Source of the DNA: Phaeodactylum tricornutum CCAP 1055/1
Lineage: Eukaryota; Bacillariophyta; Bacillariophyceae; Surirellales; Neidiaceae
Length of the DNA: 64,000 nucleotides
NCBI RefSeq assembly: GCF_000150955.2
Contig: NC_011675.1
Coordinates: forward strand, 124,001 to 188,000
Reading direction: 5' to 3'
Every line of letters starts with the position of its first letter. Position 1 is the first letter of the stretch. The translations under genes were made by a program, and so were the position numbers. Below, in pieces: positions 1 to 64,000 of this stretch. The notes below the pieces were generated by a model, which worked only from the letters and a program-made list of their open reading frames with translations, was not told the DNA's origin and did not search any database.

Positions 1-103
1 CTAGGATCGTAGCGAACGAAACGCGAGTCATGCTGTTGCGCTGGTGGCCGCATTCGTAGTCATCTCCAGACGGTGTCCTGTCAACACAACTTTATACACT
101 TAC

Positions 104-373
104 CAGCTCCGGTCCTCCTATCCCTAAGAGTCCACCGTCGGATCCCATGAACATATTTAGAGAGGTGGAGGACGCGGACCCACGTGGATTGCCATGTTGA
201 AGGTCCACTATCCCTTGAGTGGTTGGCGTTGGATAAGGATTAGCGGCTGGTCGACCAAGACGACAGCGACTGTGTACTCCCCACGACGTCACGGTCTGAA
301 AGGATGCACCCTTGGAAAAGAGTGTTAAAGTAAGCAACAGCACGGCGGCAATTTTCCTTCTTCGAACGACCAT
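104..373 (-). CDS. plastid TatA/Tha4/Hcf106-like Sec-independent translocase subunit, first exon only (partial)
   Basis: First exon of 90 codons. The N-terminus is basic and then hydrophobic (about residues 7-22), ending at GASF, an ASAF-type cleavage motif for import into a diatom plastid. After a polar transit region, residues 73-90 read MFMGSDGGLLGIGGPEL, which resembles the start of mature TatA/TatB proteins (FGLGxPEL followed by a membrane helix). The frame meets GTAAGT exactly after the PEL motif (intron starts at 103, phase 0), so the membrane helix and amphipathic helix should lie on the next exon, to the left of the window. In the family this protein forms the thylakoid pore for folded twin-arginine substrates. 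The identification rests on a short motif plus the targeting signal. The gene is divergent from the oxidoreductase at 1015. Confidence 0.6.
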
Positions 374-1014
374 TTTCGTTCCGGATATTTGGATTGCTGA
401 ATTGTTCCTCGCTAAATGATCTAATGCAAGTTACTAGCGACAGCAAGAGATTCCCTGTCGAGAGATACAATGCCTGCGTAGATGGACGGCTTGACAATAC
501 GCTGATTGATTGATTGATTGATTCCTGGTCTCTTTCTTTGTTGGTGGCTTTCTCGATGCGTACCATCGACGGTTGCCGTACAAAGGGGATTGACGTGAAG
601 AACGGCTCGCAGCACACGGAACCGCAAACGAAGATGGACATGGAGAGATGGAGTGACCTTTTTTGCGTGCGTGCGCTCCGCTTGGAGGTTAACTAACCCG
701 GATCCAGGACACTTGGGCAGACGGAAGAATCCGCGAATTTTTGGAATCTTGAAAGTACAACCATGACGTCTCCGTGTCGCGCTGTGATGGAGGTCTTCGG
801 TTCCGTGTACCTGTGGACCCTCGCCTCAGTGGTGTGGCTGGCAGTGTCAGTGTCACTGCGCTACGATCCGATCCGATCCGATGCGTATATCCAAAAAGAA
901 AGATCCAGTCCGCACGAGTCAACCATTCATTATCTTTGGGAGAGGCCACTAAAACGAGTTCGTGTACGAAACACAAACCGGTCTACTCATTGCTATCTCT
1001 CGCACGTAATAAGC
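374..1014. other. divergent promoter region with a (TGAT)n microsatellite
   Basis: Stretch between the 5' ends of the TatA-like gene (minus) and the SthA-like gene (plus). It holds about five copies of TGAT at 503-523. Short open frames here lack targeting signals or recognisable motifs and are not called as genes. No clear TATA box was identified. Confidence 0.5.
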
Positions 1015-2900
1015 ATGCTATCGCTTTCCAAGACGCTGCTCTCGCCTACCTTGCTACTATTGATATCAGCAACGTCGGTTGTGTCGTTCCAAGCTCACCA
1101 CGCTATCCGAACGATAGAAACACGACAGCGAGGTACTCCTGCACGCGGGGTAACCAGTACAGCTCTAAACGATAGCAGCAAGCCTTACGATTTAGCGATT
1201 GTTGGAGCTGGAGTGGTGGGGGCTTTGGCAGCTGTTACCGCCGCTCAGGCACCCTTCCACAAACGCGTCATTCTCATCGATGCTCCTACGGCATCGGGGA
1301 CACTCCAGTCGCCTAGTGGACAAGATCTAAGTCTTGGTGGACCAACCGGCCTCTTTAGTAAGGCCCTACGGGATACGTCCAAACGAATTAAAGTATCGAC
1401 CTTGCGGGGAATGGGTTTGCGGGAAGACTCTGTTTGGAACGAAATTATTAACTCGTGCGTGGATTTGGCCGCGAGTAATTCGGAAGACATTGAGCGACAA
1501 CTAGATATGGCGGGAGTCACTTTCTTACAAGGATTTGCCGCGTTTGCGGATTCCGGTGGGACGGACAATCTAGTCGTTTCCCAAAAGGACGGATCCAGTT
1601 CGATTGTCAAGGCCGAACGGGTTTTGTTGGCCACCGGCTCGCAACCCTTCCGCCCGGGCGGGGTGCCCTTTGATGGAAAACGGGTTTTCGACTCGGATTC
1701 CATCAACGGGCTAAGCTATTTGCCCAAATCGGTAGCCATTACCGGGTCGGGCATTATTGCTGTTGAGTTTGCTAAGATTTTTCGCAATCTCGGTGCCGAT
1801 GTCACACTCATTATTCGCGACCAAGTTCCCCGGAATGCACTTATGAAAATAGGGCTAGACAAAGAGTACGTTTCCGAAAAAGAGAAATGTGGAACCATGC
1901 TACGTAGTGGGTCTCACAATGATCCTGCTTTTTCGTCTCCATTGGTTACAGTGTTGCAGCTACATTGGTGGCGGACCTCATTAGGTCCGGAATTCATATC
2001 GAGCGCGGTGCACAAGCGGCTGACTTTGAAGTCCCGACTAGTAGCGACCGTGCACCCATTCGCATTGCGCTCGAAGCCAAGGGCGGGGGTCCGCGGGCAC
2101 CGGGTCTACGCACCGAACTCAAATGCGATGCCTACCTGGCTGCTGTGGGCCGCAAACCAAACACAGGCAATCTGAACTTGAACGCAGCCGGCATCCAAGT
2201 AGATGAATATGGTGGCGTGCTGGTGGACTCGCAACTCTGTACGACCGCGAATGCGGGCAATGTGTACGCGGCCGGGGATATACTCGGTCGTCCGTTTTTG
2301 GCCTCGACTGGTGTCGCACAAGGCAAAGCATCCATTACCTCCATGTTTGGTGAAATGTTCAAGGATTCCGGAAAATCTGTACCCCAATGTGAAGATGGCG
2401 ATACATCTTGCATTGTGGACGGGATTGCATCGGCCGGAATTTCCTTTGATCCAGCCTCTTTGGCCTCGAATCCGTTTGCCTTTCCCACTGGTGTGTGGTC
2501 GAGCCCAGAAGCTGCATACTACGGACTTTCCACGCAACAGGCCAAAGACATGGGCATTGATGCCGACGAGGGTATGGCTTTGTACGCGGAATGCTTGCGC
2601 GGGCGAGTCTTCAGCCCCAACGGTCTGCTAAAAATTGTCTTCGAAAAACCGGCTGGTCGTATTCTTGGAGTCCACATTTGCGGAGACGACGCTTGCGAAC
2701 TCATCCATTACGGCATGGAGCTTGTCAAGGGTCGAAGAACGGTTCTGGATTTGACCGACAGCTTATACAGTGCGGTAACCTTTCACGAAATGTACCGCAT
2801 TGCTGCTCAGGCGGCCCTTGATCAAGCCGGAGCGCGTAAGCGAAGGGCTGCTGCCGGACTCGCCTTGGCGAAACGCAATCGACAGGTTGTGCAAAAGTAA
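1015..2900 (+). CDS. plastid FAD-dependent pyridine nucleotide oxidoreductase, soluble transhydrogenase (SthA)-like
   Basis: Two exons, 1015-1865 and 1952-2900, with an 86-nt GTACGT...CAG intron in phase 2; 599 aa. The start at 1015 is chosen because it opens directly into a signal peptide ending VVSF (ASAF-type), so plastid import is expected. Domains run in family order: FAD-binding GAGVVG (about residue 63), NAD(P)-binding TGSGIIAVEFAKIF (about 241), and the second FAD motif YAAGDILGRPFLASTG, then the dimerisation domain ending FHEMYRIAAQAAL, very like SthA. The segment that carries the redox-active CxxxxC in dihydrolipoamide or mercuric reductases reads GGPTGLFSKALRD, with neither cysteine. 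Bacterial SthA lacks the complete pair too, which supports a pyridine-nucleotide transhydrogenase over a disulfide reductase. The substrate is inferred; the fold and targeting are clear. Confidence 0.8.
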
Positions 2901-3809
2901 GATTAGCAAACGTGACACAGGATACACTCTATTTGGGCAAATGCTAGAATTAATTAACATTGAAGGGACCAAAAAAGGTAGCTTTCTACTTGCCATGTCC
3001 GAAAAAAATGCTGACCAAAAAGTACAGATTTCACTGCAGCATACGTACAGCGCGGGTGTGAATTACCTAGCGACATCGGCAAAGCCGCGTCAGTCGTGCT
3101 TTGCTGTTTTGTCCATTGATGACGGAGGCTTTCATTTTGTATCTGTAACGGCGGGGATCTCGGGATGAGAGCGATGGGAAGACAAGAAAAAACGACATGC
3201 TTATTGGGATGCAATATCAATTAAGTACAACCGGTTTCAAACCGTCCGGGAGTTTCATCGGACGCACTCCCTAGAGATTTGTGAATGCGTATAGTAGAAC
3301 ACATAGAGTTTTCCCAAGACGTTGTCGACATGCAAATTACCTCGCGACTTGAGCAAAGCCACAGCAGTCGTGCTGTGCCGTTTGTGCATTCGTGATGATG
3401 GTTTTCATTTTGTATCTGAAACGGCGGGGAAAAAGGGATGATGAAGGCGATGGGAATTTGAGAAAACACGACATGCTTATTGGAATGCAAAATTAATTAA
3501 GTGCAACCGGTTTCAAACCTTCGGGGAGTTTCATCAGAGGCACTCCCTGGAGATTTGTATATGCGTATAACACATAGAGTTTCCCAGACGTCCACATTAC
3601 ATACAACAGATGAGGAACCTAAACGTTTCACTCACGACTCCTAAGTAGCCACTTCTCTTGTTCGCCACCAAATCTCTCACGTAGTACTAGGTAGAAAATG
3701 TACCTTCTGAGACACTTCCTCGTACCTGATCAATTTTTCTTCTCAAACGACACTCACGTCTTTGGTCCACACAATTCTGAAAGCATCGACTTTTGAAGGC
3801 AACAGCACT
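2901..3809. other. intergenic region holding the tandem duplication
   Basis: Apart from the two 275-bp repeat units, the stretch 2901-3060 (downstream of the oxidoreductase) and 3601-3809 (upstream of the acidic protein) shows no convincing gene or regulatory motif. Confidence 0.5.
3061..3600. repeat. diverged tandem duplication, two units of about 275 bp
   Basis: Unit 1 spans about 3061-3335 and unit 2 about 3336-3600. Matching landmarks lie 275-276 bp apart: AATTACCT at 3061 and 3336, CGACATGCTTATTGG at 3193 and 3469, then CCGGTTTCAAACC, GGGAGTTTCATC and ACACATAGAG in the same order. The copies differ by many substitutions and small indels, so the duplication is not recent. Minus-strand frames inside both units share the residues SNKHVVFS/PNKHVVFS but are otherwise dissimilar and lack features of a gene. 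Function unknown. Confidence 0.85.
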
Positions 3810-4619
3810 ATGATTCGCCATCATGAATACAACAATACCATTGCCAATGGGCAAGGATGGTTTGCGGCGGTGGAAGTCGCTGAATCACCAGCTAGACGTG
3901 CCCAGCGTCGTTTCTCCAAGGCCCACCGCCGTTGTCCGGCTCCCGATATGGTCGTTTCCAATCCCGAGGCCTTGGACGGAAGCACGAATCACACTGAACG
4001 CCGCTACATGTTCCAGGATTACTACAAGAAGTGTAAGGAACAGATGTCCAAGGCTGTGGTGTACGAAGAAGAACACACGGAGTTGCAGGAACTGAAGCGA
4101 AACAAAGTCAAACGCAACCAACACAGGAAGGTAGACATCATTGTCGTCAACCCGTCAAACGAGTACTTCAGTGACGTCACCAACGACGAAGCCATCATCG
4201 GACACGAAGAGGAGGAGGACGACGAGTCGTTCTTCCAGCTCGCGGTGAAGGATCCCGCGGAGGAGTTTGTTTCCGCACTTTATTCCGGGGTCAGCGACGG
4301 AAATGAGTCGGACAGTGGGGACGAGGATTCGATTCTTGTCTGTGCTGTGGAAACTCTACTTAACTGTGATGAAGAACAAGACACGAGGACGAGTTATGAT
4401 AATCGGGATGATTTTAACGAAATTCCTGATGTTCTGAACGTTGACTGTGAATGCTCTGATTTAGAAAACGAAAAATGGTTGGTTCAGCTTCTCAAGACCG
4501 AAGCTCGACCTCGCGTTAGGTCTTACCCTGGCCCACGAACAGCTCGTCGGTATGAAGATATTGACTGGGGTGCGGTGGACTGGAGCAAGCCGCACTTCCA
4601 CAATGAGCGTGAGGTTTAG
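3810..4619 (+). CDS. acidic protein of unknown function
   Basis: Open frame of 269 aa from ATG 3810; the frame is open further upstream but without an earlier ATG. The N-terminal third is basic (ARRAQRRFSKAHRRC). The middle has a likely helical, charged stretch (YYKKCKEQMSKAVVYEEE) and an EEEEDDE run. The C-terminal half is strongly acidic and ends with a basic, proline-containing tail. There is no signal peptide or membrane segment, so a nuclear or cytosolic location is the simple guess. I do not recognise the family. Length and coherent codon structure support coding. It is convergent with the methyltransferase-kinase gene, 167 bp from its stop. Confidence 0.6.
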   Translation: MIRHHEYNNTIANGQGWFAAVEVAESPARRAQRRFSKAHRRCPAPDMVVSNPEALDGSTNHTERRYMFQDYYKKCKEQMSKAVVYEEEHTELQELKRNKVKRNQHRKVDIIVVNPSNEYFSDVTNDEAIIGHEEEEDDESFFQLAVKDPAEEFVSALYSGVSDGNESDSGDEDSILVCAVETLLNCDEEQDTRTSYDNRDDFNEIPDVLNVDCECSDLENEKWLVQLLKTEARPRVRSYPGPRTARRYEDIDWGAVDWSKPHFHNEREV

Positions 4620-4786
4620 AAGGAATTCTCGGGAAATATCCGAATCCGAAGTTACAAACAAAAGGAACCGATCGAGAAAAGGCTCACAAGCCATTCGCCA
4701 AGAGAGAAAATTAAACAGAATCAAAGCAAACATATAAATGAATTCATTCAGAAACAGAATGCTTCGTAATGTAGGATGAGTCTTCA

Positions 4787-6385
4787 TTATTGTCCTGCCT
4801 CATATAGTCCTGGTCGGATGTCTTCAAACTCCCAGCTGGCCTTGTCATCGCCACCGTCCTTTCCAATCCACGACCTCCCCTGGGAGAAAAATAAATCCGA
4901 CTTGAAGCCAACAAATGGTGACACATCCAATGCCTCCTTGGCATCGACTACGTCGGCATTTATTTGCTTAATCAAGTCCGGAAACGATGAAAACTTTATT
5001 TCGGGCCGTAGAAAGCCATGAAGTTGCAGACGCATTGTTTCGTTGTAGAAGTCTGTTAGAGGTTCTTCTGCCATCAAATGTGCTTCCACAATTTTTTCAG
5101 CATTTTCTTGTCCTTCAAAAGTTGGTGAGAAGCCAACATTGACCACTGCCTTATGCGCAATATTTCGCCCTGGAGCCGCCAGTTCATCACTTTCCAACAG
5201 CGCCCAGCCAAAGTAAACACCAGCAGGGACGTCTTGAAGCGCGTTCTGAAAAAGCCGAGAAGGCAAATTTGCTGTGGGAAAACCAAGTTTCTTGCCACCT
5301 CTACCATACCCACTGTCAACTTTTCCACGAAGTCTTAGTACGTGAGTCCATAGCCGTCGTCGGACGCGTTGCAAGTGCGCAAAATAGAGTCGTTTTGCTG
5401 GTTTCATGTCTACTTCCCCCAGGATATCTGCTTTTTCTTGCAGACTTCGTAGCTCGAGCGGAAGACATTTCAAGAGACTATTCCAAGATCCGGGACTCGT
5501 GGGAAGCAAATGGGGTACAGAGTTGGGGTCTTCTTCGTGTAGGGTCTGGACAAAGCCCGCGCCCAAGGGGTGCGTCACAAACAAAGATCCGTCCACAGCT
5601 AACATATCGCTCAAATGAGACAAGACGGAGCTCTGGTTCCAAAAATTGCCGAAACAAGCATTCGCCGAAACAATATCGAATAGCTTTTCCCCTTCCCCGT
5701 GTTGATACTTAAGAATGTCGCTGGCGTTCACCTGGATAGTATGGTCTGTTCCCCCGTTTGTTGCCAATATGTGGTGGGCATGATCATTTGCCAATGAGAC
5801 CATCTCGCTCGACAGGTCAACACCGACAATATCCAACGAAATGTTTGCTGCGTTGGCCGCATCGATCAATACGCCAAACAAAGGACCTGTTCCACACGCA
5901 ACATCCAATATCCGCAACCGACGATCACGAGGAAATATCTGTTTCTCAGTATCGTCCTCATTGATCACCCCATCAGGTTTGGGTGCCTGGCGTTTATCCA
6001 TTGAAGCTTGTCTACTTGTGCAGGCGCAAAGGATGATGCGCTTCCCTAAATGTTGAAACACTGGAACCAACTCCTCCAAAATGGCTTCATCCGAAGCAAA
6101 AAATGGTGCCAAATCATCGAACACTCGTTGTTGATTTTCCAGAAAAGCTTCTTCTGTTCTAAAGTTGGGTCCCCGATGAGACGCATCTTTTTGTAATGAC
6201 ACGAATTTTTCTGAATCAAAGCCGTCACTCTTTCCTCTGACTGTCAGCGATCGCTTTGCGAGGGTAAAACCTTGAGAACGCAGAAAAGGCCGAGTTATAA
6301 ATGCAGTGGGAAATCTAGCGAACGAGTGTGTTAGCGGCGACATAACCAAGGTAACAGTCAAAATAATGAGAAGAGATCTTGCCAT
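4787..6385 (-). CDS. plastid fusion: SAM-dependent methyltransferase + riboflavin kinase
   Basis: 532 aa from the ATG at 6385, chosen because it begins a signal peptide (hydrophobic residues 4-20) ending HSFARF, an ASAF-like plastid motif. Residues about 150-300 form a Rossmann methyltransferase: motif I LDVACGTGPLFG, then VGVDLSSEMVSLA and a FDIVSANACFGNF motif IV region. Residues about 350-495 form a riboflavin kinase: RGKVDSGYGRGGKKLGFPTA includes the PTAN nucleotide/flavin loop, followed by VPAGVYFGWALL, HKAVVNVGFSPTF, an EAHL motif and the C-terminal FLRPEIKFSSFPDLIKQI helix. The kinase makes FMN from riboflavin and ATP. The methyltransferase substrate is unknown. No intron is needed. 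The link between the domains is continuous and without stops, so this is one polypeptide unless two short introns were missed. Confidence 0.82.
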   Translation of the reverse strand: MARSLLIILTVTLVMSPLTHSFARFPTAFITRPFLRSQGFTLAKRSLTVRGKSDGFDSEKFVSLQKDASHRGPNFRTEEAFLENQQRVFDDLAPFFASDEAILEELVPVFQHLGKRIILCACTSRQASMDKRQAPKPDGVINEDDTEKQIFPRDRRLRILDVACGTGPLFGVLIDAANAANISLDIVGVDLSSEMVSLANDHAHHILATNGGTDHTIQVNASDILKYQHGEGEKLFDIVSANACFGNFWNQSSVLSHLSDMLAVDGSLFVTHPLGAGFVQTLHEEDPNSVPHLLPTSPGSWNSLLKCLPLELRSLQEKADILGEVDMKPAKRLYFAHLQRVRRRLWTHVLRLRGKVDSGYGRGGKKLGFPTANLPSRLFQNALQDVPAGVYFGWALLESDELAAPGRNIAHKAVVNVGFSPTFEGQENAEKIVEAHLMAEEPLTDFYNETMRLQLHGFLRPEIKFSSFPDLIKQINADVVDAKEALDVSPFVGFKSDLFFSQGRSWIGKDGGDDKASWEFEDIRPGLYEAGQ

Positions 6386-7607
6386 GCTTTGTGTCGTGAT
6401 GGATTCGGAACCACAGCAGTACGAGGGCGTGTCGTTTCGAAGAGAAAACTTGTGAATTTCAATTGTCAATAGTAAGCCAAAGGATATTGCTCGGGTAAAC
6501 CTAATTGTAGGCTCGATACACATCGGTTGGTCCCTTCAAACTCACCATCAGATTTCTGACAAGCGATATCTGATGTTGATTGATTCGGATCCGCTTGGTT
6601 TGACTATGTCTTTAAGGGGTAGGGTCCCCTGGCGAGGGTTTCCGAACTCGATCGCATTGTCTGTCTGTCATCCGTGGTCATTGTTATGCGCTGGGCCCGG
6701 GAAGGATCGACTTGATTACGACAAATTGACCCAATCAACTACACTTCTTATGGAAGGACCCTCGCGATCCGGCGAAAATCAAAACCCTCGTTCGCTGTCG
6801 ATGTCCGTGGCTACCTTGACATCCAACGAAGGAACGAAGGAATTCAAAAGCAAAACGGCGGCCATCAAACTCTACTGCGAGCGCGAACATTCCAGAAGTG
6901 GCAAAACGCGTCTCTATTGACGGCGATTGTCAAATAAAGGTAAGGCTGTAGCTTCTCTAAGAAGGATGTCCTCTTGGTAGGTTGGCATTGTCTCTGTGGA
7001 GCGTTGGAAAAATTCTACGAAACCCGAGAAAGCTGATGCGTAGAAATCACGTAGAACACCGTAGTATCTTTCGACTCCTAGAGTCAATTCGGATCAAGAT
7101 TCTCACGGAGACGATTGTTCTCGCGAGAGGAATTTGGCCAGTTCGACGGACCCTACGATGACATGTGTAGTCAGCAAGATTCCTATTTGGATGGCTAGTG
7201 TGGTTTTTTCGTCGTGGCGGTGGAGCAGAGGGGTACTTCTGCTGGGAACAGTTGCTGGCATTACTCCGTTTTTCGAACGAGGAATGCCGTAGTCGTTCTG
7301 AATCCGTGACTGACGTATCTTTTTATCCCCCATCGCAGCGTACGAGAGAGACCGACTTCCAAAAAGATTCTTTTGTTGAGCTGTACATCCTAAGCCCTGG
7401 GAAGTCAGTCTACGAGGCAACGATTTCGAATAAACGCGATTGTCTCGAGTAGCAATACTTTCATTTAAACCTGTGGACTTCGGAATTGCGTATAATTGAA
7501 CCAACGGGCTTTGACCCAGTTCGTTGTCGCGAATCAGTACATTCTCTTTGGTGTGCTTCGAGTGGAAACCGCCTTCAGTACTTGCTGTTTTGCGGCTCTT
7601 CTGTGCA
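6386..7607. other. intergenic region between two divergent genes, small open frames only
   Basis: Upstream region of the methyltransferase-kinase gene (minus) and of the histone deacetylase gene (plus). A 115-codon plus frame (6573-6920) and a minus frame at 7103-7504 are open. The latter contains a possible membrane segment near its C-terminus, TLAIQIGILLTTHVIVGSVE, but its first ATG comes late. Neither has a recognisable motif and neither is called as a gene. Confidence 0.4.
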
Positions 7608-10600
7608 ATGTCTTTTCCAACCGCATCCCCCAGCTATGATTCGGACGATCCGCCATCTCATACACAGTTCTTGGATTTGACCAACGGCAAAGGGGGTGAT
7701 CTGCTCCCGCATCCATATCTTCCCCCTCAGCCGGAGTCCGATTACGCCCACGCAACAGAGACTCCTGTGGACGCGCAGGATTCCGACGATCAAGACGACA
7801 GCAACATGGGCGACGACGAAGACGACGGGGGTATGGAGGGATCCCCCACAATCCGCGGTACGGTACCACCCGGTAGCGGTGCAATCGGTATTAATCCAAA
7901 CACTCCCGGTAAGGTCGTTGACGTTGGGCAGGAACACACGGGCCGCTGGACCAAGGCCGAACACGAAGCTTTCTTGTCGGCGCTGCAAACGTACGGTAAG
8001 GAATGGAAAAAGGTGGCTGCCAAGGTCAAAACTCGGACGGTTGTCCAAACTCGTACGCATGCACAAAAGTACTTCCAGAAACTCCAAAAGACAATCGAAA
8101 GCACAGGGAAAGACGACGTTACTCAGGTTCACATGGGCATTGATAGCGGTGTCCTTGACAAACAAGGTAGCGGGAGTGCTGCCGGAAGTTCACACCAGAA
8201 GAAGCAACGATGTCCCGCTCCGGTCTCTCTTCAAAAGCCTGAACGTCGGTCCAGTAGTGCCACTATTTCCGCCGCACAGGTCATATCCAACCTTTCGTCC
8301 CATACGAGCACACAACCTTCTTCTATGGGCCCATCTGTGGCTGCAAGAGGTAGCGCTCCGCTAAAGTCCAAGTCAGCCGATCCGCAGTATAGTGCAATGC
8401 GTCCACATGGCTTTTCAACGGAGGTTTCTTCATCGTCTTTCCCATCCTCTTTTTCTTCCTGGATGGGAAACAATTCCATGAAAATTACAGCTCCAAATCC
8501 GGAAGACACCAAAAACAGCTTTCCGGAACCGTCTCCTGCAGCTACTGGCAAACGAAAACTAGCGGAAATTGCCGCTGCTAGAATGTTGGCCGGTGTAGGG
8601 CAACAGCAACAAAGGCAGCTTCAACCTCTGGTGGATCGCAACGATGAAGCTCCGACACCGCCTCTACCCGACACAGAAAATAGTAAAGGTTCAAGTCTAA
8701 ATCTCCATGAAGCCCCACCGCCACCATTACTATTTGGGGATGGGTTCAATATGTCAAGTTTGACGTCGAAAAAGGGAGTGGCTCTACAAATTGTGAATCC
8801 AGAAAGCTTGGGCGTTTCGCACGATAAACCTCGTCGTGGAGGTGGAGATTCGCCTGTCACACCCTGGGATGGGCAGCTCGAAGCCTTAGTCTACGAAAAG
8901 GCCAAAGTTGAATCTAAGGAGGAAGAGACAGGAGGATCAAAACCTGCTGCATTGCATCCGGTATGTGGCCCGAGTACAGCATATGGTCGAACGCCACTAC
9001 ATCAAGCTGTCTGCGAAATGGATTTGGATGGCGTAAGGTGCCAATTGCAGGATATGCCCAGCCAAAATGTCAGTGTGCTGCATGGCCTCGATGAAGCAGG
9101 CTATTCTCCGTTGCACAGTGCCTGTGCTTTACGATTGAGCTACGGCCAAAGCGCTATCGTGGCTCCCCAACTTGTCAGACTCCTCTTGTCTGCCGGTATC
9201 TGCGATCCCTCTCGACCCGACATAAAGGGAAATACACCACTACACTGGGCCGCACGTTCCGGGGATCGAGATGTTGTGGAAATTTTGCTTCTGAAAAATT
9301 CTCTACTGGATGCCAGAAACCAGGCGGGCGAGGCTCCCCTTCACTGGGCGATGCGGGCAGGTGAACGAGGGACTACGGTCGCTTTATTACTTTTGGAAAA
9401 CGGTGCTCGACCTAGCTCACTGAGCAAAGAGTACCGTCGACCCTTGGATGTAGCAGCGGATGGATTCTTAGACGAAGAAAGGTCGTTGGCTGTTCTGCGG
9501 GTCGCGGAACAATCATATCGAGGGATAAAGCCAAGCAAAGCATTGAAAAAACGGCTAAAAGAAACCGCAAGCGAACGGAGAGATGCGCGAGCTGCTTTGC
9601 TAATTCGGTCCGCACAGTCTAGAACGCTCGTATTGCATCACCCCGAATGTTTGGAACATCACCCGAAATCAGCTACGGATTGGGAAGCGCCAGATCGAAT
9701 AAGGAGTATTATGCGCCGAGTACTGCCTGCAAGTGACCCTACCGGTGCGACCGAGACATCGGGCATTTTCCCTCACGAGGTAACGGTGTCCAAAGAATTT
9801 GAAAGGGCAAAGCTTGATCTCCTCAGTCGAGTGCATAGTACAGATTATCTATCATTTGTCAATGCATTGAGCAAAGACCTCGAAAAGCAATTGCGAGAAT
9901 CAGGGGGGAGCTTCAGCGCAATGGACGAGTCTGACAATGGTTTTGGATCACCACCGCCGGTAGTTCCGTTCACACCGCTCGTTCAGAGATCGCTCATTAA
10001 AGTAGATGAGTCTAGAATCAAGCTGGGTGTAAACTCCGATACATCGTTCAGTGCAGGGTCACTCCGTGCTGCACGGCGCGCAGCTGGGGCAGTGCAGCAT
10101 GCAGTGGATTGGTAAGTCATGACTCCTGAATTTTCAAAGCGTGCTTGCAAATCACTTTCTAATTTTAAATCTTCCTTGTCTAGCGTTTTGGTTGGGAGAA
10201 ATCGCAATGCTTTTTGTGTAGTTCGGCCACCCGGTCATCATGCCGGCATAAATGGTTTGCTGGATGGGGGTGAATCTTGTGGATTCTGTATTTTCAACAA
10301 CGTTGCCGCAGGCGCTCTTTATGCGATTTCAGAAGATAGGCTCCTGTGTGGCCGGTGCGCAATTGTTGACATTGATGTCCACCATGGAAATGGAACTGAA
10401 GACATCGTTCGAAAATGCCACGACCCTAGCAAACTTTTGTTCTTCTCAATACATCTCTACGACAACGATAGGAAAAAGAGGGGTTCAAATCAGTTTTCCT
10501 ATAAGTTCTACCCTGGAACCGGTTCTGAGGATGACCTTGCATTGAATATCATCAACGTGCCCATTGTACCTTTGTGGAAAGAACACTCCGCTACTGTGCA

Positions 10601-11156
10601 ACCTTCGATAAAGACCCACAACACAAGACGGAAAACTCGAACATCTCAGGAAGGTCCAGACGAAGAAAGTGATACCACGCCAAAAGATAGTTCACGTACA
10701 AGCGATGTTGGCAGCGAAGAAGGCTCTACCGCTGCGTCTAATTCATCTCCCAGACCTGGAGGACTGTCATCCGGAAGAACTGCGTATCGAAATGCAATCC
10801 AAAATCGCTTACTACCTGCGCTTCGGGCTTTCAACCCTGATCTCATCCTCATAAGCGCCGGTTTTGATGCAGCAAAAGGAGATGTGGGAAATGCTCGACA
10901 CGAGCGAGGCGGAGAGAAAGTTGGGCTCGACTTAGAACCCGAAGACTATGCATGGACAACAAGAAAGATTCTGGAGATTGCCGATATTTGTTGCCAGGGC
11001 CGCGTTGTTTCGGTACTTGAAGGGGGATATGGAAGAACGCCAGCTGCCTTGCCCACAGGCTCGTCCGCCCTGGATCGCACCTTGTTTGCCGAGTGCGCCA
11101 TCCGGCATTTACACGCCATGGTTGATCCGTACGACACCGAGCAGCGATTTAGCTGA
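7608..11156 (+). CDS. Myb (SHAQKYF-type) - ankyrin repeat - class II histone deacetylase fusion
   Basis: Two exons, 7608-10111 and 10184-11156, with a 72-nt GTAAGT...TAG intron in phase 2; 1158 aa. Residues about 110-162 are a single Myb repeat of the plant SHAQKYF class (GRWTKAEHEAFLSALQTYG ... TRTHAQKYFQKL). After a long low-complexity linker come three to four ankyrin repeats (about 460-620; GRTPLHQA, GNTPLHWAARSGD, GEAPLHWAMRAGE). From about 670 a histone deacetylase domain follows. Splicing reads GAVQHAVDCVLVGRNRNAF across the junction, then RPPGHHAG, DIDVHHGNGT and SAGFDAAKGD, so the active-site histidines and zinc ligands are present. A charged, Ser-rich insert of about 60 residues splits the catalytic domain. 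It should act in the nucleus, with Myb as DNA contact and ankyrins as partner contact. There is no targeting peptide. Confidence 0.88.
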
Positions 11157-12192
11157 ATTTTGCAGTTAGCTTGAGATGGTCCGAAATTTGATTTGAAAAA
11201 TTATGAATGTATAGCAATAGTGGAATTAGAAATTAAGAGTCAGCTACAATTTGCTCTAGGTGCGTGAAGCTAAGAGTAAGTGACATGCATCGCTGGGCAG
11301 TACATTACGCCATAATATTTCAAACCACAAGGGATGAAGGGCAGGCCACACCTTGGTCGGTTACCAATCATTAATCCATTCCGAGTCTCCGTAGTTCGCC
11401 TGGACCTGTCGCGACGGATCCACAGATGGCTCGCCGGTGCATTTTCTCCCTTCGTCTGTTTCGAACTGGTCGTCTATTTCACACTTGACACGCTCGACAT
11501 ATGCCTCTAGAGATCGCGATATTTCCCAGCTCGGTTTATATTTCTCAGAATGAAGCTTTCTCTCGTTTAATTTGGAAAAAGAAACACTTTGATTCCTGTT
11601 GACAAATCCTTCTGCAGCCAGCAAACTCACAGTCAATAGTGGCCGAGTCATGCCAAACAGACAGAATTGGTAGATCTTCATTGCCAGTCACATTGCCTGT
11701 ATACCCTTCTCCGACTTTTTGTGTGGCACGGACGATGCCCGGAGAGGAAAAATAGACTTTTTCTCCGTCTTTTATTCGCAGTTTATTACTAGGGTGACGA
11801 TGCCTGTTTAAATACAAACAGTATGTCTCAAAGGCCACATATATTTCTAAAAGAACCTTAATCTTTTATATGCGTCGCAAACAATGCCCAGAAGTACACT
11901 TTGACTATTTTCATAAGTCTCAACAGTTATAACGGTCAAACTTGTCGACTTGCGTGCTTATGTGATGGAATTGAGCGATATTAATTATAGAATTCGCACT
12001 GACAGTGAAGCATCGTTGCCTTCGAGGAATAATCCAACCATAATTGAGAAATGGAAATGCAGAAGCGCGACGGCGGCGACTGACTGTGAGTTTGGCCTGC
12101 GGCGTCGATGCCGGCTGACTTTTTGCTTTCTTTCCGAGCCGCGGTTTCGTTAGACGACAGTCATTTGTCATCTCACTTACAGTCGTCTCACA
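11157..12192. other. intergenic region around a possible small gene
   Basis: AT-rich. Apart from the uncertain small frame at 11361-11681, I see no gene. The stretch 11840-12192 is the likely promoter of the FkbM-type methyltransferase gene. Confidence 0.4.
11361..11681 (-). CDS. small protein with hydrophobic N-terminus, unknown
   Basis: 106-codon frame from ATG 11681. The second methionine starts a short hydrophobic stretch (MTRPLLTVSLLAAEGF), then a charged mature part with no recognised domain. The only support is length, an ATG start and a signal-like beginning. It could equally be an exon of something larger or non-coding. It is convergent with the histone deacetylase gene. Confidence 0.35.
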   Translation of the reverse strand: MKIYQFCLFGMTRPLLTVSLLAAEGFVNRNQSVSFSKLNERKLHSEKYKPSWEISRSLEAYVERVKCEIDDQFETDEGRKCTGEPSVDPSRQVQANYGDSEWINDW

Positions 12193-13314
12193 ATGGTCTC
12201 GCTTTCAAAGAGACGTACCGAAAAACCAAAAGGCTATAGACCGTATGCTCTATTGGGAATTGGTGTGGTTGCTACGGTGGGAGTCGGAAGCATTATTCAA
12301 ATATCTGTTCCCGACGATATTTTGAGCACTCTGCCGGAAGTAAAGGAGTACAAGCCAACAACGCAGGCACTAGGACGTACAGCTAGTAAACATCCAGGCT
12401 CTACGTTCTATCAATATCCAAAGAACACTGCGGCGTTTGTGCCATCGTCGACGTGCCAGGACGGACTACCGGAAACAGATCCGACACCGTTCATGTCCCT
12501 GGACGACGTTCAACAAGTGGTGACGAAATATGAGCACGAAGAGTACGCGCTCGAAAGGAAAAGGAATTTTGACTCGATTGGAAAGCTTCTCTACCAATTC
12601 GCACTCGAAAAGAACCAAATGCTACTGACGGTTCAAATTGGAGGGATGGATGGCAAAACCAGCGACCCAATGTATCGAATGTTTGTGCGCAGAAACAACA
12701 ATAAATTTTTGAACCACTGGCTGCCGGTAATTGTGGAGCCGGTCCCAGCTAACTTTGATGCCTTGACTGAGACTTACTCAGACGTAATCTCTACCCGAAA
12801 GCTGAAGTGCCGCGTCTTGTCGAACTGGGCGGCCTCGTATTTGGGTGACTCGAAATGCAAATTTTGTCAATTTGACGTATCGGAAACAGCGCACCCTGAT
12901 TGCAACAAACGCGAGAAGTGGGCACGGAAGCAGTTGGGTACTTTAGGTTGTGACTATAGTCGCGTGTTCTTCGGAGCAGATTTTGACAAATGCATCATAC
13001 AAGACGAGATCCCTTGCGGTACAATTGCGGAATTGCTACGTGACAAGCAACTCCCAGATGATGCTCCCATTGCAATGTTACAGATAGACGTTGAAGGTTA
13101 CGAACATGTCATAATACCGTCACTCTTCGACGAATTGCCTGAGTCCGCCCTACCGCCTGTCATTCATTTTGAGCACAAAGTGATGCGCGCGAAAGACGAA
13201 CTCAACGGGACAAAACGCGCCATAGAAATCAACAAGCTGCTGCGCCTACACGGATACATTTTGTTTGACGAAGGTGACAACATGTTGGCCATACGAGTCG
13301 CTTCCAGAGAGTAA
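12193..13314 (+). CDS. membrane-anchored FkbM-type methyltransferase
   Basis: 373 aa, intronless, from ATG 12193. A basic start (SKRRTEKPKGYRPY) followed by one hydrophobic helix at about residues 18-37 predicts a type II Golgi/ER anchor. The catalytic part has the FkbM layout: QIGGMDGKTSDPMYR (the SAM-binding N-terminal motif, usually 'VGANxG'), VIVEPVPANFDAL, and MLQIDVEGYEHVIIP near residue 300, the family's 'D(V/C)EG' signature. Cysteines at KCKFCQFD and the two flanking cysteines could pair, consistent with a lumenal position. Family members O-methylate sugars or lipids. The substrate here is unknown. Confidence 0.75.
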   Translation: MVSLSKRRTEKPKGYRPYALLGIGVVATVGVGSIIQISVPDDILSTLPEVKEYKPTTQALGRTASKHPGSTFYQYPKNTAAFVPSSTCQDGLPETDPTPFMSLDDVQQVVTKYEHEEYALERKRNFDSIGKLLYQFALEKNQMLLTVQIGGMDGKTSDPMYRMFVRRNNNKFLNHWLPVIVEPVPANFDALTETYSDVISTRKLKCRVLSNWAASYLGDSKCKFCQFDVSETAHPDCNKREKWARKQLGTLGCDYSRVFFGADFDKCIIQDEIPCGTIAELLRDKQLPDDAPIAMLQIDVEGYEHVIIPSLFDELPESALPPVIHFEHKVMRAKDELNGTKRAIEINKLLRLHGYILFDEGDNMLAIRVASRE

Positions 13315-13516
13315 AAGTTAATCCATAAACATGTAGTTGGAGATTGCAGGATGCAGCGAAAACGAGTTACACTTGGACAGCTGGGTTTTTTTCGATAGAC
13401 GGCTTTCAATATGTCATTGTTATATGTATAGTCTACTGAATGGCTTCATCTGTTCGCAGAGGCGAATACCGGACGACTCCGTTTTGTTTGCCATGACAAA
13501 ACAGCCGCGCGGAAAG

Positions 13517-14314
13517 CTAAGTAGAAACGGTACAGCCAATCTTGTCACTATCCGCATTCTGATTTGTGGAAGCCCCCGCGATCTCGAAAGCAATCTGCTT
13601 CTTGATTGTTTCCAAAATCGCTTCGGCTTCCGCAAGTTGGCTTCGAACGTTAGAGTTGACGGATCGAATGAGATTGGCCTTGGAATCGAAACCATTGCGC
13701 TCCTCAACAGACTTCGCGGAGCGTGTCTGAAGAATTGGGTTGTACCCCCCTACAGCCATCAAGCTAGCTAGCCGATCCCTAAAACTTTCGGAGGAATGGA
13801 GTTGATTTTCGATAGAATCGTTTATGAGCTCTTGAACATTATTGAGGCGTGCCATAAACTCGTTTTCCTGGATATCAACTTGGCTTTTTAGGTCAGTAGT
13901 TGTGGCTTGGAGTTCATTTCCACGGCGTTGTTCCTTTACCAAGTCGGTTTGAATACTATCCACATGATCTTCTAGATTGAGAATGCGGCTTCGAAGCTCT
14001 GCCAATTGCTCCATGGTTTCACGATTGCATTCTGTGAGAAAAGCAGAAAACGGAATCAAGCGGCCAGACTCTTCACGATCAGCATCGTTGTCAGTAGGAA
14101 TGGCAATTTTAACTGAAACAGCATTGCCAAACTTGGACTCGACGTTGCCACTATCAAGCTTCTTGTCCAACACAGCGTATACGAAGTCACCATTGCTGCT
14201 GTTATCCGAATTGCCAACGATGTTGGTCGCCATTTGATGATTTTCTTTTGCTCGTACTGCTGAGGGCAGCAAAGAGAAAGTTTCCGAGTTGCTGGAAGGA
14301 GGCATAAACGACAT
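13517..14314 (-). CDS. coiled-coil protein, probably plastid-targeted with an upstream first exon
   Basis: 265 aa counted from the ATG at 14314. About residues 90-180 form a heptad-rich coiled coil (ETMEQLAELRSRILNLEDHV and following), and a second helical segment lies near residue 230. No enzyme motif is seen. The frame stays open upstream of this ATG and encodes TLTTFAAVPTIAVAMSF immediately before MPPSSN, a hydrophobic core ending in an ASAF-like AMSF motif. The true start is therefore probably on an upstream exon, with acceptor candidates such as the CTCTCTAG near 14401. As annotated the N-terminus is likely incomplete. Confidence 0.6.
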   Translation of the reverse strand: MSFMPPSSNSETFSLLPSAVRAKENHQMATNIVGNSDNSSNGDFVYAVLDKKLDSGNVESKFGNAVSVKIAIPTDNDADREESGRLIPFSAFLTECNRETMEQLAELRSRILNLEDHVDSIQTDLVKEQRRGNELQATTTDLKSQVDIQENEFMARLNNVQELINDSIENQLHSSESFRDRLASLMAVGGYNPILQTRSAKSVEERNGFDSKANLIRSVNSNVRSQLAEAEAILETIKKQIAFEIAGASTNQNADSDKIGCTVST

Positions 14315-14765
14315 GGCAACGGCAATGGTAGGGACGGCGGCAAAGGTTGTTAGAGTGTTACTTAGATTTTCGTCTTTTCGTTTTGTGATTGCTTTGGAAC
14401 TAGAGAGGCAAAAAGTGGTGCCTTTGGAGGATGTTCCGAGGCAAGACTACCAGCACGTCTCCGTACATAATGTACTGCAGTCCACGACTGCATTTCGTTT
14501 GCCTTTGGAACGGAGGTTTTTTGGCACGTTTGAATCGTACGGTTTGCTGTTTTGTAGCACCCAAGCCCTTCGTGACTGCAATTAGCTTACCACATCCTCA
14601 CAAATTAACGCGATGAGAAATCCCGAGGATTGCGCAAGGTCAATTCCCCCCAGATCACTTTGAGGGGCTTACCACGAGCAGCCACAGAGGCTACTTCTCG
14701 GAAAAACTGATAGTTCCACTCTTTAATTTTACCAAAGGTGGAAGTCTACGCGTACAGACATGATG
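14315..14765. other. probable 5' region (unresolved first exon) of the coiled-coil gene
   Basis: Likely holds the missing first exon and promoter of the minus-strand coiled-coil gene. The donor site could not be fixed from sequence alone. No other gene is supported. Confidence 0.4.
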
Positions 14766-15125
14766 TCACGAGTTTTCTTTGTGAATGGCCGGCATGCCTT
14801 TTTTGCGTTGGGTCCAAATATCCGAAAGCTTGGCACCAAAATATTTGATATCTTTTGATATCCATGGGTCGGCAGTCTTTTTGCGTTCTGTTCGCGTGTA
14901 GCCGCTGAGTTCCGTCGCATCATGAGTTGATCTGCTAGTGTGCTGTGCCTGATGCCAGTTTCCTTTGGAAAGCTCTGCGGTTCTGTCGGGATCAAGTTCG
15001 TCCAGATAGTTACATCTTTCATAGGCGTGCTTTTGGAGTATAAACGAGCGCATATACTCAATTACGAAGTTATATATGTCTCTCGGGTTGTCGCAGATGC
15101 AGGTTTTCATGCCCCGACTATTCAT
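14766..15125 (-). CDS. small protein with RIIa-like docking motif, tentative
   Basis: 119-codon frame from ATG 15125. Residues about 12-30 (NPRDIYNFVIEYMRSFIL) resemble the second helix of RIIa/Dpy-30-type docking domains, which usually read NPxDIYxFAxEYF. The first helix of that domain is absent, so it would have to sit on an upstream exon or the motif is fortuitous. The remainder is polar and charged (TRTERKKTADPWISKD). There is no targeting peptide. Coding status is moderately supported. Confidence 0.4.
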   Translation of the reverse strand: MNSRGMKTCICDNPRDIYNFVIEYMRSFILQKHAYERCNYLDELDPDRTAELSKGNWHQAQHTSRSTHDATELSGYTRTERKKTADPWISKDIKYFGAKLSDIWTQRKKGMPAIHKENS

Positions 15126-15611
15126 TGCCAACCCGTCCCCCCTTACAAGACTTATTTATGTTTATGTTAACAGTAAATCAGTGTTGACGATGCCATAATG
15201 ATGAATCATTTTCCTTCCCGTTTTACGTCGGCACCTACACACATGTAATCGACGAGCAAATCTGAAATTTCCGGAGTAGAATGGAACACATTATTGAAGA
15301 ACACAAAACGACAATGGAGATCACAGTTGAGGAAAACGATGAACTACGAAGATTATGAGTCTACATTGTACTCTTGGATATTCGTAGGGACTGTGGGGCT
15401 GTGATTCGTTGTGTGTGGGACGGAAGCGACTTGTCTTTTAGCAGTAGGCGATTGAACTTCTGGTGAGACGTTGTCCTTACCAGGAGTTTGATCAACACAC
15501 ATACCGTATGCCATTTCGCCCTTGCTTGTTCTAGTCTTTCAACCACAACCTATGGGCGACCGAAAGTGATGGTAACAAACGCAGCTTCAGCTCAAGCAAA
15601 GGAAAAGCAGA
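15126..15611. other. intergenic region, nothing recognised
   Basis: Upstream of the ABC1 kinase gene. A 61-codon minus frame near 15361-15546 has no motif. No repeat or RNA gene was seen. Confidence 0.4.
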
Positions 15612-17525
15612 ATGCTCATAGCGGAAACATCCCCAACTTATTCCCGTGCAAAAGCGCTTTGTCTTAGCAAGCGCGTCCCATTAACTGTAAACTCTTTTTG
15701 GCAAGCGTCCGCGATGTGGTGGAAGTTGCCAGCCCTCAAGGATGAGATGTGCACAATACCGCATTCCGCCATTAGCGGTCTCCAAAAGCTTTTTTCTTAC
15801 AGTGTGGCTCACAGGCGCGAAATTTTTCTAAGTCTCGCGTTTGCCTCGGCCGCGATCTTGGCTCTTCTGTATGCCCTACACCCTGGTTTGCGACGTACTT
15901 GTCAGTTCTGGTCCAGTATCGCGCCACTAGTAGCCGAGTACAAAGTCGTCAATTTTCAACGGCATGTAGATAGATGGCGGGGAATCCCTGATGCTCACCA
16001 TGAAGCGCGTTTGCAACGATTTCACGAACGTTCGGCACCGAAGATCTCCCGCAAAATGGTACGCATGGGTGGCATTTACATCAAACTGGGTCAAATTCTA
16101 TCCACAGTTGGTTCCGGATTTTTAAACGAAGCCTACGTCTCGGCTCTACGCGTGCTTCAAGATGGAGCCCCCGCTCGACCCTATGCTGATATTGTACATA
16201 TTGTGGAATCATCGACCGGTCGAACGATGGATGAAATGTTTGTAGACTTTGAACCGACCCCGATTGGGGCCGCGAGTATCGGTCAAGCACACCGCGCCAC
16301 TTTGCGCCTACCCAATGGTGTCGACGCGGGGACAATATCTGAGCCCGTCATTGTCAAAGTACAGTATCCCGAAGTAGCCCGCTCGTTTCAAATCGATTTC
16401 GACAATCTAGCGGTTGTGACACGCTGGTTCGAACCCGAGCAAGTAGATTTGGTGGAATCATTACGCGCACGACATAATCAAGAGCTAGATTTTCATCACG
16501 AAGCTGATAATTTACGAACAGTCCGTCGGAACCTGCAACGCTCTGGCGTTGAGCCGACACTCGTCCGAATTCCGATGGTCCGTAACGAAACAGGCATCTG
16601 CAATAATAACGTTCTCGTCATGGAATACCTGGAAGGTACCAGTTTGGCTTCCGTCATTCAGCACGAGCAAGATCGGTTTGCACAAGCTCTAGGTAAGAGT
16701 GACGGGAAAGAGCTTCAGCAAATACTACTGGCTCGTATGAAGGAACATTTCGAAAAGGGGGGCGGTACCGGTGAGGGCAGTCTGCTGGCCATGGACTTTC
16801 CTTTGCTGCAGAAGTTGGGACCTGGCGTCACTCGCTTGATTCGCTGGTACGGAAACGTCAGAGAAACTGCTGGAGATTTCGCCTTTACACTACGAACGGC
16901 TTCAGGAAAGATGCGGAATGCTTTCGGAGGAACCGACAATTTCGTCGCGCTCAAGAATCCCAAGCGCACTACGAAAGTCAATCTTGGCCGAGTTTTGAAA
17001 ACGCTCGTTCATGTACACGGTCTTCAACTGATGCAGGATGGCGTGTTTAATGCTGACCCGCATCCCGGTAACGTACTTGTATTGCCAGATGGTCGACTAG
17101 GTCTATTGGATTATGGCATGGTCGGTCGAGTGAGTGAAGAAGACCGTCAAAAGCTAGCCGCGATAGTCCTGTCATTGGCGAGGAATGATCACTTGGAGAC
17201 GGCGACACTCTATTCAGATACCGGATACAAGGCTACCTGGAAGCATGGGGATCTGGCGAGCCATCCCCGGGTCCTACACCGTTTCGCTACTTTTCACTTT
17301 GATAAAATCGATCTTTCACCAATCATACTTAATGGTGAAAAAGTCGGTATTATGCAAGTTTTGGAGTCAACGCGGGAAAGGTCGTTGCCCCTGTGGATTG
17401 AAAATGGTCGTAGACTGAGTGGACTGCTCATAGGTGTCGCCTCTCAGGCTACAAGACCAGTTTCGCTCGCCAAAGAATGGAAGCCAATTGCTCAGCAGGT
17501 ATTGCGCCAACGAAAACAACCGTAA
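15612..17525 (+). CDS. ABC1/ADCK/UbiB family atypical kinase
   Basis: 637 aa, intronless, from ATG 15612. One membrane helix at about residues 75-95 precedes the kinase-like domain. All hallmark elements are visible: the KxGQ motif in GGIYIKLGQILS (about 157), the Ala-rich loop IGAASIGQAH replacing the glycine-rich loop (about 217), the ATP-site lysine in VIVKVQYP (about 246), the QEL helix HNQELDFHHEADN (about 290), catalytic NADPHPGN (about 479) and LDYGMVG in place of DFG (about 498). The family supports ubiquinone or plastoquinone/tocopherol metabolism in mitochondria and plastids. The N-terminus has no ASAF motif. Mitochondrial location is as likely as plastid. Confidence 0.88.
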   Translation: MLIAETSPTYSRAKALCLSKRVPLTVNSFWQASAMWWKLPALKDEMCTIPHSAISGLQKLFSYSVAHRREIFLSLAFASAAILALLYALHPGLRRTCQFWSSIAPLVAEYKVVNFQRHVDRWRGIPDAHHEARLQRFHERSAPKISRKMVRMGGIYIKLGQILSTVGSGFLNEAYVSALRVLQDGAPARPYADIVHIVESSTGRTMDEMFVDFEPTPIGAASIGQAHRATLRLPNGVDAGTISEPVIVKVQYPEVARSFQIDFDNLAVVTRWFEPEQVDLVESLRARHNQELDFHHEADNLRTVRRNLQRSGVEPTLVRIPMVRNETGICNNNVLVMEYLEGTSLASVIQHEQDRFAQALGKSDGKELQQILLARMKEHFEKGGGTGEGSLLAMDFPLLQKLGPGVTRLIRWYGNVRETAGDFAFTLRTASGKMRNAFGGTDNFVALKNPKRTTKVNLGRVLKTLVHVHGLQLMQDGVFNADPHPGNVLVLPDGRLGLLDYGMVGRVSEEDRQKLAAIVLSLARNDHLETATLYSDTGYKATWKHGDLASHPRVLHRFATFHFDKIDLSPIILNGEKVGIMQVLESTRERSLPLWIENGRRLSGLLIGVASQATRPVSLAKEWKPIAQQVLRQRKQP

Positions 17526-18383
17526 CAAATTCTCGATTCTACTGTTGCCGAGACCAATGCGAGTGCCGCTGTGCAGTTTCACGAATGCGATCTTTGGCTT
17601 AGATTATACGTTTGCTGTTTTGTTTCACCTCTGGTCGGTAGTGTCATGATGTGCCAATGACGGAGAGCGAAGCGTTCGGCTGAAAAGATGCAAGGTCCCT
17701 CAACCACTTCTCTACCGATCTTGCCCCGGCACTGTTCCAATGTGGTGCAGGACTTGGGCCGTACTACTCGTCGTCGCAAGCGAAAGCTGAATGCGTGCCT
17801 CAGTACCTGCATCCGTCATCGCTGAAAGCTTACAAAACCAGAACATTTTTGAGACTATCACGTAGAGTGGCCCTGATCACTGCATATCTTCTGCAACAAG
17901 GCGTTTTTCCGAATAGAGTTAATAACTGAACCTGTAATATACACTTGATTTCACAAACTTTACTACAGTGGAAATCCATACATTTTTATATGGAATCTTG
18001 TGCTGTAACACTGTGTCGTCTCAGATATTGTGAAGATGTTGTTTATAACGTATTCGATGTGAAAATAACACGTAGAACTGGCGAAACAATCACAACTACG
18101 GGAATACCCGAAATAATTTGCTATGTTCCAAAGTCTCCGGATACACGATTTCTGGTAATCGTCTGTCCTGTGTAAAAAATTTAGATGCGCCGCCGACAGT
18201 CATCGAGGAATGGCCATACAGGTCACTTCCACTGCTCATGTGGTCATTGCAGATCCAGCAGATTTTGTTCACCCCACTTGTGTGCTGCTTTGACATACAT
18301 CAAGCACACTCAAAAAAGACCAACGAACTCTTTTTCGAGACCAACAGACATATTTGCTACCCAAGTTTTCCCTTGTCACAAAC
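17526..18383. other. intergenic region, nothing recognised
   Basis: Downstream of the kinase gene and upstream of GDP-mannose epimerase. Only short, motif-free frames on both strands. The last 150 bp are presumably the epimerase promoter. Confidence 0.4.
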
Positions 18384-19478
18384 ATGACTATGAAAGAATT
18401 CACCCTTCCTGCTGGTGAAGGCAAGAAAGTGTGCGTCGGCGGCGGTGCCGGATTCATCGGCTCGCACATTGCCCGTCGTCTCAAGGCGGTTGGCTACTAC
18501 GTCGTTGTCGTCGACTGGAAGAAGAACGAGTTCATGGAAAACAGCGAATTCTGCGACGAGTTCATCCTCGGCGATCTCCGCAAGCTCGAAGTTGCCTGTA
18601 GCGCCTGCGAAGGCTGCGCTCAAGTCTACAATCTCGCCGCGGACATGGGTGGTATGGGCTTTATCGTATCGAACGAGTCTGTGCTCGCCTTTAACAACAC
18701 GGCCATTTCGATGAACATGCTCGAAGCCGCTCGTCGCAACAAGGTCAAGGATTTCTTCTACTCCAGTTCCGCATGCGTCTACAACGAAGCCAAGCAGGAA
18801 GACCCAGCCAATCCCGGACTCATCGAAGCGGATGCCTGGCCAGCACGCCCCCAAGACATGTACGGACTCGAAAAACTCTACGCGGAAGAAATGGCTCTTG
18901 CGTACGGTCGGGATTTCGACATGAACGTGCGCATCGCTCGCTTCCACAACATTTACGGTCCCCGTGGTACCTGGAAGGGTGGACGTGAAAAGGCCCCCGC
19001 CGCCTTTTGCCGCAAAGCCATTACCAGTACCGAACACTTTGAAATGTGGGGTGACGGCAAGCAGACGCGCTCGTTTACCTACATCGACGATTGTGTCGAA
19101 GGAGTCTTGCGTCTCATGTTCTCCGACTGCGATGTACCCATCAATCTCGGTAGTACCGAAATGGTCGACATGATTGAATTCGCCCAAATTGCTCTCTCCT
19201 TTGAAGCAAAGAAACTCCCAATCAAGCACATTGAAGGCCCCATGGGAGTGCGTGGGCGCAACTCCAACAATAAGCTTATCATGGAAAAGTTGGGCTGGGA
19301 ACCCACCATGCAAATCAAGGACGGTCTCCGTTTGACCTACTTCTGGATCAAGGAACAGATTGATGCTGAAGGCGGTGACGGGGCTGCCTATTCCACGTCG
19401 GAGATTGTCCAGCAGGTTGATGACACTCTGATGCAGCTGGGCAACGAGAAGAGCACCGCCATTGATCAGTCGGCGTGA
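18384..19478 (+). CDS. GME: GDP-mannose 3,5-epimerase
   Basis: 364 aa, intronless. ATG at 18384; a second ATG two codons on (18390) is equally usable. Extended SDR fold: NAD-binding GGGAGFIGSH (about 17-26), then VYNLAADMGGMGFI, a substrate-pocket segment characteristic of this enzyme. SSSACVYNEA carries the catalytic cysteine (plants have SSACIYPE), and MYGLEKLYAEE supplies the YxxxK dyad (about 159-163). RFHNIYGPRGTWKGGREKAP is the sugar-nucleotide site. The enzyme converts GDP-D-mannose to GDP-L-galactose for ascorbate and cell-wall sugars. There is no targeting peptide, so it should be cytosolic. Codon use is strongly biased (C-ending codons), as in highly expressed genes, which creates a long antisense shadow frame. 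Confidence 0.93.
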   Translation: MTMKEFTLPAGEGKKVCVGGGAGFIGSHIARRLKAVGYYVVVVDWKKNEFMENSEFCDEFILGDLRKLEVACSACEGCAQVYNLAADMGGMGFIVSNESVLAFNNTAISMNMLEAARRNKVKDFFYSSSACVYNEAKQEDPANPGLIEADAWPARPQDMYGLEKLYAEEMALAYGRDFDMNVRIARFHNIYGPRGTWKGGREKAPAAFCRKAITSTEHFEMWGDGKQTRSFTYIDDCVEGVLRLMFSDCDVPINLGSTEMVDMIEFAQIALSFEAKKLPIKHIEGPMGVRGRNSNNKLIMEKLGWEPTMQIKDGLRLTYFWIKEQIDAEGGDGAAYSTSEIVQQVDDTLMQLGNEKSTAIDQSA

Positions 19479-19743
19479 AATGCAGTAAAGGAGGCATCTC
19501 TATTGCTGACCATCGATAATGTGATTGTTTCCTAGCATGCAGTAAGCATAAAAGATCGACAACAACTGAAGTATCATAAAAAGTAGTCTACGTACAGTTA
19601 GCGTTCGTTCGTTGGAACAGTTGCTGACTGTGAGATCTTTCTGACTGTCATTTGAGGGATTTGTTAAATACAAGACCATACACTCAGGAATTCCCGATCC
19701 CCATTTAGGTGTCTTATAAAAGAAGAAAGCAATTAATATATCG

Positions 19744-22098
19744 CTAACGCCGCGACGCGTTTCGACTCCAGGACGGATTCAAGTCTTGCACCGACAGTGT
19801 CCGGTATGACGGTCGAACATGGGAAGGATGAGTTGCTGCGGTAGCGGGGGTCGCCGTTAATTCAAGCAATTCGTCTACTAACGCCGGCGGATTGCCTTGA
19901 AACAGACGAGTCAATACTTCTTTAGTCAAAAGTCCGTCTTTTTTGCATTCATCAAAAGCGTACGAAACGCACTTTGCACGTAGCTCGCTCGGTGGGAGCA
20001 GATTGTTACAACATTTGAGCCAAAAGTTGTACGTAAAACTATCCGGGCGGACCGTTGGAGACTGTCGCATTTGTTGATATGTTTGCGTTGCGATTTGAAA
20101 GGCTTGCGTCTGATTTTCTAATGAATTGGCTGCACAATTAAGTACGTAATTGAAGGGATACTCATTCGGCTTCAACTCTGGATCTTGAGTCTCCTCGTAC
20201 AAATCAACTAACTGCGTCAGGAGTGCCCTGGCTTTCACCGTGCTACCTTGATTTTGAGCAAAGCACAAAATGGCCATGGTAAACGTTCTCAAGTTGGGCA
20301 TCATTGCTCGTTCACGCGTTTTATAATATTCGTCGAAGGCTTCCTGCAAGAGTGTCTCAGCTCGTAATGGAGCATCTGGATCACCCGACTTGGACCAGCA
20401 CTCTAGAATGGAGGTGATCGTGATTATATCGGGTTGACAAGACGGCGAAGCCCGCATCCGCAATAGAATTTTTTCGGCCTTACGAGCTGCCGACCTATCG
20501 TTGACCTTCTTGGCGTGGGCGTTAATAACCATATTGAATACTCGATTGTTTGGTGGTAACGATCGGTCTCCGTTGGCCCACAGGCGTTCCATTTTCAGCA
20601 AGAGCTTCTCCGATTCTTCACCACTGTCCATATGCCCACTTTGTACCCAACACTTGACAAGGGTATTATATGTAAATGCGTTTGGCTTGATGGCTGGTTG
20701 CTTGACACTGTGCTCTTCCATGTGCTTCAAAAGGGCCAACGACTTTTCCAAAGAGCTTTTGCGATTTCTTAAGCGAAGATAGGCGTGCAAGACAGTATTG
20801 TACGACAAGGAGTCGGGCACCAGAGTCTCGCACTTTGTCTGGAGCTTGTCCATCAGGCGTAAGATGTCGTGCGCCCTATCCGGTTTTCCAACTCGCCCCC
20901 ATGCCGAAATGACACCGTTAAATGCGATAAGCGGAGGCTCGGATTCTTCTGGAAAAGCACCTGTCTCGAACTTTTCAATCATTTCTAGCAGCAACTCGTG
21001 GGATTTTTCCGCAGAACCAATGTCATGGGCCTTTGACCAGGCGAGTATTGCATTGGAATAAGATTCTGCATCGAGCATCTTTGCCGCTTTTTCTTTGCTT
21101 ACAGGCAACGACTGCGCCAAGCTCTGTGCTTTCTTGAAGACAGCGTCGGCCTGATCGGCACTACCGGGTGAGCCATTCTTACTCCATGCTTCCAAAACCC
21201 AATTGTAACATTTCATCAGAATAACGGGGTCATTCGTGCGCTTGACTATCTGGTTCAGCAGATCAGTAGCACGGCTCGCACAATCGCCTTCCTGTAGATT
21301 GGCCTGCTGCCAAGCGTATGCGTGCAACACGTGCACCAACGCTTCCACCGAAACTTGTCCAAACATAGATTCCATCCGCTGGAGAAGTTCATCGGCTCGA
21401 TTTGCGTAGTCTCGGTCGCCGCGCGGGGTGGAGCAAGTAGCGTATGCTTGTAGCGCCAATTGGAAAGTCTCCATCGATAGGGTGGATCTGGGGTGTGACC
21501 TTAGCAGCTCTTCCAACAGTGTTTCGACCTGATCCGCTGCGCACATCACGTTTTTGTTGTGTTCTTGCCATCGAACTCTCCCCCGGTTCACAAACGCTTG
21601 CATGACAATTTGAAACGACTCTTCCGTAGCGGCATTGATATTTTGCAAATGCCGCAGCATGGAAAGTACTCGCTCGGCCCCGTCTGGATCACTATTGTGG
21701 TCCAGTATGACGGGTCGTGTATGTCGCTGCATACTTTGCTTTAACGAATCGGCGAGAAAGTGGCTACGAGACTCCAAAACTCTCAGCATATCCTCGTGGA
21801 ACCGATCGGTGACAAGCTGATTAACGGATGGCTTTTGATCGCTGGGTGTTTGTTGTCTTGGTAGACTACTCTCCTCGGCGGTGTCGTCGTCGACGGCAAT
21901 GCTTCGGAGAATCGGAACACTACCGCTGAGGAACGACTGCCTTCGGGAAGGCGCATGGTCCTGTCGGAATGATCGTGTTGGTACAAAGGCTGACTGCGTC
22001 GTGTGAAATAGTGCGAAGGACGAGATTACAATTAAAGGAGCAACAGTCCGACAGAAATACCGCCTTATTGTTTCGGACGAGATGGAATGATTGTACAT
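19744..22098 (-). CDS. plastid-targeted pentatricopeptide repeat (PPR) protein
   Basis: 784 aa, intronless, from ATG 22098. The N-terminus has a hydrophobic signal core (about 17-35) ending TQSAFVP, a textbook ASAF motif, so the protein should enter the plastid. From about residue 150 to 730 there are many degenerate PPR-like helical pairs. Clear examples are SYNTVLHAYLRLRN, NAFTYNTLVKCWVQSG, NRVFNMVINAHAKK and DSFTYNFWLKCCNN. PPR proteins bind plastid or mitochondrial RNA and guide its processing, stability or translation. No E/DYW editing domain or SMR nuclease is present at the C-terminus. The RNA target cannot be read from this. Confidence 0.88.
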   Translation of the reverse strand: MYNHSISSETIRRYFCRTVAPLIVISSFALFHTTQSAFVPTRSFRQDHAPSRRQSFLSGSVPILRSIAVDDDTAEESSLPRQQTPSDQKPSVNQLVTDRFHEDMLRVLESRSHFLADSLKQSMQRHTRPVILDHNSDPDGAERVLSMLRHLQNINAATEESFQIVMQAFVNRGRVRWQEHNKNVMCAADQVETLLEELLRSHPRSTLSMETFQLALQAYATCSTPRGDRDYANRADELLQRMESMFGQVSVEALVHVLHAYAWQQANLQEGDCASRATDLLNQIVKRTNDPVILMKCYNWVLEAWSKNGSPGSADQADAVFKKAQSLAQSLPVSKEKAAKMLDAESYSNAILAWSKAHDIGSAEKSHELLLEMIEKFETGAFPEESEPPLIAFNGVISAWGRVGKPDRAHDILRLMDKLQTKCETLVPDSLSYNTVLHAYLRLRNRKSSLEKSLALLKHMEEHSVKQPAIKPNAFTYNTLVKCWVQSGHMDSGEESEKLLLKMERLWANGDRSLPPNNRVFNMVINAHAKKVNDRSAARKAEKILLRMRASPSCQPDIITITSILECWSKSGDPDAPLRAETLLQEAFDEYYKTRERAMMPNLRTFTMAILCFAQNQGSTVKARALLTQLVDLYEETQDPELKPNEYPFNYVLNCAANSLENQTQAFQIATQTYQQMRQSPTVRPDSFTYNFWLKCCNNLLPPSELRAKCVSYAFDECKKDGLLTKEVLTRLFQGNPPALVDELLELTATPATAATHPSHVRPSYRTLSVQDLNPSWSRNASRR

Positions 22099-22835
22099 TG
22101 CGTAGATCGGTATCGAAAAAGCTGTTGCAGGTTTGTCCAGATAGAGCGTTCTTGACGACTAGTATTTTGCGTCTGTTCCTGTGGTATGAGCTCTGTGTTC
22201 TTTCGGCGCTCTGCTGCTTCCGAAAAGGTTACCGGAGATGAGCGTTCCTCATGGTCGTCTCCAAATGTTCCGTCGACGTCTGTGTTCGTCAAGCAGGATG
22301 ATTTTCACGGCAGAGCAACTCGCTTGATTTCCTTGGCCGTAACGCGTCCAAAATTCTAAGCATCAAGGTCAGCGAAACGGTTCTCACGTTCCCACACTAG
22401 AGTTCGGAGTAGTAGTCGTGTTCGCAAACAAGCCAAAAAGGGGTACACTCTACCGTTGGACTCAATACAAAGATTTTCCGTCGAAAACACACGCGGACTG
22501 TTTTGACTATCTATTTCGACGATCCGTACTAGATTTGTTGACCACATGAGCATTTATGCTAGTGCTGATCTACATTACACTGGCAAAGGTTGAAAGAAGA
22601 GTACGAGACAAGCGCGGTAAGCCCTTACTCGATCCCATTTGTCGGTGTGTCATTGATATTTCAACTTGCAAAGCAGGGCATCCTCCGTCACAATACTTTA
22701 CAAAATTCCCCTTTTCGACATTGGTTTTCCTAGTCTCCCAATCATTTCAGCGCAAGGATTCTGTCCAATCTGTATTATGAATTGCCATGCACGTGTCTTC
22801 GTTTTTTTGACACGTTCTTTTGTAATTGTCTACAA
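22099..22835. other. intergenic region, nothing recognised
   Basis: Between the 5' end of the PPR gene and the 3' end of the type I membrane protein gene. Short frames only, without motifs. It contains the PPR promoter. Confidence 0.4.
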
Positions 22836-23868
22836 TCAGTACCCGTCATCCTTCTCCCGACAACTTAGGGTTTCGCTACCGTCCTCGATCGAGTGCTGCA
22901 ACGAATTTTTGCTGGCATGCGCACCAAGTCTTTGATCGCTTTGCCAGGCTTGTTTCGGGGCTGCCGTGCTGCGCCAGTTGACGTGATAGCGGAGTCGGTA
23001 TAAGGTACAGAACGCGCACATCAGAACCACGACGGATATTGGAACGGTAATGGCTACAATATACATCGTCATTGACATGGACTCGTCCATGGGTTCGCCT
23101 CCTCCTGACAACGGCGACAACGTGTCTTCACCGCTGCTGCCTCCCGAAACGCTTTCCACCATTTTCCCGTCAACGTACTCCACCATATTCCCTCGACTGC
23201 TCATAACCATAATTGCTCGCAAACTTGTCCAGCCCGAATTTCGTAGTCTTTCAACATACATCGAAGCGTTCTTTTCCATAAAGCACAAGTACTCCTGTTG
23301 CTGCATGAATTTCGCGTCGCGAAATCTGGAGGCCAATGCGGTAGCATCCTCCGTGCCGTTGCCGATAGTCCGGTAAACGGCGGTACCCCGGAACGCCACC
23401 TTGGTCCCATTCCAAAACAGCGCCTCCCGATCGGAGCGTACGGTATGGTACAGTGAAAGGGTTTCGAACTCGTCGTCGGCGGCAAAAAATTGCATCACGT
23501 GTGCTCGTGTGCCCTGGACGAGTTCCATCTCGGTCATGTTATTCGGGGATTCCGTGGAACCATCGTTCGTGAGATAGAGTATCTGAAAGGGCTCCAGATC
23601 GATATCCACCAACGCTGCAATGCAAAGGGATTACGCAATGAAAAGGGACTCAACAATGTCAGAAATCGTGTGCTGCAAGCAGTGAATGGATCAAGCGGCA
23701 GCAGCATGGCATTCCGCACTCACCTTGTTGATAATTTTCAAACAGATTAACTGTCCGACGGCGCAGTGTCGGACTCCACGAAGTCGCCTGCCCAAAGGAG
23801 CTGGTGTGTAGAAGGCAGTGGATGTATCCACACCACCAAAGACACGCCTGTACAGTCGCAAACTTCAT
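22836..23868 (-). CDS. type I single-pass membrane protein, unknown
   Basis: Two exons on the minus strand, 23868-23724 and 23614-22836, with a 109-nt GTGAGT...CAG intron in phase 1; 307 aa. The start MKFATVQACLWWCGY opens a signal peptide. The ectodomain is about 200 residues with several N-glycosylation sites (NGTK, NGTE, NASM) and two or three cysteines. A Ser/Gly-rich stalk follows, then one membrane helix (TMYIVAITVPISVVVLMCAF, about residues 234-256) and a basic cytosolic tail ending in acidic residues. No known domain was recognised. It is likely a cell-surface or endomembrane protein. Confidence 0.7.
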
Positions 23869-24862
23869 GCTGGACAGGGCTGGTTCTCGGGTTTTATCCG
23901 GGATGGTGTTCCTGGTTTGGGCCCGCCCGAGTGTGTCTCTCTTCCACGGCTCGATAGGCAAGGAGGAGTCGGGTATGAACGCAATTGGTTCGCGTTCTTA
24001 TCTACCAAACGTCCGGTCTCACCAATATCGTATGTGTTGACAAGACTAAACAGTCGCGGGAAGGCCAAAATTCACGGTGTAAAATTGACAGTGAAGACCA
24101 GTCCTATGTTGTGCAAGGTTTTCGCTGTTCTCATCGCTCAAAAATCGTGATGGACGTGTAAGCGATGGATAGGAAATTCCCCTGTTTAGGACTAAGAAGT
24201 GACGGCAGGAGCACGATTGGATTTCTTGTTTACAGAGATGCAAAATGTACAAATATCATTGGTACTTGAACAAACAAAAATAAGGTGAATTCTGTCGCAT
24301 AAAGGCTAAATATATATAGATATATTTAATTTAGCTGGTCGTTTCGATCGTCCTCAAATCCGGGTGCGCCGGTAGGCTGCAACCCCATCCGGTTTTCGAT
24401 CCACGTTGGGGTTGCTCGGTCATCCCGGTGGTTTCGTCTTACAGTTATGTTACTGTTAGTTATGGTGCGAGGGGAAAACGAGGTGACTGCCCGAGCACGA
24501 CAAAACACTCCCGAGCGCCTGTACCGCGAGCGGCACCCAAAGCAAAAACCCACACCCCACGAACTGTGGAGCCTCTACGTCTCTAGCTCTTTACTGTTAG
24601 CTACCGACCAACCGGCGCAAATACTACCCATAAGCACCCGTGGTTGCAGACATAGCGGCACTTCTACTTTTGGATCTAGAGCTGCTATTGTCTCGACAGA
24701 CTTGGAAGGAAACTCTGTTGTTGCAAGGGGGGGAAAGTTGGGCAAAAGGGTTGAGCCAAACACGGTTACGATCTTCTCGCGCTTTGGTACGCGCCGGGTA
24801 ACGCAAGGCTTTGGGAGCTACTACTTGACTATTTACAGCACTCGATCGCTCGCGTACACATC
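23869..24862. other. intergenic region between two divergent genes
   Basis: About 1 kb. It holds an AT-rich imperfect inverted repeat at about 24307-24332 (AAATATATATAG/ATATATTTAA) and several short frames without motifs. A 140-codon plus frame ending at 24866 overlaps the PP2A start and looks spurious. Confidence 0.4.
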
Positions 24863-26800
24863 ATGACTGGAATGAGCCTTCTTCCCTCGCCAAGTATTCA
24901 GCTTGCGCGGTCTCTTCCTGTCGGTATTGATGATTTGAAAGATATGTCTGCGTTTGATCTCTTCCAGTCACAACTCGAATCCAACTCGACCGAAGCCGAA
25001 ATTGACGCCATGAAGCGTTTAGCCGTTGTTGCCATTACTATGGGAAAAGATGACGCCCAAGCTACGCTCATACCCTATCTAACACAGATAGGTACCGCGC
25101 AGCCGCTTCCTTCGGACGAACTCTTGCTTATTCTCGGACAGGAACTGCCCGCCGTCGCCAAGTTCATCGGCCCCGCTTGTGTTGTGGACTTTTTGCCCCT
25201 TCTCGAACGTCTCGCCGCGGTAGAGGAAACAGTCGTTCGCGATCAAGCCGTCGTGGCGCTGTGCGAACTCCTTGGACAGGCAGGGACCGGGCTGGACGCC
25301 ATTCCCTGGACGGCACTCGCCAAACGTTTGGGCTCGGCTGACTGGTTCACCGCCAAAGTCTCCGCTTGCGGCGTCGTAGCTTCTATTCTCCAACTCAATA
25401 ACAGTAATTCGGAAGAGTTACTCGCGCTTTACAAAGATCTCTGTCAGGACGAGACACCCATGGTGCGGCGGGCAGCAGCCAAGCATATTGGCAAAGTTCT
25501 CGGTGTCGCTGGGTACGAGCAACGTGATTTTTGCACCGCCACCTTGCCCGTACTCTGTCGGGACGAACAAGACTCGGTCCGACTCTTGGCGATCGGGTCC
25601 TTGGCCGATGCGGGATCCAGCTTTTCTGTGCATCCGTCGTGGACTGCCACAAATTGGTTGCCCTTGGTCAAGGACGGATCCACCGATATGAGTTGGTACG
25701 TGTAAAAAAGCAGAGAGAGCTCGCCTTGCAGCGTATGCAGCCCTCCCAATGGTCGCTTTCCCTGTCTCACCGTTTGTGATTTCTTGACTCGTAGGCGTGT
25801 GCGAAACAATTTGGCCAAGAATTTCGCCAACGTTGCCAACAACCTTGGTTTTCAAAACGATCCTGACCAGCAGACCGAGCAAAGTGTCGTTATGGCTTGC
25901 TTCGTGGCTCTCTTAATGGACTCGGAAGCGGAAGTCCGAGCGGCCTCCGTCGGTCACCTTTCCAAAATGGTGTCTTGGGGCGGAGCGACTCACTTTTCGA
26001 GCCATCTCCAATCCTTGTTGCCGGCGTTAGCCGACGATGTGGTCATGGAAGTCCGCAGCAAGTGTGCTCTCGCACTCATGAGCGCCGCGCACAGCGGCGT
26101 CCTCGATGATGCGGTCATTCTCCAGAGCTTCGGTCCCTTGCTCGAAAGCTTTTTACAAGACGAATTCCAAGAAGTCCAGTTACAAGTATTGACCAATCTC
26201 GACAAGATTGCACATTTGCTGCCCGCACTGTCGGGCGTTGTGACCAGTTTGCTGCAAATGTCCAAGGCCAGCAATTGGCGCGTACGGGAAGCCGTCGCCC
26301 GGCTTTTGCCGCATTTGGCCCAAACTCGTGGGCTCGACTTTTTTGCCAATGTTCTTTTGGAGCCCGCTTGGTTGACTCTCCTACTGGACCCGGTCGCCAC
26401 TGTCCGCAATGCCATTGTCCGCGGTATGCCATTGTTGGTAAGCGCAACCGGGGAAGAATGGTTGACGTCCAAATTGATACCGGAGCACGTACAAATTTTC
26501 AACCAAAATTCATCGTCCTACCTCATTCGTATGACAATTATACAAGGTCACGTGGAAGCAGCCGTGGCGCTGAAGGATGGCCCCCTGTGGAATGAATTAA
26601 TGGTGCTGCTACTGCGCGGCCTCAATGATCGCGTTCCCAATGTACGCATGGTGGCAGCGCAAGGCCTGGCTCAAGTTATGCGTGAAGGCGATTCAAGTGT
26701 GATCGAAGCTAAGCTCCGCCCTGCGTTGGAGAAGCGGTTGCAAGAAGATAATGATGAGGATTGCCGGCGTTGTATTTCTCTAGCTCTGGAAGTGGAATAA
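24863..26800 (+). CDS. protein phosphatase 2A scaffold subunit A (PR65), HEAT repeats
   Basis: Two exons, 24863-25695 and 25795-26800, with a 99-nt GTACGT...TAG intron in phase 2; 612 aa against about 590 in animals and plants. The junction reads DMSWRVRNNLAKNFANV, matching KSWRVRYMVADKF of human PR65, which fixes the splice. The protein is an array of about 15 HEAT repeats (helical pairs with VRxxA motifs, e.g. PMVRRAAAKHIGKVLG, DSVRLLAIGSLADAG, VRMVAAQGLAQVM). It holds the catalytic C subunit and a regulatory B subunit together. ATG 24863 is used; a second ATG lies three codons later (24872). Confidence 0.93.
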
Positions 26801-27093
26801 CGTCGATCATTCTATGTGGCGAAGACTCGCCAAGCTGGTATACACAAAAAGAGGAGTCCCATGTCACAATAGCCAGACGCATTTATGGTACACCTACAAT
26901 TGTGTAATAAGATGAAAGGTGATTATTTTACAATAGCGTATTGTTTTGGGTGTTGCGCTGTGCCCCAAATGTTACCTCTAGGTACAAAATGCAGGTTCTG
27001 GATTTTCTCTGAATCGATTCGACAGCAATATTTGTTAATCCTCAAACTGGTGCCAGGAGGCGTTGAAGGATTGTTTCACAGATAAATTGCTTT

Positions 27094-30000
27094 TTACAGA
27101 AAATAGCTCAGGCTTTTCTTCTTCAAAGGTGAAGCCTGCTCTTCGCGTACGGGAGGGTCTACGGATAAAGACGGCCGCAAGACACCTCTTGCTCGCGAGA
27201 AGTCTATGTTACTTTGGGACGGATACTCCGATTCGCGGCGGAGGCGCCTTCTTTCTTCAGAGGCTAACCTTCCTTTACTTGCATCGTTAATCTTTTCTTC
27301 TTCTTCGGTGTCGTCCTCTGTAGCGTCGCTATCCGAATCTGAGAGATCCCGCACAATGCAGTGCTTCCTGACAACCAGTTTGGTACGTGTCGCGTATGAA
27401 CCAGGGAAGCTGACGATGAAGAGCAGCAAAAGGTAAAGGTGCACCAGAGCCAAAAAGACTTTGCGCGTCATGTTAGTAGCAGGATGTATTACCATGGGTC
27501 CGATTTCGTCAGGCGCGTAGTACACCTCCCCAAACCATCGGGATAAAGGGTATCCAAATGCGCGACCTTGCGATACTTTCCGTTGAGGTTCAGCTTCCTC
27601 TGGAGGCGTCATAATCTTTACCCCAACCCAGTCAGAAACGGTCTGGATAGCATCTTTGTCTTGCGTAAAAAGCCTCACAAAGGTTGTCGGAGCAGTTTTC
27701 ATTAAATATGGTAAGGCTTTGAGTGTCTCAGGGAGAGCCACTGTGAACTTAATCATAGCATCCTTCCGTCGATCCACCTCCTTAGCAACATTTTGAGCTG
27801 CGTCGCTGAATGTCTTGGCTGTGTGCAATGCATGGCCTGTTGCTTCCGATGCCCCGTGTTGTGCCATACAAACCAGAGCGTGGGATTGGGACGAAATAAA
27901 TTCGAAAACTCCACCAATGATCTTAATGACAGCGTTCGCCGTGTCAGGTGATTTGGCAGTTCCCTGGGGCATAGAGAACCCTTTAACTTGTGACAAAGGA
28001 GCCAGCAAAAAAGGGAAGCCCTCTACGGCATGGTCAACAAAGTCTGTAGACATTGGATCATCCTGCCGGAAATACTCGTAAAAGATTGCTTGAGCGATGT
28101 CGGGTCGCTGGAATGTCTCCATCAATCGACGGTTCAATCGTACCTTTTATGAAGAACCAAAGCGTGTGAGCCAAGATGCACAACGATATATATCAACAAT
28201 CTCGGATTCGCTGATAACTACGTACCTCCAAGTCTCCATTTTTCCGCCAAGTGAATGCTAGCTCGGTACCGCGCGCACAACAGTCGGCATCTGCCTGATA
28301 CTCGGGTGGTGCTACTTGAGAACAGCTGCAGCGTGACGGATTATTTGGACTCTGAATTAAAGCCAATGTTTCTTGGTTGGCCGGTCGAGGCTGAATGCTC
28401 GAATTGATAAGAAGATGCTTGGCCTCTTCAGTCAACATCTTCCAGTCGGCATGTAAACTATTTCGAATCGTTTCTGCTGCAAGCTGCATATTGGTTTTGA
28501 TCATGAGCGTTCGCTCGAAACTACCACGGTCAGGACTTTCAGGGCTCTGCATATGCCGTAAATGCTCGTAAAAATCAGGTCGTTTCCGTAGCTCGGCTGT
28601 CGACAAGGCAGCGAAGGGTTCAAAAACATGGTTTGATGAGAGGACATCCCGTTTGGAAACATAGTAAGCGATGCCGTAAACCTTGACAACAAACTTTTTG
28701 TACTGCCCCACACCCATGAGGGTATGTCGGCCCTTTTCTTTCCTATCGTGGCCGAGGTAGCCACATAGATCCGTTTGATACTCCAAGCCAGTATGGGGAT
28801 CTGTCCAGACATCATTTTTTGATGCAGCAATGTAGGGATGAATCTGAATAGGACGGGTTTTGTAGGACACCGATGCCTCCCTGTCAGTAATTCGTCGCGT
28901 CAGCGAGGCCTTTCCGTTCCGTTCATTCCTTTTTCTGGATTTGTCATTGAAAGTTGAATAATCATGCTGGCTATTGCCGAGCAAGAGAATAGGATTGGTG
29001 TCACGCAAAATGTTTAAGGGCCCTCCATATCTCTGCCTACCATTGTTGGTTGATGGGTCTAACCGACGATTTTGAGTAGGAATCACCGGACTGTGTTGTC
29101 GTGATACAGGAAAAAATTTCAGCGATACTGACGGATGCTCGTCACCATCCGCTGATGCCCGTGATGTGGGCATAGCTAGCGTTGAAGTCATTGTCGGGCT
29201 TGCTGGTGAAGGTGTCGGCGGCGTATTCACATCCCCATTCTTGGCATGCACCGCACGGTACCTTACCATTATCATGTTGACCGGACGTCGAGGTTGGACT
29301 GGAACATCGACGGAAGTTGACGACAACTTTGATTGCAGTTTCTGGTCGATACAGGACGCCAGTACTGTTTCGGCTGTGACAGCGCCGGTTGCATCATGCA
29401 CTCCTCGGTAGAGGCATGGTGGTGCACCAGTTTCCCGGCTAGATAGCGATCGAAGCGTCCCATCGGTGTCCACCGTCCAAGCGGATTGAGAAGCAAATTC
29501 ACTTTCACAAGGCTTAACATCGACTACAGAAGGCTGCTGGAGACCGCTATCACTACCGTCGCTATCTCTAGCCCTGCCCCGAGTATTTACGAGACATTCC
29601 AGCGGGGGCATTACTTCCTGACGGCGACGTTTCCACCATCTTCGAGAGGACTCCGACTCTCTCTTTGTGAGACCTTGATGCTGGCTATCGCTGGTGAAGC
29701 GCTCATTGACCTCCGGGATTTCTGTCTCTACAACTTGAAAGACAACTACGTTGTCTTCGTCGTTGAGTATAGTTTCTTGAACGCCAAATATCCCCATTCT
29801 CAGCTTAGCTTTCCTTCTCTTTCTTCTAAGCACAAACCAGAGTGTTGCGTCCCCGCATTCAGTAAAATGTCCGGTTGGACCTAGGCATAGCCCATCTTGT
29901 TGATCCTGCAACCATACCGGTTCCGTTTCCGAAACAACATCGTCTAGTCTCAGATGCTCGAGTACGATAGGCCATGGATGAACCCCTACAATTCCTGATT

Positions 30001-30118
30001 GGGAAGTCTTTCCCCCGCTGTTATAGTCTTTGCTATTGGTGTGTAACGGAAAATAGTGCTGCTGACAACCGATCAAGTGCAATAGCACCATGAACAATCG
30101 ACTCGATCGCGTTCTCAT
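27094..30118 (-). CDS. chalcone isomerase-like domain protein with signal peptide and C-terminal membrane anchor
   Basis: Two exons on the minus strand, 30118-28226 and 28143-27094, with an 82-nt GTACGT...AG intron in phase 0; 980 aa. The start MRTRSSRLFMVLLHLIG looks like a signal peptide. Residues about 50-450 are polar, Ser-rich and probably disordered. From about 460 a chalcone-isomerase fold appears: GVGQYKKFVVKVYGIAYYV, then TLMIKTNMQLAAETIRNSL, GTELAFTWRKNGDLEV across the splice, IAQAIFYEYFRQDDPMS and the EGFPFLLAP segment, all in family order. One strong membrane helix (KVFLALVHLYLLLLFIVSF, about 857-877) precedes an acidic then basic tail. Chalcone-isomerase-like proteins without the flavonoid active site bind fatty acids. 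Whether this one does is unknown. Confidence 0.78.
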
Positions 30119-31150
30119 GCTAGGGTGTCAGCTTGTGGGAAATATAGATGATAGCAGATAGCAGGTAGTAGCAAATTTGGGAAGAAGTAGCTATCCAGAC
30201 CAGAATGATGATCCTCGTGCAGAGGTATTTGAGAAAAAGGAAATCTCCAGCTTGAACACGAGAAACAGAAGTGCTTGTCTTTCGGATCAAGAAGGGCAGA
30301 TTTACCTGCCAGCTTCGGCACTTCTCTTTGCCGAGGGGAAGCTACTTAAGCTGGCAGACGGCTTTGTTCAAGAGACGCAGGGATCAATGGAAACAAATCA
30401 CCCTTGTTCCTGACAAGATCGAGTCCTCCAGTGGCGTGTGGCTTAAGCACAGACCTGCTCACTTCTTGAGAGGTAGTTGGTCGCTTGTTTGGAAAGGAGA
30501 GAGGTGGGATGCAAGGTGTCTATTTTTGGTTGTCGTGGGCGTCCGTCGTGTTACTCTGCTAATGTGTATTCGGCAGTTGTTGAAGACGTCTTCTACTTTT
30601 ACTCGTACTCTGGGATTCGCTTGAACAGTACAAGCAACCGATGTTGTAAATATTTACAGCGTACGTACCCGTTATTGATGCAGGACCTCGTGGGTTGGCG
30701 TCTCACTCTTAGCCAATCACGACTTCCCATTTGGAGGTTGACTTTCCGGGTGCGTGCGAAACGCTACGTGGTAATGGGACGCTCCTGCGAAAGTCACCCA
30801 ATCGAAGCGCTTGGCTTATCGAACGACATCGGCGTGTATACGTCAGGGTCGCTCAGCCATCAAGATTCACAGTCAGTTCCATTCCCACACCTAAACCTAC
30901 GAGCCTCACAGTGAGAAAAGAATCAGACTTGTGTCGTTTCCCTGCGCTTTGTCACAGTCAGTCAGTGAGAGATCGCCATTCGCGCCCTCCAGTTATTGCC
31001 GGCCCCAGCGTACATATTTCCCTCGTAGAGTGAAGCAGCTTAGGATCAAAGTTCTTTTTCTCGAGAAGACAAGGGAGTAGTAAAACACCCTTTCTGTTTG
31101 GTGCTGCTGGATTTGTTCTTTGTCAGCTCCTTCTCGGTCGCTGTACCTAA
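30119..31150. other. intergenic region between two divergent genes, nothing recognised
   Basis: About 1 kb between the 5' ends of the chalcone-isomerase-like gene and the glyoxalase-fold gene. Open frames of up to 145 codons overlap each other in different phases and carry no motif. Confidence 0.4.
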
Positions 31151-32491
31151 ATGATGCCGAAAAAAACGTCGTTGCTGTCTCGATTCACTTTTGCTCTGGT
31201 TGAGATCTCTCTCTATTCTTTCCTGCTAGAATCCACCCTCCTTCCCGTTGCTTCCTTCACAACAACGACAACCCTGCTGTATACTTCTGGTAAAACCGAT
31301 ATAGTTGGATTTCCCGTTGCATCCACACTATCCTTCTCCTACCGACGTTCTCAGACTTGCAGGGCATCTGCGGAGAGCGCCGGGAATCAACAGCAAACAG
31401 GCGAAGTGCCTCTGGAAAACTTTCGTCAGATGGTCTCATCGTCAATCGTAGCACCAACGTCGATGCCCGTCGATCGCTCAACACTGACTTTACTCGAACA
31501 TGTAAATCTGAACGTTCCATCACAAGAGTACGTCTTGCCCTTTTACTTTGATTTGCTGGGATGTGGCATGGACCCTCGCAAGGCGGAGAACCTAGCACCC
31601 GATGCCCCAAAGAAAACCTTGTGGGCCAATTGTGGAGCCTCGCAATTCCATTTGCCTTACGGTGCTACCCCGCAACGGATTCCGGGACATATCGGATTGC
31701 GATACGATAGTCTGGACGGACTACGTTCGCGGTTAGTGGAACAAACAGCCTTGCGCGATGCAAACAAGAAAAACGAAGATGAGGACACGAAAGACCCTAT
31801 CGTTAGGGATGTAGCCATGGGGGTTGACTTCCGGACGGGACATGAATACATCAAACTGGTGGATCATTACGATAATGTCTTTTATTGTAGGGCTGGTGGC
31901 AGTGTCGTCGATTTTCGTTGGCAGCAACCCTTTATTCGAGCATCAGAGACGAATGCTTGGGATAACGTGGCGACCAGATTTGGAATGGACGAGACTGATT
32001 GCCGGGGCCTGGATTACATTGAATTCAAATGCCCACGGGGTACCGCCGAAAAGATTGCCTTGTTTTACGATTCCGTCTTGGACGCCACTACGAGCGTTAT
32101 AACGGACGACGAAGGTCATAATCCCACCCAGGTCGCGATTATTGCATTTGGTCATATCCAGGCCAACGGAAAGGCCGACCAGTCATTGATCTTTCGCGAG
32201 ACAGACGAGACCTTACCTCCCTACGATGGCCATCACGTGGCCATGTATATTGGCGAAAATGCTGCCGACTTTGATCAGGCGTTCAAGAATGCCAAATTGG
32301 CCAATGTCGTCTGGGTTAATCCACGCTTCAGTGATAAAGCCGATACTTTAGAGGGTGCAAGGCATTGGAAACAATTTCGCTTTAAGAATATTGTGGACAT
32401 GGAGACTGGCGAAACAATTTTTGAGCTGGAACATGAAATGCGATCCATTGAGCACGAGGCCTGGCCTGGACCACCATTAGCAACCTCATGA
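31151..32491 (+). CDS. plastid glyoxalase/VOC-fold protein
   Basis: 446 aa, intronless. From ATG 31151 the N-terminus has a long hydrophobic signal region ending PVASFTTTTT, an ASAF-type motif, so plastid import is predicted. A vicinal-oxygen-chelate fold begins at about residue 115: LLEHVNLNVPSQEYVLPFYF is the beta-alpha-beta start of glyoxalase I-type proteins, and HIGLRYDSLDGLRSRL is the second half-motif. A second VOC module starts near residue 280 (LDYIEFKCPRGTAEKIALFY), giving the paired modules needed for one metal site. HHVAMYIGE supplies a possible metal histidine. The family includes glyoxalases and dioxygenases. The reaction cannot be assigned. Confidence 0.75.
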   Translation: MMPKKTSLLSRFTFALVEISLYSFLLESTLLPVASFTTTTTLLYTSGKTDIVGFPVASTLSFSYRRSQTCRASAESAGNQQQTGEVPLENFRQMVSSSIVAPTSMPVDRSTLTLLEHVNLNVPSQEYVLPFYFDLLGCGMDPRKAENLAPDAPKKTLWANCGASQFHLPYGATPQRIPGHIGLRYDSLDGLRSRLVEQTALRDANKKNEDEDTKDPIVRDVAMGVDFRTGHEYIKLVDHYDNVFYCRAGGSVVDFRWQQPFIRASETNAWDNVATRFGMDETDCRGLDYIEFKCPRGTAEKIALFYDSVLDATTSVITDDEGHNPTQVAIIAFGHIQANGKADQSLIFRETDETLPPYDGHHVAMYIGENAADFDQAFKNAKLANVVWVNPRFSDKADTLEGARHWKQFRFKNIVDMETGETIFELEHEMRSIEHEAWPGPPLATS

Positions 32492-33210
32492 GCAACATCA
32501 CCGCTGCCGTCCAATTTCTAGAGCAAATTTTTCAAGAAAGATTACAGCAACCTTTGGAAGCATGCAGCAATGCCAGACGACTGCACGTACATGCCTGCAA
32601 CTTTCAGATTTTTACACCTTGGTGACGAGCGAGGCAAATTTTTCGTCCTCCTTGTGTAGCAAGAAACGAAATCGTTCGTCGTGGCACTATGAAAAACTTG
32701 ACAAGCACTACAGTAAAGTCTTGTCAATAATTTATGCACTCACTTTCGCTTTAGTGGGCGTCCCTTTAATGATCTATTAATCAGCCAATCTTTGGAGCGT
32801 TTCCCCGATTTGCAACCATTTCCTGGGTTTCGGAGACAATGGCCGAAAATCCAAATGATGTAAATAGATAATGTAAACGATGATGTCTTGGGTTTCGGTC
32901 ACGATCACACCGTCGGTACCCTTCGTCTTTATTGATGTTCCTCTTTTGTGTCGCTGGTCTTTCATTTATAGCTTAGGTATTCGGTGACATTTTATTTACG
33001 ACCGAAAGTAGATGGCGATCGAATTCAAGGTTCCATTTTGGAATTCGCATACCAATCAGCAGCGCGCTGCCAAAATTACGATTCCTCTCCGTTGTCTGTT
33101 CAACAGATTCTGTGCTCTCACTGTCCATACAATCGAGCTATTGGAATCTATTTTTGTTCTGGAAGGGTTGCATTGCATTCACTGGAATCACTTGGCGATG
33201 CACGTTCGCC
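32492..33210. other. intergenic region, nothing recognised
   Basis: Between the VOC-fold gene and the MLO-family gene. Short frames without motifs on both strands. The frame of the MLO gene is open upstream of its ATG, but only from non-ATG codons. Confidence 0.4.
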
Positions 33211-36200
33211 ATGTGGCCCAGTGATGAATCATCGACCATGTTGTCGCCGTCGTACCAACACGGTGAAATCGACGGCCCCGGCAATGCAAGTAAGGAAACC
33301 GTTTACAGCTACGATCGGCGCGATCGATTTTTAGCCGCGCTTCCTCCGGGATCGCAGTCCCTGAGATCGGATTACAGCATATTATCCGTCTCCGTCATGA
33401 CCCTCGGGCTTATCATGGCCGTTGAGGTGTTCCGACACCGATTGGATCACGCAGCCGTGGGTCGACCTTTTTTCAAGGCCGTCTTAGAGGGTGTATACGC
33501 GGAATGTAAGTGCCGGGCGACCTTGTGCATACAGTGTCATAGATGTTCACCTAGCTCACATCCAACCCATGTCCTTTCTCAATCCTCCACTCGCGATGCA
33601 GTGTCAACTTTGGGCCTGGTGGAACTGTTTATTTGGCTGTTACTTTCCTACTGGGACGACATCAACATTGCTAAAGAGAAGGTTTTTGCCAAGGTTCATT
33701 TCACCTTGTTCTACACCGCTATTTTCAATGCGTTTCAAACGGTGATTGTCGCTTTTTTTACGACGCGAATTTCTCAAAGAATGTGGGTGCAGACGGAAAC
33801 TTTGGAATTGAATCACTATGTGGAAATTCGTGAAGAGTTTGACCGTGTACGAACGAAGCTCAACGGTTTGCGAAACCTCAAGGGGCGAAACGAAGAAAGG
33901 AACAACAATGAAGACAAGAGCAGCAACCTTCCAAAGCTCACAACGGGGGAGTTTGTTTTTGAATTGAGTCGTCGTAGCTTCCATGATCTCTGGCTGAGCA
34001 TTGTCGATCGTGTTCGGTATCCGCACTTGAAAGCGCGGTACAACCAATTACTGGTCCAAGTACGGTTCCATGAGCTGAGAGTACATTTTTTGCAAAGCTA
34101 CAATTTGCCATTAAAATTCAAGGTTTCCGACTATCTGGTACGCAGTGAGAAACACGTTTTAATCAAATTAGTTCACGTGTCGACGGTGGCTTGGCTTTTG
34201 CTGACCGCATCAATCAATCTGCTTTACTTTATCATGGGCATGATCACTTGGAAGACGGAGCAGCCTTCTCTTATTGGCACTTCATTCATTTGGTTGTTTT
34301 TCCTGAGCATGGGTCTTTTCATTGTTATTTCGTTTGCATTGTACAACAAAATGAAGGCTATTTTTAAAACGATCATGTTTGAGAAGACGCTATGGGATGT
34401 ACGCGACAGCAATGAGATTGAGGAAGAACTCGCTGAGCACCAGAGACGCTTATTCTGGGGCGGTGACCCTGCATTTGTGATCGCTTCTATTCAGTTTATG
34501 CAATTTGGATATGCTGTTGCTCTGGCTGTGGTTTTGATTTTTTGGGAAACCATCAACGATGGCGGCCTGAACATGGGATCATACCTTATTTCAATTTTTG
34601 CGTGCTATTCCATTTTTGTGGCTGTCGCAGCAGAGATCCTGCCTCGTTATACTCTTTGTACTAGTCTTGGACAGTTGGTAGATCGTCGACGTCTTGATGA
34701 AGCTATTGCCTTGTATCATTTGGAAGAAGAGAAGCAGAAACAATTGCGCGAGGCATTTGAAATTGATCTTTTGTTCAAAACCGACTCAACGGTTCTAGAG
34801 GACTCGAGCACACTGAGTCACGTCTATCCCAACAACCAGATCAAATCTGGACCAATCATTGCAAATTTAGTCAAACTAGATACAGAGTCTCTGCGCGAGA
34901 AACTTCCTGAAACTGAACGCGAACAGCTAAGTCGTAGAGAACAGCAAAGGAAAAATAGGAGGTTGAATCGGAGAAAGGCCGTTTCAGATGGTGTTGCCGC
35001 GATGGCGGGTATGAAGCGTCCTTCGAAACGATCTATGGATGACTCGGAGATACCATCTACAACAAAGAGCCAGGGCTTTCTCTTTCGAGAATCAACATCA
35101 ACAGTATCTGGAGAGTCATCCAAGAAAGACGGAAAGAGTCTCACCAATAATACACGCGTGGAACGCGCAGCCCAGCGTAGACGAATGCGACACCAACGAC
35201 GGAAGTCGGTATCGGATGGAGTGGCAGCCATGGCATGGAATGCATCGACTATTAACGAAGATGAAGCGACACCTGACGAAGGCAACACACGAATTCCGTT
35301 CCTGGTCTTTGACGACAACGATGCCGCAAGTACAAGCTCAGCGCTAAGCGGTGCAGCACCGGATATACCTTTGAATAGTCTCCCTCCGATACACGAAAAG
35401 TCTTCAGACATTGATGCAAGAATTGACAATAGCTTTAGGACTGAGAAAGACGTGCAGTCTGTAAGTGCAGTCTCTGTAGCTTCGAACCAAGGGCAAACAT
35501 ATGATATTGATTCCACCGCCTCAGAAGATGGACACAGCGACGTCGATGACGTACCTAAAATTGATCCTCTTGTTCTCAAACGAGTAGCAGCTGGTCTACG
35601 CCAGAAACCTCTTCCTACTTTTCACGAGAGAATTCGTGAATACTTCCTGAGCAAGCGGTATAAAGTTATCAGTAATGTGTTTGGGACGATGATCGCCTTT
35701 TTTTTCGTGGGGGAAAGAGTGGAGCGGTGAGTCTGCGAAGGTGCTTGTGATCAAGATAGGAGCCCCTTGAGATTCTTACACTGATTCTCAATAAATTTGC
35801 TGGCAGATTCTTACACACGGACAACGTTGTTAGCGATGATTTTGTGTCATTCGATTTTGACAACGCGATAAGCTTCTGGGCCCTTACTTTTTGGTTCATA
35901 ATGTTCCAACTGAAAAATGTCCTTGTTTTCTATACATTTCGGCCGCGCAAAGGTTTGACTACAAACAAAGAGCGAATGCTAATTACTGCTGCTCTCATTG
36001 ATTGCGTGCTTACGTCAGTTTGCTTGGTTGTCCTATTCGTTGCGGAAGCCCAGCGATGCTGCCACCCAATTGTAAGCCCCACACGCATGCTAGCGGAAAA
36101 AGATACCACATTCGACAGCGACTATGATAGCCAAATTCCTGCACCATGCTCATGTCCCAAGTTCGGCTCTAGAGTGTACGGGGGACTCGGCACCATTGAG

Positions 36201-37883
36201 CCCTATATATCCCTGGTGGCTTTGCGCCTCTTCCGCTTTTGGATCTCAAGCCGAGTTGTCTCGTATTTGGATTCAAAAAACTTTTTTCCTGTGAAAGATA
36301 AAGCCAAAGATTCAATACGTCATGCTCAGATTATAGATCCGTTCGATGTCTTTGATGAGGTTCACCGTCATGCGACTTCGAGCGACGAGCTCGTCGGCAC
36401 TGCTGTGGAGTTGTGGGAAGCAGCAATTGGAAAGTATCCAAAGATTGCTTCTGAATATGGTCAGTTCAGTGGCGAACTTCTCAAACTAATGCTTGGAATT
36501 CAGATTCTACGGGGAAACGACGTTGCCATTGTAGGCGACGAAAAGGCTGAAGTTAATGGGATACCTAAGGACGCAATCAAAGCAAAAAAGAGGCCTCCTA
36601 CAGGGCGAGTTGACGATCTGAATTCTTCTCGAAAATATATGGTGGCGGACGAATATTCTAAGTTGTCTGCTCAAGCTCAAGGGATCCTTGTGGCTGGTAA
36701 GCTCGGGAAAAATGTCAAATTTTCAAAAGACTTACAAAAAGCGTTGGTAAATGGCGTCAGCCATATAAAGTCTTTCCCCGAAGAGAAGGTGACCCCTCAT
36801 GGGAGTCACGGTATTCCAGACCACTCCCGCTTGACCTTTCAAGTCGATGATCAGAGTATGGACTCGCGTGAGTACGACGGCCCATTCGTGTCCCCAAACG
36901 CAAGGCTAGTTCGAAGTATGCGACGTGCCGACAGAAAGCTACTACCTATCCTGGACAAATGGATGGTTGTTGACGTTATAATGACAAGATTCGAAATGAT
37001 TTACTTGGATGCAGTAGATGTGGATGGGCATCACCTTGATGAGAAGGTTGACGGCGCTCGTCAAGCCATTGTCGCAACCAAAGGTGGAAAAGGCCTCCGT
37101 CTGTGCGATATCACAACGGGACGCCGTGTAGTGGGCCATCTACAATTCACAGACATAACATCAATTCACGTTGAGCGACGCATGCCTTCGGAGGCCACTG
37201 ATGACACGCATGACAATGAGCAGCAAGTCGCCAAAATGGAGTACTGGCAGCAGCATCATGGTGAAATAAATACTCAAGGTGTATCTCGAGCATGGCACAA
37301 AATAAAGCAAGATATTTTGACGATCGAAACATCCCATGGTCCTACTCTCCGTCTTCGATTTTATTCCGACTTGGACGATTGTTTATGTCACATGAGTCGC
37401 ATGATGATGGAAAGCGAAGCAGAAGGTCCAATTTTTAAAAACAATGCATTCCAGTGGGTCCAAACGATTGGCCGCTACTGCGGTCCCGAACAATTGACTC
37501 AAAGCTTGCAACATTTTGGCGAAGACTCCGCTGACGAGTTGCGTGACTATCTCCTGGTTCATGATAGTGAAGAGAAAGGAAAGGGGCACCGTCGGGTTAA
37601 ATCGAAAGGGTTCCCAATCAGTGCTGTACCGAGGCCAAGATCTACACAGAGGTCAGCATCTGCGACGCTTTTGACTCGTCCGACGCTTCTTCACAGATCT
37701 TCCTCTGTCGGCGAGGCTAGTAGTGGAGAGGCAATGCCAAAAATGCGCCTGCTATACCGGCGTTCTGCTTCTATCGGAGAAAACGCAATAGGTACCACAA
37801 CTAACACGGATAGCTCTCCGCCAGGCGACGAGGCAAAGCTTTTAAACAATTGCTCCGAATTGGATGATTTTGATGTTGTGTAG
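33211..37883 (+). CDS. giant MLO-family multi-pass membrane protein with extra C-terminal region
   Basis: Three exons, 33211-33505, 33602-35726 and 35807-37883; 1498 aa. Intron 1 (96 nt) starts GTAAGT at 33506, intron 2 (80 nt) GTGAGT at 35727. Splicing intron 1 gives GVYAELSTLGLVELFIWLLL, which aligns with the MLO segment EELMLLGFISLLL. Further MLO-like blocks follow: KVHFTLFYTAIFNAFQTVI...RMW (HQLHIFIF...KIRxW), LPLKFKVSDYLVRS (FDFQKYIKRS) and the diagnostic LFWGGDPAFVIASIQFMQFG (LFWFxxPxLxLxLIHFxLF). Plant MLO proteins have seven helices and act as calcium-related channels or modulators. Beyond about residue 500 lies a basic/Ser-rich cytosolic stretch with two RRKxVSDGVAAMA copies, more membrane helices (about 830-970), and a globular part whose LRLCDITTGRR...LQFTDITSIHVE strands look PH-like. 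ATG 33211 is the first ATG before the helices. Confidence 0.75.
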
Positions 37884-38045
37884 AACCAAACACGAACGTG
37901 GAAGAGTAAAGGCTCGTGTGGAATAGAGGTCTTTTGATTATTTCCTTAAGTTTGGTTGTTTTTATGTATACTTCTGCTTTACCAGCGTTGGTTTCTTTGC
38001 AGGACTTTTTCCATTGCTATACTCTGCTGTCAGTGAGTGCTCTTA
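37884..38045. other. short convergent intergenic gap
   Basis: Separates the 3' ends of the MLO-family gene and the following minus-strand gene; no feature seen. Confidence 0.4.
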
Positions 38046-39065
38046 TCAAACGGCATAGAGCGGAGGCAAACCACGAGAGCGTCGGTTGTACAGCCGTTGT
38101 CCCGATTGACAGTACTGAAATTTGTCGGTAAACTTTGAGGACTCATGTACGTGACTGCCGCGATTGGATCGCACCGAATAGAGCAAGTCTTTCGCGTCCC
38201 ATACTTTGGGGATGGCTAGTATGGGGAGGCTGACATCTTCGTTGTTGCAGTTACCATTGTATCGAATTAATGACGCCGCAGCCTGGTTGCCAGCAAAAAG
38301 TAGTGGATGGTTAAAATCCATTTGTCCGGCCATGGTATGGATGAAATGACCGTCCACTTCCAAAAGTGGTAGATCCGGCGCTGCATCGTCGAAAATCTCC
38401 AGGGGATCGTATAGTGAATCGACATCGTCTTCATCATCCGAGAGTTCGATAGAATGGATAGAACCGTTGAGAAGAGAGGCGTTTTCATGCTGCTCGTCGT
38501 GAATCACCTCGGTTTGGAATGGCTGCGTTGTTTCCCATTCCACGACTCGTTGGTGAAAAAGTGATGCCGGAGTCGCTCGAGAAGGTCGAGGCTTCATGTC
38601 GCCTGCTTCGATTAGAGCAACAAGATGCGCCTGCCCTTCTTTAGTGGCGTACACAGGAATGGGCTTTACAATTTTTTGGAGCTCGGCTTGTTCGTAGTAT
38701 GGCTGACGGTCCTGCATGTAGAATTCTTTTTTTTTGGCGTTTTCGGTGGCGAAATCGAATCGACGCTTTGTCGAGCCACGTGCCACCTCCAGATACAACC
38801 CGGAGGGCCCTGCATCGTATTGATGCTTGGATGCCTTGATAGCTTCTTCAATACAATAGTTCATGCTGTCGAAACGGCGCTTGATTGAAACCTTCGCTGT
38901 TTCCACATGCACCGCCGTAGGGACTGGATCCATCGTAGCTCGCACTGGAGTCACTATTGGAGGAACGCTGGAGGCAATACTACAGTCGTCGCCTCGAACC
39001 ATCGACTCTGTTACCAAAAAGGAAGAAGACGACAAGCTTGCATCTGAGGAAAAGCTGTTCGACAT
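38046..39065 (-). CDS. protein of unknown function
   Basis: 339 aa from ATG 39065; the frame is open a little further upstream without an ATG. The N-terminus is very Ser-rich. Two similar short blocks, VSIKRRFDSM and GSTKRRFDFA, suggest an internal repeat about 40 residues apart. A KKKEFYMQDR stretch could be a nuclear signal. The middle is acidic (SDDEDDVDSLYDP) and the end is moderately conserved-looking but unrecognised. No signal peptide or membrane helix. Coding is supported by length and composition. Function unknown. Confidence 0.6.
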   Translation of the reverse strand: MSNSFSSDASLSSSSFLVTESMVRGDDCSIASSVPPIVTPVRATMDPVPTAVHVETAKVSIKRRFDSMNYCIEEAIKASKHQYDAGPSGLYLEVARGSTKRRFDFATENAKKKEFYMQDRQPYYEQAELQKIVKPIPVYATKEGQAHLVALIEAGDMKPRPSRATPASLFHQRVVEWETTQPFQTEVIHDEQHENASLLNGSIHSIELSDDEDDVDSLYDPLEIFDDAAPDLPLLEVDGHFIHTMAGQMDFNHPLLFAGNQAAASLIRYNGNCNNEDVSLPILAIPKVWDAKDLLYSVRSNRGSHVHESSKFTDKFQYCQSGQRLYNRRSRGLPPLYAV

Positions 39066-41549
<2,484 letters not shown>

Positions 41550-42036
41550 AGAATGCGGTTCTACGTCGTTTACATATCTGTAGTAGGTGAACATTATCAG
41601 TAGAGCAAATGTAGACTACAAGGACAAAATCCTGTAATGTAAGTCATCGGAAACGTTGAATTGAAAGCTCGTTGGCCTTGCTCGTAGGCACGGAGGGCAT
41701 GAGAGGACACGCATAGTTTATCTGACTATTCAATTTTAAAAAAGATGTAATACTCTAAAGGCGAAGGACCGTCGCCGTTTACCAAAATTACATCCAAGGG
41801 ACTCGATTCGTCGCGGACGGTATATGTCGACTGTGCATACTGCAGCTACAACAGACCAAGCTGTTTTTGTCATTTTTACAAATCACCCAAGTTTTTAGTA
41901 AAGTTAAAAGTAGGTCGTAGGCACCCAAAAGGACGGTCTCCCTTTTGGTGGGCGGAGCACATCCCCACGTCACTTCCGTTGTCGCCAGAAACGTAGCACA
42001 AAAACAAAAAATATTTTTGAATTCGAAATTTTGGAC
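41550..42036. other. convergent intergenic region, nothing recognised
   Basis: Lies between the 3' ends of KRR1 and the carbonic anhydrase gene. AT-rich; no gene or repeat seen. Confidence 0.4.
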
Positions 42037-43051
42037 CTACATGGGGACCTTGGCGTTTTCCAGATCGTACAAATCGTAAATGCCGTTGATCTCGGCCATG
42101 TACTTGTCAAAGTCAACCTTGAGTTTCTTGACCTCACCCGTTTTAGGGTCAAAGACGACGGGATGCACCTGAGGAATGGCCACACCGCCATCCTTGTAGC
42201 TTTCAATGCGCTTAGCCTGGATGACTCCGGTCTTGAAGAGGTTGACGCATTGTTCAATGACGTTCAAATCGACGAGGCGACGGTGACGTTCTTCGGGGTC
42301 CTTAATGGCGTCGAGCTCCTTGGCGTGCAAACGGTAGACATCCCGGATATTACGGAGCCAGATGGAGAGCGGCGGAGCGTGGTCGACATTGGCGACCGAA
42401 GCTCGGACACCGCCGCATTCGTAGTGTCCACACAGGATTACGTTGGGGATTTTAAGTACGTTGATACCGAATTGAATAGCCGACATGACGGCCAAGTCGT
42501 TGTTGACGACCATGTTGGCGATGTTGCGGACCGTCAACATGGTACCGGCTTCCGTGCCCATGATCATGTTTGGGGGAGCGCGAGCATCGACGCAGCCTAG
42601 AGTAGACGAAAGACAACGCAACAACAAGAAGCAATGCAAGAAGGAGGTAGCGTGTCAGTGCCATACTACGATGTAAATCTGACGAGAAGGGACCAACCTC
42701 CCACATCATGAATATCAATAACAGAGAGAATAGATTCGATTGCCCCTCATCATTGTCCTGGACCTCGTCGTTTCTGAAACAAAACCTACCAATGTACAAG
42801 TACTTGGGGGAGTGAACGGTTCCGAGGGTGTCGAAGTACGCGGGGTCACCGGCGAGCTTGTCCGCAATGAACTTATTGTTGCCGTCAAAGAGTTCCGACA
42901 CATCCAGATCGTAGCCGCCTTTGGCCGCCGGCTTGGGAGAGCTGTCTTTGGGAAGGGAAGTTTTTCCGAAACGAAAGAGTTTCTTAACGTTCAAGGCATC
43001 TACCGTAGAAAGAGCCAAAAGCGTGACAGTAGCAGCAGTAGCAAACTTCAT
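42037..43051 (-). CDS. beta-carbonic anhydrase, probably plastid/pyrenoid
   Basis: Two exons on the minus strand, 43051-42790 and 42596-42037, with a 193-nt GTAGGT...TAG intron in phase 1; 273 aa. The start MKFATAATVTLLALSTVDA is a signal peptide. The next residue is Leu, which is accepted at the plastid cleavage site. Joining the exons restores YLYIGCVDARAPPNMIMG, the beta-class motif with zinc Cys and the Asp-Arg dyad. ILCGHYECGGV adds zinc His and Cys. The enzyme interconverts CO2 and bicarbonate. P. tricornutum has two known pyrenoidal beta-enzymes (PtCA1, PtCA2). This is very probably one of them, but I cannot say which from sequence alone. It is divergent from an SLC4 bicarbonate transporter, with CRE-like sites between the two. 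Confidence 0.92.
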
Positions 43052-43947
43052 GGTAGAACAGTAAACTAGGTTGGTGTACCACACACTGTGTAAAAGAAAC
43101 GGAACGAGATTTTGTGTTGTCGACGTCCTGTCTGCGAGCTGTCTACACGGGAATTTAGCAGTTAGCAATTACGGCTTGCTGCTGATGTGTCGTGCACTTT
43201 TGAATGCGCCTGCGAGTCTACTCGCTACGCGCGCAGGTGGCGTATTCACACCTTGGTAAAACCTCCCCCGGCATGATGCAACCGAAACGCGTTTTTTGGG
43301 TTGGGTCGCTTCGCCTTCAACCACGAAGTGGTTCGGCGAAGGATCGCGCGGACGAAGCAGGCCTACTCTACATTCAAAAACTCGTGCGTGCGTTTGTTTT
43401 CTTTCGCAGTTTCGACCAACGACATCCACGACGGCTGACGTCAGAACGATGACGTAGTCGAGTCAACCCCGGGTAGAGCTATATTTTTACAAGCGGAACA
43501 CAATATGAATCGCGACGTCACATACTGAAATGTCATTAACAGATTCAGTATAATGCGAAACACTGATACCTTTATTTTGGTAAGGCTGTGTCAGAACTGA
43601 CGAATTCTGTATCAACGCCACGCATGATTGCTCGGAAAGTATGCGTTCTGTTTGAGCTATGTCGACGTCATGGCGGCCGTAAACACTGATGTGGTAAAGC
43701 AGCTCATTTCCTCTGTGTGACGTAGCGATCCATCAAGCTTCAATACTAGAATCAATTTCTGCTCTGGCATCTACTGCCGAAGCCCATGCCCTGTACAAAG
43801 TCTACGAATACTGACGTATTGAGTTTTCACAGTACCAGATTTCGGGAAAACCCTTCCGACGAAACCACATATCCCTCACAATTAGTTGACTGTCGGGAAA
43901 CTGCGAACCCAGATCCTATCAAACATTGGTCCTTTCCGTCCAGCAAA
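43052..43947. other. shared promoter region of the carbonic anhydrase and SLC4 genes
   Basis: 896 bp between divergent start codons. Besides the CRE-like cluster, an AT-rich CTATATTTTTAC at about 43479 could be a TATA-like element. Short frames in 43169-43452 carry no motif. An alternative in-frame ATG for the SLC4 gene lies at 43786. Confidence 0.55.
43436..43817. promoter_or_regulatory. cluster of six CRE-like TGACGT/ACGTCA sites in a bidirectional promoter
   Basis: Sites at 43436-43443 (full palindrome TGACGTCA), 43450-43455 (TGACGT), 43515-43520 (ACGTCA), 43665-43670 (ACGTCA), 43718-43723 (TGACGT) and 43812-43817 (TGACGT). They lie between the carbonic anhydrase start (43051) and the SLC4 start (43948). 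By chance about 0.2 such hexamers would be expected on both strands in 382 bp. The same core is known as the CO2/cAMP-responsive element (CCRE) of the P. tricornutum Ptca1 promoter, bound by bZIP11-type factors. The sites form two groups, 43436-43520 and 43665-43817. Confidence 0.75.
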
Positions 43948-45967
43948 ATGCCACCCAAGCACGAAAGTCAAGAAGACCTCAAGATGTCAACATCTAAACA
44001 AGATGAAGACGAAGTCCGCACCATTGACTTTCTCGACCACGACGATGGTAACCAAGGCAACGGCTGGGGCCGTGGTATCGTGAAAGACTTCCGCAAGACT
44101 GTTGGAACGCACTGGGTCAACGAAATGACAAACTTTAACCAGAAGTCGATTGCTGTTTCCTTTTTCATCTTCTTTGCGGCTGTAGCTCCCGCGATTACTT
44201 TCGGTGCCGTCTATTCCAAGGTGCGTTTTCCGACTTGTGTGTGTGTATGGTATTGGTCATCGCCACGTGTTCGTCTCTCGATAGTATCGTGTGTTCTTCG
44301 GGGTATCACCGAGTCACCGTCACCTTGACGCTTCCTCACATCCTCTTGTCTTATCCGCATTTCCATAGACCACCAATGACGCGATTGGTGCCGTCGAGAT
44401 GCTCATTGCGACTGCTTGGTGCGGAATTGTCTACGCACTTATTGGAGGACAGCCCATCATGATCAACGGTGGAACCGGTCCCGTTCTTGCCTTTAGTGCC
44501 GTGCTTTTTGATATTGCGGACAACATGGACGTCAACTTTTTGACTTTGAATGCCTGGACTGGACTCTGGGTTGCAGGATTCTTGATCATTGCGGCTTTCG
44601 TTGATTTGAACCGTCTAATGAAGCATGCTACGCGCTTCACCGACGAAATCTTTGCCCTGTTAATTGCGTCCATCTTCGTGATTGATGCACTTGGTAGTCC
44701 CTTTTCTGATGTAGGTATTTACTGGTACTTCACCCGCAGCCATGATTCGCATGACGAATTCGAAGACCAGGAAGACTACTCATACATGGCCACAGCGTTT
44801 CTCAGCGCCGTTCTCTGTCTGGGAACAACCTGGTTGGCCTTCTTCCTGAGGGATATTAAGTTTTCGCCCTACTTTCCCAACGATTCTTGGCGCACTCTCA
44901 TCTCCGATTTTGCCGTGGTTGCCTCCATTCTGATCTGGACTTTGATCGCCAACGGACTCTTCGACAATGTTGAAGTGGAGCGCCTCAATGTCCCGGATAG
45001 CATCACGCCGACTCAAATCTGCTGCACCGCCGATTGCATGACGTCGTTCCCCGATGACTGTCCCGACATTACACCGTACGGACGCCGTTCCTGGATTGTG
45101 GACCTTGGTGCCGTCAACGGAAAGTCCTGGATCCCTTTTTTTGCCGCCATTCCGGCTCTTTTGGCATTTATCCTTGTTTTCTTGGATGATGGTATCACCT
45201 GGCATTTGATCAATCACCCGAGCAATAAGCTTACTCACGGAGACGCTTACAATTGGGACACGGTTGTTATTGCTGCTATGATCGCCGTCAACTCTATGCT
45301 TGGTCTTCCCTGGTTGGTCGCCGCCACTGTCCGATCCCTCACCCACGTCAATGCTCTCGCCGAACGTAGTGAGAACGGCAAAATTATCAGTGTGCAAGAA
45401 ACACGCTTGACGCATTTGGGAATTCACTTGCTTGTGCTTGCTGCTCTCTTTGCACTGGATGTGCTCAAGCTCATCCCTGTGCCAGTCTTGTACGGAGTCT
45501 TCTTATATATGGGAGTGGCCAGTTTGGCATCCAATCAATTCTTCCAGCGCTTCCTCATGTTTTTTATGCAGCCCTCCAAGTACCCCCACGAGCCACACAC
45601 TAAGTACATGGCTCCTAAGCGCATGCACTTGTTCACAGGGATCCAGCTTGGACTTTTCGTAATTTTGACAGTATTTCGATCTATTTCTGTCATTGCCATT
45701 GCTTTTCCGATTGTCATTAAGGCTTGTATTCCAGTCCGGATGTACATCTTGCCTCGCTACTTCACCTCCGAAGAACTTCTCATGATCGATACCGATGACA
45801 GCATCGTCAACGAATATCTCGAGTACAAGGAGTCCAAAGGCGAGAAAGTACCCGTCCGTCATTGTGGCGAACAAGAGCCCGAGGAAGTTCCGATGCTTCA
45901 AGTGACTCAGCATCCTATCCGAATCGACGATGGCAGCGATGAAGAAGGGTCCGTCGAACAGGTTTAA
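43948..45967 (+). CDS. SLC4-family bicarbonate transporter
   Basis: Two exons, 43948-44220 and 44369-45967, with a 148-nt GTGCGT...TAG intron in phase 0; 623 aa. The start at 43948 has a good context (CAAAATGCC). An in-frame ATG at 43786 would add 54 residues. After a short acidic cytosolic N-terminus, the membrane part begins SVxFxxFFAAVAPAITFGAVY. Across the splice it reads TTNDAIGAVEMLIATAWCG, then GGQPIMINGGTGPVLAF, both core SLC4 motifs (helices 1-3). About 10-14 helices follow. VNSMLGLPWLVAATVRS, a conserved SLC4 block, lies near residue 407. Transporters of this family import bicarbonate in diatoms. The long cytoplasmic domain of animal SLC4 proteins is missing, as in algal and plant members. 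Confidence 0.9.
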
Positions 45968-46381
45968 TGTTTTTCTGTTATGTAACGGAATGGAATTTCT
46001 ACTAGCTTTCAAAAGAGAAGGCTTAAAGTTTCAGACCGTAGTATTGATTGCCACGTGTCCACTAGAGCCATCTAAACGCCTTCCTTCGCTGCGAAAAAAT
46101 GAATTTGAGCATCCTTGTAGCCAGTAACCATTAAAGGCGCTTGACCACCAGTTGGGACATCTCAACATGACAGTGGTAGTCTCGGTTTGTTGAAGCCGAT
46201 GCTTACTAGCTGTAAAGAGACCCTCAATGCTCAAAAGGGATGCTCTTTGGTATCAACAGATATGTTTTCGAATGTGCTTATTAATAGACAACATAAACGA
46301 AAGTACTTTCAAGATACAATTTGTATACAATGTCTGCAGTTGAAAAAGGTGGACTCACGTCCCATCGTGGCCCAAATCGAT
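45968..46381. other. intergenic region, nothing recognised
   Basis: Downstream of both the SLC4 gene and the small basic protein gene (convergent). No motif or repeat seen. Confidence 0.4.
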
Positions 46382-46729
46382 CTACACTGCAACTCCAGAT
46401 AGGAAACCGTTTTTCTGAGAGTAGTATGCGGTGGAGAGCTTTGCTTCTCGCCAATACGATTCTCCAACAACTCTACGCAGACGAGGTACTACCGCTTTAT
46501 GGAGTGGCGTACATAGAGGATCACCTTCTCTGTTAAGTTGGATGCAATCAGAGATAACTGCCTTGGCTCGATTCCGAAGAGCCGCGTCGCACGGATCCCT
46601 ATCAAGAGCAGCGAAGAGTTTTCTTACGAAAATTAGAAATCGCTGTCGTTCAGACAAGACTCGTCGGATTGGCATAGGAGATCTACCCGGAAGGTGGGAG
46701 GTACGCTCGGAAATATCGTTTGGCAACAT
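46382..46729 (-). CDS. small basic helical protein, unknown
   Basis: 115 aa from ATG 46729. The body is an alpha-helical, Arg-rich domain: ERQRFLIFVRKLFAALDRDP, then RNRAKAVISDCIQLNREGDP and LRRVVGESYWREA. The spacing of hydrophobic residues is that of a compact helical bundle, and the composition is unlike the surrounding non-coding sequence. I do not recognise a named family, though its style (charged helices with a YW near the end) is typical of small diatom nuclear proteins. No targeting peptide. Confidence 0.55.
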   Translation of the reverse strand: MLPNDISERTSHLPGRSPMPIRRVLSERQRFLIFVRKLFAALDRDPCDAALRNRAKAVISDCIQLNREGDPLCTPLHKAVVPRLRRVVGESYWREAKLSTAYYSQKNGFLSGVAV

Positions 46730-47341
46730 GTTTTACCGGACTTAAAGAAAAACCTTCGCTTACGCAGTCTTTGGTTGGGGCGAGCTACGTAGAGAATTCT
46801 AATGGAGCGTTTGTTGATTATTGAACTCGGTCTGCTTTGGTTTTTTTGTGAGCAGACGACACGGCAGGCTTGCAGCTCCAACGCTAGAACGCAAAGATGT
46901 CGCTACAGAACGCACAGCCGATTCGCATTTTCGCGAAGCTTCGTGACTTCCGCGGGTTCGGATTGCTTCCGTCAGTCGTATGTTTTTCATTGGATAGTAG
47001 TTGAAGTTGTGAGAACCGAACGACACTTTCAAGTCAACTCTTTGATAAATGAATCAGTGTCATGTAAAAATATACTAACAGAAGGTAAAAAGGGACCGCA
47101 GGAATGTGCTTGGAATAAGAAATCATTTCAAGATCAAAAAAATGAAATCGCTATCTGTTTTGCTAACTAAACGTAGTCATGTAGGACTTCGCAGTCACAA
47201 CACGAGAAGCCATTTCAGACATAGGCTCCATGATATGGACTAATGTCAGCGGAGCCCTCAGGTAGTTCGAAGAAAAAAGGTAGCTAAAGTGCAAAAACAT
47301 TGACGGCTTCTGGACCTAGACGGGAGTTTCTAGTCAACTCC
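46730..47341. other. intergenic region, nothing convincing
   Basis: A 122-codon plus frame at 46802-47170 begins with a hydrophobic stretch but continues as a motif-free, Cys/Ser-rich sequence in AT-rich DNA. It overlaps a minus frame of similar quality. Neither is called. Confidence 0.35.
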
Positions 47342-48544
47342 TTACATATCTAGTCCAAACTTGAAAAAGCCATTGGCATTGCGGTTGAGGTGCAATGCCA
47401 TTTCGTAGCCCGACAAGCTAGCGCAGCCTCTCTCTGTTCGTCCCGTGTTCATTTCTTCCAAGACTTTCGTAAAAATCGCTGGCAAAGAACTGGGCACGTT
47501 GGGATAAGTTGAATTGAGCAGTCGCTTGCGCTTTTTCGAGTTCAGGGTTTGTACAAATGCATCGTTTTTGGCAACATAACGATCCCGACAACCCGCAAAA
47601 CCCATGTACGGGGCGTCAGTTTCAATCATGAGCTTGTCCAAAGGAACAACACCATCACGCAAGCATTCACAAATGCCTGCGGCTTCCTCTTTAAAAATGA
47701 AACCAGATATTGAAACAGAATAACCACGTTTGATGTAAGCTTGTAGCTCACCCGAGCTTCCAGTAAAGCAGTGAATTATGATGGGGACATTGACGTTCTG
47801 AAGTAAATCCATGGTCGCATCAAATGCTAGCCGCTCGTGGACAAAAAGTGGAAGTTGCAACTCTTCTGCAATTTCAATCTGCGCTTGAAACCATGGTATC
47901 TGAGAAGCGACGGGAGGAAATCCCTCTGAGGCATCAAGTCCGCATTCACCAACAGCAGTAAAGAGTACTGGTTTGGAACGCAACAGATCTTTTGCAATCT
48001 CCATGTGCTGCTCTAAACTTTTATCTCGCAAATTAGCATCGTTTATATGATAAGGATGGACACCAACGGTCGATCGGATAACCAAGGTATCTAGCGGAAC
48101 TTGTTGTAGAACATGAGCGCTTGCCTTAGCTTCTTCAATGGTACTGCTGGGAGAAAGTATCCCTACAATATTTTGCTCTTGTACGGCGTCCTGGAGCAAA
48201 ATATCCAAGGGTGTTGCCAGGCTTTTGTCGTTTGCCAAGCTGTCAATCCGGAACCGTTGTAAATCAATATGCATGAGATTGCAGTCCACGTCAATTAGCG
48301 GTGGGGTGTCCAGGCTGGACTGCATGCTTACAAAGGAGCAATTCCTCCGCGTCGTACTAAGTCCAACGAAAATGACAGCGGAGACTTGAATAGAACCTGG
48401 AAATTTGGAAGCCCGTGGAGCCACGACTTGAGGAGAAAGCAAACGAAAAGCCAAAGCTGAACGGGAAAGGCCCGAAGCAATTGCCATGTAAGACAAACAA
48501 TTCCTGAAAGACCTGCTCTTCGTCTTTCCCTTATATAGTAGCAT
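47342..48544 (-). CDS. TatD/TATDN-type metal-dependent hydrolase
   Basis: 400 aa from ATG 48544; ATG 48487 is an alternative start. An N-terminal extension of about 80 residues, rich in Ser/Arg with a hydrophobic patch (SRSALAFRLL), suggests organelle import, possibly plastid. The TIM-barrel motifs follow: LIDVDCNLMHIDL, STVGVHPYH, TAVGECGLD, LPLFVHERLAF, IIHCFTGSSGE and KLMIETDAPYMGF. Together they supply the metal-binding Glu, His and Asp residues. The first motif lacks the HxH seen in many TatD relatives. TatD itself and human TATDN1 (DIGxNL) lack it too, so this is a subfamily trait. The family has DNA exonuclease or deacylase activity. Confidence 0.85.
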   Translation of the reverse strand: MLLYKGKTKSRSFRNCLSYMAIASGLSRSALAFRLLSPQVVAPRASKFPGSIQVSAVIFVGLSTTRRNCSFVSMQSSLDTPPLIDVDCNLMHIDLQRFRIDSLANDKSLATPLDILLQDAVQEQNIVGILSPSSTIEEAKASAHVLQQVPLDTLVIRSTVGVHPYHINDANLRDKSLEQHMEIAKDLLRSKPVLFTAVGECGLDASEGFPPVASQIPWFQAQIEIAEELQLPLFVHERLAFDATMDLLQNVNVPIIIHCFTGSSGELQAYIKRGYSVSISGFIFKEEAAGICECLRDGVVPLDKLMIETDAPYMGFAGCRDRYVAKNDAFVQTLNSKKRKRLLNSTYPNVPSSLPAIFTKVLEEMNTGRTERGCASLSGYEMALHLNRNANGFFKFGLDM

Positions 48545-48824
48545 ACTTGTAGAGGCTGACTGTGAAGCTTGCTTATCGCGAGGAGCGGTCTTTGGCTGGT
48601 GTCGAATGACAAAATCACATTCACAGTCACACGTTGGACTAACCCTATGCAGTGAGTTTAAATTTTACCTTCAAAATTTGATGAAAATACTACACTGTCA
48701 TTCTCTAGCTAGATTCTAAACTCTCTATTCTGTATCCACCAAAATTGGGTAGTACGCGCTATAAGCGAAGACTAACTGTAACCCCTTGAATGTGTGCTGC
48801 GTGTGAACTATATATACTATACTA
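48545..48824. other. gap between two minus-strand genes
   Basis: Upstream of the TatD gene; AT-rich toward the membrane-protein stop (ATATATACTATACT at about 48811-48824). No gene seen. Confidence 0.4.
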
Positions 48825-49409
48825 TTATGTTGCGTAGGCATTCTCGGAGTTTCCAAGTTTTCGGAGTGGTAGTGAGAAAAGAAAACATGTGCACGAGCGT
48901 GTCTTCACATTAATTTGTACCTGGGAGCCGCAACTGGAGCGACTGGGCAGTGCGTCCAAAACACCTTTTGATGAGAGGGTCACCAATTTGCTCAGTACAG
49001 TTCCCCATAAAGCGAGATTGGATAGAACATATGCTCGAAAAACACAGGCCCACAGAAGGGCGTCCACCTTTTTGGAAAGTTTGGCGTCCAAGGCAAGCTC
49101 CTCCAGGGGCTGCGAGAAGGCAGTATAAAGGGGCCAACAAAAATGGCCCATCACAACAACTGTAGCGGCCATACACATCGGAGGAGTCCGCAAAAATGCA
49201 GTCAGAGCCAAGAATCCCATACTGTACTGGCCCAATTCACTTGGATTTCCCTTCAAATACCGATTATGACAAGCCCAGAAGAAGTAAAAAATGGAAATTT
49301 TGAAAAGGTTCGGAAGCAAATTTTTGGACCGCTGCGAAATAAGCAACCATGAGACAGCTTGCGATAGCGGCATAAGTATCAACCCGGAAAGAATATTGGT
49401 ACCAAACAT
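48825..49409 (-). CDS. multi-pass membrane protein, unknown
   Basis: 194 aa counted from ATG 49409. The frame is open upstream to about 49510 with no ATG, and a possible acceptor (CTACCAG) near 49497, so a first exon may be missing. Three to four hydrophobic segments are visible (NILSGLILMPLSQAVSWLL, LFKISIFYFFWAC, MAATVVVMGHFCWPLY, AYVLSNLALWGTVLSKLV). Cysteines and a basic C-terminus are present. No recognised family. Confidence 0.5.
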   Translation of the reverse strand: MFGTNILSGLILMPLSQAVSWLLISQRSKNLLPNLFKISIFYFFWACHNRYLKGNPSELGQYSMGFLALTAFLRTPPMCMAATVVVMGHFCWPLYTAFSQPLEELALDAKLSKKVDALLWACVFRAYVLSNLALWGTVLSKLVTLSSKGVLDALPSRSSCGSQVQINVKTRSCTCFLFSLPLRKLGNSENAYAT

Positions 49410-49937
49410 TGCCGATGATTTACGAAAGAGTAAGAAATCTTTCTTCTCATTCAAAGTCAATGCCCCTCTCCGAGCGCCGAATCGTTGTTCAGGCTGGTAG
49501 GCAAACGACTACAATGGCACCTTGTTCTCCACTTCTTCCAACTGAAACAAAGATTTTGCGACTATTAGTAATCGCAGTAAATGTAAGGCATGCACGATTG
49601 GCCGTTGCGCATCGCTCTACAGCGTGACATTTTTGCTACCGACCGATAGTTGCTTTTTAACCGTGCGTGACGAGGAAAACTTGGACCATTTCTAACTGTC
49701 AAATCCGTCTACTCTCTTTGGATTCGCGACACACTTGCCTTGTCGTCATTGGCTAAGTGATAAATATAAAGACGGGTCTAAAAAAGCCCATTTGAATTCA
49801 ACCCTTAGGAGGTCTTCGCATTTTAATAAATAATGTAAGTCATGAGCGAAAGTGACTGGAATGTCACCGGACTCCAGAGGAGCAAAGCAACGTGGTGTAA
49901 GGATCCGAAACGCGTCGGTGCATCGTGTTAACAACTT
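49410..49937. other. intergenic region between two divergent genes
   Basis: May hold the missing first exon of the minus-strand membrane-protein gene and contains the bilin reductase promoter. Nothing else recognised. Confidence 0.4.
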
Positions 49938-50966
49938 ATGAAGTTGGTTCCTGCGTGGACCATGATGACACGCAATGCTATATTCTCTGCTCGAAACCCT
50001 TCACATTTCTTGGAGGTCACGGCGCTCTTCTGTATACTACTAGCGAGCGGAAGGGGCGCCCGAACCAACACAGCTTTTGTCAATCCACAGAATCCGCGCA
50101 ACGGATTGACTTTCACTTCATCGTTCTCCGGTACCAGCCAACATGCCGGCAGAGTGACGGTTAATGAGGAGAATTTGGCTTTACCCACTGGTTCCGGACT
50201 ATACCGGGAATTTTCCCGACACGCTTGGGAAAAATTACAATCATCGGGGCTTTTTGTGCAGGAACCGGTGGAGGAGGAATGTGCGTCGAACACGGCACCT
50301 GCCCGTGGCCTTCCGTCCGGCAGTGTCGTGCAAATGGAGGTCCAGGCATTGCGCGGTTCCCTCCCCCAAGTCGCCTACGCTAGGTACGCCTTACTGGAAA
50401 CTTTGAAAGCCGGAAATGACGCGAATGTCACGCATCACGACGGAATCCAAGTCTTGAATTTGGTGATCTTTCCCTCAACCACCACGGACCTACCAGTGTT
50501 CGGCGCCGATTTCGTTTCTTTACCGGGGGGAAAGCATTTGTTGCTACTGGATGCCCAGCCAATGACAGAAGATGTACACTACGAACACTATTGGAGTGAT
50601 TGGTACCAGTCGAACCACATTTCCGAGATTTTCCCCTGGGGTGGGGATATGCCAGAGGCGGTCCAACGCTACGTGTCGAGCAAGGCACTGTGGACACGTA
50701 TGGCATCCAGCGAAGACAACGCCGGAGAGAAAAGAAATCCTGTAATCATTATTCAAACTGATTTGATGGCAGCTTTCCAAGCCCACTTGGAGGTGTATAT
50801 ACAGCTGCTGCACGATTACACTGACTTGGAGTCGAAGGACAACTGGAGTGCGGAATACCTCGACTATCGACTTACCAATGATCCCGCTCGACCTATGCTG
50901 AAGTCTTTGTACGGCGAGGAATGGACCGAGCGCGTTCTGAAAACCGTGCTATTCCCATCGCCATAG
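49938..50966 (+). CDS. plastid ferredoxin-dependent bilin reductase (HY2/PebB-like)
   Basis: 342 aa, intronless, from ATG 49938. A basic start is followed by a hydrophobic signal (LEVTALFCILLASG) and RTNTAFVNP, an ASAF-like motif, so the enzyme should be in the plastid, where reduced ferredoxin is available. The family signatures are clear: LNLVIFPSTTTDLPVFGADF, KHLLLLDAQPM, and FPWGGDMPEAVQRYVSSKALWTR around residues 235-258. The latter matches the PW-GG-x-P...LWTR block of PebB and HY2. These enzymes reduce biliverdin or dihydrobiliverdin to phytobilins. Which double bond is reduced cannot be read here. A phytochrome chromophore or a signalling bilin is the likely product, since diatoms have no phycobilisomes. 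Confidence 0.85.
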   Translation: MKLVPAWTMMTRNAIFSARNPSHFLEVTALFCILLASGRGARTNTAFVNPQNPRNGLTFTSSFSGTSQHAGRVTVNEENLALPTGSGLYREFSRHAWEKLQSSGLFVQEPVEEECASNTAPARGLPSGSVVQMEVQALRGSLPQVAYARYALLETLKAGNDANVTHHDGIQVLNLVIFPSTTTDLPVFGADFVSLPGGKHLLLLDAQPMTEDVHYEHYWSDWYQSNHISEIFPWGGDMPEAVQRYVSSKALWTRMASSEDNAGEKRNPVIIIQTDLMAAFQAHLEVYIQLLHDYTDLESKDNWSAEYLDYRLTNDPARPMLKSLYGEEWTERVLKTVLFPSP

Positions 50967-51075
50967 CTACACATTCGAGACGATAGATACTATACGACTC
51001 GTGGCAAATTTCTAAAAAGTAAATAAGGGTTTGTGTAATTTTGGGCTGGAGGGAACTGCGACACTAACTGTAAGA

Positions 51076-54000
51076 TTACGTTCCCCTACACCCCGGACTG
51101 CTGAGCCAGAAACCGGCCGTCTTGCTCGAAAGAGAATAGACTGTCGTTCCATCCTTACCACACAATGATCGCCAGCGTCCGTGCGTTTCTTGAATGACGC
51201 CTACGGCTTCCATCGCGGTGCGCGGCGTTTCAGACGCCAAATTGTTTTCCGCTTTGCCCTCGCTCGTCTTGTACCGCTTCAACCAATCCCGGAGCTTGTC
51301 CAAGTGACCCGGCTTGACACGCTCCAAATCTTCCAAGGAATGGATTTGGTTGGCGTCTTTGTCGTCCACGGCAATGCACAGAATCTTGTGGTCCGTTTCG
51401 CCTTCGTCAATGAGCTCAAACGATCCCAACACCCGACACGGCGTTAGTCCACCCATTTGCAAGGGCGACGACCCCAATTCGATAACGTCGAGCGGATCGT
51501 TGTCCCCACCGTACCCTTGCGCAGATTTTAGGTTGGGATCTTCCCATGTTTGTGGAATGAGACCATAGTTGAAAAAGGGCGTACCGTAGCTGTAGTGACG
51601 CGGCGAACCGTCGCTGTTGGTGTCCTGAGCAATGGGACTGTTGGACAGCATCTTTTGAATCTCCATTTTGGCCGTGCAATACATGGGAATTTCCGTCACC
51701 ATGTTGACTACGGTTTCGGATTGCCCCGATGGACTCAGGGGAATGTCGTGCCAGAAGGATTCGTATTCTGTACTAGTCAGGTGGAAGGATCGGGAACCAA
51801 ACTGGCCTTGATACGTGGTGCGCGGTGCCGTGGGGGGATCTACGCGAGGTTGACTCCACGGCGTCCAGCGTTGCACATCATCAATATTCCGGTAGTAGTC
51901 GACCACTTGATTCCAACCGTCCGGTACCATGAATCCGCTGGGGACGCAGTTGGCTTCGACCAGATCCGTCGGAATATTGGTGGGACTGCAGGGGGTGGCC
52001 CCGTTCCGGGCCAACAGTCGCATTTTACTGCCCGAAATACTGATAAAGTCCGCCAGCCGCGCTTCGTCCGGAATCTTCATAATATTGTCGGTGGTGTCGT
52101 ACATGACTTTGACAAAGCTCAGCATCTTCATATCTCCGAGGCCCGGCGAGTTCTGCAGAACGTAACGTCCGTGGTTACCGTCGTAGAGGTCATCGTCCGG
52201 GTGCGCCACCGCGTTGGGCGATCCTTTCATTCCGGCGGGATCGCGGCCGACCACAAAGTACGAGGCTCCCGCGGAGCGCCGTGACTTGGCGTGGAACTGG
52301 ACTTCGGTGGGTCCGGCGTAGACCATGGGAGCGGGCCAAATAGCCATGACGGTGGATTCCGGATCGAGGCCACCGGGATGGGTGGTGCCCGCTTGCAGGA
52401 CTTGTTCGTGCTGTTTGACGCGCACATCGAGCGGCACGTCGTCGGCCTTGGTCCAACCGCCCAGGGGACTCAACCACAGGACGGGTTTCTGGTACCCCTG
52501 ACGACGCAGGTCTTCACCGGCGGAACGCATCAGGTACGCGTGACCCGCGTGGGTCGGGTTACGCGTTTGGAAGGCGTACACCGTGTCGGCCCCTTTGCTC
52601 TGGAACTCTTGCACGAGCTCCGTCGCTGTTTTGCGCCACTGGTCGAGGCCGTCATTGTAGCGGATGCGATCCAGCAGTTCGATTTCTCCGCCAATCAAGT
52701 AGTCGCCGCCCCGATAAATGTGTTGAATGTAGGGATGATCCGGATCCACGACACCGTACATACGCGTCACGATTTCTTCCTTGCGGTTGGCGTAGACTTC
52801 GGGATCGCGTAGAATGGCCACGGTGTGTCCCATTTGTGTCACCAAAGCGACGGCGTTGTGGGACGAGGCGTCAATGAGGTCCTTGGTAAAAGATGTACAG
52901 GAGAGGGTGATGGGAATGGGCATGGAGACGCGTTGGGGGGCCGGATGGGCGGAAAAGTGATCAAAGTTCGTGCGGGTTTCCAGTCGCAGGGCGTTGCCCG
53001 TGAGGTTGAAGGGATCCGTGAGGATCGAATTAAAGTGCAGGGTTTCCAACAGTGTGCCTTCGCGCATGAAACCTCGGAGCGGTGAGGCCCAGCCTTCCCC
53101 AATGGTTTGCAACCAGTTGAGATCAATGTCGTTGATCAAGACCTTGGGGAGGGTCGCCGCCTCGGCGCGACGGGCTTCTTTGGATTCGTCGGGAACGTGC
53201 AAGTCCACCAAGACGTCCCCGTCGGGGTTGGGCAGACCGGGCGGACTAAGTTTGGGCGCCCCGACCAGAATTCCGTCTCGTTCGAGTCGTCGAAAGAGAA
53301 TCTGCACCGACTGTTCAATGGTGAGTTCGTGCGTTTTGAGGGTAATTTCTGGTTGCAAGGGTTCATCATAGGGGTCGTCGATGCAGGTAAAGTGTTTGAG
53401 TTCTCCGGACTCGACACGAGCGTACTGTCCCTTGGGATCGCGTTTTTTGAGTTCATCCACGGGCACGTCGAGGAATACTTCGTAAAAGGGAATGCCTTGG
53501 TCGACGTGACGTTTGCGTACGGCGTCGCGATCCTTGCGGTAGGGCGAGATGAGTCCGACGAGCGTGACGACACCGGCGTCGGCAAAGAGTGTGGCGAGTT
53601 CCCCGGTCCGTCGGACCGACTCGGCGCGATCGGCTTCGGAGAATCCCAAATCACGGTTGAGTCCGGTGCGGAGGTTATCCCCGTCCAGACGGTAGACGTG
53701 TTTCCCGTAACTCTTGACGAGTTGATCTTCGAGTGCGGTGGCAATGGTGGTTTTGCCGGCACCGGAACATCCCGTCATCCAGAGCGTGGCGCCCTTTTGT
53801 CCGACGGCGGCGAACCGCGTGGCCGGCGGGAGATGACAGGCATCTTGCGAGGCCCCGGCTTCGGCGGCGGCGCACTCGATAATGTGCGGCGGTGAGTGCG
53901 CGAGCGCCTGTTCCCGAAGCCGCGCCAGGACGGCGTTGTCGTCCATAGGACAGTCGCAGGCGGCGTCCGTCGTGGGTGGTGATGGCGGAAAGGGCACGTC

Positions 54001-54422
54001 GGCGGCGACCGGTACGACGTGGGGAGCCGTGGTGACGGGACGGACCGGGGTGCCGCCGGTGACGGTGTAGGCGTCCTGATCGCCGGTGCGGGACAGGACA
54101 AAGACAATAGCGAGGAGGACGCAAAAGCCGACACACAGGGGCATGCGTTCCTGTACTAAATGGTCGCCGTCTCCATTGTTGTTGTTGTGGTCGTAACCGC
54201 TTTGGGTGTTGTTGTTGTTGTTGCGACGAGACGTGCCCGAGTCGTCCTGTTATATGTATAGATAGATATAGATAGATAGATGTGCGAGTGGGAAGGAACG
54301 GGGAGAGAAAGTTGTGAGACGTTGCACGCACCAACACCACACTTCACAACAACAAGCAAAAGTAAAATTAAGAGCAGCAGCATACGTACAATGGACAGTG
54401 GCGCGTACGCGTATTTCGCCAT
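51076..54422 (-). CDS. APS kinase - ATP sulfurylase - inorganic pyrophosphatase fusion
   Basis: Two exons on the minus strand: a 33-nt first exon 54422-54390, a 143-nt GTACGT...CAG intron (phase 0), then 54246-51076; 1067 aa. The start is inferred: the long frame is open past its first ATG (54144) through a poly-Asn stretch to the acceptor, and joins cleanly to MAKYAYAPLSI. A membrane helix (LCVGFCVLLAIVFVLS, about 48-63) follows. APS kinase: P-loop TGCSGAGKTTIA, YRLDGDNLRTGLNRDLGF, LISPYRKDRD. ATP sulfurylase: QTRNPTHAGHAYLMR and MVYAGPTEVQFHAKSR. Pyrophosphatase: NYGLIPQTWEDPN and GGDNDPLDVIELG with its acidic metal ligands. The fusion activates sulfate to APS/PAPS and removes the pyrophosphate that would reverse the first step. 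Such fusions are known from diatoms and haptophytes. Confidence 0.9.
54257..54283. repeat. (ATAG/GATA)n microsatellite inside the first intron of the sulfate-activation gene
   Basis: Simple repeat of ATAGATAGATATAGATAGAT type within the 143-nt intron, close to the acceptor. Likely length-variable between strains. Confidence 0.7.
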
Positions 54423-55225
54423 GATGAGACTCGACCCTTCTACTACGAATCCAAAGAGTTACTGACAACGAAGAGAAGGACCAACTCGACCTTGCAGTTC
54501 ACTGTCAACACACCACAATGAAGCTTTAGTGAGTGAGAAAGGAAAAGAGTGTGTGGACGTTGGACTGTCAACTGTGCAGTGTGTATGTAGCCTGTAGAGT
54601 CGTCCCGCACCCAACAGTGCGGAGAAGGGTGGAGACGGGGGGTCATTTGTTGGTATGGTGTTTGGGTACGGATGTTTCGAGCGTGTCTGTCGGTGTGTGT
54701 ATGTAATGTACGTGTGTATGTGAGTGTCTGTGTGTATTTGTACATTTGTACGTGTGTAGAGCGGGAATGCGAGACAAGAGCGAGAGATCCGTTGGCAATT
54801 CCCCCCCTGTCCAAAAGTGGGGTGGAACCCAACACAGAGGCTTTCTCTCGAGTCCCCCCCCCCCCAAGCCTCGTCGACCCGTCGACCCGGTGGGGTTGGC
54901 AACGCCGGCGTGGTCGGGATTCGAATCGCTCCACGGGATCGTTGGCGGTCCGTCCGTCGGTCCACGAGAGAGATGACGTGGCTCGGCAGGCAGTCGAACC
55001 GATTGTGCGCCCGCACACACACAGTACAGTACGTTACACACAGTCAGTCCGGTACAGTATACTACTTCCCGTTACGGACGGATACAACCGATTCTCGCGA
55101 GAATGGAATTCTCCAACCAACGTTCGTTTCTTCCTTTCGACAACGCCGACTCGTATCTCTCTCCACACCCACACACACCACATCCACACAACAACAACAA
55201 CATACCACAAATCGTGTCGTGAATT
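54423..55225. other. divergent promoter region with simple-sequence tracts
   Basis: Between the sulfate-activation fusion and the lumen protein gene. It holds a GT-rich tract at about 54687-54760, a run of 12 C at 54854-54865 and a CA/ACA-rich tract at about 55160-55205. Several long overlapping frames result from this composition and are not genes. Confidence 0.55.
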
Positions 55226-56071
55226 ATGCGGTGGACGACCACAACCACCACGTTGTGGATTCTTCCGACGCTGGCGTCGGCGTGGGTTTCGGTCGGCCGC
55301 GACGCGCCAACGCGTCCCCCGACCAACCTCGCCGTCTCACGCCGTGACTTCTGGACGACGACCACCGCCGCCGCGGCGTCGGCGTTCCTATTCCCAAACA
55401 CACCGGCGTCGGCCGGATTGTTGGAAGACTACGGGACGGATCCTTCCAAAATACGGGACGTGGCGGGGGAAGAACGGGAACGACAAAAAGTCGCCGCCCG
55501 GGCCGTCGCCAAGGCCGAATCCGACGTCGAACCCAATTTGCGAGCCAATTACTACTATCCCACCAATAAGAAACGGTATTTGCCGCGGATCAAACGCTGT
55601 AACGACGCCATTCCCGACGCTGCCGACGCCATCGGCACCGGCGACTGGCTAGTCGTCACGGACTTTGCCAACAAAATTGCCGACGATACCATACTCCCCA
55701 TGCGACTCTACACCAGCTCGCTCGTGGGTGGAGGGACGAACGTCAAAGTCGCCTTTGCCAAGGAAATGAACAAGGCCGCGGATGATTTCGAAAAGGCGCA
55801 GAAGAAACTCGTCAAGGCCACCGCCAAGCAAGACCGGGAAGCCAGTAGCGTGGCCCTCGAAGACTTGGCCACGGCTTTGCAAACATACCGTGTCGCGGGT
55901 AAGCTCCTGGGCCCGGATGGAGGAGGAGACATTCCCTCGGTCGACGACATTCGACGATCGGCGTGTCGAGTCCAGGGACGAACCTTTGAACAACGTATCA
56001 AACAACGCGATTCGCGAGTCTTGCAGACCAACGCGACACCCGGGATAGACGCTCCGAACAACGGAATGTAA
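55226..56071 (+). CDS. thylakoid-lumen four-helix protein, PsbQ/Psb31-like
   Basis: 281 aa, intronless, from ATG 55226. The targeting is tripartite: a signal peptide (TTTTTLWILPTLASAW, ASAF-type with W), a transit stretch, then SRRDFWTTTTAAAASAFLF...TPASA, a twin-arginine lumen signal cut before GLLEDYG. The mature part is all-helical: YLPRIKRCNDAIPDAADAIG, WLVVTDFANKIADD, MNKAADDFEKAQKKLVKAT and a fourth helix ALEDLATALQTYRVAGKLLG. This is the layout of PsbQ and of the diatom extrinsic photosystem II protein Psb31. The choice between these two, or a related lumen protein, is not settled. Very high GC and C-ending codons suggest strong expression. Confidence 0.68.
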   Translation: MRWTTTTTTLWILPTLASAWVSVGRDAPTRPPTNLAVSRRDFWTTTTAAAASAFLFPNTPASAGLLEDYGTDPSKIRDVAGEERERQKVAARAVAKAESDVEPNLRANYYYPTNKKRYLPRIKRCNDAIPDAADAIGTGDWLVVTDFANKIADDTILPMRLYTSSLVGGGTNVKVAFAKEMNKAADDFEKAQKKLVKATAKQDREASSVALEDLATALQTYRVAGKLLGPDGGGDIPSVDDIRRSACRVQGRTFEQRIKQRDSRVLQTNATPGIDAPNNGM

Positions 56072-56729
56072 TTGTTTCGTGCAGTACAGTACAGTAGTGC
56101 CTGGTTGCCAATTGATGGCATGATATATCGATCAATCAATCAATCAAACACTTGTGTCGAGTAGGGTTGTCCCGTCTCGAGCTAGCCCTACACTAGTAAC
56201 TAGCTACAGCTACTGTAAGGAGCACGTTCCCCCTAGCTTAAACGACAGTGAGTAGGCGAGTAGAAACAGTAGAAGGGAACCGTCAAAACGAAAGAAGGTT
56301 TAAGGTGGACCAAGCACCGACGGCGTTGTGGCATTGACTACGACCACCAGGCACTAGGCTCGCTTGGCCGGCGAGCGACTTGCGAATTTGACCGGGAGTA
56401 AAAGCACCGTCCGTCCGTCCGTCGTGTGGCAGTCAACCCTGCCCCTGATCGTAACCCTCGAGTTCGGTGGGGGGTTTATATTAGTCTCACAACACGAAAC
56501 AGTACCGGCTCGGGTTTGGGCGGTAAGGTACCTCGCCCGTCGGTTCGACCATGACGGTGGCGCTCCTTCCGAAACATGGGACAGAAGCGGAAACGACCCC
56601 CGCACACGGATTTATCGATACCCATCAACGCACACTGTAACCTAAGCAAAATTGCTGCCCCACTCTCGTGGCGTATCCTGTCTTTCGGATTGTTTTCACT
56701 GTCTTTCATCTATCCATCTCAATTCACCA
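56072..56729. other. intergenic region with an (ATCA)n microsatellite
   Basis: About five ATCA copies at 56130-56148, the reverse complement of the TGAT repeat near position 503. The small overlapping frames at 56354-56709 carry no motif. Confidence 0.5.
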
Positions 56730-57465
56730 ATGTCGAGTCCGACAGACGATGACTGGAAGCGCATGAGCAAGCTGGTGGACATCTTCTACAATCGTCCCGA
56801 TGCCGAGCCGTTTCGAGATCCCGTGGCTTGGAAAGAAATAGGTACGACCGTGGATGCGACGACTCGATTACAAACACACTTTTTTGCGGCTACTCACCAA
56901 AGTTATTCTATCGATCACGATAGGTTTGACGGATTATCCCGTCATTATTAAAGAGCCCATGGATCTCGGCACGATCAAGACCAAACTCAAGGCCAAATCC
57001 TATCCGACCCTGTTTGCCGTCGCCGAAGACGTGCGCAAGGTATGGAACAACTGCATGACCTACAACGCCGACGGTTCGGATTTTTACAAACTCGCCGAAA
57101 GTTTGCAGAAAAAATGGGATGATAAGTACACCAAGGTTCTGGAACAATGCAGCGTCCCGACGGACGCCACCGCCGGCGGTGCCGGTGGCGCTACCGATCC
57201 CAAAGTTAGTCTTGCCGACAAGCGAAATTTCGCGAAATCGCTCTTTACGATTGAAAAGGAAGAATTGGGCAAGGTACTCGTCGAAGTGGAACAGAAGTGT
57301 CCCGCCGCCATTGTGCGCAATTCGACCGAAGACGAAATCGAACTCAACGTGGACAAGTTATCCGCACCCTTACTCAAGGAACTTATGGAATTTGTCAATC
57401 AAATCAAAAACGGTGGGGCGAAAAAGAAAGCAACAAGCAACAAAAAGGCCAAACTGAAAGCGTAA
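56730..57465 (+). CDS. small BET-like protein: single bromodomain plus NET domain
   Basis: Two exons, 56730-56841 and 56924-57465, with an 82-nt GTACGA...TAG intron in phase 1; 217 aa. Splicing gives DPVAWKEIGLTDYPVIIKEP, which restores the ZA loop. MDLGTIKTKL and VWNNCMTYNADGSDFYKLAE complete the bromodomain (about residues 8-110), including the acetyl-lysine-binding Asn in YNADGS. Residues about 130-205 match the NET domain of BET proteins (KEELGKVLVEVEQKCPAAIV, DEIELNVDKLSAPLLKELM). A Lys-rich tail (KKKATSNKKAKLKA) is a likely nuclear signal. It should read acetylated histones in the nucleus. Confidence 0.9.
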
Positions 57466-58358
57466 TAGAACCGGTATCACTGGTTATCCGCTGGGTTCGA
57501 GTACTCGAAGTACCCGGGACGGTGTACAAGAATCATTGCCGCAGAACCAAATATATACTATAGAGATACGCAAGTAGTAAAACATACGTGATCACAACAT
57601 TATTACTACGCTTCCACTAAGTATTCTTTTTGATTTTGAGCTCAATTTGGTTGCATCGAATGCAGCTCTATTGGGTGTAGATGCTAACAGTAAGCGAGCA
57701 TCTGGACACTATTCCACGCCCACCCATGTCCCCGACCCTTCACGTTGTACGGGTCGCTCTTCGCCTCATCGGTCGGGTCACCGGTAATACAAGCTTTATC
57801 ATCCTAAAAAGTGATTCTGCCCTGCCCGACGAACAACGTGTCGCGTCATGTTACGGTAATTACTGATGAATCTTTTCAGTTGAAGGACTTGCCTGCAGCA
57901 AAAAGTTCAACCAAAAGAGTCTCACCTTTGTGGTTGCGTTGATCTTTGGTAGCATCCTACACTTTTGACCCTCCATTCCCGTGGAATCATGAGAGTCAAC
58001 AGGACCTTCGAGACCTGGAAATGGTACGGTATGTAGAAGCCCTGGTCGAAAGGTTCTCGGAGCCTCATCAAGGTAGGCAATGAAAGAACTTTCTTTTTCA
58101 CATCAAGATTAATGCTTTCATTTTTTGATTGTTTTTGTTGAAGCATGGAGCTATTGCTCGCTACAACCAGAATAGCGCACAACAACAGCGTGTCTAAACG
58201 GTACGGCGGTTCATGCAAAGATAAATTTAATGTTATAACGGTCAATCATAAGAAAAACTGTTTTCTATTTTCCCATCTAAAGGCATGATTGGCTTTCTGG
58301 TTTGTCATGTTCGTTTTACTCGCAAGCACACAGATTTGCAACAGTCAAGGCGACCTAT
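57466..58358. other. convergent intergenic region, nothing convincing
   Basis: A minus frame at 57922-58245 (107 codons) has a short hydrophobic patch but no recognisable domain. Not called. Confidence 0.4.
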
Positions 58359-58751
58359 CTATTCGTCGTCGTCGTCGTCATCATCTTCGTCTGTCATCCG
58401 CACAGCCTTTTCCGTAAACTTGTCCCAACTTCCTTCCTGGTTCTTTTCTAAATTTTGATAATGTTTACCAAACTCAAAATCAACCTTGCCTTGCGCTTTC
58501 AATTCCAAACGCGCCCGCGCTTCTTGCTGAGCCCAGGCTCTAATACCGGTTTCGGGCGCCAATCCATGGGCGGCAGCAAACAAAATGACCGAGACGGGGT
58601 ATAACCACATCACGGTCGTCTCCCAGCCTTCATTGGTCGGATGTCCTTCCCAGAGCTTGGCATTCCTGGACTGAGGGACAGGCATTTCCGCCATGTTGCG
58701 TCGGGTCGAAGTGGCAACGCGTCGCGCGGCCAAGCGAGAAAAGGTAAACAT
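58359..58751 (-). CDS. mitochondrial complex I subunit, NDUFB11/ESSS-like
   Basis: 130 aa from ATG 58751. The N-terminus (MFTFSRLAARRVATSTRRN) is Arg/Ser-rich without acids, a typical mitochondrial presequence. One membrane helix follows (TVMWLYPVSVILFAAAHGLA, about 46-65), then GIRAWAQQEARARLELKAQG, which resembles the ESSS segment 'MKEWxRREAERLVKYREANG' just after its helix. The C-terminus ends in a run of Asp/Glu. In complex I this subunit is a single-pass accessory protein of the membrane arm. The protein is short, so the assignment rests on the helix plus the following motif. It is divergent from SPB1. Confidence 0.62.
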   Translation of the reverse strand: MFTFSRLAARRVATSTRRNMAEMPVPQSRNAKLWEGHPTNEGWETTVMWLYPVSVILFAAAHGLAPETGIRAWAQQEARARLELKAQGKVDFEFGKHYQNLEKNQEGSWDKFTEKAVRMTDEDDDDDDDE

Positions 58752-59143
58752 GATCTAGCTATGTAATCGAGTCAAATAGCGATTGCCGACCACACTCCAA
58801 TCTTTCAAGAAGAGAGTTAACTGCCTGCGTTTCGAGTGGGTCAAGATGATTGCTTACCGCTGTGTAAACTGTCAGGCACCCTGTTTCGGAATTGCTGCTC
58901 TCACAGGCACGTAGCGATGATAGCACAGTCAATCGCAGCCGAAAAAGCTTCGAGCGGAGGCCATACGGACCCGGATTTCCAAGTTTTTTGCGAGATGACG
59001 AGCGTCTGGCCGTAAACCTTCATTCTAAGGAAGCGTAAACCGACCAACGATTTTCTGGGTTGCTCTCCTTCCGATCCGAGCCAGTGTCGTGTCGGCGTAA
59101 GGCTAAAGCTGTTTTCAAAGAAAAGACCTGATTCAAGCTTACC
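58752..59143. other. bidirectional promoter region
   Basis: 391 bp between divergent start codons of the ESSS-like gene and SPB1. No gene or striking motif. Confidence 0.45.
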
Positions 59144-62100
59144 ATGGCGGGCGAAAAGCGCAAGAAGTTCCACGATAAGGACAAGTACTATCGCTGTAAG
59201 TTGCACAGCTGAAATAAGAACCGAGTGACCTCTTTCCCGATTGAAACGCTTTCTCACGTCTTGCAAACCGTATTCGTTTCATCTTGCTCTACTCTCAAGT
59301 GGCCAAAGAGCAAGGCCTACGATCGCGTGCGGCTTTCAAGCTAACCCAGATTAACCGAAAGTACCCTGTTTTGGAAAAGGCTCAGAATGCGGTTTTAGAT
59401 TTGTGTGCAGCACCTGGTGGTTGGACGCAGGTTGCGGCGCGTACCTGCAACAAGTCAGTCCCCATCATCGCCGTCGATATCTTGCCCATTCGGAGTTTTG
59501 CGAATGCGCAGAATATTACGACCTTGATTGGTGACATTACCACGGACAAGTGCAAGTCCGATATCAAACATGCGCTTCAGGGAAGACCAGTGGATGTTGT
59601 CTTGCACGATGGAGCTCCCAATATTGGTGCCGATTACGGAAAGGATGCCTACGAACAGAACGAAATTGCCCTGCACGCATTGCGGTGTGCGACACAGCAT
59701 TTAGTCAAGGGTGGGACTTTTATTACCAAAGTGTATCGCTCGCGTGATTACGCATCGTTTCAATGGTTACTGCAGCAGCTATTTCAAGGTGTACAAGCCT
59801 TCAAGCCCAAAGCTAGTCGTGCCCAGTCGGCCGAAATCTTTTTGGTCTGTGAAAAATACAAGGCACCCAGCAAACTTGACCCACGTTTGTTAGATCCTAA
59901 GCATGTCTTTGAAGCCGTGGAGGGAGAAACTACAGGAGGGAGTATGTCCGCGAATCCGAACATGACAATCTTTCACAAAAATTGGGATAAAGATCGCCGC
60001 AAGCGCGGAGGTTACGATCACGAACATTTGGATATGACAATGCGGCACGTCGACAACATTTCGTCTTTTGTCAACACGTCTGGACTTAAAGAAGCGATTC
60101 AGATTCTCAGTCAGTCAACGGGGCTAGCTTTTACGTGCCACGAGTGTGGAGGTAAAAATGAGCAGGTGGAGCCCTCCTGTGATTGTGGGTTTTTCCTCAA
60201 CCATCCCTTGACCTCCGTTGAGATCAAAGAATGTGTCAGCGACTTGCAAGTCTTAAACAAGTCTGATTTTAAGGGGCTTCTGGCTTGGCGCACCAAGATG
60301 CAAGATGCTTTAAAAGCGCGTCAAGACCGTCAAGGAGAGGACGAATCGGGCGGTGATGACGACGACTCAAAAGCTGGCAGCAACGACGACGAAGAACACG
60401 ATTCCGATAAAGAGGAAGAGGAAATTCAAGCAGAAATCCAGCAAATGCGAGAACGGCGACAGCGAGAAAAGAAGCGCCGAAAGAAGAAGGAGCGTGCTCT
60501 CGCTGCCAAGCGCCGTCGAGCTTCGGCCTTGGGTATGGACCTGAACGCGATAGATGTGCCTGACCATGATAAGTTGTTTTCGTTGGCACAAATCAGCACC
60601 AAAGGAGATCTGCAGGCCGCCTCTGAAGTTAATCTTGATCAATTTACAGACGAACAACTCTTTGGAGACTCAGATGACGATATTGTAGTCGGAGAGGATC
60701 AAGAGGACGATACGAACAGCGAAGACGACGACCGGCTAAGTCGTAGAGAGAAAGAACTCAATGCGGCGTACGATTCTTACCTGCAAAACACTAAGGATGG
60801 CTTAGCCAAAAGTGGTACCAAAATGGCAAAACGTTCCAAAAAGCTCCAGCGATTAAAGGTAGCAGAAGAAGCCGCCGAAGACCAAGAAATGGCACAGACT
60901 TCCACGGCTTACATGAAAGGTGACGCAAAAACATATGCCAAAATGCTACAAGGCGATGATGACAGCGACGGTCCAGATCAAGATTCTGAGGATGAAGAGG
61001 ACGACGGTTTCGAGGCAGATCCTATGACCCCGGAAGAGCATGCGCAGATGCAACGCAGCAAAAAGCAAAAGGCCGGCATCGATGATGCCAACCCGCTTAT
61101 TCACAGATTTTCCGACGAACCGTCGTCGGTAAAGAGTGCGAGGTGGTTTAGCAACCCCTTGTTTCAGACGATTGGGAAAACGGCGCAGTTGACGCAGTCC
61201 AACAAATCTTTGGATGTTGAGGACGAAGCGGGAAGTTCGGATTCAGAGCCCGAAGACTCGAAAGGAAACCGGAGCAATGGCACGAAAAGTTTTAATCTTA
61301 GCGCCGAAGATGTAGTGGCGATGATGCCGAAGACGGACAAGGAAAAGCGGCACGAAAAACGACTGAAGCAAATGGCTCGTGACGAAAGAAAGAAAGCAAA
61401 GCGTGCCAAAAAATCTGGCGATCTTGAGGGGGAGTTTCAGATTGCCCCTGCCGATGAAGAGTCTGTAGACGAAGCCGACGATAGTTTAAAGAATATGACA
61501 GATTCCCAAAGAAAGACTGTATTGGAAGCACGGGAGCTGATTAAGGCCGGGATGGGTAATGCATCTAGGGATGACAACCACGGGACGGGATTCGATATCG
61601 TTTCCGAAGCAGAATCAAGAATGATAGGCAAGCGGCCTTTGGAAGTTGTAGACGATCGGAAATATGATAGCGATCACGAAGAGTACGACAGCGATGACTA
61701 TGCCCAGACTCTTGCCCTGGGTACAATGATGCTTCGTCGCAGTAAAGAGAAAGCCCTTGTGGATGCTTCTTACAATCGCTATGCGTGGAACGATCCCAAT
61801 GATTTACCTGAATGGTTTGTGGACGACGAGAACAAGCACTACCGACCGCAACTTCCAATCCCGCCTGCACTCATAGCCAAAATGAAAGAAAAGATGCTTG
61901 CTCTATCTGCAAAGCCGATTGCGAAGGTTGCAGAGGCCCGCGCAAGAAAGCAGAAACGAGCCAAAACCAAGCTCGCGGCCGCCAAAAAGCAGGCAGAGGC
62001 ACTGGCAAACAATTCGGACATGTCAGAGGCAATGAAATTAAAAGCAATCAGCAAGGCTCTTCGGGGTCAGGATGCGAAACGCCCGGGCAAGTCATACGTT

Positions 62101-62262
62101 GTTGCCAAAAAAGGCCGAGGCGCCAAGGGTGCAAAGGGTGTCAAGGTCGTGGATAAGCGCATGAAGTCCGATAAGCGCTCTATGGAAAGAACCGAAAAAA
62201 AGCGAAGCAAAGGAAAGCAGAATGGTCTTGTAGGGTCGAAGAAACGACGCAATCACAAGTAA
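59144..62262 (+). CDS. SPB1: SPB1/FTSJ3, 2'-O-ribose rRNA methyltransferase
   Basis: Two exons, 59144-59195 and 59300-62262, with a 104-nt GTAAGT...AAG intron in phase 1; 1004 aa. The first exon MAGEKRKKFHDKDKYYR joins to LAKEQGLRSRAAFKLTQINR, matching yeast Spb1. The FtsJ domain has LDLCAAPGGWTQVAA and VDVVLHDGAPNIG, with the K-D-K-E catalytic layout. Next comes the DUF3381 region (VLNKSDFKGLLAWRTKM), long acidic/basic coiled stretches, and the Spb1 C-terminal domain (ARWFSNPLFQTIG, DASYNRYAWNDPNDLPEWFVDDEN). It methylates the A-loop of 25S/28S rRNA in nucleolar pre-60S particles. An insert at about residues 285-310 carries CHECGG...CDCGF, a possible zinc ribbon. Confidence 0.94.
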
Positions 62263-62350
62263 ATACAATCAGAATTATTTTTGTGAATTTAGGGGTACTT
62301 AAGCATACATAAACCTACGTGCGAACTATCAATCAACTGAGCAGGAATGC

Positions 62351-62842
62351 CTAGGCTTTCTTTTCTTCTTCCTGGGGTCCCTCGGTGATCGCAATCTTTT
62401 TGAGAGGTTTCTCCTCTTTCGCCTTTTTGGGCGCCGTCAAAGTTAACACTCCGTCCACAAGGTTAGCCGTCATTTTCTCCATATCAATGTTGTCACCGAT
62501 CGTAAAGCGTTTATCGAAACGCGTCTCCGAAACTTCGCCTTTTTTCTCGACCTTTCGTCCTCCGGATATGCGAAGAACCTTGCCCTCGTTCTCAAGTTCG
62601 ACATTCATGTCGGCGGCTTTGACGCCAGGAACGTCCACGTGGATCTGATACTTTCCTTCGTTCTCGCTGATCTCGTAGCCGGGAGAGGTTCGGAGAAGAG
62701 ACATGTCCTCGTTGCGCTCCAAGTTTGTGAGAACCGGCATCAAGTCAAAGATCGGGTCTCGCGAAAAGAACGGCGAGGGAGCGAAGAACTCGTCAACACC
62801 ATGTCCGAAGAAGGGATTGTGGTTGTATCGGTTGAGCGCCAT
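62351..62842 (-). CDS. small heat shock protein, HSP20/alpha-crystallin family
   Basis: 163 aa from ATG 62842. A short N-terminal arm (RYNHNPFFGHGVDEFFAPSP) precedes the alpha-crystallin domain at about 50-145: YEISENEGKYQIHVDVPGVK, LRISGGRKVEKKGE, FDKRFTIGDNIDMEKM and the family motif GVLTLTAPK. The C-terminal extension has the I-x-I anchor (KKIAITEG) for oligomer assembly and ends in Lys/Glu residues. No targeting signal, so it should be cytosolic or nuclear. An ATP-independent chaperone holding unfolding proteins. No perfect heat-shock element was found in the 250 bp upstream, although TTCTTCGAA lies at about 62991. Confidence 0.92.
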   Translation of the reverse strand: MALNRYNHNPFFGHGVDEFFAPSPFFSRDPIFDLMPVLTNLERNEDMSLLRTSPGYEISENEGKYQIHVDVPGVKAADMNVELENEGKVLRISGGRKVEKKGEVSETRFDKRFTIGDNIDMEKMTANLVDGVLTLTAPKKAKEEKPLKKIAITEGPQEEEKKA

Positions 62843-64000
62843 TGTTAAAGCTTTTGGAAGTGGCTGTATTTTGCAAGGTAAATGTGAATAATCTCTGGGG
62901 TTTGTAAATTGTGAGAATAGTTGAAGGGATCTGAAATGGAGAAAAAATGAGATGCGAACACTTTTTGGTGTGGGACTGAAACTTTTGTGTTCTTCGAAAT
63001 TCGGTGACAGGTGGAACGCATACATTCCTCTTTAGATTCGTAATCTTTAAGTGTTTTTGGTCTTTAGAATGGAACCAGGAATTACGCATAGAATAATGGT
63101 GCGACACAAGATGTCAAGGAAGATATCGTCCGTGACCCAGCCAAGGCCACTTTTGCTGACTGAAACAAAAGTCAAGGATGGAGAGGAATTTTATGGCAAC
63201 TGAGCGCAAGCAGCCGAGGCCCACCCCAATCCCAGCTCGTCTGCAGTGGGATCTTGGAGTATCGAAACGATTCAACCGCAAAAGCATGATCTGATACCAT
63301 CAATGATGGCTCACCCTATTCTCTAGAGTAGATTCTCTGCGGAACAAGCTTCCGAAATGGATGCGAATCCTCACGCTTCGCAAGTTTGATTCACAGTCGA
63401 AGGGACCAATTGCCCGGGAGCACAGCAGTTCCAAATTTTGGCTAACTGTGTGACAAAGAGAACCCACGTTACTCTTAGCTGACCTGAACTACCGCGTAGT
63501 ATACTTTGAATAACACAAATCTTGTTTGAAACTTTGGAACTTGTAGCGGATGGTGTGACATTCGTTGTCTCACGATTGCGTTTTTCAGTCACGTTCGAGA
63601 CTTGCGTTCGTGAGAACACGTCAGAACTTCTCGCCAGCGAGGGACGGGTGAGATCTGCTCGCAGAACAAGGAACAGATTTAGCGTCGTTTGGAACCGCGA
63701 CGGTGACGACTTTGCCACCAAAGGCAACCTAACTACACGACTCCCACCTCGTGGCGTGAGTGACCTACGTCACTCTGGGACCCAAAACTACGCATGTGGA
63801 CACTTAGAAGATATTACAGGCCAATTAAAAACTCTCCTACCTCCCGACCTTCTGGAGTTGCGAGACAATCATACCAGCATTCATTTGGGCCGTCAGCAGA
63901 AGCCGAGATCGGAACGAAAAGAACAACGTACAAATACAGGCTTTGTTACGCAAGTCTTTCGTCTCCGAAAAAGGACAACGCAAGGGGTAGCTTATATAAA
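62843..64000. other. right-end intergenic region
   Basis: The first part is the HSP20 promoter. A 118-codon minus frame at 63371-63727 is Ser/Thr/Arg-rich with no motif. It could be a gene fragment but is not called. The end of the window, CTTATATAAA, could be a TATA box for a gene to the right. Confidence 0.4.
63758..63775. promoter_or_regulatory. perfect inverted repeat containing a CRE-like core
   Basis: GAGTGAC-CTAC-GTCACTC: two perfect 7-bp arms with a 4-bp spacer, containing ACGTCA. It lies about 220 bp left of the terminal TATATAAA, a plausible distance for an upstream element of a rightward gene outside the window. Function is inferred only from symmetry. Confidence 0.4.

Follow-up and report, generated by a model that had tools for sequence, protein, structure and literature searches.

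CO2-responsive promoters in diatoms

The closest described systems are the promoters of PtCA1, PtCA2 and PtBST1 in Phaeodactylum tricornutum and a CO2-responsive gene cluster in Thalassiosira pseudonana. CO2/cAMP-responsive elements (CCREs) were reported at -86 to -42, just upstream of the transcription start. Those of PtCA1 and PtCA2 were described as dependent on cAMP and CO2 (PMC7378808), and according to reviews the response is lost once these elements are altered (PMC7464044, PMC7378808). The response of ptca2 to CO2 and light is reportedly governed by two CCRE2 elements (PMC7464044), its induction is strongly light-dependent (PMC7378808), and PSI stromal redox has been implicated (PMC7464044). 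PtCA2 promoter work was published by Ohno 2012 and Tanaka 2016 (both via PMC7464044, PMC7378808 and PMC11142338). PtBST1 was induced >40-fold in low CO2 and carries six TGACGT/C motifs in about 300 bp (PMC11142338). The T. pseudonana cluster (Hennon et al. 2015, via PMC7378808) comprises CCM and photorespiration genes with a P. tricornutum-type upstream element; it belongs to another species and forms one CO2-responsive cluster, with no divergent pair described in the cited passage.

A divergent carbonic anhydrase and SLC4 gene pair

The locus lies in a window of 64,000 nucleotides of P. tricornutum CCAP 1055/1 (contig NC_011675.1). A beta-carbonic anhydrase (CA) gene on the minus strand (43051 to 42037; product 273 aa) and an SLC4 gene on the plus strand (43948 to 45967; product 623 aa), each with a single intron, are transcribed away from each other. 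ORF and splice reading together with Pfam matches bore out this head-to-head pair and its 896-bp gap, both proposed in a first-pass annotation of the DNA.

42037-42596, minus strand: CA exon 2, beta-CA catalytic domain (Pfam PF00484; PDB beta-CAs)
42597-42789, minus strand: CA intron, 193 bp, GT..AG (predicted by reading)
42790-43051, minus strand: CA exon 1, signal-like N terminus (sequence reading; paralogue at C1:495381)
43052-43947, no strand: divergent gap between the two ATGs, 896 bp
43948-44220, plus strand: SLC4 exon 1, probably Phatr 54405 (sequence reading, Pfam)
44221-44368, plus strand: SLC4 intron, GT..AG (predicted by reading)
44369-45967, plus strand: SLC4 exon 2, bicarbonate transporter domain (Pfam PF00955)

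The CA matched Pro_CA (PF00484, E=1e-31) and, as the best beta-CA in the PDB, 1ddz (E=2.5e-51), and its spliced translation contains the C-D-R and H-C zinc motifs as CVDAR and HYECGG. It is very probably PtCA2 (Phatr 45443), which was described as constitutive even at high CO2 by Kroth 2008 (PMC2173943), contrary to later reports. The main ORF of the SLC4 gene matched HCO3_cotransp (PF00955, E=1.6e-120), and its best solved relatives are anion exchanger/band 3 (AE) structures. Its first 60 residues are hydrophilic and have no signal-like start, which differs from the paralogues on C7 and C1; judged from this N terminus without a plastid-type start, the protein is probably a bicarbonate importer of the plasma membrane. 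A start at the in-frame ATG 43786, which would place the site at 43812 inside the frame, was rejected, as the extension is absent at the paralogue starts.

The SLC4 gene is probably Phatr 54405, an assignment drawn from the order of gene IDs that predicts 54405 at about 168 kb on C7. The malate synthase 54478 is located on C8 and, provided that IDs increase along the contigs, the FBPase 54279 matches C4; by this order only the window's SLC4 and one at C7:834 kb fall between the two, and the latter fits 45656. The assignment is weakened because C22 also holds an FBPase, and an SLC4 on C60/C61, contigs without a set position in this order, could conceivably be 54405 instead. In PMC6340190, 54405 goes by the name 'SLC4-5'. 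The SLC4s given in a review as induced by low CO2 are SLC4-1, -2 and -4 (PMC7464044); under a shared numbering, the window's SLC4 would not be one of them.

As divergent genes across a short gap, the pair has the layout of a bidirectional promoter. This layout was rejected as notable in itself, with eight divergent ORF gaps (ORFs of at least 200 aa) present in the window and the other seven similar in size at 527-1393 bp. For 20-40 CCM genes, 0.009-0.035 divergent adjacent CCM pairs are expected by chance, assuming 12,000 genes and about 27% divergent neighbours. No mention of a divergent CA/SLC4 pair was found in the literature searched, a set without the key promoter papers. A scan of viral contigs for SLC4 and CA relatives gave 2 and 9 pattern matches, none of them confirmed, and yielded no case of synteny in another diatom.

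The site cluster and its enrichment

In the gap, TGACGT occurs at 43436, 43450, 43718 and 43812 and ACGTCA at 43438, 43515 and 43665. These seven hexamer matches fall in six places because 43436-43443 forms the palindrome TGACGTCA, and the count agrees with the six places reported earlier.

43436-43443, no strand: full CRE palindrome TGACGTCA, CA-side group
43450-43455, plus strand: TGACGT (ACGTCA on the CA strand), CA-side group
43515-43520, minus strand: TGACGT on the CA strand, CA-side group
43665-43670, minus strand: ACGTCA on the SLC4 strand, SLC4-side group
43718-43723, plus strand: TGACGT, SLC4-side group
43812-43817, plus strand: TGACGT, SLC4-side group, 136 bp upstream of the SLC4 ATG at 43948

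All six places span 382 of the 896 bp, with 144 bp between the CA-side group (43436-43520; -469 to -385 from the CA ATG) and the SLC4-side group (43665-43817). As in CCRE-type promoters, several elements lie upstream in both orientations and on both strands, while the TGACGC variant is absent from the gap.

Against 0.41 places expected from the rest of the window, the six places amount to a 14.6-fold enrichment (Poisson 4.8e-6). Only 2 of 20,000 dinucleotide shuffles of the gap reached six places, and TGACGT/ACGTCA was the most repeated of 2080 hexamer pairs (6; next 4). The seven other divergent ORF gaps held 0-1 places each and 2 in total (0.29 per 896 bp), and relative to the window's other ORF gaps the enrichment was about 21-fold. 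A factor of 30 over chance, as first suggested, was therefore too high. The window as a whole was unenriched (37 matches vs 39 expected), and none of 14,527 overlapping 896-bp windows, covering about 162 kb with four CCM upstream regions set aside, contained at least 4 places. Multiplied by the about 30,600 such stretches genome-wide, the Poisson figure predicts about 0.15 clusters by chance; a comparable cluster is present elsewhere in the genome (L043).

Comparison with PtCA1, PtCA2 and PtBST1

The hexamer core is that of the published Ptca1 element, as the annotation had stated: the PtCA1 triplet TGACGT..ACGTCA..TGACGC was located at C1:495234-495278, -147 to -103 from the ATG. The CA-side group resembles CCRE1-3 of PtCA1 in its core hexamers, with the CA-strand order TGACGT, ACGTCA, TGACGT(CA) compared to TGACGT, ACGTCA, TGACGC. 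It differs in start-to-start spacing (65 and 12 bp vs 18 and 21) and in distance to the ATG (385-469 bp vs 103-147), and the gap is without the TGACGC of PtCA1. On the other side, site 43812 is at -136 from the SLC4 ATG, a distance similar to that of the PtCA1 triplet. PtCA1-like triplets occurred 4 times genome-wide vs 6 in the control, so the PtCA1-like site grammar is not over-represented. PtCA1 carries its sites without an SLC4 partner.

The CA-side half of the gap is very probably the same DNA as the PtCA2 promoter and, with the CA very probably being PtCA2 with its published CO2/light elements, the CA-side group is already known. The excerpted passages citing Ohno 2012 and Tanaka 2016 do not mention the opposite SLC4 or its three sites. 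New in this study are the three-site SLC4-side group and the recurrence of the hexamer at the four closest SLC4 relatives. Like the gap, the PtBST1 promoter has densely packed TGACGT/C motifs on both strands, there preceding a bestrophin gene induced by low CO2; unlike the gap, it serves a single gene, with no divergent CCM partner described in the section cited.

Sites upstream of SLC4 relatives and across the genome

Upstream of the four closest SLC4 relatives (grouped by identity, no tree; window SLC4 excluded), 12 places were found vs 1.91 expected, and the hexamer ranked 1 of 2080. None of these relatives has an adjacent beta-CA. Four more distant SLC4s had 2 TGACGT/ACGTCA hexamers in 4 kb. 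Between the gap and the upstream regions of the closest relatives, only short chance matches were detected. Inheritance of the promoter by duplication with the C61 or C60 SLC4s or PtCA1 was rejected: blastn matches were essentially confined to exons, and the gaps shared short chance matches only.

The array ACGTCA-N(0-20)-TGACGTCA gave 20 match rows in 17 distinct places in the genome, vs 1 for a reversed-pattern control that does not preserve dinucleotides. Nine of the other 16 places were inspected: six lie <=600 bp upstream of an ORF, two inside ORFs, and one is ambiguous. The six ORFs are an FNR-like gene, whose array spacer is close to that of PtCA2, a DUF6816 ORF, an ORF with a plastid-type start, an unassigned ORF before a class V aminotransferase ORF, a SufB/D-like ORF and a DUF1995 ORF. 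Similar dense arrays also precede genes without a known CO2 role. Binding of a promoter fragment with TGACGT by PtAu1a, a blue-light factor, is about tenfold stronger under blue light (PMC4721966). The proposed CO2-responsive motif holds in so far as its core matches the published CCRE; read as CO2-only it is too narrow, since similar arrays stand before photosynthesis genes such as the FNR-like one and genes with plastid-type starts, and PtAu1a binds the motif. The recurrence at these genes and the closest SLC4s suggests a wider bZIP regulon that could be mapped.

Regulation of the gene pair

PtCA1, PtCA2 and 54405 were down at high CO2 in RNA-seq (PMC6340190), which supports a co-response of the CA and the SLC4 if the latter is 54405. 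A study of low DIC and nutrient depletion reported 54405 up 22-fold and named only two CAs as significantly up, both alpha types and at another time point, and no beta-CA (PMC3457861).

We favour, with moderate confidence, two abutting CRE-type promoters that are co-responsive but semi-autonomous. The CA-side group (43436-43520) would drive PtCA2, the pyrenoid beta-CA (location from the literature) making CO2 beside Rubisco, and the presumably active SLC4-side group (43665-43817) would drive the bicarbonate importer. Candidate bZIP factors (PtbZIP11 according to the literature, possibly aureochromes) would bind at TGACGT; low CO2 together with light would raise both genes through them, and high CO2 would lower both via cAMP. 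The pair would be co-responsive because the two promoters each contain a copy of one common element; their head-to-head proximity would not be required for this, though it may contribute mild coupling. In favour of this reading are the enrichment in the gap, the recurrence of the hexamer at the four closest SLC4 relatives, the position of site 43812, the joint fall at high CO2 and the published elements of PtBST1 and ptca2. Against it are the 'SLC4-5' numbering, the uncertain 54405 assignment, the constitutive 45443 of Kroth 2008, the dense arrays before genes without a known CO2 role and the sites upstream of an alpha-CA. With both genes back to back around CO2/light sites, carbon concentration may have its first and its last step turned on jointly. 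Should the SLC4-side sites be functional, bicarbonate entry would also come under the known CO2/light element of the pyrenoid CA. A single genomic spot would then connect the two ends of the carbon-concentrating pathway in the diatom, and the CO2/light setting of the balance between uptake and conversion would become directly testable.

The first-pass annotation had instead proposed a single switch, a 'divergon'; on this reading the six sites would form one bZIP-bound unit acting on both genes. This appears unlikely. The tight packing of the places, the low chance expectation for divergent CCM neighbours and the joint fall at high CO2 (if the SLC4 is 54405) are in its favour, and of these the joint fall stands as support for co-response. 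A shared switch is opposed by the 144 bp between the groups, the CA-side group belonging to the PtCA2 promoter, the ordinary head-to-head layout, the presence of such sites at PtCA1 and at the four closest SLC4 relatives in the absence of this partner, and the 22-fold rise of 54405 with no beta-CA named. Its extended form, a nucleoprotein unit that fires both ways, fixes the ratio of bicarbonate import to pyrenoid CO2 release and arose in the few diatoms keeping beta-CAs, is quite unlikely.

A reading in which the sites chiefly provide light/redox control within a broad photosynthesis regulon (through an aureochrome or another bZIP, and PSI-side redox), with CO2 as only one input, is distinctly improbable as the main account, and it is compatible with two promoters. 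The 17 array places vs 1 in the control, including the one upstream of the FNR-like gene, the blue-light binding of PtAu1a, the light-dependent induction of PtCA2 and the PSI stromal redox link agree with it; the reported cAMP/CO2 dependence of the PtCA1 and PtCA2 CCREs and the two inspected arrays inside ORFs, with one more ambiguous, do not. It is very improbable that the CA-side group alone functions and the SLC4-side sites are incidental: the cited promoter work concerns the PtCA2 side only and SLC4s may manage with few sites (C60c has 1 place in 1 kb and C60b 2), but the closest SLC4 relatives are strongly enriched and 54405 was reported as CO2/DIC-responsive (PMC6340190, PMC3457861).

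Other carbonic anhydrase and bestrophin loci

At two of the three bestrophin loci examined no starting ATG could be placed, and no count comparable with the published PtBST1 motifs was obtained. Other CAs were reported as unaffected by CO2 (PMC6340190). The initial count over five 1-kb upstream regions of alpha-CA loci, one of them with its ATG missing, was 2 TGACGT/ACGTCA hexamers. At one of the five, the C7 alpha-CA, the 575 bp preceding the signal-peptide ORF/exon contain 3 places.

Locus layout and site enrichment

The genome searched (G000) comprised 27.45 Mb in 88 contigs, with the window at C7:124001-188000. A head-to-head beta-carbonic anhydrase (CA) and SLC4 transporter around a cluster of TGACGT/ACGTCA sites, reported by the first-pass annotation, were both found to be real, with six places (seven hexamers; overlaps merged) in the 896-bp gap between the start codons. 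The CA and SLC4 introns, read from the sequence, are both GT..AG.

Features of the locus (window positions)
40410-41549, plus strand: KRR1-like gene, convergent neighbour at the far end of the CA
43051-42037, minus strand: beta-CA, two exons, 273 aa, predicted from sequence
43436-43520: CA-side site group, three places
43665-43817: SLC4-side site group, three places
43948-45967, plus strand: SLC4 transporter, two exons, 623 aa, predicted from sequence
47342-48544, minus strand: TatD-like gene, convergent neighbour at the far end of the SLC4

The six places compare with 0.41 expected from the rest of the window (14.6-fold, Poisson 4.8e-6). Taken together, the remaining ORF gaps of the window have 7 places over 21,559 bp, relative to which the enrichment is about 21-fold; the window's seven other divergent gaps sum to 2 places. 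TGACGT/ACGTCA was the top repeat in the gap among 2080 hexamer pairs, and 2 of 20,000 dinucleotide shuffles reached six places. In a non-random background of about 162 kb (the window and SLC4/CA gene neighbourhoods), none of 14,527 overlapping 896-bp windows held at least four places, four upstream regions of carbon-concentrating mechanism (CCM) genes being set aside. By our own arithmetic, the Poisson figure gives about 0.15 such clusters over ~30,600 stretches genome-wide; comparable clusters are present in further stretches (e.g., on C23 and C60).

Identity of the two genes

The CA protein matched only two loci in the genome, although remote beta-CAs could escape this search. The window CA is very probably PtCA2 (45443), because the other locus, on C1, carries the published PtCA1 element triplet (C1:495234-495278). 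Kroth 2008 gives 45443 as the second beta-CA and terms it constitutive (PMC2173943). Wide synteny is not expected, since beta-CAs are described from few diatoms only (PMC5853954).

Of the three bicarbonate transporters given by Kroth 2008, 45656 and 32359 are listed as plastid proteins, and 54405 resembles red-cell Cl-/HCO3- exchangers (PMC2173943). The nearest solved structures to the window SLC4 are anion exchangers/band 3. Malate synthase 54478, of the same ID series, had a single match at C8:0.40 Mb, and plastid FBPase 54279 fits C4:1.13 Mb, provided that IDs rise along contigs; the C22 FBPase fits the cytosolic enzyme. Between these points, SLC4 matches comprised only the window gene and C7:834 kb, which has a plastid-type start and fits 45656 by ID spacing (319 per Mb vs 330 per Mb on C1). 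Given the ID order and this fit, the window SLC4 is therefore probably 54405.

Sites at PtCA2 and other SLC4 genes

The CO2/cAMP-responsive elements CCRE1-3 function in PtCA1 and PtCA2, the PtCA2 response being strongly light-linked (PMC7378808), and ptca2 is said to be governed by two CCRE2 elements (PMC7464044). ACGTCA occurs on the CA strand at -404 and -390, which would fit these two elements, and also at -672 and -766. The CA half of the gap is a promoter already studied, to which the SLC4 half adds a new member of that kind, open to direct testing. The promoter of PtBST1, induced >40-fold at low CO2, has a dense site set like that of the gap (PMC11142338).

Nine SLC4 loci were matched in the genome. 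Upstream of the four closest relatives, grouped by identity without a tree (C61:251558, C60:126743, C60:124060, and a plus-strand C60 gene near 120 kb), 12 places compare with an expectation of 1.91, and the hexamer ranks first among 2080; these places are not independent, as two of the four SLC4 genes have common site positions, and 7 of the 12 fall in a single divergent SLC4/ABC1-kinase gap on C60. In the 4 kb taken upstream of the four more distant SLC4s together, TGACGT/ACGTCA hexamers number 2, and promoter similarity between the window gap and the relatives was limited to short chance matches. Among the new evidence, the recurrence at the four closest relatives speaks most strongly for a role of the SLC4-side sites; it also shows that SLC4s bear such sites without a beta-CA neighbour.

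The C60 gap (C60:126744-128073; L023:3745-5074) carries its 7 places in 1330 bp, with a best 896-bp count of 6, equal to the window gap. Three related SLC4 genes cluster at C60:119879-126743; relative to the ATG, two of them have sites at the same positions, -8 and about -270.

Sites beyond CO2 genes and gene coupling

The PtCA2-like pattern ACGTCA-N(0-20)-TGACGTCA gave 20 match rows at 17 distinct places genome-wide, and its reversed control, which does not keep dinucleotides, gave 1. Nine of the 16 other places were examined; two lay inside ORFs, six <600 bp upstream of one, and the ninth fitted neither class clearly.

ORFs downstream of the PtCA2-like pattern
FNR-like ORF
DUF6816 ORF, with a PPR-like ORF in divergent orientation
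ORF with a plastid-type start
Unassigned ORF with a class V aminotransferase ORF after it; six places within ~650 bp
SufB/D-like ORF
DUF1995 ORF

Comparable arrays occur at non-CCM genes, most with plastid-type starts by our own reading, and a light/redox role of the sites is therefore a real rival explanation; binding of a TGACGT fragment by PtAu1a (PMC4721966) also favours it. The PtCA1-type triplet was no commoner genome-wide than its control (4 vs 6 matches).

Upstream of the FNR-like gene (C21:216870; L037:1971-1989), the sequence is ACGTCACGTTCTGACGTCA, one base shorter than ACGTCATCGTTCTGACGTCA of PtCA2. The six C23 places (L043:1840-2491) precede two ORFs that are possibly one photorespiratory gene. 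Three TGACGT places lie at C7:757819-758393 (L033:1579-2153) between an alpha-CA signal-peptide ORF and an upstream ORF that reads like a Rieske protein.

PtCA1, PtCA2, and 54405 are reported to fall at 1000 vs 400 ppmv CO2, with no significant effect on other CAs (PMC6340190). At low DIC, 54405 rose 22-fold, and the only CAs described there as significantly up were CA-6 and CA-7, at the later time point, in cells that were nutrient-depleted as well (PMC3457861); this counts against tight CA/SLC4 coupling. While the layout and cluster stand, the single CO2 switch for both genes that had been proposed from them is possible, yet unlikely, and is not needed by the evidence.

Elsewhere in the window, a 1022-aa ORF (51076-54144, minus strand) combines APS kinase, PUA-like, ATP-sulfurylase, and inorganic pyrophosphatase domains, and an ORF at 49938-50966 (plus strand) is a ferredoxin-dependent bilin reductase.
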